NCBI GenBank assembly: GCA_030688615.1
Contig: JAUYIZ010000424.1
Location: 1-32,535 of the forward strand
DNA from: Desulfobacterales bacterium
Lineage (GTDB): Bacteria > Desulfobacterota > Desulfobacteria > Desulfobacterales > JAUYIZ01
Length of the DNA: 32,535 bases
Direction: 5' to 3'
Shown: positions 1 to 32,535 of the stretch, one piece after another
How the letters are laid out: every line of letters starts with the position of its first letter
How positions within the stretch are numbered: the stretch's first letter is position 1
Notes under the pieces: generated by a model
What the model was told of the DNA's origin: nothing
Database searches by the model: none
The model's input: the letters and a program-made list of their open reading frames with translations, nothing else
Position numbers and translations under genes: made by a program

Positions 1-80
1 CCGGACTTGATCCGGCATCCAGATTTATGAGTTTGGAAAAAACCTTCTGGACTCCGGGTCAAGCCCGGAGTGACGGAGGA
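1..80. repeat. Palindromic dispersed repeat, left end cut by window
   Basis: The left arm CCGGACTTGATCCGGCATCCAG faces a right arm CTGGACTCCGGGTCAAGCCCGG as an imperfect inverted repeat around an A-rich centre. This 'not-to-exceed 100 bp' design, with the phrase GGGTCAAGCCCGGA.TGAC, is one I recognise as a common extragenic palindrome in several proteobacterial genomes. No coding role is evident. It lies beyond the 3' end of tsaB. The full element probably starts before the window. Confidence 0.6.
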
Positions 81-104
81 ATAATCCAAGTAGGTTTATG
101 AATG

Positions 105-202
105 GCGGCACAGTGTTTTTTAGGCTGGTTTGCCGCATTAAACCAAGGAAGCCCCCTTCAATGGGGCTTCCTGAGGCCACCCGCTCTGCGGGTGTGAGCC
201 TC
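105..202. other. Three consecutive stem-loops downstream of tsaB
   Basis: Three hairpins follow one another. GCGGCA (105-110) pairs with TGCCGC (131-136). GGAAGCCCC (147-155) pairs with GGGGCTTCC (163-171). GAGGC-CACCCGC (173-184) pairs with GCGGGTG (188-194) and GCCTC (198-202). On the minus strand they come just after the tsaB stop, so they could end or stabilise the lon-tsaB transcript. Only weak T-runs follow the stems, so a standard intrinsic terminator is not clear. A small structured RNA is the alternative. The 64-aa minus ORF through here is read as a shadow of this structure. Confidence 0.45.
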
Positions 203-256
203 CTTTCTGCATCGAACACTCTATTTTTTCCAGTAGGGGCTGTGGCTCAGGGAAGG

Positions 257-958
257 TCAAAGTTGCGGCATTTTTGGACTTTGGGTCTTCCATTCCGCAT
301 CTGATTTGCGAACATAGCGGGGCGAAAATATTTCTATGTCATCGGTATGGTTCGTTTCAAACCTTTCGGCGGCCAGGCGGGCCACGGTGAATGCGCGTAA
401 AATATGCTGTCCCGGCGGAGCAAAATGGGCATATCCGCCCAGAATTTCCTTGAGGCATTCTCCGTACGCCAATGCGCCGTCTCCGATAAATATACAATTT
501 TCCCTGAGGGCGCCAAACACTTTTCCCGGCAAAGAAACCTGTTCTTCGATTTCTGTTTTCAGTTTGTTGCCCGCAAGCCGGTAGCCGGCAGCATAGACTT
601 CACCTTTACGCGCATCGAGAACAGGACAAATCAGGCCGACCGGGCCGGCGGACTGCATGGCCAGCGCCTCAAGGGTCGAGACGCCCACAAAAGGTTTTCC
701 GGTCGCAAAGACAAGTCCCTTGATCGTGCTGATGCCGATCCGGATTCCCGTAAAGCTTCCGGGCCCACCGGTTGCGGCAAACCCATCAATGTCCGGCAGG
801 GTTAAACCTGAAATGCCCATGGCGGCATGAATCATGGCCATCAGATGCCTGGCATGGGTCCGGCCTGTGGCGCTGGACACCTCGGACAGAAGCGATTCCC
901 GCTCAACAACGGCCACGCTGCAACTTTTTGAAGATGTGTCGATTGCAAGAATCCGCAT
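257..958 (-). CDS. tsaB: TsaB, partner subunit of the tRNA t6A synthesis complex
   Basis: This 233-residue protein belongs to the TsaB/YeaZ family, the inactive ASKHA-fold paralogue of TsaD. The family supports N6-threonylcarbamoyladenosine formation at A37 of ANN-decoding tRNAs together with TsaD and TsaE in the cytoplasm. The N-terminus reads MRILAIDTSS, the family's first phosphate-loop strand. It is followed by a THARHL segment and by GGPGSFTGIRIG near residue 65-75, which are the family hallmarks. Length is normal. It lies 57 bp downstream of lon on the same strand and may be co-transcribed, although a GC hairpin sits in the gap. TsaD and TsaE are not in the window. The start is the ATG at 958. 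Confidence 0.93.
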   Translation of the reverse strand: MRILAIDTSSKSCSVAVVERESLLSEVSSATGRTHARHLMAMIHAAMGISGLTLPDIDGFAATGGPGSFTGIRIGISTIKGLVFATGKPFVGVSTLEALAMQSAGPVGLICPVLDARKGEVYAAGYRLAGNKLKTEIEEQVSLPGKVFGALRENCIFIGDGALAYGECLKEILGGYAHFAPPGQHILRAFTVARLAAERFETNHTDDIEIFSPRYVRKSDAEWKTQSPKMPQL

Positions 959-992
959 AATTTTCTACCTGAACCCGCAGCAGTGGGCCTCA

Positions 993-1015
993 ATCCCGCC
1001 GCCGCCGGGCGGGAT
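993..1015 (-). terminator. GC-rich hairpin directly after lon stop
   Basis: ATCCCGCC (993-1000) pairs with GGCGGGAT (1008-1015) around a short GCCGCCG loop. The stem begins immediately after the lon stop codon in the minus direction. No good T-tract follows, so it may pause or attenuate transcription into tsaB, or protect the lon mRNA end, rather than end it fully. Confidence 0.45.
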
Positions 1016-3388
1016 TTAAACCTTGATGGCCGCGGCCAGCACTTCGTCCATGTGCTTGACGCAGATGTATTTAATTTTCCGTTTAATGCTCTTGGGGATC
1101 TCGTAGAGGTCTTTTTTATTCTTTTCGGGAATAATGATATGGTGGATATTGGCACGTAAAGCGCCCAGTGATTTTTCTTTTAAGCCGCCGATGGGAAGCA
1201 CTCTTCCGGTGAGCGTGATTTCACCGGTCATGGCGACATCTTTGGAAACCGGCTGGTTGCGCATGGCAGAGATCAGGGCCGTGGCCATCGCAATGCCGGC
1301 TGAAGGACCGTCTTTAGGGATAGCGCCGGCCGGCACGTGAATATGGATGTCGAGGTTTTCAAAAAAATTTTCCGGCAGGTCGAAAGAAGAAAGGTTGGCC
1401 CTGGCGTAGCTTACTGCCGCCCGGGCGGATTCCTGCATGACCTCACCGAGTTGTCCTGTAAGCGTCAATTCCCCTTTGCCGGCAAACAGAGAGGCTTCCA
1501 CATATAATATCTCGCCTCCGGCCTGGGTCCATGCCAGGCCTGTGGACAAGCCCACCTGGCTGACCTCCTGATCCATTTCCGGGATATATTTTGCCACCCC
1601 CAGGTACTGTTGCAGGTTGTTTTTTGTAATGCGAAAGTGTCCTTTTGCACCCTCGGCAATTTTGCGGGCCACCTTGCGGCAAACCGTACCCATTTCCCGT
1701 TCCAGGTTCCGTAAGCCCGCTTCCGACGTATATTCTCTGATGATCTGGAGTGTGGTGCCGGAGCTGAAGGAAATGAATTTGGCCGTCAGTCCGTTGGCCT
1801 TGATCTGGCGGGGGATCAGATGCTTTTCGCTGATGACCAGCTTTTCCTCTTCGGTATACCCCGGGATCTCGATGACTTCCATTCTGTCTAAAAGGGCGGA
1901 GGGGATCGTATCCGTGTAATTAGCCGTGAGAATGAACATGACCCTTGAAAGATCGAAAGGCAGGTTCAGATAGTGATCGCTGAAGGATGCGTTCTGTTCC
2001 GGGTCAAGGGCTTCCAGCAGCGCGGAAGACGGGTCGCCGCGAAAATCGGAGCCTAATTTATCAATTTCATCCATCATGAATACCGGGTTGTTGGCGCCGC
2101 ATTGTTTCAGACCCTGCAAAATTCGACCGGGCAATGAACCGATGTATGTGCGCCGATGTCCTCGGATCTCCGCCTCATCCCGGATACCCCCGAGGGAAAT
2201 GCGAACAAACTTACGTTTCATGGCCGAAGCGATGGCCTGGCCCAGTGAGGTTTTCCCAACACCCGGCGGGCCCATAAAGCAGAGGATCGGACCTTTCATG
2301 GAGGGGCTGAGTTTGCGGACACTAAGATATTCTAAAATGCGATCTTTGACCTTGTCGAGGCCGAAATGATTTGTATCCAGAACCTGCTGGGCTTTTTTGA
2401 TATCAATAAAATCTTTTGTCCCTTTATTCCAGGGCAGGTCCACCAGCCAATCCAGATAGGTGCGCACCACGGAAGCCTCGGCAGAATCCGGGTGCATCTG
2501 CTCCAGGCGTTTTACCTGCTTAAACGCTTCCTTCTCGGCGTCTTTTGACATTTTGGAACGGTTTATCTTTTTTTTGTATTCTAAAACCTCTCTGGTCTTT
2601 TCATCAGACTCGCCAAGTTCCTTGTGGATGGCCCTGACCTGTTCTCTTAAAAAATAGTCTCTTTGGCTTTTTGAAATTTCATCTTTGACGTCGGATTGAA
2701 TTTTGGCCTGCATGGCCGAAAGTTCCAATTCCCTGGACAGCAGGTCGTTGATTTTTTTTAGACGTTCCACCGGATCGACGATTTCGAGGATTTCCTGGGA
2801 TTCTTCGATTTTCAACCTCAAATTCGTGGCGACGAGATCGGCAAGTTTGCCCGGATTTTCAATGCCGGCCAGGATGGTGCTGACTTCCCCGGTTAATTCT
2901 CCGCGAAATGCCATGATTTTTTCTGAATTTTCCCGGACATTTCGCATGAGCGCTTCAATTTCGATGCTGATTTCCCTGGGCGCCGTTTCATGGAGCAGTT
3001 CAATGCTGACCCGATAAAAAGTTCGCTTTCTCACATAGGATACGATCCTTGCTTTGGTAATCCCCTGCACCAGCGCTTTGATCCGGCCGTCAGGAAGCTT
3101 GAGTATTCTCAATACCCGGCAGATTGTGCCCACCGAGTATATTTCTTCCGGCTTGGGGTTTTCAACGCTCGGCTCTTTCTGGGTGGCCACATATAAAAAT
3201 CTGTCTTTTGCCATGGCTTCTTCCACGGCGCGCACGGATTGTTCGCGCCCAATAAAAAGAGGGAGAAGCATATTCGTGAAAATTACAACATCCCGTATCG
3301 GCATCAAGGGAAGTATATCGGGGATGTCTTCGTCCGTCCCTTCCTCTTCTATAATGCTCACCAGGTCGTCTTTATCAGTTTCAGCCAT
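1016..3388 (-). CDS. lon: ATP-dependent Lon protease (LonA type)
   Basis: This is a full-length 790-residue LonA, the cytoplasmic AAA+ serine protease that degrades misfolded and regulatory proteins. The N-terminal substrate-binding domain starts at [12 protein letters not shown], and a coiled-coil stretch follows around residues 190-290. The AAA module has Walker [10 protein letters not shown] near residue 370 and Walker B FMMDEIDK. The C-terminal protease carries the catalytic Ser in PKDGPSAG and the Lys in [10 protein letters not shown]. All catalytic residues are intact. The ATG at 3388 follows a GAGGAAAA ribosome site. A sigma70-like promoter and a weaker heat-shock-like motif lie upstream. 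tsaB is next downstream. Confidence 0.98.
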
Positions 3389-3456
3389 TATTTTTCCTCA
3401 CATCCCCCATATGGTTTCACCTTTACCTGCCGTTTCAAGCGGCATTGAAAATGTAG

Positions 3457-3486
3457 ATAATATAAGACAAAATACAGCATTGACAA
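3457..3486 (-). promoter_or_regulatory. Candidate sigma70 promoter for lon
   Basis: On the minus strand TTGTCA (3486-3481) is followed after 18 bp by TATTAT (3462-3457), or after 16 bp by TATATT. It lies about 70 bp upstream of the lon ATG. Closer in, CTTGAAA (3439-3433) and CCATAT (3414-3409) resemble a sigma32 site, but the spacing is short. Confidence 0.4.
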
Positions 3487-3530
3487 TATCAGCCTTGATT
3501 TTATAAAGCAATACATCTAAAACCAATTGT

Positions 3531-3679
3531 AACCGTTCACGGTTTACAGTTATCGGTTCACGGTTAAAAAAACAGTGCGAAAAAATTAATTCAAAGTTGA
3601 AATCAATATCCAGAAGGCTCCAATCGATGCATAGTTCATTTAAAAAACTGTGAACTGTGAACCGATAACCGTGAACGGA
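3531..3679. repeat. Long interrupted inverted repeat between lon and the prepilin peptidase
   Basis: CCGTTCACGGTT (3533-3544) is perfectly complementary to AACCGTGAACGG (3667-3678). TATCGGTTCAC (3551-3561) is perfectly complementary to GTGAACCGATA (3657-3667). The left arm carries an extra TACAGT between the two blocks. The arms are built from repeated GGTT-CAC-AGTT units, and the 95-bp centre has no ORF I can support. Related wording recurs in the inverted repeat at 26942-27005. It occupies most of the 326-bp gap between the divergent lon and prepilin peptidase genes. Confidence 0.75.
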
Positions 3680-3714
3680 TACAACCATTTTACTTTTTTA
3701 CGGGCAGGTATCTT

Positions 3715-4488
3715 ATGATGAATCATTTGATGGGGACGTTTGCCTTTCTGTTCGGCATGTGTACCGGCAGTTTCCTGAATGTCTGTATTTACAGGCTGCC
3801 GGATTCAAAATCGATTGTGTCGCCCCGCTCCATGTGCCCCGGTTGCGGCCAGACGATCCGGTTCTATGATAATATCCCCATCATAAGCTATTTGTGGTTA
3901 CGCGGGCGTTGCCGCGCCTGTCATATGGCCATAGCCTTTCGCTACGTGATTGTGGAGGCCTTCGGCGGGTTTCTGTCCCTTTGTGTCTTCCTCCAATATG
4001 GTGCCACCGTCGAGGGCCTGGTTTACTTTGCTTTTATTGCAGCCCTGATCGTCATTACCTATATCGATATTGATCACCAGATTATACCGGATGTCATTAC
4101 CCTTCCGGGGATTTTCATAGGTTTTATCGCTTCGTTTTTCCTTCCCGCAATCACTTATAAAGGTTCCATTATCGGGATATTGTCCGGCGGGGGGTCCTTA
4201 TTCGCCATCGCATGGATCTATCATCTGATGACCAGGAAGGAGGGCATGGGGGGGGGAGATATCAAACTGCTTGCCATGATCGGTGCCTTTTTGGGGCTCG
4301 AGGGCGTTATTTACGTGGTGTTTTTCGGTTCGGCCATCGGGACCCTCGTGGGCAGTCTGGTTATGCTGCAAAAGAAACAAGGGCTGAAGCTTGCCGTTCC
4401 TTTCGGTCCTTTTTTATCCATCGGCGCAATTTCCTATATTTTTTTCGGACCGAAACTCATTTCCTGGTATTTGCATGTGCTGAATTAG
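3715..4488 (+). CDS. Type IV prepilin peptidase / N-methyltransferase
   Basis: This 257-residue polytopic membrane protein of the PilD/GspO (A24 aspartyl protease) family removes prepilin leader peptides and methylates the new N-terminus. It has the N-terminal membrane segment, then two CxxC pairs (CPGCGQ and CRACH, around residues 38-65) of the zinc-binding cytoplasmic loop. The catalytic aspartates are in IDIDHQIIPD and in GMGGGDIK. Several further membrane helices follow. Length is typical. No pilin or secretion genes are adjacent, so it may serve type IV pili or type II secretion encoded elsewhere (hence no symbol). The start has two tandem ATGs at 3715 and 3718. The metallophosphoesterase begins 6 bp later. 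Confidence 0.95.
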   Translation: MMNHLMGTFAFLFGMCTGSFLNVCIYRLPDSKSIVSPRSMCPGCGQTIRFYDNIPIISYLWLRGRCRACHMAIAFRYVIVEAFGGFLSLCVFLQYGATVEGLVYFAFIAALIVITYIDIDHQIIPDVITLPGIFIGFIASFFLPAITYKGSIIGILSGGGSLFAIAWIYHLMTRKEGMGGGDIKLLAMIGAFLGLEGVIYVVFFGSAIGTLVGSLVMLQKKQGLKLAVPFGPFLSIGAISYIFFGPKLISWYLHVLN

Positions 4489-4494
4489 GAAAAA

Positions 4495-5229
4495 ATGAGG
4501 CTCGCAGTCATTTCCGATATCCACGGCAATCTGGATGCTTTCCGCCGGGTCCTGGAGGATATGGATCGATCCATGGTCGATGCGGTGGTTTGCCTCGGGG
4601 ACGCCATCGGCTACGGGCCCGAACCGGATCAGGTCGTATCCCTGATTGATGACTTGAAAGTACCTGCCATCATCGGCAACCACGAACTGGCGGCCATAGA
4701 ACCTGCCTGTCTCAGAGAGTTCAATCCCCCTGCCCGCGCTTCCATCGAAATGACCATGGGTATGCTGTCTGAAAGGTCGCTTCATTTTATTCGGGCATTA
4801 CAACCGTATCATATCGGCTGGAAGTGTCATTTTGTCCACGGGTTTCCGCCCGATTCTATCGACACCTATCTGCACGGCGTTTCAAAGGAACGCCTGGAAT
4901 CGGCATTTCATTTGCTGGATCAAAAGATCTGTTTTGCCGGGCATACCCATCTTCTTGAAATCATAGGGTTTGACGGGCGGCAGGTTATCCATGCCCCTTT
5001 GCCGCAAGGTGTCGTGGGCCTTGAAAGACCGCTGAAGTATATCATCAATGCCGGCAGTGTCGGGCAGCCGCGGGATGCCGATAAGCGCGCCAAATATGTC
5101 ATCTGGGACGACGCGGCGTACACCATCGAGGCCAGGTTTGTCTCCTATGATATCTGGGCGGTTTATCATAAAATTTTGCAAGCGGGTCTACCCAGGGTTC
5201 ACGCCGATCGGTTGATATTCAGGGGCTGA
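4495..5229 (+). CDS. Metallophosphoesterase, YfcE/MJ0936-like
   Basis: This 244-residue calcineurin-like phosphoesterase shows the five metal-binding motifs in order: DIHGN near residue 9, GDAIGYGP, GNHE, a His in VHGFP, and GHTH. These bind two metal ions and hydrolyse phosphomono- or diesters. The natural substrate cannot be read from the sequence. The ATG lies 6 bp after the prepilin peptidase stop, and the ribosome site overlaps that stop (TAGGAAAAAATG), so the two are probably translated from one mRNA. The 3' end overlaps the convergent thiL by 11 bp. Confidence 0.9.
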   Translation: MRLAVISDIHGNLDAFRRVLEDMDRSMVDAVVCLGDAIGYGPEPDQVVSLIDDLKVPAIIGNHELAAIEPACLREFNPPARASIEMTMGMLSERSLHFIRALQPYHIGWKCHFVHGFPPDSIDTYLHGVSKERLESAFHLLDQKICFAGHTHLLEIIGFDGRQVIHAPLPQGVVGLERPLKYIINAGSVGQPRDADKRAKYVIWDDAAYTIEARFVSYDIWAVYHKILQAGLPRVHADRLIFRG

Positions 5230-6199
5230 AGTGATTGTACCCTCCTATCAGCGGTATTTCTTCACCGGACTCGGTGATCAGCATGGGTTTGTGACCGGAA
5301 GGGGTAATTTCTCCGATCATGTGGCAGGCGAGGCCGGTCTGATTCAGCTGTGCCGCCTTTCCCGGCGGCAGGGTAAAGAGCAGTTCATAATCTTCCCCGC
5401 CGTTTAATGCAAAGTCAAGGGGGTCCAGGCCCAATCTTTTCCCGGCCCCGATGACATCGCCGTGCAGGGGGATCTTGCCGGCCAGCACCCGGGCGCCGAC
5501 GCTGCTTTGCTCGCAAATGTGGTGGATTTCCGATGCCAGTCCGTCACTGATGTCGATCATGGCATTGACGATGGGGGCTAATTTTTGTGCCGCCTTCAAC
5601 CGGCAGGTGGGCGTTAAATGTTTTTCAAGCAGAAACGGTGATACGGGCAAATCGTTTTTCAGCAGCTGCAGTCCGGCCGCTGAGGCGCCGAGGGGGCCTG
5701 TGACGGCCAGCAGGTCTCCGGGTTTGGCCTGGCTGCGCAGGCAGATATTTTTTTTAAAAACCCATCCGAGCAGCGTGATGCTGACGGTAATTACGGGCCC
5801 GTGCGTCGTGTCGCCCCCGGCTGTAATGATGTGGTATCTGTGGCAGGCTTGAGCGATGCCGTGATACATGCTTTCGGCCCATTCCAGGGTGGTGTCCGGT
5901 TTAAGGGCCAGGGAAATAAACATGTATGCGGGCCAGCCCCCCATGGCCGCAATGTCGCTGACATTGGATTCAACCGCTTTGATGCCGATTTGATCCGGCC
6001 GGCTCCACGCCGGGTTAAAGTGTTCATTTTCAACAAGCATGTCGGTCGTTGCCAGTAAATAACGCCCGTTGCCATCCTGAATATTTAATACGGCGGCATC
6101 ATCACCGATGCCGACCAGGATATCCTTGCTGTTTGACGAAACAATGGCGCTCAGCCTTTTGATCAAGGCGAATTCTCCGCCGATATTTTTAATCTGCAT
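5219..6199 (-). CDS. thiL: Thiamine-monophosphate kinase
   Basis: ThiL phosphorylates thiamine monophosphate with ATP to give the cofactor thiamine diphosphate, the last step of the pathway. The protein has GIGDDAAVL near its N-terminus, then SDIAAMGG, GPLGASAAG, DISDGLASE and NGGEDYELLF, the nucleotide and metal-binding motifs of the PurM/ThiL superfamily. The ORF track begins at 6544, but the first 115 codons are out-of-frame thiD sequence. The start MQIKNIGGEF at 6199 gives 326 residues, the normal length, and leaves a 37-bp gap after thiD. It is transcribed after thiD. Confidence 0.95.
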   Translation of the reverse strand: MQIKNIGGEFALIKRLSAIVSSNSKDILVGIGDDAAVLNIQDGNGRYLLATTDMLVENEHFNPAWSRPDQIGIKAVESNVSDIAAMGGWPAYMFISLALKPDTTLEWAESMYHGIAQACHRYHIITAGGDTTHGPVITVSITLLGWVFKKNICLRSQAKPGDLLAVTGPLGASAAGLQLLKNDLPVSPFLLEKHLTPTCRLKAAQKLAPIVNAMIDISDGLASEIHHICEQSSVGARVLAGKIPLHGDVIGAGKRLGLDPLDFALNGGEDYELLFTLPPGKAAQLNQTGLACHMIGEITPSGHKPMLITESGEEIPLIGGYNHFSP

Positions 6200-6236
6200 G
6201 GGTATTTCCCCGGGCGCCCGGTATGTGATCCACCCT

Positions 6237-7031
6237 TTAAACGGTGCCCTTATAGAAATTAAAAAAGTGATGGGTCGGGCCGGACCCCTTGCCAATTGAC
6301 AAAGAATGTTTGATGGCTTCCGTGATGTAGGCTTTGGCATTTTCGGCGGCCTCAAAAAAGTCTTTTCCCAGGGCAAGATTTGCCGCAATCGCAGAAGAAA
6401 AAGTACAGCCGGTCCCATGGGCGTTTCGGGTTTGAATCCTCTGTCCGTCGAGGGTCCTGAATTCCTTTCCGTCATAAAGGACGTCGGTGGCGGTTTCAAC
6501 CAGATGCCCGCCTTTAATGACAACCTTTGGCGCACCCAGTTCAAGAATTTCCCGGGCCGCCTCTTTCATCTGCGCCACATTGCGGATTTCTTTTCCGGTG
6601 AGCGCCCGGGCTTCGTGGATGTTCGGTGTGACCACGTCTGCAAGCGGAAAAAGCCGTTTTACCAGCGCTTTGCCTGCATTGAATTTTAACAGAGCAAATC
6701 CGCTGGTGGAGATCATTACCGGGTCGAGGACCACCGGCGGCCTGTTGACCCGGCTGAGCGCCGCAGCAACCGAGTCGATCAGCCGGATGCGGGATACCAT
6801 GCCGATTTTCACGGCATGGATCTCAATATCTTCGAAAAGGCGGGAAATCTGGTCATAAACGATTTCAGGACGAATCTCCTGAACGGCATAGACTTTTTGG
6901 GTATTTTGCACCGTAACCGCCGTGATGGCGCTCAAACCGTAGACGCCGTGGGCCTGGAAGGTTTTTATGTCCGCCTGGATTCCGGCGCCGCCTGAAGGGT
7001 CGGAGCCGGCTATGGTCAGTGCAACTCTCAT
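6237..7031 (-). CDS. thiD: Hydroxymethylpyrimidine / HMP-phosphate kinase
   Basis: ThiD phosphorylates 4-amino-5-hydroxymethyl-2-methylpyrimidine twice to form HMP-PP for thiamine synthesis. The 264-residue protein is a ribokinase-fold enzyme. It has AGSDPSGGAG at the N-terminus, the ITAVTVQNT strand, and the ATP anion hole with catalytic Asp region HGTGCTFSSA near residue 205-215. Length is standard. GAGGAAAAA precedes the ATG. It heads a thiD-thiL pair and is divergent from a ThDP-dependent enzyme. I see no THI-box riboswitch in the 149-bp upstream gap; a weak TTGCAA-N17-TATTGA promoter lies at 7091-7063 on the minus strand. Confidence 0.96.
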   Translation of the reverse strand: MRVALTIAGSDPSGGAGIQADIKTFQAHGVYGLSAITAVTVQNTQKVYAVQEIRPEIVYDQISRLFEDIEIHAVKIGMVSRIRLIDSVAAALSRVNRPPVVLDPVMISTSGFALLKFNAGKALVKRLFPLADVVTPNIHEARALTGKEIRNVAQMKEAAREILELGAPKVVIKGGHLVETATDVLYDGKEFRTLDGQRIQTRNAHGTGCTFSSAIAANLALGKDFFEAAENAKAYITEAIKHSLSIGKGSGPTHHFFNFYKGTV

Positions 7032-7180
7032 TTTTTCCTCTGATGGCAGTTTTATGATTCTTTCAATATATTTTCATGGGCGAAATTGCAATACAATTGA
7101 CAAATCGCGCCTTTTGCTGATAGGGCATATAGTAATTAAAATAACCGGCAGTTTCAATCCATCGAGAAAGGAGTTTTGTG

Positions 7181-8962
7181 ATGACAACGGTACGAAAGGG
7201 AGCAAAAGCAAGCCAGGCCAAGTACGGTTCAGACGTGATTGTAGACATGATGAAAGCGTACGACATCGAGTATGTTGCATTTAATCCCGGGGCGACATTC
7301 CGCGGCATTCATGATTCGATTCTCAATTATGGAGGAAATCGCAAGCCGGAAGTGATTTTTTGCTGTCATGAAGAGCACTCCGTGGCGATCTGTCACGGCT
7401 ATGCGAAGGCCAAAGGAAAACCAATGGTAGCGATCACCCATAACATTGTCGGCCTTCAGCATGCAAGCATGGCAATTTTTAATGCCTGGTGCGACCGGGT
7501 TCCGGTCATTGTGCTGGGCGGCACCGGACCCATGGACACCACCCGGCGACGGCCCTGGATCGACTGGGTTCACACGGCGCTGGTGCAGGGAAATCAGGTG
7601 CGGGATTATGTCAAATGGGATGATCAGCCTTACAGTTTGAATGCCATACCGGCATCTTTTGTGCGGGGTTACCGGATTGCCACCACGGAACCCCAGGGCC
7701 CGGTTTATATTTGCTATGATGCGGATTTGCAGGAAAATGCCATTACCGATTCGCCGGAGATGCTGGATGTCACCCGTTTTTCTCCGCCTGCGCCCATGCA
7801 GGCTAATCCGGAAGCCTTGAATCAAGCGGCCCGGCTATTGGTTAACGCCCAATCACCGCTGATCATTGCGGATTATTTGGGAAGAAATCCTAAGTCGGTA
7901 GATTCTTTAGTGGAGCTGGCCGAGCTTCTGGCCATTCCGGTCATGGATAAGGGGGGGCGCTTTAATTTTCCCAATACCCATCCTTTGGATATTACCGGCG
8001 GCGCCAAGGAATTCCTTCAAAAAGCCGATGTCATTCTGGCTTTGGATGTTCAGGATCTTTATGGCAGCCTGGTTACGCTGAATCGAACGACCCGCGTGAC
8101 CGGTTATGTTACGGAGCCTTCCACCAAAATTATTCATATTTCACTCAATGATATGCTGGTGAGGAGCTGGGCTGCCGATTACCAGTGCCTCCAGGCGGTG
8201 GATGTGCCCATTTGCGCGGACACATCAATTGCCCTGCCGGAGCTGATACGGCTTTGCGGCCAATTGAGCACGAAAAATAAAAAGAAAAAGGCTTCGATCG
8301 AGGCCCGCTTCAAACAGGTAAAGCGCCACCACGACACCTTGAGAAAAAAGTCTTATGAAGCCGTAAATGCCCAATCGGCCGGTGATGTCATTTCAGTGCC
8401 TTTTTTAGCGCAGCAGGTATGGGAAGCCGTCAAGGGGGAAGACTGGGTTTTAGCCAACACCGGCCTCAAGGGATGGCCGCGTCGTCTCTGGGACTGGACG
8501 AAACCGTATCAATACATCGGGTCAAGCGCCGGCGCCGGATTAGGCTATGGATTAAGCGCGGCCATGGGCGCCGCACTGGCGCATAAAGGCACCGGCAAAC
8601 TTTGTGTCGATATCCAGCCGGACGGGGATTATCTGATGACCGCGAGTGCGCTCTATACAGCGGCGCATCATAAGATTCCGCTCCTGATCGTCATGCACAA
8701 CAATCGATCCTTTTACAATTCAGAGGAGCACAATATGCAGATTGCCGAATTCCGCGGCAGATCCCTGAAATTGGCCGGAATCGGCACCCATATGGAAAAT
8801 CCGGCCATTAACTATGCGAAGCTTGCCGAAGGATTCGGCCTTTATGGCGCCGGTCCCATAACAAGACCCGAAGATCTCGGCCCGGCTTTGATTGATGCGC
8901 TTAAAGTCGTTCAGGAGAAAAAACTTCCGGCGCTGGTGGATGTGGTCTCCGCGTCAAGATAG
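7181..8962 (+). CDS. Thiamine diphosphate-dependent enzyme, acetolactate synthase-like
   Basis: This 593-residue protein has the three-domain layout of the ThDP-dependent decarboxylase/acetolactate synthase superfamily. The Pyr domain has the catalytic Glu in CCHEEHSVAICHGYAK. The central Rossmann-like domain lies around residues 200-340. The C-terminal PP domain has PDGDYLMT followed by HNN. The cofactor-binding GDG is here PDG, but the metal-ligand Asp and the Asn remain. Substrate is unknown: it could be a 2-oxoacid or acyl-CoA lyase. The track starts at a GTG (7178), but ATG 7181 with AAAGGAG seven bases away is better. It is divergent from thiD-thiL, which make its cofactor. Confidence 0.85.
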   Translation: MTTVRKGAKASQAKYGSDVIVDMMKAYDIEYVAFNPGATFRGIHDSILNYGGNRKPEVIFCCHEEHSVAICHGYAKAKGKPMVAITHNIVGLQHASMAIFNAWCDRVPVIVLGGTGPMDTTRRRPWIDWVHTALVQGNQVRDYVKWDDQPYSLNAIPASFVRGYRIATTEPQGPVYICYDADLQENAITDSPEMLDVTRFSPPAPMQANPEALNQAARLLVNAQSPLIIADYLGRNPKSVDSLVELAELLAIPVMDKGGRFNFPNTHPLDITGGAKEFLQKADVILALDVQDLYGSLVTLNRTTRVTGYVTEPSTKIIHISLNDMLVRSWAADYQCLQAVDVPICADTSIALPELIRLCGQLSTKNKKKKASIEARFKQVKRHHDTLRKKSYEAVNAQSAGDVISVPFLAQQVWEAVKGEDWVLANTGLKGWPRRLWDWTKPYQYIGSSAGAGLGYGLSAAMGAALAHKGTGKLCVDIQPDGDYLMTASALYTAAHHKIPLLIVMHNNRSFYNSEEHNMQIAEFRGRSLKLAGIGTHMENPAINYAKLAEGFGLYGAGPITRPEDLGPALIDALKVVQEKKLPALVDVVSASR

Positions 8963-9004
8963 TTTCCATCGGAAACACCTGTCGGTCCTCGATCGGGCTG
9001 AGCC

Positions 9005-10348
9005 ATGATAATAAAAAATATCCTTAATACCATCGACAAACTGGCCCGTTTTTTAAAGGCGGATATCTGGCGGATCCGCCTCGGGGATCTTCCCCGAAAA
9101 AAATCCTTTTTTATCAAACCGCTTCGCGTCATACTCCTGGCGATCAGGGGATTTGATGAAGATAAATGCCACCTGCGGGCATCCGCGCTTACTTTCTATT
9201 CCATCCTGTCGATTGTTCCGCTGGTGGCCATGGCCTTCGGCTTGTCCAAAGGATTCGGCTTTGAAAAAGTTCTTGAACGGCAACTCATGGAACAATTTCC
9301 TGTGCACCAGGAAGTGATGACCAATGTCATTCAATTTGCCCGATCCTTCCTGGACAACACCAAGGGGGGGCTGATGGCGGGGACCGGCCTGGTGGTGCTT
9401 TTCTGGACGGTAATCAAACTGCTGGGCGACCTGGAACATTCATTAAACGAAATCTGGGAGATTAAAGAGTCCCGCAAGATAACAAGAAAGTTCGGCGATT
9501 ATTTCTTCATCATACTCATCTGCCCGCTGCTGGTGATTGTCTCCAGCAGCATGACGGTCTTTGTATCGACCCTTTTCGCCGCCGTTGCCCAGCGGTTTTC
9601 TCTGGTGGGAGTTGTGCTGCCGATGGTTTCTTTTATCCTGAAGTTCCTGCCTTATTTTCTGATCTGGATCCTTTTTACACTTATTTATATTCTGATCCCC
9701 AACACCCATGTCCGCTTCGGCTCCGGCATGATTGCCGGCGTCCTTGCCGGAACGATTTTTCAGCTTGCCCAATGGTTTTATATTCTTTTCCAGGTTGGAG
9801 TTTCCAGATATAATGCGATTTACGGAAGTTTTGCCGCCATTCCGCTGTTTTTAATATGGATGCAGCTGAGCTGGCTGATTGTGTTTTTAGGCGCCGAGAT
9901 TTCCTTTGCCCATCAGAACGTGGACACCTATGAATTCGAACCGGACTCTCAGAAGATCAATTCCTCGTTCAAAAAATTACTTGCCCTGCATGTGGTACAT
10001 TTGCTGGTCAAAATTTTTTCTGTCGGGGGCCGCCCCTTGACCGCGGGCCAGATTTCACAGGAATTGCTCATCCCCATCCGGACGGTACGGCGGATTCTTT
10101 ACGACCTGGTTGCCGGCGGTATCTTGTCTGAAACCAGGACGGCCGCCCACAAAGAATTTGGATACCAGCCGGCGCGGGATATCGGCCAGCTGAGCGTTAA
10201 TTCCGTCATTGACGTCTTGGAGCATCTGGGGACCGAAACCCTGCCTGTGGCGCAGTCCGAAGCGTTCAGGCGGCTCTCCGAGGCCCTGAAAACGTTTCGC
10301 GAGACGGTCGAAAAATCACCCGCCAACTTACTGATCAAGGACATATAA
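9005..10348 (+). CDS. YihY/BrkB-family inner-membrane protein with C-terminal winged helix
   Basis: This 447-residue protein has a YihY (UPF0761) core with about six membrane helices between residues 45 and 290. It includes LRASALTFYSILSIVPL and a final helix near LIVFLGAEISFA, the family's signature segments. The family was once annotated as RNase BN, which is not correct; its transport or envelope role is not established. After the core there is a soluble tail of about 140 residues whose GGRPLTAGQISQEL...TVRRILYDLVAGG reads as a helix-turn-helix/winged helix like Rrf2-type regulators. It starts 42 bp after the ThDP enzyme, with a weak ribosome site. Confidence 0.85.
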   Translation: MIIKNILNTIDKLARFLKADIWRIRLGDLPRKKSFFIKPLRVILLAIRGFDEDKCHLRASALTFYSILSIVPLVAMAFGLSKGFGFEKVLERQLMEQFPVHQEVMTNVIQFARSFLDNTKGGLMAGTGLVVLFWTVIKLLGDLEHSLNEIWEIKESRKITRKFGDYFFIILICPLLVIVSSSMTVFVSTLFAAVAQRFSLVGVVLPMVSFILKFLPYFLIWILFTLIYILIPNTHVRFGSGMIAGVLAGTIFQLAQWFYILFQVGVSRYNAIYGSFAAIPLFLIWMQLSWLIVFLGAEISFAHQNVDTYEFEPDSQKINSSFKKLLALHVVHLLVKIFSVGGRPLTAGQISQELLIPIRTVRRILYDLVAGGILSETRTAAHKEFGYQPARDIGQLSVNSVIDVLEHLGTETLPVAQSEAFRRLSEALKTFRETVEKSPANLLIKDI

Positions 10349-10349
10349 C

Positions 10350-10556
10350 CTATAGCTTTCCGGAACGTCCGTCATCACAGGGCTCATCAGGATCATCAAA
10401 CCTGGCATGCTCGGCTGTGGCGCTGATGTTACATGGGGCCAGTGCCTCAAGGGTTTTCATGGGCTGAGAACAACAGACCGGGGGTTTTTTACCCGGGTTC
10501 TCATGTGCAGCGTTCCGCCCGCAAACCTCACATTGATATGCTGTTTTTTGTGACAT
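10350..10556 (-). CDS. Small Cys-rich metal-binding protein, rubredoxin/desulforedoxin-like knuckle
   Basis: This 68-residue protein has CEVCG at residues 9-13 and PVCCSQPM at 27-34. The C-x2-C...CC-x2-PM pattern resembles the iron or zinc site of desulforedoxin and the N-terminal domain of desulfoferrodoxin. A hydrophilic tail with two more Cys follows. It may bind zinc or a mononuclear iron, but the redox role is a guess. The stop lies 1 bp from the convergent YihY stop. GGAG-like sequence precedes the ATG. It lies near the thioredoxin reductase fusion but on the other strand. Confidence 0.7.
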   Translation of the reverse strand: MSQKTAYQCEVCGRNAAHENPGKKPPVCCSQPMKTLEALAPCNISATAEHARFDDPDEPCDDGRSGKL

Positions 10557-10844
10557 AAAATCTCCTTTGTATTAAGGGTTCACGCAAAAATTAATTCACA
10601 ATTTCAGGCGTTGAGGCGCCCGGATGGCAAGGCGCTGTGACGGCGCGGAAAGCTCTCTTATCTCATAACTAATACACTTTCAGAAAAATACAAAGAAAAA
10701 AACGAATTTGTTGGCAGGCATCGATTCGTGGTATGATGTCGCTGCCAATTTACATGGACACGGCGGAGACACTTTGATATCAGTGTCTCAGGCACAAGCC
10801 TGGATGGGCGCTATCTATGTATAATTCTGTCCAAAGGGGGAAAC
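10557..10844. promoter_or_regulatory. 288-bp divergent gap with candidate promoter for the Grx-TrxR gene
   Basis: No gene is supported here. TTGTTG (10709-10714) is followed after about 17-18 bp by TATGAT (10732-10737), a possible sigma70 promoter about 100 bp before the Grx-TrxR start. A second TATAAT at 10820-10825 lacks a matching -35. The stretch is A+T rich between 10660 and 10710. Confidence 0.3.
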
Positions 10845-12530
10845 ATGAACAGTTCAGCCGACACGAATGCTCCTCAGGTGAGCGCGGAGCAGGAAGATTT
10901 CATGAAAAAGTTAAGGGCAACCTTAGAGGGGCTGCCCCATGAGATCAATCTTTATCTCTTTACAGACAGAGACAAGATAAATGACGTTTTCAGTGATTCC
11001 GCCCGGGAGGTGATCCGGTTTTTTCGGAACATGACGTCTAAAATCAAATTTTTGGAATATGATTTAACCCATGATGTTGCTCGAAAGTGGGGCGTGGATC
11101 GAGCGCCCACGCTGCTGGTCGCACCGGAACGTTATGCCATCAGGTGGCTGGGGGCCCCCATGGGGGAAGAAGCAAAAACTTTTCTCGAAACCCTGATCCT
11201 GGTCGGGTCCGGGAAAAGTAACCTGAGCGATCAGGCCAGGAAAATAATAGGGAAAATAGAGACCCCCAGGAAAATCAAGGTTTTTGTCAGCCCCTCCTGT
11301 CCTTATTGCCCGCAACAGGCGGTGAATGCCGTGAAAGCTGTCGTTGAACAGCCGGAAAAAGTTTCCCTTGAGATCATTGATATCCAATGTTATCAAGATC
11401 TTGCATATAAATATGCCGCCCAGAGCGTTCCCCAGACCTTTGCCGATGACGTGCTGATCGGTCAGGGGGCCCAGAGCGAAGAGCTTTTTGCCCTGTCCCT
11501 GGAAAAAATGGAACCCCAAACCCTGTTTATCCCTGACAGCGATGCGGAGCTGGTTGAAACGGATCTGCTCATTGTGGGGGGCGGGCCTGCCGGCCTGACG
11601 GCGGGCATCTACATGGTCCGGAGCGGGTTAAGGACCGCTGTGGTGGAACGCGGCGCGCTTGGCGGTCAGGTTGCCACCACGCCTGTGGTGGAAAACTACC
11701 CGGGGTTTACGCAGGTGGGCGGCAAGACCCTGGTGGATATCATGGTCAACCATGCACTTCAATATGTCCAGATCTTTCAAGGCGAAGAAGTGGTGGACAT
11801 CCAGCCCGGCAAGCCCATTACCATCATAACCAGCCGGAGACGATTTACCGCCACGGCGGTTCTCCTGGCCACCGGAGCCAATCACAGGCACCTGGACGTT
11901 CCCGGAGAATCCCGCATGGCCGGAAGGGGTGTGAGCTATTGCAGCACCTGTGACGGCCCTCTGTTCAAAGGCAAGAAAGTGATCATGGTGGGGGGCGGAA
12001 ACAGCGCCGTAACCGAAGCGCTCTATTTGCATCACATGGGAGTTGACGTGACGCTGGTTCATAGACGGGACCAGTTGAGAGCCCAGGAGCATCTGATAAA
12101 AAATCTGAAGGAAAACAAGATTCCGATCCTCTGGAATACCGCTGTCAAAGAAATACGGGGGGATCAGCGGGTCCGGGAGGTGCAGTTGGAGAATACGGCC
12201 ACAAACGAAATGTCGACATTGAAACTGGACGGCGTTTTTGTGTCCATAGGCTACGATCCGGCCGTCGATCTGGCCAGGAAAATCGGAATTGAATTGACTC
12301 CGGAGGGTTTTATCCGGCGCGACGCAAAACACAGAACCAACATCCCCGGTGTATATTCGGCCGGAGATGTGGAAGGCGGGTACAAGCAGATCGTCACGGC
12401 CGCCGGCCAGGGTTCAGAGGCGGCGCTGTCCATTTTTGAGGATTTGATCAATCCCTATTGGCGAAAAAAGCAAGCCGGCGCTGAGGCCAAAGCCCAGAGC
12501 GTTTCCAAAAAAACCAAACAAACCAAATAA
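10845..12530 (+). CDS. Glutaredoxin-like domain fused to thioredoxin reductase (AhpF-like layout)
   Basis: The 561-residue protein joins two modules. Residues 1-225 form a tandem thioredoxin fold; the first half has no Cys pair, while the second has CPYC at 152-155, as in PDO/AhpF N-terminal domains. Residues 238-545 form a flavoprotein disulfide reductase with FAD-binding VGGGPAGL (about 244), the redox pair CSTC (366-369), NADPH-binding GGGNSA (384) and HRRDQLR, which favours NADPH. It should pass electrons from NADPH through FAD and CSTC to CPYC, then to a peroxiredoxin or protein disulfides. AhpC is not in the window. A Lys-rich low-complexity tail ends it. The ribosome site is AAAGGGGG. 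Confidence 0.92.
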   Translation: MNSSADTNAPQVSAEQEDFMKKLRATLEGLPHEINLYLFTDRDKINDVFSDSAREVIRFFRNMTSKIKFLEYDLTHDVARKWGVDRAPTLLVAPERYAIRWLGAPMGEEAKTFLETLILVGSGKSNLSDQARKIIGKIETPRKIKVFVSPSCPYCPQQAVNAVKAVVEQPEKVSLEIIDIQCYQDLAYKYAAQSVPQTFADDVLIGQGAQSEELFALSLEKMEPQTLFIPDSDAELVETDLLIVGGGPAGLTAGIYMVRSGLRTAVVERGALGGQVATTPVVENYPGFTQVGGKTLVDIMVNHALQYVQIFQGEEVVDIQPGKPITIITSRRRFTATAVLLATGANHRHLDVPGESRMAGRGVSYCSTCDGPLFKGKKVIMVGGGNSAVTEALYLHHMGVDVTLVHRRDQLRAQEHLIKNLKENKIPILWNTAVKEIRGDQRVREVQLENTATNEMSTLKLDGVFVSIGYDPAVDLARKIGIELTPEGFIRRDAKHRTNIPGVYSAGDVEGGYKQIVTAAGQGSEAALSIFEDLINPYWRKKQAGAEAKAQSVSKKTKQTK

Positions 12531-12551
12531 ACCAGACAACCAGATAAACCA
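12504..12551 (+). repeat. Degenerate ACCAAA/ACCAGA tract across the TrxR stop
   Basis: The DNA runs as imperfect iterations of (A)AACCA with variable A/G/C fillers. It begins in the last codons of the Grx-TrxR fusion (KKTKQTK) and continues past its stop to just before cinA. It could reflect slippage expansion. No regulatory role is evident. Confidence 0.45.
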
Positions 12552-12562
12552 GGATTCGGGCC

Positions 12563-13798
12563 ATGCAGGCGGAAATTATTACCATCGGAACAGAGCTTTT
12601 ACTGGGGCAGATTGTGGATACCAACGCTGCCTTTCTGGCCCGGAAACTGGCTGAAATCGGGTTTAACGTCTTCCGCAAAACTACCGTCGGTGATAACACG
12701 GCACGCATTGCCGAATCCATGCAAAGTGCCCTGAGCTGCTGTGACGTCGTCATTGCTTCCGGCGGTCTGGGACCGACGGTGGATGATAAAACCCGCGAAG
12801 CCGCAGCCGCTGCAACCGGACGCGACCTGATATTGGAACCGGAGCTTTTGCTTGACATCCAGCGGTTTTTCAACCAGCGGGGCAGCCCGTTAAGCGAAAA
12901 TAATAAAAGGCAGGCCTACCTGCCCCGGGGCGCCACCGCAATCCGCAACCCGGTGGGCACCGCCCCCGCTTTCATCGTCCCTGTCCGGAAAAAATTTCTC
13001 ATCTGTCTTCCAGGGGTTCCCGCCGAGCTGAATTATCTGACTGAAAATGCCGTGATGCGTTTTCTGCAGGAGGAATTTAGGATTCAGACGATTATTAAGA
13101 CGCGGACACTCAAGACCGCCGGAATGGGGGAGAGCGCTATTGACCGGCAGATCGGGGACCTGGAGGAATCGACCAATCCCACGGTGGGCCTTGCCGCACA
13201 CCTGGGGTCGGTGGACATCCGGATTTCAGCCAAAGCCAACAGCCCGGACGATGCACGGGCAATGCTGGATCAAATGGAAACCAGGATCCGCCAGAGGCTC
13301 GGGGAAATGATTTACGGCACCGATGATGACACCATTGAGGGTGTGGTGGTCCAGGAGATACGGCAACGGCGGTTGAAACTGGCCTTGTTGGAGACCAACA
13401 CGGGCGGTGAACTTTCGGCCCGGCTGACCTCGGCGCCGGGCGGTTACGAAGTTGTGGATCAGGCCACGGTGATGTCGCTCAAGCGCGCAGGATTCTTCTT
13501 TGCCGGCAAGCATGCCCGCGATAATTGGAACGTTTCAGAAAAAACCGCCATATCCCTTTCAAGGGCCCTGCAGCAGAAGCATGACGTGCCCATAGGCATT
13601 GCGGTTGTCGGGGATGAAGATGCCGGCATGGGGCCTTACAGCGACCCGACCGGCAATACTTATGCCGGACTGGCCCTTGGAAGCGATGTCATCTGCAAGC
13701 ACATTCCCATGGGCGGCCTGTCAAGAACCTCGCGCAGCCGGATCATCAACGCGACACTGGATAAACTGAGAAGATCTTTGAAAGGCCTGGATCTTTAG
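12563..13798 (+). CDS. cinA: CinA-family protein with intact MoCF domain and degenerate deamidase domain
   Basis: This 411-residue CinA has the MoCF/MoaB-like N-terminal domain: ITIGTELLLGQIVDTN at the start and ASGGLGPTVDD near residue 65-75. In characterised CinAs this domain cleaves ADP-ribose or NAD-related pyrophosphates. A linker domain spans about 170-255. The C-terminal domain should be an NMN deamidase (PncC), but its nucleophile motif ESCTGG reads ETNTGG (277-282), and the usual AVTGIAGPGG loop reads AVVGDEDAG. It therefore probably lacks deamidase activity. It lies 32 bp after the Grx-TrxR gene and ends inside a strong hairpin. Confidence 0.9.
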   Translation: MQAEIITIGTELLLGQIVDTNAAFLARKLAEIGFNVFRKTTVGDNTARIAESMQSALSCCDVVIASGGLGPTVDDKTREAAAAATGRDLILEPELLLDIQRFFNQRGSPLSENNKRQAYLPRGATAIRNPVGTAPAFIVPVRKKFLICLPGVPAELNYLTENAVMRFLQEEFRIQTIIKTRTLKTAGMGESAIDRQIGDLEESTNPTVGLAAHLGSVDIRISAKANSPDDARAMLDQMETRIRQRLGEMIYGTDDDTIEGVVVQEIRQRRLKLALLETNTGGELSARLTSAPGGYEVVDQATVMSLKRAGFFFAGKHARDNWNVSEKTAISLSRALQQKHDVPIGIAVVGDEDAGMGPYSDPTGNTYAGLALGSDVICKHIPMGGLSRTSRSRIINATLDKLRRSLKGLDL

Positions 13799-13837
13799 GG
13801 CTCGCGCAATTCTGTGAATCTATTTTTGCGCGAGCCC
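13798..13837 (+). terminator. Strong 12-bp stem-loop after cinA
   Basis: GGGCTCGCGCAA (13798-13809) pairs perfectly with TTGCGCGAGCCC (13826-13837) over a 16-base loop. It begins on the last base of the cinA stop codon. No T-run follows (CTTAGACC), so termination may be imperfect, or the stem may protect the mRNA end. Confidence 0.55.
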
Positions 13838-13846
13838 TTAGACCGC

Positions 13847-13988
13847 GAGACCTTTGAAAAATGTCAAATTTTGTTCGAGTTCAAGGAAGGCGAAAATTTT
13901 AACCGGAGGAATACATAGAGTATTTCGAGGATTAAAATTTGAGCCTGACACAGAAATCGGGCAAAATAGGGGGTTTTGCAAAGGTCTC
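13847..13988 (+). mobile_element. 142-bp MITE-like element, copy 1
   Basis: The element starts GAGACCTTTGAAAAA and ends TTTTGCAAAGGTCTC, giving near-perfect terminal inverted repeats. Just outside each end is ACCGC (13842-13846 and 13989-13993), a 5-bp target duplication. The inside resembles copy 2 at 20881-21022 along its full length when that copy is reversed. No ORF is supported, so it must depend on a transposase elsewhere. It lies between the cinA hairpin and the promoter of the ABC importer. Confidence 0.88.
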
Positions 13989-14046
13989 ACCGCAGTTGCC
14001 CCGGGCCCTGTGCGTCCGGGGAAAGCATCCCCGGGGACGTTTTCCC

Positions 14047-14075
14047 TTGACACAAGTCCGCAACAGAACTATAGG
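14047..14075 (+). promoter_or_regulatory. Candidate sigma70 promoter for the ABC importer
   Basis: TTGACA (14047-14052), a 17-bp spacer, then TATAGG (14070-14075). Transcription would begin about 30 bases before the ATPase ATG. It lies 58 bp right of MITE copy 1. This is the best -35/-10 match in the 313-bp gap. Confidence 0.55.
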
Positions 14076-14111
14076 CGTTAGTTGAGAAAATATACTTGAG
14101 AGGGCCTAACC

Positions 14112-15212
14112 ATGATCAACGTCAAGAACCTGAAAAAACATTATTTTTCTTACGACAAAACCCCGGTTCAAGCACTCAAAGGCATCAGCTTTCAAATCGA
14201 AGCCGGAGAGTTTTATACGCTTTTGGGGCCCTCGGGATGTGGCAAGACCACCACCTTGCGGTGTATCGCCGGTTTCGAAGATCCCCAGGAAGGAGAAATC
14301 TGGATCGACGACAAACTTGTATTTTCAAGCGAAAAACAGGTGGATCTGCCGGCCATGAAAAGAAATTTCGGCATCGTTTTCCAGTCGTACGCCATATGGC
14401 CCCACATGAGTGTATTTAAAAACGTTGCCTTCCCTTTAGCCCATGGCCAGCACAAGGTGCCCAAGGCTGAAATTAAGGACCGGGTCATGCGGGCGCTCAA
14501 GTTGACCCAGCTGGAGGGATTGGCGGACCGTCCGGCTCCTTTTCTCAGCGGGGGCCAGCAGCAGCGGGTGGCCCTGGCCCGGGCGCTGGTAAACGAGCCG
14601 CGGGTGCTGCTGCTGGATGAGCCCCTGAGCAACCTGGACGCCGGCTTGAGAGAGGATATGCGCCTTGAAATCCGGGACTTGTCAAAACGGCTCAATATCA
14701 CGACACTCTACGTGACCCACGATCAGCTGGAAGCACTGACCATGTCGGACCGGGTTGCGGTGATGAACGCGGGACTCATCGTTCAGGAAGGTTCTTCCCT
14801 GAACATTTATAAGGAACCTGCCAGTCGTTTCGTGGCCAGGTTTATCGGTGTGGCCAACTTCCTTGAAGGCGTGGTTTCCGCCGAAAGCACCAACGGATGG
14901 GCAGAAGTGAACACCCCTGCCGGGATCATCCGCTGCAGGCCGCCCGAGGGTGCTGTGGCTGGAAACAGGGTGCTGATAATCATCCGTCCGGAGGATTTGA
15001 TTTTTTGTCAGGATGAAGCGCTGCCGGACCATAATGTCATCCAGGCCCACCTGGATAAGGTCGTTTTTACCGGCGAGGCGCTGGACTGCAAAGTGTCTGT
15101 CGCAGACCAGAAATTCCGGGTTAAGGTCCATTCATCCATCGCGGTGGAAGCCGGAAGCAATGTCCGGTTTTATCTGCCCCCGGATCAATGCCGGGTGTTG
15201 CCCGCTTCCTGA
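14112..15212 (+). CDS. ABC importer ATPase, FbpC/PotA type
   Basis: This 366-residue ATP-binding subunit belongs to the CUT1/FbpC/PotA group of importers. It has Walker A GPSGCGKTT near residue 38, the Q-loop VFQSYAIWPH, signature LSGGQQQR, Walker B LLLDEPLSNLD and the switch His in VTHDQ. A C-terminal TOBE-like regulatory domain of about 120 residues follows. It works at the inner face of the cytoplasmic membrane with the permease gene that follows after 82 bp. Family likeness fits ferric iron, polyamine or aminoethylphosphonate uptake; the substrate is not decided. No periplasmic binding protein is present in the window. Confidence 0.93.
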   Translation: MINVKNLKKHYFSYDKTPVQALKGISFQIEAGEFYTLLGPSGCGKTTTLRCIAGFEDPQEGEIWIDDKLVFSSEKQVDLPAMKRNFGIVFQSYAIWPHMSVFKNVAFPLAHGQHKVPKAEIKDRVMRALKLTQLEGLADRPAPFLSGGQQQRVALARALVNEPRVLLLDEPLSNLDAGLREDMRLEIRDLSKRLNITTLYVTHDQLEALTMSDRVAVMNAGLIVQEGSSLNIYKEPASRFVARFIGVANFLEGVVSAESTNGWAEVNTPAGIIRCRPPEGAVAGNRVLIIIRPEDLIFCQDEALPDHNVIQAHLDKVVFTGEALDCKVSVADQKFRVKVHSSIAVEAGSNVRFYLPPDQCRVLPAS

Positions 15213-15294
15213 GCGGTCGGTGCAAGATTCAGGTATTAAATTAAGAAGGATTACGATCACGCAGGCAATTTAAATAAAAGGGGCGGGGAGTAAG

Positions 15295-17022
15295 ATGAAA
15301 ATCATGGGTTTCATGCGGACGCTGACGCTCAACCGCAAGCGTCTTATTTTCTGGATACTCGTCATTGTTGTGGGCACCGCAGTGATGGCGCCCTTGAGCC
15401 TGTTGGTTTTAAACAGCTTCCGGAAGGTTGACGTGGGAGACCTGAATTTCGGTTTTAACAAGTTTACGCTCCGCAACTATGTTGAAGCCTACTCCCATCC
15501 CATGACCTATAAAATGCTTTTGAATTCCTTTGTTTTTGCCATAAGCTCCATGCTGGTGGCAACATTCTTCGGCGGTTTTCTGGCGTTTTTGTCTGAGCGC
15601 ACCAATTTGCGCTACCGGACCGTCATCCCCTTTCTGGTCATGGTTCCCCTGATCATGCCCGGCGTGGTCAAGGGAATTGCCTGGATCTTTCTTCTGTCGC
15701 CCAACATCGGTTTGCTGAACGTCGCCTGGAAAGCCCTGGGGTTTAAAAAGCACCTGTTCGACGTCTATTCCCTTCCCGCCATGATCTGGGTCGAAGGGAT
15801 CAGCATGAGCACCCTGGCTTTTCTGATGATCGGGGCCACCCTGCGACAGATGGACCCGGTCCTGGAGGAGGCTGCTTTCGGCAGCGGCGCATCGGCCGGG
15901 CAGGTGCTGGTGCGTGTCACCCTTCCCCTGATGATCCCCGGGCTGGCCGGTGTTGCCATTTTACTGTTCATCCGGGGCATTGAGACCTTTGAGGTGCCGA
16001 TGCTGCTGGGCCTGAACAGCGGTATTTTCGTATTCAGCACCAACATCTACTACTCCCTGCGCAGCGCTTTCCCGCCGGACTATGGATTGGGGTTTGCCTA
16101 TAGCATGATGCTGATCACATTAACCATGTTTGCGCTTGTCATTTACCAGAAGATGTTCAAGAGTTCAGGGAAATACACGGTTGTCACCGGCAAGGGATAT
16201 CGTCCCCGGGTCATCCACCTGGGGGCCTGGCGCTATCCGGCGTGGGGGTTCGTGGCCTTTTATATCATTTTTGCCATCATACTGCCCTTGTTGATTCTGG
16301 TTTGGGCGTCTTTGCTGCCCTACTATAAGCCGCCCTCGGCAGCCTCCATGGCGCTGGTGACGATGGAAAACTACAAGCAGCTGCTATCGTCTGAAAACCT
16401 GCTGCCCGTGCTGAAGAACACCATTATCCTGGGCGGGTTGAGCGGCATAACAATCATGTTTCTGGCGGTGTTGTCATCCTGGTTTGTACACCGGACCAAC
16501 ATCGCCGGGCGTAAAATATTAGACTTTATCATCTTTCTTCCCTATGCCATCGGCGGGATGGCCATCGGGGTGTCGTTTATGGTGGTTTTCCTGTCATTTC
16601 CCAACCCCATCTACAACACCATCTGGATTATCGTACTGGCCTATATTGTCACCTACCTGCCCATCGGCACCCGCTTTACGAATGCTTCCATCGTGCAGGT
16701 GCACAAGGAACTGGAGGAAGCGGCTTCGGCCAGCGGAGCCAATTTCTGGCAGGCGTTGTTCTATATCTGGATACCCCTGCTGCTTCCCGGTCTGGTCAAC
16801 GGCATACTTTTTGTGTTTATCCTGAGTCTTAAGGTGATGTCCGTTGCTGCCTTGCTGCAAAGCTCGGACAACATGGTGCTGTCGGTGTGGCTCTGGCACA
16901 TGTGGGATGCCGGGGATCCCGGCGTTGCCTCGGCCCTGGCGGTGCTCATGATTGTCGTGCTCGGTACCCTGACCATCGTTGCGCGCCGTTTATCTCACTC
17001 ATCGGAGGCGTTCAAAGAGTGA
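15295..17022 (+). CDS. ABC importer fused permease, FbpB type
   Basis: This 575-residue permease consists of two BPD_transp_1 domains in one chain, about 12 membrane helices in total. Each half has the EAA loop that contacts the ATPase: EEAAFGSGAS...PLMIPG near residue 195-215, and EEAASASGAN...PLLLPG near 475-500. The double-length form is typical of iron(III) FbpB-like transporters and some phosphonate importers. GGGGAG precedes the ATG. It is co-directional with the ATPase and probably shares its promoter. The second half has a large cytoplasmic/periplasmic linker around residues 290-340. Confidence 0.92.
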   Translation: MKIMGFMRTLTLNRKRLIFWILVIVVGTAVMAPLSLLVLNSFRKVDVGDLNFGFNKFTLRNYVEAYSHPMTYKMLLNSFVFAISSMLVATFFGGFLAFLSERTNLRYRTVIPFLVMVPLIMPGVVKGIAWIFLLSPNIGLLNVAWKALGFKKHLFDVYSLPAMIWVEGISMSTLAFLMIGATLRQMDPVLEEAAFGSGASAGQVLVRVTLPLMIPGLAGVAILLFIRGIETFEVPMLLGLNSGIFVFSTNIYYSLRSAFPPDYGLGFAYSMMLITLTMFALVIYQKMFKSSGKYTVVTGKGYRPRVIHLGAWRYPAWGFVAFYIIFAIILPLLILVWASLLPYYKPPSAASMALVTMENYKQLLSSENLLPVLKNTIILGGLSGITIMFLAVLSSWFVHRTNIAGRKILDFIIFLPYAIGGMAIGVSFMVVFLSFPNPIYNTIWIIVLAYIVTYLPIGTRFTNASIVQVHKELEEAASASGANFWQALFYIWIPLLLPGLVNGILFVFILSLKVMSVAALLQSSDNMVLSVWLWHMWDAGDPGVASALAVLMIVVLGTLTIVARRLSHSSEAFKE

Positions 17023-17100
17023 GGATTTACTCGAACATAGAAAGCCTGGTCCTTTGGGCAAGGTCAGGGATAAATGGTTCTGCCATGGCGTTTTGGGTCT

Positions 17101-17370
17101 GAAATTACAAATTCCAAGCATCAAATTACAAACAAATCTCAAATTCCAAGAATCAATGACCCAAGCCTTCCAGGACGAGACATCGTTTGGATTTTCAAAT
17201 TTGGGTCATTGGGTGTTTATATGAGAATACAGGAGTCAGAATACAGAAGACAGAATAAAAACAATGTCATGGTTATTCTGACGACTGGCTCCTGTATTCT
17301 CATGTTTCGTTGTGCCCGACCCGGGCATGGGGGGTTGTTTGGTATTTGTAATTTGATATTTGTGATTTCA
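17101..17370. repeat. Nested set of three inverted repeats in a 422-bp gap
   Basis: The 422-bp convergent gap holds no supported gene. Outer arms: ATCAAATTACAAA (17120-17132) is perfectly complementary to 17345-17357, and GAAATTACAAAT (17101-17112) matches 17358-17369 with one mismatch. Inside, AATGACCCA (17155-17163) pairs with TGGGTCATT (17202-17210). Also inside, ATGAGAATACAGGAG (17221-17235) pairs perfectly with CTCCTGTATTCTCAT (17289-17303). The outer pair encloses the two inner ones. This looks like stacked extragenic palindromes or insertions within one another, and they may double as bidirectional terminators between the permease and PBP genes. Confidence 0.72.
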
Positions 17371-17444
17371 ATCATACCATGAACTTCCAACAGAGCAAGT
17401 CCCCTCTGGGGATAATCAAAGCCTGGTCCTCAGGGCCGGGATTT

Positions 17445-19376
17445 TTACGGGTTGTCACGGTCTTTTCTGAAGAGGGCCGCAACCCCGTCGGGATCATCCC
17501 CGGACACGATGGCGCCGCTGGAAGGGTTCATGTGAAGGGGCATCACGCCATCGGGAATGTCAAAGTATTGATAGGCCTTTTTTAAAAGCGCGGCTTCCAT
17601 GAATTGAATCCAGACGGGAAGGGCTGCGGCGGCCCCGGTTTCCCCTTTTCCCAGGGTGGTGTGATCATCCCGGCCGATCCATACGCCTGTGACGATGGAA
17701 GGGGAGAAACCGATAAAAAGAGCGTCTTTAAAATCATCGGTGGTGCCGGTTTTTCCGGCGATGGGGTGCGAAATGACCTGTGCCTTTTTCCCCGTGCCTT
17801 CCTTGATTACCCCTTCCAGCATGTTGGTAATGATCGCCGCACCCGTGCGGGACATGGGTGTGGTTTTTTGCGGTCTGATGCGCCAGATGGACCGGCCGGA
17901 GTGATCCACGATTTCCACAACTCCAAAGGGCTGCGTTCTTTTGCCTTGGTCGGCAAACACGGCGTAAGCGGATGTTAATTCCATGAGGGTCGTTTCCGAA
18001 GTGCCAAGGGCCAGGGAAAGATTCACCGAAAGGGTCGACTCGATGCCCAGGGAATGCGCAAACCGGGCAACTGGCAAGGGGCCCAACATCTCCATAAGGC
18101 GCACTGCGGGTATATTTTTGGAAAGGGCCAGGGCTTTGCGCAAAGATAATTCACCCTCAAAGGTGTTGGTGAAATTTTTTGGGGCCCAGTCCTTTCCGCT
18201 GCCGGCGCCTTTAAACGCCACCGGCGCATCCAGTATCATCGTGTTCTGTTTAAACCCATGTTCAATGGCATAGGCGTAAAGCACCGGTTTAAAGGCCGAG
18301 CCGGCCTGCCGGCGCGCGGCGGTGGTGCGATTGAAGGCGCTTGCGGTAAAATCCTTTCCGCCCACCATGGCAAGGATTCCCCCGGAATGTGCATCAATGG
18401 AAATCAGGGCGCCCTGGGGATCCGGATGAACGATCCCCTGCCGTTTCATTCTGGATTCGAGCGAGGCCAGGCCTTCTTGAACTGCTTTTTCAGCGACCCG
18501 CTGCAGGTCATGGGACAGGGTCGTAAACACACGGACGCCGCCCTGGTAAAGTTTCTCCGGGCCGATGGTGTCGTCTAAGAACGTTTTGATGTACTGAACA
18601 AAATAGGGCGCCTGCGTAGGTCTGTCCGGTTCGATCAGGTGAACATCTTCCTTTACGGCCTCCTGATACGCAGGTTGGCCGATGATGCCCGCTTGCAGCA
18701 TCTGCCGTAAAACAATATTGCGGCGCTTGACGGCCAGGGGTTTGTTGATATGGGGAGAATACCTGGAGGGCGCCCTGGGCAGGGCCGCAATCAAGGCGGA
18801 TTCGGAGAGGCTCAGTGCGGTGACGGATTTCCCAAAAAATATTCTGGCGGCCGATTCCACACCATAGGCGCCGCTGCCGAAATAGACCTGGTTTAAATAA
18901 AATTGCAGGATTTCATCCTTGGTGTATCGGCGCTCCAGCTGAAACGCCAGAAATGCTTCTCTGATTTTCCGGATCATGGTTTTTTTGGATGAGAGGAACA
19001 GCGTCTTGGCCAGTTGCTGGGTGATGGTGCTCGCCCCTTCAACAAACTGTCCAGCCCGGACGTCTTTGATGATGGCCCTTAAAACGCCTTTCAGGTCGAC
19101 ACCGCTATGTTTATAAAAATTTCTATCTTCCGTGCTGATCAGTGCCTTGACAAGATAATCCGGGATCACTTGGAGGGATACCGGGTCTCTTTTTTCCAGA
19201 AAAAATTCAGCCAGAAGTATCTTGTCGGCAGAATATATCCGGGTGACAGCCGAGGGTCTGAAGGTTTCAAGAGATCTGATCTGGGGCAGGTCTTGGGTCA
19301 GGGCCACCATCGTCCCGATGGTGGCGCCGAGGAGGACCCCGAAAATCAGAATGATCAGTGTGGTTTTCGTTTTCAT
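17445..19376 (-). CDS. Class A penicillin-binding protein (PBP1A-like)
   Basis: This 643-residue bifunctional peptidoglycan synthase has one N-terminal membrane helix (TLIILIFGVLLGATIGTMVAL), so most of the protein faces the periplasm. The glycosyltransferase domain has EDRNFYKHSG with the catalytic Glu near residue 90, and GASTITQQLAKT. The transpeptidase has SxxK as SAFK, SxN as SKN, and KTGTT. All are intact. It lies 64 bp after cobO on the same strand and may be the last gene of an eamA-cobO-pbp run. Exact PBP1A versus PBP1C naming is not fixed by the sequence; the length and motifs favour 1A. Confidence 0.95.
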   Translation of the reverse strand: MKTKTTLIILIFGVLLGATIGTMVALTQDLPQIRSLETFRPSAVTRIYSADKILLAEFFLEKRDPVSLQVIPDYLVKALISTEDRNFYKHSGVDLKGVLRAIIKDVRAGQFVEGASTITQQLAKTLFLSSKKTMIRKIREAFLAFQLERRYTKDEILQFYLNQVYFGSGAYGVESAARIFFGKSVTALSLSESALIAALPRAPSRYSPHINKPLAVKRRNIVLRQMLQAGIIGQPAYQEAVKEDVHLIEPDRPTQAPYFVQYIKTFLDDTIGPEKLYQGGVRVFTTLSHDLQRVAEKAVQEGLASLESRMKRQGIVHPDPQGALISIDAHSGGILAMVGGKDFTASAFNRTTAARRQAGSAFKPVLYAYAIEHGFKQNTMILDAPVAFKGAGSGKDWAPKNFTNTFEGELSLRKALALSKNIPAVRLMEMLGPLPVARFAHSLGIESTLSVNLSLALGTSETTLMELTSAYAVFADQGKRTQPFGVVEIVDHSGRSIWRIRPQKTTPMSRTGAAIITNMLEGVIKEGTGKKAQVISHPIAGKTGTTDDFKDALFIGFSPSIVTGVWIGRDDHTTLGKGETGAAAALPVWIQFMEAALLKKAYQYFDIPDGVMPLHMNPSSGAIVSGDDPDGVAALFRKDRDNP

Positions 19377-19440
19377 ATCGGGAAAGGGTCCAAGGATTCA
19401 AGGGATTCTTTTCTATAACTTTATCAGTGGGAGAGGATCT

Positions 19441-19956
19441 TTATTTTTCGATTCCAACTCTGGCTTGCACTCCTTTGCTGTAATAGTGCCGGACAGCCTT
19501 CATTTCGGTCACCAGATCGGCGGCTTCAATAATTTCATCCGGTGCGCCCCGCCCCGTAAGCACCAGTTCCGTATCTTCCGGCTTGGCGGCGATGAGTTCC
19601 AGCAGATCCCGGGCTGAAAAAAGCCCCGTCATGACGGCAACATTGGCTTCATCCAGTATCACCAGCTTGTGCTCTCCTCCGGCCAGGACTGTTTTTACCT
19701 TTTCAAGCCCTTTTTGCGCTGCGGCGATTTCCCCGGCCGAAGGCTTTCCCTGGATAAACCGGCCGAGCCCGAACTGCTCCACGGTGATCAGATCGGAAAA
19801 TCTTGCCAACGCGGTGGTTTCGCTATAATGTCCCAGCTTCATAAACTGTGCCAGGTAAACCTTCAGGCCGGCCCCGGCAGCGCGGACGGCCAGACCGATG
19901 GCTGCGGTGGTTTTGCCTTTCCCGTCTCCGGTGTAAACCTGCACGAAGCCTTTCAT
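19441..19956 (-). CDS. cobO: Cob(I)alamin / cobyrinate a,c-diamide adenosyltransferase
   Basis: This 171-residue CobO/BtuR-family enzyme transfers the 5'-deoxyadenosyl group from ATP to cobalt of corrinoids, making adenosylcobalamin or its precursor. The P-loop is GDGKGKTTAA at residues 10-19; VILDEANVA is the Walker-B-like strand, and LTGRGAPDEIIE is a family motif. Length is normal. The ATG has AAGGATC upstream. It lies 20 bp after the EamA transporter gene. Other cobalamin genes are not in the window; corrinoid use is common in sulfate reducers with Wood-Ljungdahl chemistry. Confidence 0.94.
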   Translation of the reverse strand: MKGFVQVYTGDGKGKTTAAIGLAVRAAGAGLKVYLAQFMKLGHYSETTALARFSDLITVEQFGLGRFIQGKPSAGEIAAAQKGLEKVKTVLAGGEHKLVILDEANVAVMTGLFSARDLLELIAAKPEDTELVLTGRGAPDEIIEAADLVTEMKAVRHYYSKGVQARVGIEK

Positions 19957-19976
19957 GGTTTGATCCTTTTTTTCTG

Positions 19977-20867
19977 CTACACCATCAGGATGGTGCCCGC
20001 AACAACGGCAAAGATTCCAATGACAACGGCCCGGTTGAATACCTCCAGTTGACGGTTAAACAGAAATGAGAGCAGCAGCAGAAAGACCGGGGAAGTGGAA
20101 AAAATAGGGGAAACGACGCTGGCCGGCCCCGAACTGAGTGCGATAAAGCGAAAAAGATGGGCCAGGGCGCTGAACAGGCCGATCAGGCTGAACAGGCCCA
20201 GACTTCCGGCTTTTATGCCCTCAAAAGTCACCCGGCTGTTTCGGCTTAAGATAAAGACCCCTAAAACCAAAAATGCCGCTAAATTGGAGACCAGCGCGCC
20301 GGCGATGGGGGCATTGACGCCTGCAAGGCCGAATTTTACCAGGATGGGGCTTGCCCCCCAGGTTACACCCGTGCCCATTCCATAAAAAAACGCCCGGCGG
20401 GGCATGCCGCTCAACAGGCCCTTGCCGCCGCGGAAGGTTTCGGGACTCAAAGCGCCGAGAACCACACCCAGAACGATCAACAGAATGCCCATGGCAAGCT
20501 TCCAGGTCAAGGCCTCCCCCAGCATGAAAACGCCCATGGAAACGGCCACAAGGGGGCTGGTCCGCGACATGATTCCTGCAATGTTGGCTCCCACAAGCTG
20601 CACGCAGCGCAGGTAGAACCAGCGGCCCAGAATATAATGAATAATTCCGGCTGCCGAAAACCACAAGTAGCTCTGCCATGAAAAGGAGGCAAAATTGCTT
20701 AAACGTCCGGTGCCGATTAAAATCAGGACAAAAAAAACCATTCCGGCGGCAATGGTTATTAAAACACTGAAGCTCGCATCCATCATTTTAATGACGGCCC
20801 TGCGCGCTACAATGCCGTTGAAGGAGAAGCTGATTGCGCCTAAAAGGGCTAATAGACCCGCACTCAC
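19977..20867 (-). CDS. EamA/DMT-superfamily transporter
   Basis: This 296-residue protein has ten predicted membrane helices arranged as two EamA repeats, about residues 1-135 and 150-290. Family members export or import small metabolites. The position next to cobO might hint at a corrinoid-pathway metabolite, but that is speculative. The start is GTG at 20867, preceded by GAGGGG seven bases away. This ribosome site overlaps the 5-bp target duplication of MITE copy 2, whose end lies 13 bp from the start codon. Any native promoter beyond the element is therefore displaced by about 147 bp. Confidence 0.88.
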   Translation of the reverse strand: MSAGLLALLGAISFSFNGIVARRAVIKMMDASFSVLITIAAGMVFFVLILIGTGRLSNFASFSWQSYLWFSAAGIIHYILGRWFYLRCVQLVGANIAGIMSRTSPLVAVSMGVFMLGEALTWKLAMGILLIVLGVVLGALSPETFRGGKGLLSGMPRRAFFYGMGTGVTWGASPILVKFGLAGVNAPIAGALVSNLAAFLVLGVFILSRNSRVTFEGIKAGSLGLFSLIGLFSALAHLFRFIALSSGPASVVSPIFSTSPVFLLLLSFLFNRQLEVFNRAVVIGIFAVVAGTILMV

Positions 20868-20880
20868 GAATAAACCCCTC

Positions 20881-21022
20881 GAGACCTTTGCAAAACACCC
20901 CCTTTCGCCCGATTTCTGCGTCCGGCTAAAAATTTAATCCTCAAAATACTCAATGTATTCCTGTGGTTAAATTTTTTGCCATCCTTGAACTTGAACGAAA
21001 TTGAGCATTTTTCAAAGGTCTC
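20881..21022 (-). mobile_element. 142-bp MITE-like element, copy 2 (opposite orientation)
   Basis: The plus strand starts GAGACCTTTGCAAAA and ends TTTTTCAAAGGTCTC at 21022. The reverse complement aligns with copy 1 over all 142 bp with scattered substitutions and single-base indels. CCCTC lies on both sides (20876-20880 and 21023-21027) as a 5-bp target duplication. It has no ORF. It is inserted immediately upstream of the ribosome site of the EamA transporter gene. Confidence 0.88.
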
Positions 21023-21129
21023 CCCTCTGTAAAGATACGCGGTGATTGGAAACTTTCCTAACTGCGTTTCAACGTATGTTATAAGAAGGTGGCAAGTCAA
21101 GGGCAAACATCATCAAAGGTCCATCCGGG

Positions 21130-22392
21130 TTATTCCGCGCGCCGGGGGACGGTTCTGATCAGGGCTGCAATCAAGGTTGCAAAGAGCATATTTGCGGCGC
21201 CGAAGGCAAAGGCCCCGGCGTAACTGCGGCTCGCATCGAATACCAGCCCCCCCACGGCAGGGCCGATGGCCGCCCCGATGGTCCAGCCCACGCCGATGAT
21301 GCCCATGATCGTGCCGATGTCGTCCATGCCGAACACATCACTGACCAGCACCGTCACTTGAGAACTGAGGCCTCCCCATGAAAAGCCAAAAATTGCAGCC
21401 ACCAGATAAAAGACCCATAAGTCCTGGGTCCAGATCAGAAAGGTGAGCGCTCCGGCCTGGACCAGGGCGCTGGCGACCGCCGGTATTTTCCTGCCGATCG
21501 TGTCTGATATTCTGCCGACGACAATCCGCCCCGCAATGGATGCGGCGCCTATCAGACTGAGGATAAGCGCTGCATTCATCGGTTCGATGCCCAGATCGAC
21601 CGCATGGGGGACAATGTGGGTTAAAAGAAGATGGACACTCAAAGACAACAGCAGCCAGATCATGAAAAGGAACCAGAAGTTGGCGGTTCGGACGGCCTCC
21701 GTCAGGGAAAGACCGGTCCCGGGTTTACGTCCCTGGCCGTCCTGCCGCGCGGGCCGGGTGACGTCCGGCTTGGCGCCATCGGGTAAAAGTCCCATCTCGG
21801 CAGGATCTTTTTTCAGCAGGACAGACATGCAGGTGACGATGGACCAGGAGATGACGGCCAGTATCAGGAAGGCGGTACGCCAATCAAAAGCGGAAATGAG
21901 GTAGGCGGAAAACGGCGCCATAATAAAAGTGCCCGCAGCGTTGCCTGCGCCGGATATGCCCAAGGCAAATCCCCGCCGTTTGTCAAACCAGCGGGAAACC
22001 GTTGAGTTGACCACGGTGAATACCGGACTTGTCCCGAAGGCCAGCAGGAAGCTGTAACTAAAGTACAGATGCCATAAACTGCCTGCGCGGCTGATCATTA
22101 TCAGGCTCAGGCCGGTGAGTATTCCCATTAAAAACGTAAGGCGCCTGGGTCCGTACCTGTCCAGCGCCCAGCCCCCCAGAACCGAGGCGATGCTGGAAAT
22201 TGCCATGTGAGCAGAGAAAATCCCCGAGGTGACCGCACGGGACAGATAAAATTCGGTCTCGATGGAGTTAAAAAACACACCAAAGGAATAGCGCATGCCA
22301 TAGTTTGTCAACCCGATGGCCAAACTGGCGGCGACGATCACCCAGCCGTAGAAGATATTATCGTGCAGCCATAATAACCAGCGGGCCCACAT
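21130..22392 (-). CDS. MFS transporter, monocarboxylate/oxalate-formate-antiporter-like
   Basis: This is a 12-helix major facilitator. The start in the track (22440) adds 16 non-typical codons. The ATG at 22392 (MWARWLLWLHDNIFYGWVIV) has AAAAAGGA seven bases away and gives 420 residues. The first helix, YGWVIVAASLAIG, and the GGWALDRYGPRR loop are typical of the monocarboxylate/OFA branch. A central charged loop lies at about 185-215. It is divergent from ubiD, separated by 226 bp, which suggests carriage of an aromatic or other carboxylate acted on by the decarboxylase. Substrate not proven. Confidence 0.85.
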   Translation of the reverse strand: MWARWLLWLHDNIFYGWVIVAASLAIGLTNYGMRYSFGVFFNSIETEFYLSRAVTSGIFSAHMAISSIASVLGGWALDRYGPRRLTFLMGILTGLSLIMISRAGSLWHLYFSYSFLLAFGTSPVFTVVNSTVSRWFDKRRGFALGISGAGNAAGTFIMAPFSAYLISAFDWRTAFLILAVISWSIVTCMSVLLKKDPAEMGLLPDGAKPDVTRPARQDGQGRKPGTGLSLTEAVRTANFWFLFMIWLLLSLSVHLLLTHIVPHAVDLGIEPMNAALILSLIGAASIAGRIVVGRISDTIGRKIPAVASALVQAGALTFLIWTQDLWVFYLVAAIFGFSWGGLSSQVTVLVSDVFGMDDIGTIMGIIGVGWTIGAAIGPAVGGLVFDASRSYAGAFAFGAANMLFATLIAALIRTVPRRAE

Positions 22393-22549
22393 AATATAAT
22401 CCTTTTTATAAAAAAGTCTTTTGCCAAACACCCCCGGCAACCTATATCAGCCGGCATAAGTTTGTCAAGCCGCGCCCCGGGCTGCCCCGGGGAAATCCGG
22501 CAAGCGGGGATGCAGCGCATATCCTGCCGGATGAAACAGCGCTTTTGGC

Positions 22550-22579
22550 TTGACAGGCCTGCCCTCGTTTTGACATAAT
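22550..22579 (+). promoter_or_regulatory. Candidate sigma70 promoter for ubiD
   Basis: TTGACA (22550-22555), 18-bp spacer, CATAAT (22574-22579). Transcription would begin about 32 bases before the ubiD ATG. Confidence 0.55.
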
Positions 22580-22618
22580 CCGGGCCTGAACCTAAAAAAA
22601 AGAAGCGAGGTGAGAGTT

Positions 22619-24205
22619 ATGGCATATTACCGAGATTTGCGCGACTATTTAAAAGTCCTGGAAGAAAAAAACAAGTTGGTGAGAATCAAAAGTGAGATCA
22701 ACAAGGACACTGAACTGCATCCCTTGGTGCGGTGGCAGTTTCGCGGGCTTCCCGAAGCCGAGCGCAAGGGGTTTCTGTTTGAAAATGTCACGGATGTTCA
22801 CGGGCGAAAATATTCCATACCGGTGGCGGTGGCGATTCATGCGGCGTCCCGGGAGATTTACGGACTGGCCATGGGCTGCGGGCCCCATGAAATTGCTGAA
22901 AAATGGACCCGGGCTCAGCTCAACCCGCTGGCGCCCCGGATGGTATCGAGCGGGCCGGTTCAGGAGGAGATTCACAAGGGAGCAAAGCTCCTGGAACATG
23001 GCGGGATGGAAGAGTTTCCGGTGCCCATATCGACCCCTGGATTTGATAACGCCCCTTATTTAACGGCGGCCAACTGGGTGACAAAAGATCCGGAAACCGG
23101 GCTGCGCAATATGGGCAATTACCGCTCCATGGTCAAACGGGAGAACCGGCTGGGAATTTTAAGCCGCGGCACGCAGCATCTTCGCATTCACTGGGAAAAA
23201 AGTCGCAAGGCGGGCAAACCCCTGCAGGCGGCAATCGTTTTAGGGCCGCCGCCCAATGTCGGCCTGGTGGCTACGGCTAAAATTGCTTTCGGTGTCGATG
23301 AGTATGCTGTCGCCGGCGGGCTTGCGGGCGAGCCGCTGGAACTGGTCAAATGCCAGACCGTGGATCTGGAAGTTCCGGCCACGGCGGAAATCGTCATCGA
23401 GGGCGAAATGCCGGTGGATGCCATGGAAACCGAAGGGGCTTTCGGGGAATTTTCCGGCTACATGGGAATGCCCGGGATCAATCCTTTCCTGAACATCACC
23501 TGCATCACCCATCGCAAAAAACCCATATTCAATGCTTTTCTCAGCCAGTTCCCCCCCAGTGAGAGCAGCAAATTGAGGCAGGTGGGCAGCGAGGCGGCTT
23601 TCTATAAATTCCTGAAATACGACTGCAACATCTCGGGTGTCCGCGATGTGGCTTTTCATGAAAGTTCCGGCAGCGCCCCTTATATGGTTATTCGAATAAA
23701 GAAAAATTTCCCCTCCGAAGGCTGGCAGGCGCTCAATGGCGCTGCGGCTTATACCGCCACCAACGGCAAATTTATCATTCTGGTGGATGAAGACATCGAT
23801 CCCTGGGATGCGGATTCGGTCAACTGGGCCATGAGCTTTCGCGTGCAACCCCACCGGGACATCCGGATCACCATGGGAAGAGAATCCTCGCTGGATCCCT
23901 CCTCGGCACCCCTTGAAGAAGGAGATCGGCGCTATCCCATGCCCCACGGCTGTTCCTCGATTTTAATCGATGCCACCATGAAGTGGCCTTATCCACCGGT
24001 TTCCCTGCCCCGGAAAAACTTCATGGAGGAGGCCAGGAAGATATGGGAAAGGGAGGGACTGCCCAAGCTGAGTCCGAAAACGCCCTGGTACGGCTACTCC
24101 CTGGGTTACTGGACCGAGGAAAATGAGGCGGAAGCCCGTCTGGCGCTGGAAGGCCGGTATTATGAAACCGGCGATAAATTCGGCAGCAATAAAGTGAAAT
24201 CCTGA
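22619..24205 (+). CDS. UbiD-family prenylated-FMN-dependent decarboxylase
   Basis: UbiD enzymes decarboxylate or carboxylate aromatic and alpha,beta-unsaturated acids using prenylated FMN and a divalent metal. This protein is about 528 residues if it starts at ATG 22619 (MAYYRDLRDYLKVL); the track's GTG at 22610 sits inside the GAGGTGAG ribosome site. It has the cofactor/metal segment GNYRSM near residue 165, and TEGAFGEFSGY near 275-285 with the two family Glu residues. No UbiX-type prenyltransferase is in the window. Real substrate unknown: UbiD in sulfate reducers can act on hydroxybenzoates or phenylphosphate-type compounds. The MFS gene on the other side is its likely partner. Confidence 0.92.
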   Translation: MAYYRDLRDYLKVLEEKNKLVRIKSEINKDTELHPLVRWQFRGLPEAERKGFLFENVTDVHGRKYSIPVAVAIHAASREIYGLAMGCGPHEIAEKWTRAQLNPLAPRMVSSGPVQEEIHKGAKLLEHGGMEEFPVPISTPGFDNAPYLTAANWVTKDPETGLRNMGNYRSMVKRENRLGILSRGTQHLRIHWEKSRKAGKPLQAAIVLGPPPNVGLVATAKIAFGVDEYAVAGGLAGEPLELVKCQTVDLEVPATAEIVIEGEMPVDAMETEGAFGEFSGYMGMPGINPFLNITCITHRKKPIFNAFLSQFPPSESSKLRQVGSEAAFYKFLKYDCNISGVRDVAFHESSGSAPYMVIRIKKNFPSEGWQALNGAAAYTATNGKFIILVDEDIDPWDADSVNWAMSFRVQPHRDIRITMGRESSLDPSSAPLEEGDRRYPMPHGCSSILIDATMKWPYPPVSLPRKNFMEEARKIWEREGLPKLSPKTPWYGYSLGYWTEENEAEARLALEGRYYETGDKFGSNKVKS

Positions 24206-24223
24206 TTTTAGGTACGCGAGCCC

Positions 24224-24454
24224 TTACTCGATGCTATGGCAGGATTTGCAAAATTTACGGGGGACCCCTCTGCCGATCCAGCGAAAAACCATCGAATGTT
24301 TGACACCGCATTTGGGACAGATACATTCAACTTTGTCTTTGCAGTCAAGGTCAAAGGTTGCGGCGTCATATTCTAAATCGTTGCTTGGCTGCAGTTCCAG
24401 ATCGTTGCGGTATTGTAATCCTGCGCGAATTTTTCCACCCCTGATGTTAGACAT
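24224..24454 (-). CDS. Small zinc-ribbon protein of unknown function
   Basis: This 76-residue protein has an acidic middle, then CICPKC at about residues 44-49 and CKSC near 69-72. This is a four-Cys zinc-ribbon spacing with a basic stretch (RWIGRGVPRK) between. It may bind nucleic acid or act as a structural zinc protein. No family was recognised. GTGAGG lies before the ATG. It is 141 bp downstream of rfbD on the same strand, and its stop is 18 bp from the ubiD stop (convergent). Confidence 0.6.
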   Translation of the reverse strand: MSNIRGGKIRAGLQYRNDLELQPSNDLEYDAATFDLDCKDKVECICPKCGVKHSMVFRWIGRGVPRKFCKSCHSIE

Positions 24455-24595
24455 ATAGACCTCACGGTGTCAGCCGATTTAAGCCGTGGCGTTGAGTTCC
24501 GCACGGCAGAAGCAATTTGACGGCCGCGTTATGGCATTGGAAAATCAAAAAATCAATATAAATTATAACCTGGTCCTAAATATTGCGGTCCTGCT

Positions 24596-25483
24596 TCAGG
24601 AACTTTCCCGCATCATCCGGTCCAGGAGTGTTTTTAAGCTCTCGGGCCAGGGTTTGGGGGTTATCCCGAAGTTGTTTTGAATCCGGGTGCTGTCCAGTGC
24701 GGAGTAAGGGGGTCTGCGGGCTTTGGCCGGATAGTCTGCTGTTGAGATGGGTATGATCCGGCGTATCTTGAGGGGGCGGTACTGTATGGCCAGGTTAAAC
24801 AGGGTTTCCGCAAACATGTGCCAGGTGGTCACGCCCTCGCCGCAATAGTGGTAAGTTCCCCAGGCAACAGGGGCTCCTTCTGATATTCTCCGGGCGATCC
24901 GCAGAATGCATTCGGCCAGATCGGCAGCACTGGTGGGGGAGCCGAACTGATCGGCGACGACGCTGACGACCTCCCGCTCGCGGCCGATCTGCAACATGGT
25001 CTTCACAAAATTTTTCCCGTAGAAGCCGTAGAGCCAGGATGTGCGGATGATGATGTGCTCGCGTAAAGCAGACCGGACCCTGTCTTCTCCCCGGGCCTGG
25101 CTTTGACCATAAACAGAAAGGGGGGATACGACATCATCTTCCAGATAGGGCGTTGTCTTGGTTCCGTCGAACACATAATCGGTGGAGATCTGGATAAGGG
25201 GAATGCGTGCCAGATGACAGCATCCGGCAAGATTAGCCGGGCCGGTGCTGTTGACGGCAAAAGCACGCTCCGGTTCGTCCTCGGCCTGGTCCACCCGGGT
25301 ATAGCCGGCCGCATTTACGACCAGATCCGGTTTAACCGAATCGATGCTCTCTTTAACTTGAGATGGCTGCGTGATATCCAGCCGGGACGAACCGAATCCC
25401 CGGATATGGAAAGGATAGTCTTTCCCTTGCATTAAGATTTCTGAGCCCAGCTGTCCTTGGGCGCCGGTAACCAGAATTTTCAC
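24596..25483 (-). CDS. rfbD: dTDP-4-dehydrorhamnose reductase, atypical catalytic motif
   Basis: RfbD/RmlD reduces dTDP-4-dehydro-L-rhamnose to dTDP-L-rhamnose with NAD(P)H for surface polysaccharide synthesis. The 295-residue short-chain dehydrogenase-like protein has Rossmann GAQGQLG at residues 7-13, STDYVFDG at 100-107, and the catalytic Tyr in SVYGQSQ (Tyr125). The expected YxxxK reads YGQSQ, so Lys is replaced by Gln129. GTG start at 25483 overlaps the rfbC stop by four bases. It is the last of the rfbA-rfbC-rfbD run. Activity may be reduced, or the residue may be tolerated in this lineage. Confidence 0.9.
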   Translation of the reverse strand: MKILVTGAQGQLGSEILMQGKDYPFHIRGFGSSRLDITQPSQVKESIDSVKPDLVVNAAGYTRVDQAEDEPERAFAVNSTGPANLAGCCHLARIPLIQISTDYVFDGTKTTPYLEDDVVSPLSVYGQSQARGEDRVRSALREHIIIRTSWLYGFYGKNFVKTMLQIGREREVVSVVADQFGSPTSAADLAECILRIARRISEGAPVAWGTYHYCGEGVTTWHMFAETLFNLAIQYRPLKIRRIIPISTADYPAKARRPPYSALDSTRIQNNFGITPKPWPESLKTLLDRMMRESS

Positions 25484-26043
25484 GATTTGCGGCCTGTCTG
25501 AGGAAGTTTGTCCGGCGGCAGATCCGAAAGGCAGGGGTATGTTCTGTCTTTTTCAGAAAGGATCGGGTTCTTTACCGGCCAGTTGATGCCAAGGCCCGGA
25601 TCAGACCAGAGTATCCCTCCTTCGTCCCCGGGGGCATAAAGCGCTGAACATTTGTACAGCACATGGGCCGAATCGCTCAGTACGCAAAAGCCGTGGGCGA
25701 ACCCTTCCGGGATGAAGATCTGATGCTTGTTTTGTCCGGACAGGTGAATTCCGAACCACTGTCCGAAAGTGGGGGAACCCGGGCGGATATCCACGCAGAC
25801 ATCGTATATTTCCCCGGTGATCACACCCACGAGTTTTGCCTGGGCCTGGGTCCTCTGGTAGTGAAGCCCGCGCAGGGTGTTTCGGACGGAAAAGGAGACG
25901 TTGTCCTGAACAAATATCCGGTTGATGCCGGACCGGGCATACCGCTCCCGGTGAAAAATTTCCACGAAAAAACCGCGGTCGTCCTGAAATACTTCCGGTT
26001 CGACAACCCAAACGCCGTCAAGGGGAGCAGGTCTGAGGTTCAT
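25480..26043 (-). CDS. rfbC: dTDP-4-dehydrorhamnose 3,5-epimerase
   Basis: RfbC/RmlC epimerises dTDP-4-dehydro-6-deoxyglucose at C3 and C5. The 187-residue cupin protein starts [24 protein letters not shown] and has [23 protein letters not shown] (the catalytic His region near residue 60) and [12 protein letters not shown]. Length is normal. The ATG overlaps the rfbA stop by four bases (ATGA). AAGGA lies before it. Confidence 0.96.
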
Positions 26044-26921
26044 GGCAGTCCTTGGTCATATTTTAGCATTTCCATCAGGTATTGCCCGTAACCGTTTTTC
26101 AAGAGCGGCCGGGCCAGGTTTTCCACCCGGGCGGCATCGATGTATCCCATGCGGAAGGCGATTTCTTCCAGGCAGGCGATTTTAAGGCCCTGCCGGCTTT
26201 CAATGGCTTCCACAAAGTTGGAGGCCTGCATCACGGCTTCATGGGTTCCCGTGTCGAGCCAGGCGATTCCCCTGCCGAGTTTTTCCACATGCAGCAGTCC
26301 CATTTTTAAATAGGCCATGTTCACATCGGTAATTTCAAGTTCACCCCGGGCCGAGGGTTTCAGTCCCGCGGCAATGTCCGTGACCTGGTTGTCATAAAAA
26401 TACAGGCCGGTCACAGCGTAATTGGACAACGGCTTGGTGGGTTTTTCCATGATGCTGATCGCTTTTCCCGCAGCATCGAACGAGACCACGCCGTAGCGCT
26501 GGGGGTCTTTGACCCAGTAGCCGAAAACAGTTGCGCCCCGGGTTCTGGCGTTGGCTCTGGCAAGCTTTTCGGTGAGACCGTCGCCGTAAAAAATGTTGTC
26601 TCCCAGTATCATGCAAACGTTGCCCTGGCCGATGAAATGACGCCCGAGGATAAAGGCCTGGGCCAGGCCTTCAGGCCGGGGCTGCTCGATGTATTGGAAA
26701 GAAATCCCCAGCTGGGAACCATCGCCGAGCAGTTTTTGAAACAGCGGCAAATCATGCGGGGTCGAAATGATCAGAATTTCCCGGATACCGGCGATCATCA
26801 GCACGGAAAGGGGATAATAAATCATGGGTTTGTCATACAGGGGCAGCAGCTGTTTGCTGACCACCTGGGTGATGGGGTAAAGACGCGTGCCGGACCCGCC
26901 TGCCAGAATGATGCCTTTCAT
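26040..26921 (-). CDS. rfbA: Glucose-1-phosphate thymidylyltransferase
   Basis: RfbA/RmlA joins dTTP and glucose 1-phosphate to dTDP-glucose, the first step to dTDP-rhamnose. It has [16 protein letters not shown] near the N-terminus with the nucleotidyltransferase signature, then [17 protein letters not shown] and the EKPTKP substrate loop. The track starts at a TTG (26936), which overlaps the AAAGGA ribosome site; ATG 26921 is preferred and gives 293 residues. It heads a three-gene run in the order A-C-D. rfbB (the 4,6-dehydratase) is not in this window. A palindromic repeat lies directly upstream. Confidence 0.96.
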
Positions 26922-26941
26922 TATAGATCCTTTCAAAAAAT

Positions 26942-27005
26942 CGGTTTACAGTTGCCGGTTTACAGTTCACAGTTTTTAAACCCGGAAACCGGTAACTGTT
27001 AACCG
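26942..27005. repeat. Inverted repeat upstream of rfbA
   Basis: CGGTTTACAGTTGCCGGTTT (26942-26961) pairs with 26986-27005 at 18 of 20 positions, with a 24-base centre that carries another TTTACAGTTCACAGTT. The GGTT/ACAGTT/CAC wording is like that of the repeat at 3531-3679, which suggests one family. It lies 21 bp upstream of the rfbA ATG, within its leader or promoter. Confidence 0.7.
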
Positions 27006-27240
27006 TTCTGTTGTATACTAAAGCCCTGAAAGGATTGCAACCGGGATATTTTTCATCATTTTTCGCTTGACATCTTATTCCCGTTATTGAATAAAAATAG
27101 ACTTGTCAAAGGTCCGGTCTGTCCTGTCCTGTCTATGATGCGGCCCTCCAACTGTTCTTACGAATTAGTGTTCGTCCCTAAATGGCCCTTTTTGCGCCGG
27201 GCGGGGTTCTCCAACCAGTTGGCAAAAGGAGATGCTGAAT

Positions 27241-28485
27241 ATGAATGCGGAAATCCGGTCGAACCCCGACCTGGGAAACCGCCGTAGATGGCTTACGGCA
27301 GTAGCTGTTAATGTTGTCCATTGCTGCAGTCATTTGAATTCCCAGGGAATATCGATTCTCTATCCTATTCTGCGGGAACAATTCTCGTTCGGGTATACGG
27401 GTATCGGCCTGCTGTCCATTGTGAATCAGGCGGTGGAAGGCCCCATGCAACTTACCTTTGGCGTGATAACACGGTTCGTGAGCCGGATACGCATCATGGC
27501 CATCGGGACCATCCTGGCGTTCCTGGGGGTGGCCGGGATCGCGGTCTCGCAGAATTTTGCCCAGCTTGCCATCAGCCGGGCCGTGCGAGGCCTTGGCACC
27601 AGTCCCAACCATCCGGTGGGGGGCGCGCTGATGGCGGACAGTTTCCAGCATGCCAAATCGCGGGCTTTCGCCATCTATCAGACTGCCGGTAACGTGGGCG
27701 GTTTGATTGCCCCGATTGTCGTGGGAGGGCTGCTTTACTTTTTAGCGTGGCGGTCTGTCGTCGTTATAGTCGGTCTTCCAATTTTATTGGGAGGCTTACT
27801 GCTGCTTACCGTCCGGGGATCCCTGATCGATTCGGATTCGGGCCGGATCAAGAAACGTCACCAGGGATTGGGCCTGTCCGAATACGCGGTGGTGTTTCGT
27901 GAGCGAAACGCCATGCTCGTGGCCATGGTGATGATGGTGGGCGCCGCCGGCCGCGGTACCGGCTCCCTGAACAGCTATCTTGCCGCTATTCTGGTGGATC
28001 GGTTTGCCATCAGTCCGTCGGCGGCCGCCATCTTTGTCGGCGCCTATCTATTCGGCGGCTTAACCGGCCCCTTGACCATGGGATGGGTTGCGGATCGCAC
28101 TTCCCCCCGCTTTGTCCTGAGCACCACGCTGGGGTTTGCCGCCGTCTTCGTATTGCTGATTCTTGTGCCTGGAACGGCCGGTCCCATGTTGTTTGTCATC
28201 ACTTTTTTAGCAGGATTTTTTATCTATCCCCGCAGCAGTCTGACCCTGTCCATGCTCGTCAGTGCCATTCCCGACGATACCAGCGTGGATACCCTTTTGA
28301 GCATTTACCACACCTTTTCGGCCATTACCGGACCCCTGTGGCTCTTTCTGACCGGTTTCCTGGTGGATAGATTCGGACTTTCAACCGCCCTGGCTGTGAT
28401 GGCGTGTTCCTATGTCGCAGGGATTATCATCCTTAACCTTATCAAACCAGATACTGAAAAGCAGGCGAATGCGGTAACAATTTAA
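27241..28485 (+). CDS. MFS transporter, fosmidomycin-resistance-like
   Basis: This 12-helix major facilitator has about 414 residues. The track starts at ATG 27232, which sits directly on the AAAAGGAG ribosome site, so ATG 27241 is preferred. It has the loop GTSPNHPVGGALMAD near residue 115-130, like the conserved HPxG segment of the Fsr branch, and GWVADRTSPR in the second half. Drug or metabolite efflux is likely; the substrate is unknown. It is transcribed away from rfbA and marks the last gene with the core composition. TTGACA (27067-27072) with AATAAA 17 bp later is a weak promoter candidate. Confidence 0.82.
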   Translation: MNAEIRSNPDLGNRRRWLTAVAVNVVHCCSHLNSQGISILYPILREQFSFGYTGIGLLSIVNQAVEGPMQLTFGVITRFVSRIRIMAIGTILAFLGVAGIAVSQNFAQLAISRAVRGLGTSPNHPVGGALMADSFQHAKSRAFAIYQTAGNVGGLIAPIVVGGLLYFLAWRSVVVIVGLPILLGGLLLLTVRGSLIDSDSGRIKKRHQGLGLSEYAVVFRERNAMLVAMVMMVGAAGRGTGSLNSYLAAILVDRFAISPSAAAIFVGAYLFGGLTGPLTMGWVADRTSPRFVLSTTLGFAAVFVLLILVPGTAGPMLFVITFLAGFFIYPRSSLTLSMLVSAIPDDTSVDTLLSIYHTFSAITGPLWLFLTGFLVDRFGLSTALAVMACSYVAGIIILNLIKPDTEKQANAVTI

Positions 28486-28880
28486 TACCTGAAGTATGAT
28501 TTTCCCTTCCGGACCAGCCGGTTACTTCCACTGATCCGTCTATCGGCTCAAAATAAAGGTTTATCCGGTTGATGCGTACTTCTTCCTGTAATATTGTTTT
28601 TCTCAATTTTTTGCTCAATGTAACATTTCGTTTGGTAATAACAAAAAACCGTAGAACTCTAACCTAAAATGTGGTACTATAAGTATAACGGGTGAAGTTC
28701 ACTAATTGACAAGTTGATCTAATGCGACTATTCTCCAAATGTCTGATATGAGAAAGAATAATGTCTGGGAAAAACAACAATAGTAATTAATGCCTTACGG
28801 CTTTGCTAATGTTATTTTTTGGTCAATTGAGACGACGGTTGAATTGGATTAACTGCACCTAACGTTTCGAGGTTTTCAAA
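28486..28880. promoter_or_regulatory. 395-bp A+T-rich gap at the start of the accessory cassette
   Basis: No gene is supported. Base composition falls to A+T rich here relative to the MFS gene. TTGACA (28706-28711), a 17-bp spacer and TATTCT (28729-28734) form a fair sigma70 promoter about 150 bp before the protease gene. I saw no att site, tRNA end or long repeat that would mark an insertion edge. Confidence 0.4.
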
Positions 28881-29933
28881 ATGCCTAAAAAATACCAAGC
28901 GACGCGACAGAGTAAGACTTCGCCTTCCACAGAAGTTCAAGGAATGGCGACGCATCGGCAGATTGATCCCAATATATTGGTTGCCCTGTTGGATTTAGGT
29001 CCAGCAAGGTCACTGATTGAGTCCATCGAGCAAAAGCGCCAAGGATCAAGACTGTTTTGTATTGTTTACAATGATAGAGGCCCTTTACATTTAACGACAA
29101 TGTTGACGCCATCAGCACTAAAACCGTTGGAAGCAATTCTGTCCAGGGTAGGCAAAATGTCCAGCTTAGATGTATTCTTAAGGTCTACTGGTGGAATCAC
29201 GGAGGTGCCTTGGCGTATAGTGACCCTACTGAGAGAGTTTTCGGACAGATTAGGCATAATTGTCCCAAGCATAGCTCTAAGCGGCGCTACTCACATTGCT
29301 ATTGCAGGGGACGAGCTTATAATGACACCGTTCTCTGTACTTGGATCGGTTGATCCAACTAGAAATCATCCGCTCCTTCCAAAGGATGCGGTAGGCAAGC
29401 CAATCCCAACATCTGTTGAAGATTTGAAACATTGCATCAAGTTCATTCGTGAGCAATTGGGAGAGTCTGAAAAACAAAATTTGGCTCTGATAATTTCAGA
29501 GCTGTTTAAGTATATCAACCCTTTGGCCATAGGTGCGTTGGAGCAATCCTATAATCTGTCAAAGTTAATAACTAAGAAGTGCTTAACTACTCGAAAAGAG
29601 CCGCTTACCGATGAGAAGATAAATGGGATCGTTGACCAGCTGGCAGGCGGTTATTTTTCCCATTCGTTTCTGATTTCGAGAGCCGAAGTCGAGAAGGATC
29701 TTGACTTGCCTGTGACAAGACCGGATGCCGAACTCACCGAATTGATCTCAAGGCTTGAGAATCATTATGTTGAACGGTTTGAAAAAGAAATGCAACCACT
29801 TCCGGCACCGAATAGCAAACTTTTTGTTCGTTTAGGCGGTGTTATACAAGTAGCTGACAACGGATGGGCAATAGCTCAAATCATTAAACAAGATGGTCAA
29901 CTGGTCAGTGATTCGTGGATACCTTTCAGTTAG
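28881..29933 (+). CDS. Clp-fold serine protease of the SDH_sah / SppA-like group
   Basis: This 350-residue protein is related to the serine dehydrogenase-proteinase-like (SDH_sah) members of the ClpP/crotonase fold. The oxyanion strand reads LRSTGG (about 100-105). The probable nucleophile is Ser134 in LSGATHIA, followed by GDELIM and VLGSVDPTR. The family's C-terminal element SHSFLISRAEVEKDL lies near residue 260-275. No membrane segment is seen, so unlike SppA it is probably cytoplasmic. The N-terminal 20 residues are polar. GAGG precedes the ATG. It is the first of a three-gene low-GC cassette; its stop overlaps the ribosome site of the next gene. True substrate unknown. Confidence 0.75.
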   Translation: MPKKYQATRQSKTSPSTEVQGMATHRQIDPNILVALLDLGPARSLIESIEQKRQGSRLFCIVYNDRGPLHLTTMLTPSALKPLEAILSRVGKMSSLDVFLRSTGGITEVPWRIVTLLREFSDRLGIIVPSIALSGATHIAIAGDELIMTPFSVLGSVDPTRNHPLLPKDAVGKPIPTSVEDLKHCIKFIREQLGESEKQNLALIISELFKYINPLAIGALEQSYNLSKLITKKCLTTRKEPLTDEKINGIVDQLAGGYFSHSFLISRAEVEKDLDLPVTRPDAELTELISRLENHYVERFEKEMQPLPAPNSKLFVRLGGVIQVADNGWAIAQIIKQDGQLVSDSWIPFS

Positions 29934-29944
29934 GAGGCAGGATA

Positions 29945-30154
29945 ATGACGAAATACGAAAATGCCATTGAATTTTCTCAAATAGAGAGTGAAAATTATAC
30001 GCATGTTATTTTTGAAACACTCCAATTAGGATTTCCTGGAGGGGCCTCACCATGGGACATAGTAGTGCGGGAGCGTCCAACTGAGCCTTTGATAGAGCGA
30101 AGTCCGGAGGAGATAGAGAAATTACGGGAACATCCGCTGTTTGCCGGAAGTTAA
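29945..30154 (+). CDS. 69-residue acidic protein of unknown function, coupled to the protease
   Basis: The ORF track starts at a GTG inside the protease gene (29915). ATG 29945 is preferred because AGGAGG (29932-29937) lies seven bases before it and overlaps the protease TAG stop, a sign of translational coupling. The protein is acidic, with ENAIEFSQIESENY at the start, a GFPGGASPWDIVV centre and a likely helical tail SPEEIEKLREHPLF. I see no ribbon-helix-helix, AbrB or Phd antitoxin signature. Because it lies 42 bp before a PIN gene it could be an antitoxin or adaptor, which is inference only. Confidence 0.6.
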   Translation: MTKYENAIEFSQIESENYTHVIFETLQLGFPGGASPWDIVVRERPTEPLIERSPEEIEKLREHPLFAGS

Positions 30155-30196
30155 CCAATTAAAAAGTCTCCGACAGCACTATCGATGGAAGAAAGA

Positions 30197-30706
30197 ATGG
30201 AGCGAAGGCTTTCGCCAGACAGAGGGCACAAGTTGTTTGTTGATACCAGTGCCTTCGTAGCGTTATTTGACAACGCAGATCAATACCACAAGCAAGCCGT
30301 GACATTCAGAGATACGTTCATTCTTCGTTACAAGCTTCGGCTTCTGACAAGCAATTACATTTATTCTGAAGCCATGTCTCGTCTCACGCACTTACCCATT
30401 AAAGTGTTGCAACAACTCGATGCGCTTATTCGCAATCCGCCGCTCGCTGGGGCTCCCATCGAGATAGAACAGCTTTGGGTTAAGAAAGATACTGTTGTCA
30501 AGGCAGTTCCCATATATTTTCGGTATATTGAGCAACGCTTTAGCATTACTGACTGTACAAGCCTTATCTTGATGGAGAAACACGACATTCGCGCAGCCTT
30601 CACGTTTGATGACCACTTCAAGATATACACTTACAATAAAGGGTATGGTGTTAAGGCAGGGTTCTGGAAACTACCTGAAATGCAGGATTCATATATGTCA
30701 ACTTGA
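30197..30706 (+). CDS. PIN-domain ribonuclease, VapC-like
   Basis: The PIN fold shows its acidic metal ligands: Asp in LFVDTSAFVALFD near the start, Glu in YSEAM, Asp in SITDCTS, and Asp in TFDDHF. These coordinate Mg/Mn for RNA cleavage in VapC toxins. Two ATGs are in frame: 30185 has no ribosome site, while 30197 has GGAAGAAAG before it and gives about 169 residues. No recognisable VapB is adjacent; the only small neighbour is the 69-residue gene just upstream. It may be a toxin of a non-standard pair or part of the protease cassette. Confidence 0.75.
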   Translation: MERRLSPDRGHKLFVDTSAFVALFDNADQYHKQAVTFRDTFILRYKLRLLTSNYIYSEAMSRLTHLPIKVLQQLDALIRNPPLAGAPIEIEQLWVKKDTVVKAVPIYFRYIEQRFSITDCTSLILMEKHDIRAAFTFDDHFKIYTYNKGYGVKAGFWKLPEMQDSYMST

Positions 30707-30746
30707 AGTAATACCCAATTCTACCGGACACTTATCAAAGTTGAAT

Positions 30747-32443
30747 ATGTCAAGAGATGAAAAGCAAACCCGTGTTGAGCTTATTGACCCTAAGATTTAT
30801 GACTGTGGATGGCACGAGGCGCTCATCCGTGAGGAAAAAACACCGGGGGGCGCCGATATCATCGACGGCCGGCCAAGAAAAAGAAAAGGCCGGACGGACT
30901 ACCTTCTTTGCATTCCGGTGATGGAAGGAAAACCGCCCTTGGCGGTTGCAGTCCTTGAGGCAAAAGCAGAAAACAAGCTACCGTCACTGGGTATTCAACA
31001 GGCTAAGGACTATAAGCAGAAATTTAATGTCCCGTTTGTGTTTTCAACCAATGGGCATCTTTACACGGAATACGCCGATGACACCGGAGAGATTAAGGAT
31101 GCCCTTCCCTCGGCGCAGGCCAGGATGACGGTTATCTGGCGGCCTGTGAAATCGTTCGCCGAACTGTGGATCTGGATAAAAAAGAGATTACCCGGAACGA
31201 TATTGTTCAGCGATCCGCTATTGACCCCTATACGGGCAAAAAGGTAAAACCCGAGGAAATCGAAGATCAATACACGGCCAGGGAGTATGAAATCAAACTC
31301 ATGCTGGACGACCGGGTAAAGGCCATGAGTGAAGACTTGTTTCAGCTAATGCTGAAAACCGGCGGGCCCCATCAAAAAACCATCATCTTCTGCGCCCGGG
31401 ATTCCCACGCCAACCAGATCATGATCGCCATGAACAACATCTATGAGAAATGGTGCCGGGAAAACCAGCGCACCCCGCGAGATTGGTACGCCTTTCAGTG
31501 CACGGGCAACCCGGACCTGCGTCCTTCCGCCGATAAGCTGATTCCGGATTTCAAGGGGTCTAAAAACGCCTATTTTATCGCCACTACCGTGGACCTGCTA
31601 TCCACCGGTGTGGATATCCCCAACCTGGACAATGTGGTTTTTTTCCGCTACCTGGAATCCCCCATCAGCTTTTACCAGATGGTCGGCCGGGGAACGCGCA
31701 CCGGCGAACCCCGGGGTTCGAAGGCCATGTTTCGCCTGTATGATTACACGAATACCACCCGTTTATTTGGAGAGGAATTCATCAGCAGGCCCGCCCCATC
31801 CAATCCCGACGAAGAAGCCGAAGGCGTTGAAAGCCCGGAAGGGGACTATGGAGAAAAACGACCCAAAAGGAAAATCATCCGGGTCAGTGAAGATCAATTT
31901 GTGGTACAGATCGAAGGGGAGGGCCGTTCCATCCTCTGTGAAGAAGACGGCAAGGAGGTCCTTGTGCCGGTGGAGGAATATAAACAACGGCTGGCCGACA
32001 AATTGGTCGATGCAGTACCTTCTGTAGACAAATTGCGTGAGACCTGGATCACGCCTGATCTGCGCAAAAGGCTGCTGTTAAACCTGCCCGGAGGCGAAGG
32101 CTCTGTGCGCTTAATCCGGGAACTGGATGATGCCCGGGAATGCGATCTATATGACATCCTGTCTGAATTGGGCTACGGTCTGGTCCCCAAATCCCGCAAA
32201 GAACGTGCCGCTGCCTTTTCATATAAAAATAAGGGTTGGCTGCGGGATTTTCCCGAAAGGACCGGCAAGGTGTTAAATGCAATCGCCCGGCAGTTTGAAA
32301 AAGGAGGCATAGAAGAGCTCGAAACCACGAACCTGTTTGATGAGTCGGAGGTCGTTGCAAGCGGCGGGTTTGATGCGCTGATAGGGCAGGTGATTGAACC
32401 TCAATTGTTGATTCAGGAAACGAAAGCGAGATTGTTGGCGTGA
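30747..32443 (+). pseudogene. hsdR: Type I restriction enzyme HsdR with internal deletion and frameshift
   Basis: The N-terminal part (ATG 30747, MSRDEKQTRVELID; about 120 residues) has the PD-(D/E)xK nuclease motifs, Asp in GRTDYLL and Glu-x-Lys in VLEAK. Around 31110-31130 the reading switches frame, and the text then reads GYLAACEIVRRTVDLDKKEI, the start of the later helicase part. Walker A and the DEAD box are absent, roughly 300 residues. The second RecA lobe remains, with STGVDIPN and QMVGRGTR, followed by the C-terminal domain. Without the ATP site it cannot translocate DNA, so restriction should be lost. The second part might still be translated from GTG 31166. An assembly error is possible. 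hsdS follows with a one-base overlap. Confidence 0.85.
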
Positions 32444-32535
32444 TGGAAATGGGAAAAATTAAATTGCCCGATGGGTGGCAATGGAAGCGTCTAAAAGAAC
32501 TTGGGAGTATATCTCAGGGTGGAACACCCAGAAAA
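32443..32535 (+). CDS. hsdS: Type I restriction specificity subunit HsdS, N-terminal fragment
   Basis: The ATG shares its A with the hsdR TGA stop (TGATG). The 31 visible codons, including LPDGWQWKRLKELG and SQGGTPRK, match the start of the HsdS target-recognition domain. HsdS gives DNA sequence specificity to the HsdM methylase and HsdR. The gene continues beyond the window; hsdM is not visible. Confidence 0.85.
   Translation, partial: MEMGKIKLPDGWQWKRLKELGSISQGGTPRK

Follow-up and report, generated by a model that had tools for sequence, protein, structure and literature searches.

The window, that is, the whole stretch of 32,535 nucleotides of Desulfobacterales DNA analysed here, carries two copies of a short repeat, one on each strand (Table 1). 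The first copy is located between a CinA-like gene and an ABC transporter ATPase gene, and the second lies between MFS and EamA-type genes that both run in the same direction. The copies are 142 bp each and identical to one another at 122 of 142 positions, and both are bounded by perfect 10-bp inverted ends, GAGACCTTTG/CAAAGGTCTC, which also occur on most other copies. The 5-bp duplication at the second copy forms a Shine-Dalgarno-like GAGGGG directly upstream of the EamA gene start. An earlier note on this DNA had described the pair as elements of equal length with matching terminal inverted repeats, homologous interiors, and private 5-bp repeats (ACCGC and CCCTC), and the description holds exactly, including the positions of both copies and their flanks. 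It placed the autonomous element outside the window, and no transposase was found among the window neighbour genes scanned. A lone GAGACCTTTG at window positions 15982–15991, in a transporter gene and without a partner end, was judged a chance match. Other repeats of the window include a composite palindrome at 17109–17368, in which AAATTCCAAGCATCAAATTACAAA-type arms surround an inner hairpin, ATGAGAATACAGGAGTCAGAATACAGAA, at 17221–17303, with similar 'ACAAATATCAAATTACAAATACC' repeats on other contigs (L043, L222), and inverted pairs of CGGTTTACAGTT/CGGTTCACGGTT-type repeats at 3527–3684 and 26940–26980.

Table 1. Positions of the two repeat copies, their parts, and the neighbouring genes in the window.
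Feature	Positions	Strand	Length
CinA-like gene (MoCF_biosynth, CinA_KH, CinA)	12563–13798	+	
Target-site duplication ACCGC, left of copy 1	13842–13846	.	
MITE copy 1, end type A, subfamily A1	13847–13988	+	142 bp
Copy 1 left terminal inverted repeat GAGACCTTTG, perfect	13847–13856	+	
Copy 1 conserved body (core), common to elements with other ends	13875–13962	+	
Copy 1 body, apical stem-loop (7 bp stem, 5-nt loop)	13908–13926	+	
Copy 1 right terminal inverted repeat GAGACCTTTG, perfect	13979–13988	-	
Target-site duplication ACCGC, right of copy 1	13989–13993	.	
ABC transporter ATPase gene with TOBE_2	14112–15212	+	
EamA-like transporter gene, GTG start 13 bp from copy 2	19977–20867	-	
Target-site duplication CCCTC (- strand: GAGGG), at the EamA gene side of copy 2	20876–20880	.	
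MITE copy 2, end type A, second subfamily	20881–21022	-	142 bp
Copy 2 conserved body (core)	20907–20994	-	
Target-site duplication CCCTC, other side of copy 2	21023–21027	.	
MFS transporter gene	21130–22440	-	

The label "two-copy" given in the earlier note applies inside the window only, and its expectation of a family spread through the genome is borne out. In the 4.78-Mb host genome (429 contigs), at least 43 copies with both ends of this kind (type A) were found, which split into two subfamilies, and an earlier whole-element search had recovered at least 40 full or near-full copies and one fragment. Some host contigs start or stop within a copy, which indicates that the repeat breaks the assembly. 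The sequence GAGACCTTTG occurs 156 times in the 4.78 Mb compared with 11 times for the reversed control, and a search by the ends only, which ignored the interior and allowed 128–158 bp, returned 29 elements, every one of them 142 bp long. Inspection of the flanks, as the earlier note had proposed, revealed common ends and an exact 5-bp duplication at 56 of 96 type-A copies of the own and related genomes, where 0.9 would be expected with flanks randomly re-paired; the absence of an exact duplication from the other copies is what would be expected if these are old. The excess of GAGACCTTTG, the uniform 142-bp length, and the excess of duplications rule out a chance repeat. The insertions avoid genes: once the flanks are joined, 36 of 109 insertion sites are spanned by an ORF of 100 aa or longer, compared with 382 of 445 positions drawn at random from the same loci. 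PLSDB gave no match, and a plasmid-borne element was dismissed; the body of the element was not found in viral contigs. Two elements of about 190–200 bp on own contigs C132 (L042 2154–2343) and C401 (L054 1994–2193) have the ends GAGACCTTTGCAT and a different interior and constitute a further non-autonomous family sharing that end type. A 142-bp element on an IMG/VR contig (L317 5405–5546) has the same GAGACCTTTGCAAAACCCC ends and a 5-bp duplication (AGGCT) around an unrelated interior. On own contig C153 (L044 2033–2052), the remnant GAGACCTTTGCAACGGTCTC consists of two ends joined over 20 bp and lies within a 5-bp duplication, AGGTC; it is perhaps a minimal deletion product.

The identification as a MITE proposed in the earlier note is upheld by these data: MITEs are short (50–500 bp) and lack a transposase gene, and the present element is 142 bp long, non-coding, present in many copies, and equipped with terminal inverted repeats and private duplications of fixed length. 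The agreement with the MITE definition is complete except for an intact type-A partner in the same genome, of which none was found. A match for type A is an IS5-family insertion sequence (IS) on an IMG/VR contig (L318), which resembles IS1106; it is 1222 bp long with ends GAGACCTTTGCAAAACCC and target-site duplication (TSD) GGCCT, its transposase matches model NF033581 (E=2e-66), and its PLSDB matches are Neisseria records only. The L318-type IS shares the ends GAGACCTTTGCAAAACC and the 5-bp duplication with the type-A MITEs but is autonomous and lacks the MITE body. The equality of ends and duplication length with this IS from another lineage suggests that the type-A elements have IS5-type ends. 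The autonomous element that the earlier note placed outside the window fits an IS of the L318 type. Searches of the host assembly (93% complete, with breaks at repeats) and of the related genomes checked turned up no intact IS bearing type-A ends. Several candidate partners were rejected. None of the 10 PF01609 matches in the own genome has GAGACC ends; the best IS5_4 matches in relatives (G001, 339 aa; G021; G003) are without GAGACCTTTG-type ends; a paired-end search for an autonomous type-A IS in G049 and four other genomes gave none among the matches listed; and no clear large element with arms split by a transposase gene was seen in 1 Mb of loci.

The central imperfect hairpin of about 88 bp is not tied to the GAGACCTTTG ends. 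With the 142-bp element as query, 28 of 58 genomes, the host among them, gave matches, in some of them to the interior only, and the central-palindrome pattern occurs at 87 places in the own genome, far above the number of GAGACC copies. A second set of elements in the host (type B) has the ends GTGCCCATCCATAAATG and 6-bp TAnnTA duplications, so that the own genome carries types A and B together (43 and 17 copies, respectively); an alignment of the two bodies shows 76 identical and 14 mismatched positions and 2 columns with gaps (score 100, shuffle maximum 24). A scan of named genomes, in which the contigs with matches were mostly from Desulfobacterales, Desulfobacteraceae, and deltaproteobacterial MAGs, added type C with ends GAGCCAGTTTC and 4-bp duplications and type D with ends GTGCCTGAACGAAAAC and 6-bp TAnnTA duplications. 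Beside the 5-bp duplications of type A, duplications of 4 bp were found at 11 of 18 type-C loci and of 6 bp at 19 of 23 type-B and 6 of 14 type-D loci, compared with shuffled expectations of about 1 (A), 1 (C), 2 (B), and 1 (D). The frame is 141–142 bp in most elements, whatever the end type. In a sample of the phylum, the body was present in 43 of 395 genomes, most of them outside the order, and most of 40 copies read from these genomes have recognisable A, B, D, or further variant ends and a length of 139–144 bp. Most non-type-A loci were gathered through the body sequence, the own-genome census of type A alone having been blind to the interior, and the frequency of the same ends without the body can therefore not be read from them. 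Small GC-rich ATCCCG..CGGGAT hairpins are nested in the arms of several elements (L105, L117, L126, and L157), which they lengthen to 158–199 bp.

Types B and D match ISs of another family in both their ends and their 6-bp TAnnTA duplication. Autonomous ISNCY-family ISs (NF033593, transpos_ISNCY_1) with a length of 1.7–1.9 kb bear GTG-type ends (GTGTCCATCCGG/GTGTCTGAACGAAAA) and 6-bp TAnnTA duplications as in types B and D and, unlike the MITEs, are autonomous and without the MITE body. For example, a 1675-bp IS (L250/L273) with TSD TAGATA encodes a 452-aa transposase (NF033593, E=9e-133), and another (L271) has TAATTA on both sides; the ends of L272 and L283 are similar to those of the ISNCY ISs, with two differing flanks in each. 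A putative type-B partner in the own genome is a damaged ISNCY copy on contig C107, the right end of which, GTGTCCATCCGGGAACATAAC, adjoins TAGTTA. No partner IS was found for type C. A 925-bp IS on own contig C165 (L062 178–1102) has ends GTGCTTATCCGTAAATAA, a TTA duplication, and a transposase gene that occupies two frames with an overlap. To the eye it is similar to type B, but it was dropped as the partner of that type because the duplication is 3 bp.

The window repeats are very probably non-autonomous DNA transposons (MITEs) and make up the type-A branch of a larger family that extends across sulfate-reducer-type bacteria, in which one hairpin body of about 88 bp travels with at least four end sets and at least three transposition systems. 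An IS5-family DDE transposase would cut and join the GAGACCTTTG ends in trans and leave the 5-bp duplication. The same imperfect hairpin in its 141–142 bp frame occurs with at least four end sets, which leave duplications of 5 bp (GAGACCTTTG), 4 bp (GAGCCAGTTTC), or 6 bp with a preference for TAnnTA (GTGCCCATCCATAAATG and GTGCCTGAACGAAAAC), and the TAnnTA sets would be served by ISNCY-family ISs. The duplication length of 4, 5, or 6 bp according to the end set implies three or more distinct transposition systems, each of which seems to move this one passenger. That the L318-type and ISNCY enzymes move the MITEs is suggested by the matching ends and duplications.

The ends of this family may have come to differ in several ways, and the constant length agrees equally with drift in place, with arm exchange, and with 36-bp end-to-end hairpins having taken up the body. 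On a tree of the bodies, a short alignment of 88 columns with many unresolved forks, the end types are scattered and require 16 changes where 6 would be the minimum; the starred branches force at least four changes for D and at least three for A, which favours exchange or repeated change. A single MITE lineage whose ends drifted in place alongside diverging transposases, without any exchange of parts, so that the body seems conserved because the ends evolve faster, is a serious possibility that falls a little short of an even chance: it agrees with the constant 141–142 bp frame, with the common pattern G[A/T]G.CC.......AAA retained by the end consensuses, and with the sequence relatedness of the two transposase families (the ISNCY_1, IS5_4, IS5_1, and IS1182 models cross-hit), but the end types do not form single groups on the body tree, the TSD length switches together with the ends, and fast drift would be odd in ends that the enzyme must recognise.

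The conflict between body tree and end types would also result if the hairpins were mosaics, with arms that recombine or switch template so that a body gains the ends of another mini-element, which we put forward tentatively. Such mosaics are in line with the small hairpins that are nested within the arms of some elements, and also with a second hairpin family (L041, L143, L189, L193, L145, and L291; the L189 element is 121 bp) with ends GATGGCTTCGTAAAAAGT and the centre GGCGTAC..GTACGCC. This second family has two intermediate blocks, TTCAAGTTCAAGG and AACGCAGAAATTGG, in common with the MITE body and resembles it in its loop pattern, which suggests mosaic construction. No target duplication was found for the second family. 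Against the mosaic explanation, no recombinant was found that could be paired with its parent at a visible breakpoint, and the local alignment of type D with the second family has a score of only 32 (shuffle maximum 29), because the left block alone enters into it.

It is improbable, finally, that the body is an insert of about 106 bp which went into the middle of 36-bp end-to-end hairpins that were there before it. Body-less elements with flanking duplications do occur with three of the end types (36 bp with a 5-bp TSD for A, 36 bp with a 6-bp TSD for B, and 37 bp for D), and 36 + 106 = 142 accounts for the constant length; however, these elements could be deletion products, as deletion of a palindrome by replication slippage would yield the same remnants, no duplication or fixed junction is seen at the edges of the body, and recognisable ends are retained by most of the 40 more distant copies.

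Whichever way the ends changed, the folded shape of the element is conserved. The whole element is predicted to form one long hairpin (RNA z -10.6, DNA z -6.8), and the consensuses of A, B, C, and D have a nearly identical inner bracket string, bulges included. Among 43 non-redundant elements, two-sided compensatory changes occur at 17 of 30 predicted pairs (90 cells compared with 24 in shuffles), counts that are inflated by related sequences and to which arm-to-arm gene conversion, which can also keep palindromic arms matched, may contribute. The three central loop positions deviate from the subfamily consensus 4–5 times more often than the rest in both A subfamilies, and in type B the raised deviation is not clear. 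The shape may be kept because it is helpful to the element or may be tolerated as a harmless intergenic hairpin. Use of the body by the host, for instance if it formed a folded RNA in leaders or at the ends of genes and transposition did no more than spread it, appears unlikely. A fold conserved through compensatory change around a variable loop, the avoidance of genes, and the position of the second copy between co-directional genes, where its duplication makes the Shine-Dalgarno-like motif, would all suit such a use, but any tolerated insertion would likewise avoid genes, and no Rfam family reaches its gathering score in the window. The best Rfam hairpin matches there (E 0.05–0.08) are far below the cut-offs and at chance level, and a known RNA of an Rfam family was rejected. 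We also consider it rather doubtful that the selected unit is the folded body and not the ends. The body would then be a phylum-wide mobile hairpin, functioning as structured RNA or extruded DNA, which survives by trading one set of ends for another and is carried by one unrelated transposase after the other (IS5-type, ISNCY-type, and further types, which duplicate 4, 5, or 6 bp).

Among known bacterial repeats, REP/REPIN sequences leave no target duplication, consist of 20–40 bp units tagged GTAG/CGTC, and are mobilised by tyrosine RAYT enzymes. REP/REPIN and ERIC-type repeats are likewise intergenic, imperfectly palindromic, and present in many copies, whereas the present MITEs have IS-type ends and target duplications of 4, 5, or 6 bp; membership in REP/REPIN was rejected on the basis of these duplications and the 142-bp units. 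The IS1202 family inserts next to dif sites. Its outer ends read 5'-TGT, and it was rejected because the MITE ends read GAG or GTG (PMC10132070). The Chunjie MITE of Geobacter uraniireducens, with tens of copies of 235 bp, is comparable by description as a multi-copy MITE in another anaerobic respiring bacterium (PMC10969869). The nearest precedent found is that of the coral CMITE families, in which the terminal repeats differ more from family to family than the interior does; cross-mobilisation by several related transposons was proposed for them, and their authors warn of the bias that comes from collecting loci by the interior (PMC2872659), a bias that affects the present loci too. The CMITEs are eukaryotic and piggyBac-like, belong to one transposon superfamily, and all keep the terminal motif CC[C/T]T (PMC2872659), whereas in the present MITEs the duplication length varies (4, 5, and 6 bp), two bacterial transposase families are matched, and the body is a conserved hairpin. 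This sole precedent found was left unexplained in corals (PMC2872659). No bacterial counterpart of a conserved body with changing ends was found in the mostly open-access literature covered, one review included.

The present repeats are ordinary in being MITEs and unusual in that one conserved folded body occurs with end sets that duplicate 4, 5, or 6 bp. The usual description of MITEs is that they are what remains of a single decayed IS, the ends being conserved and the middle unimportant. Here, the middle persists across many genera while the ends and the duplication lengths change. The family thus provides a natural data set in which to ask whether the interiors of MITEs do something and how non-autonomous elements change the enzyme that moves them, and it also allows one to ask whether sulfate-reducer-type bacteria have, in this hairpin, an RNA or DNA structure that has so far escaped recognition.
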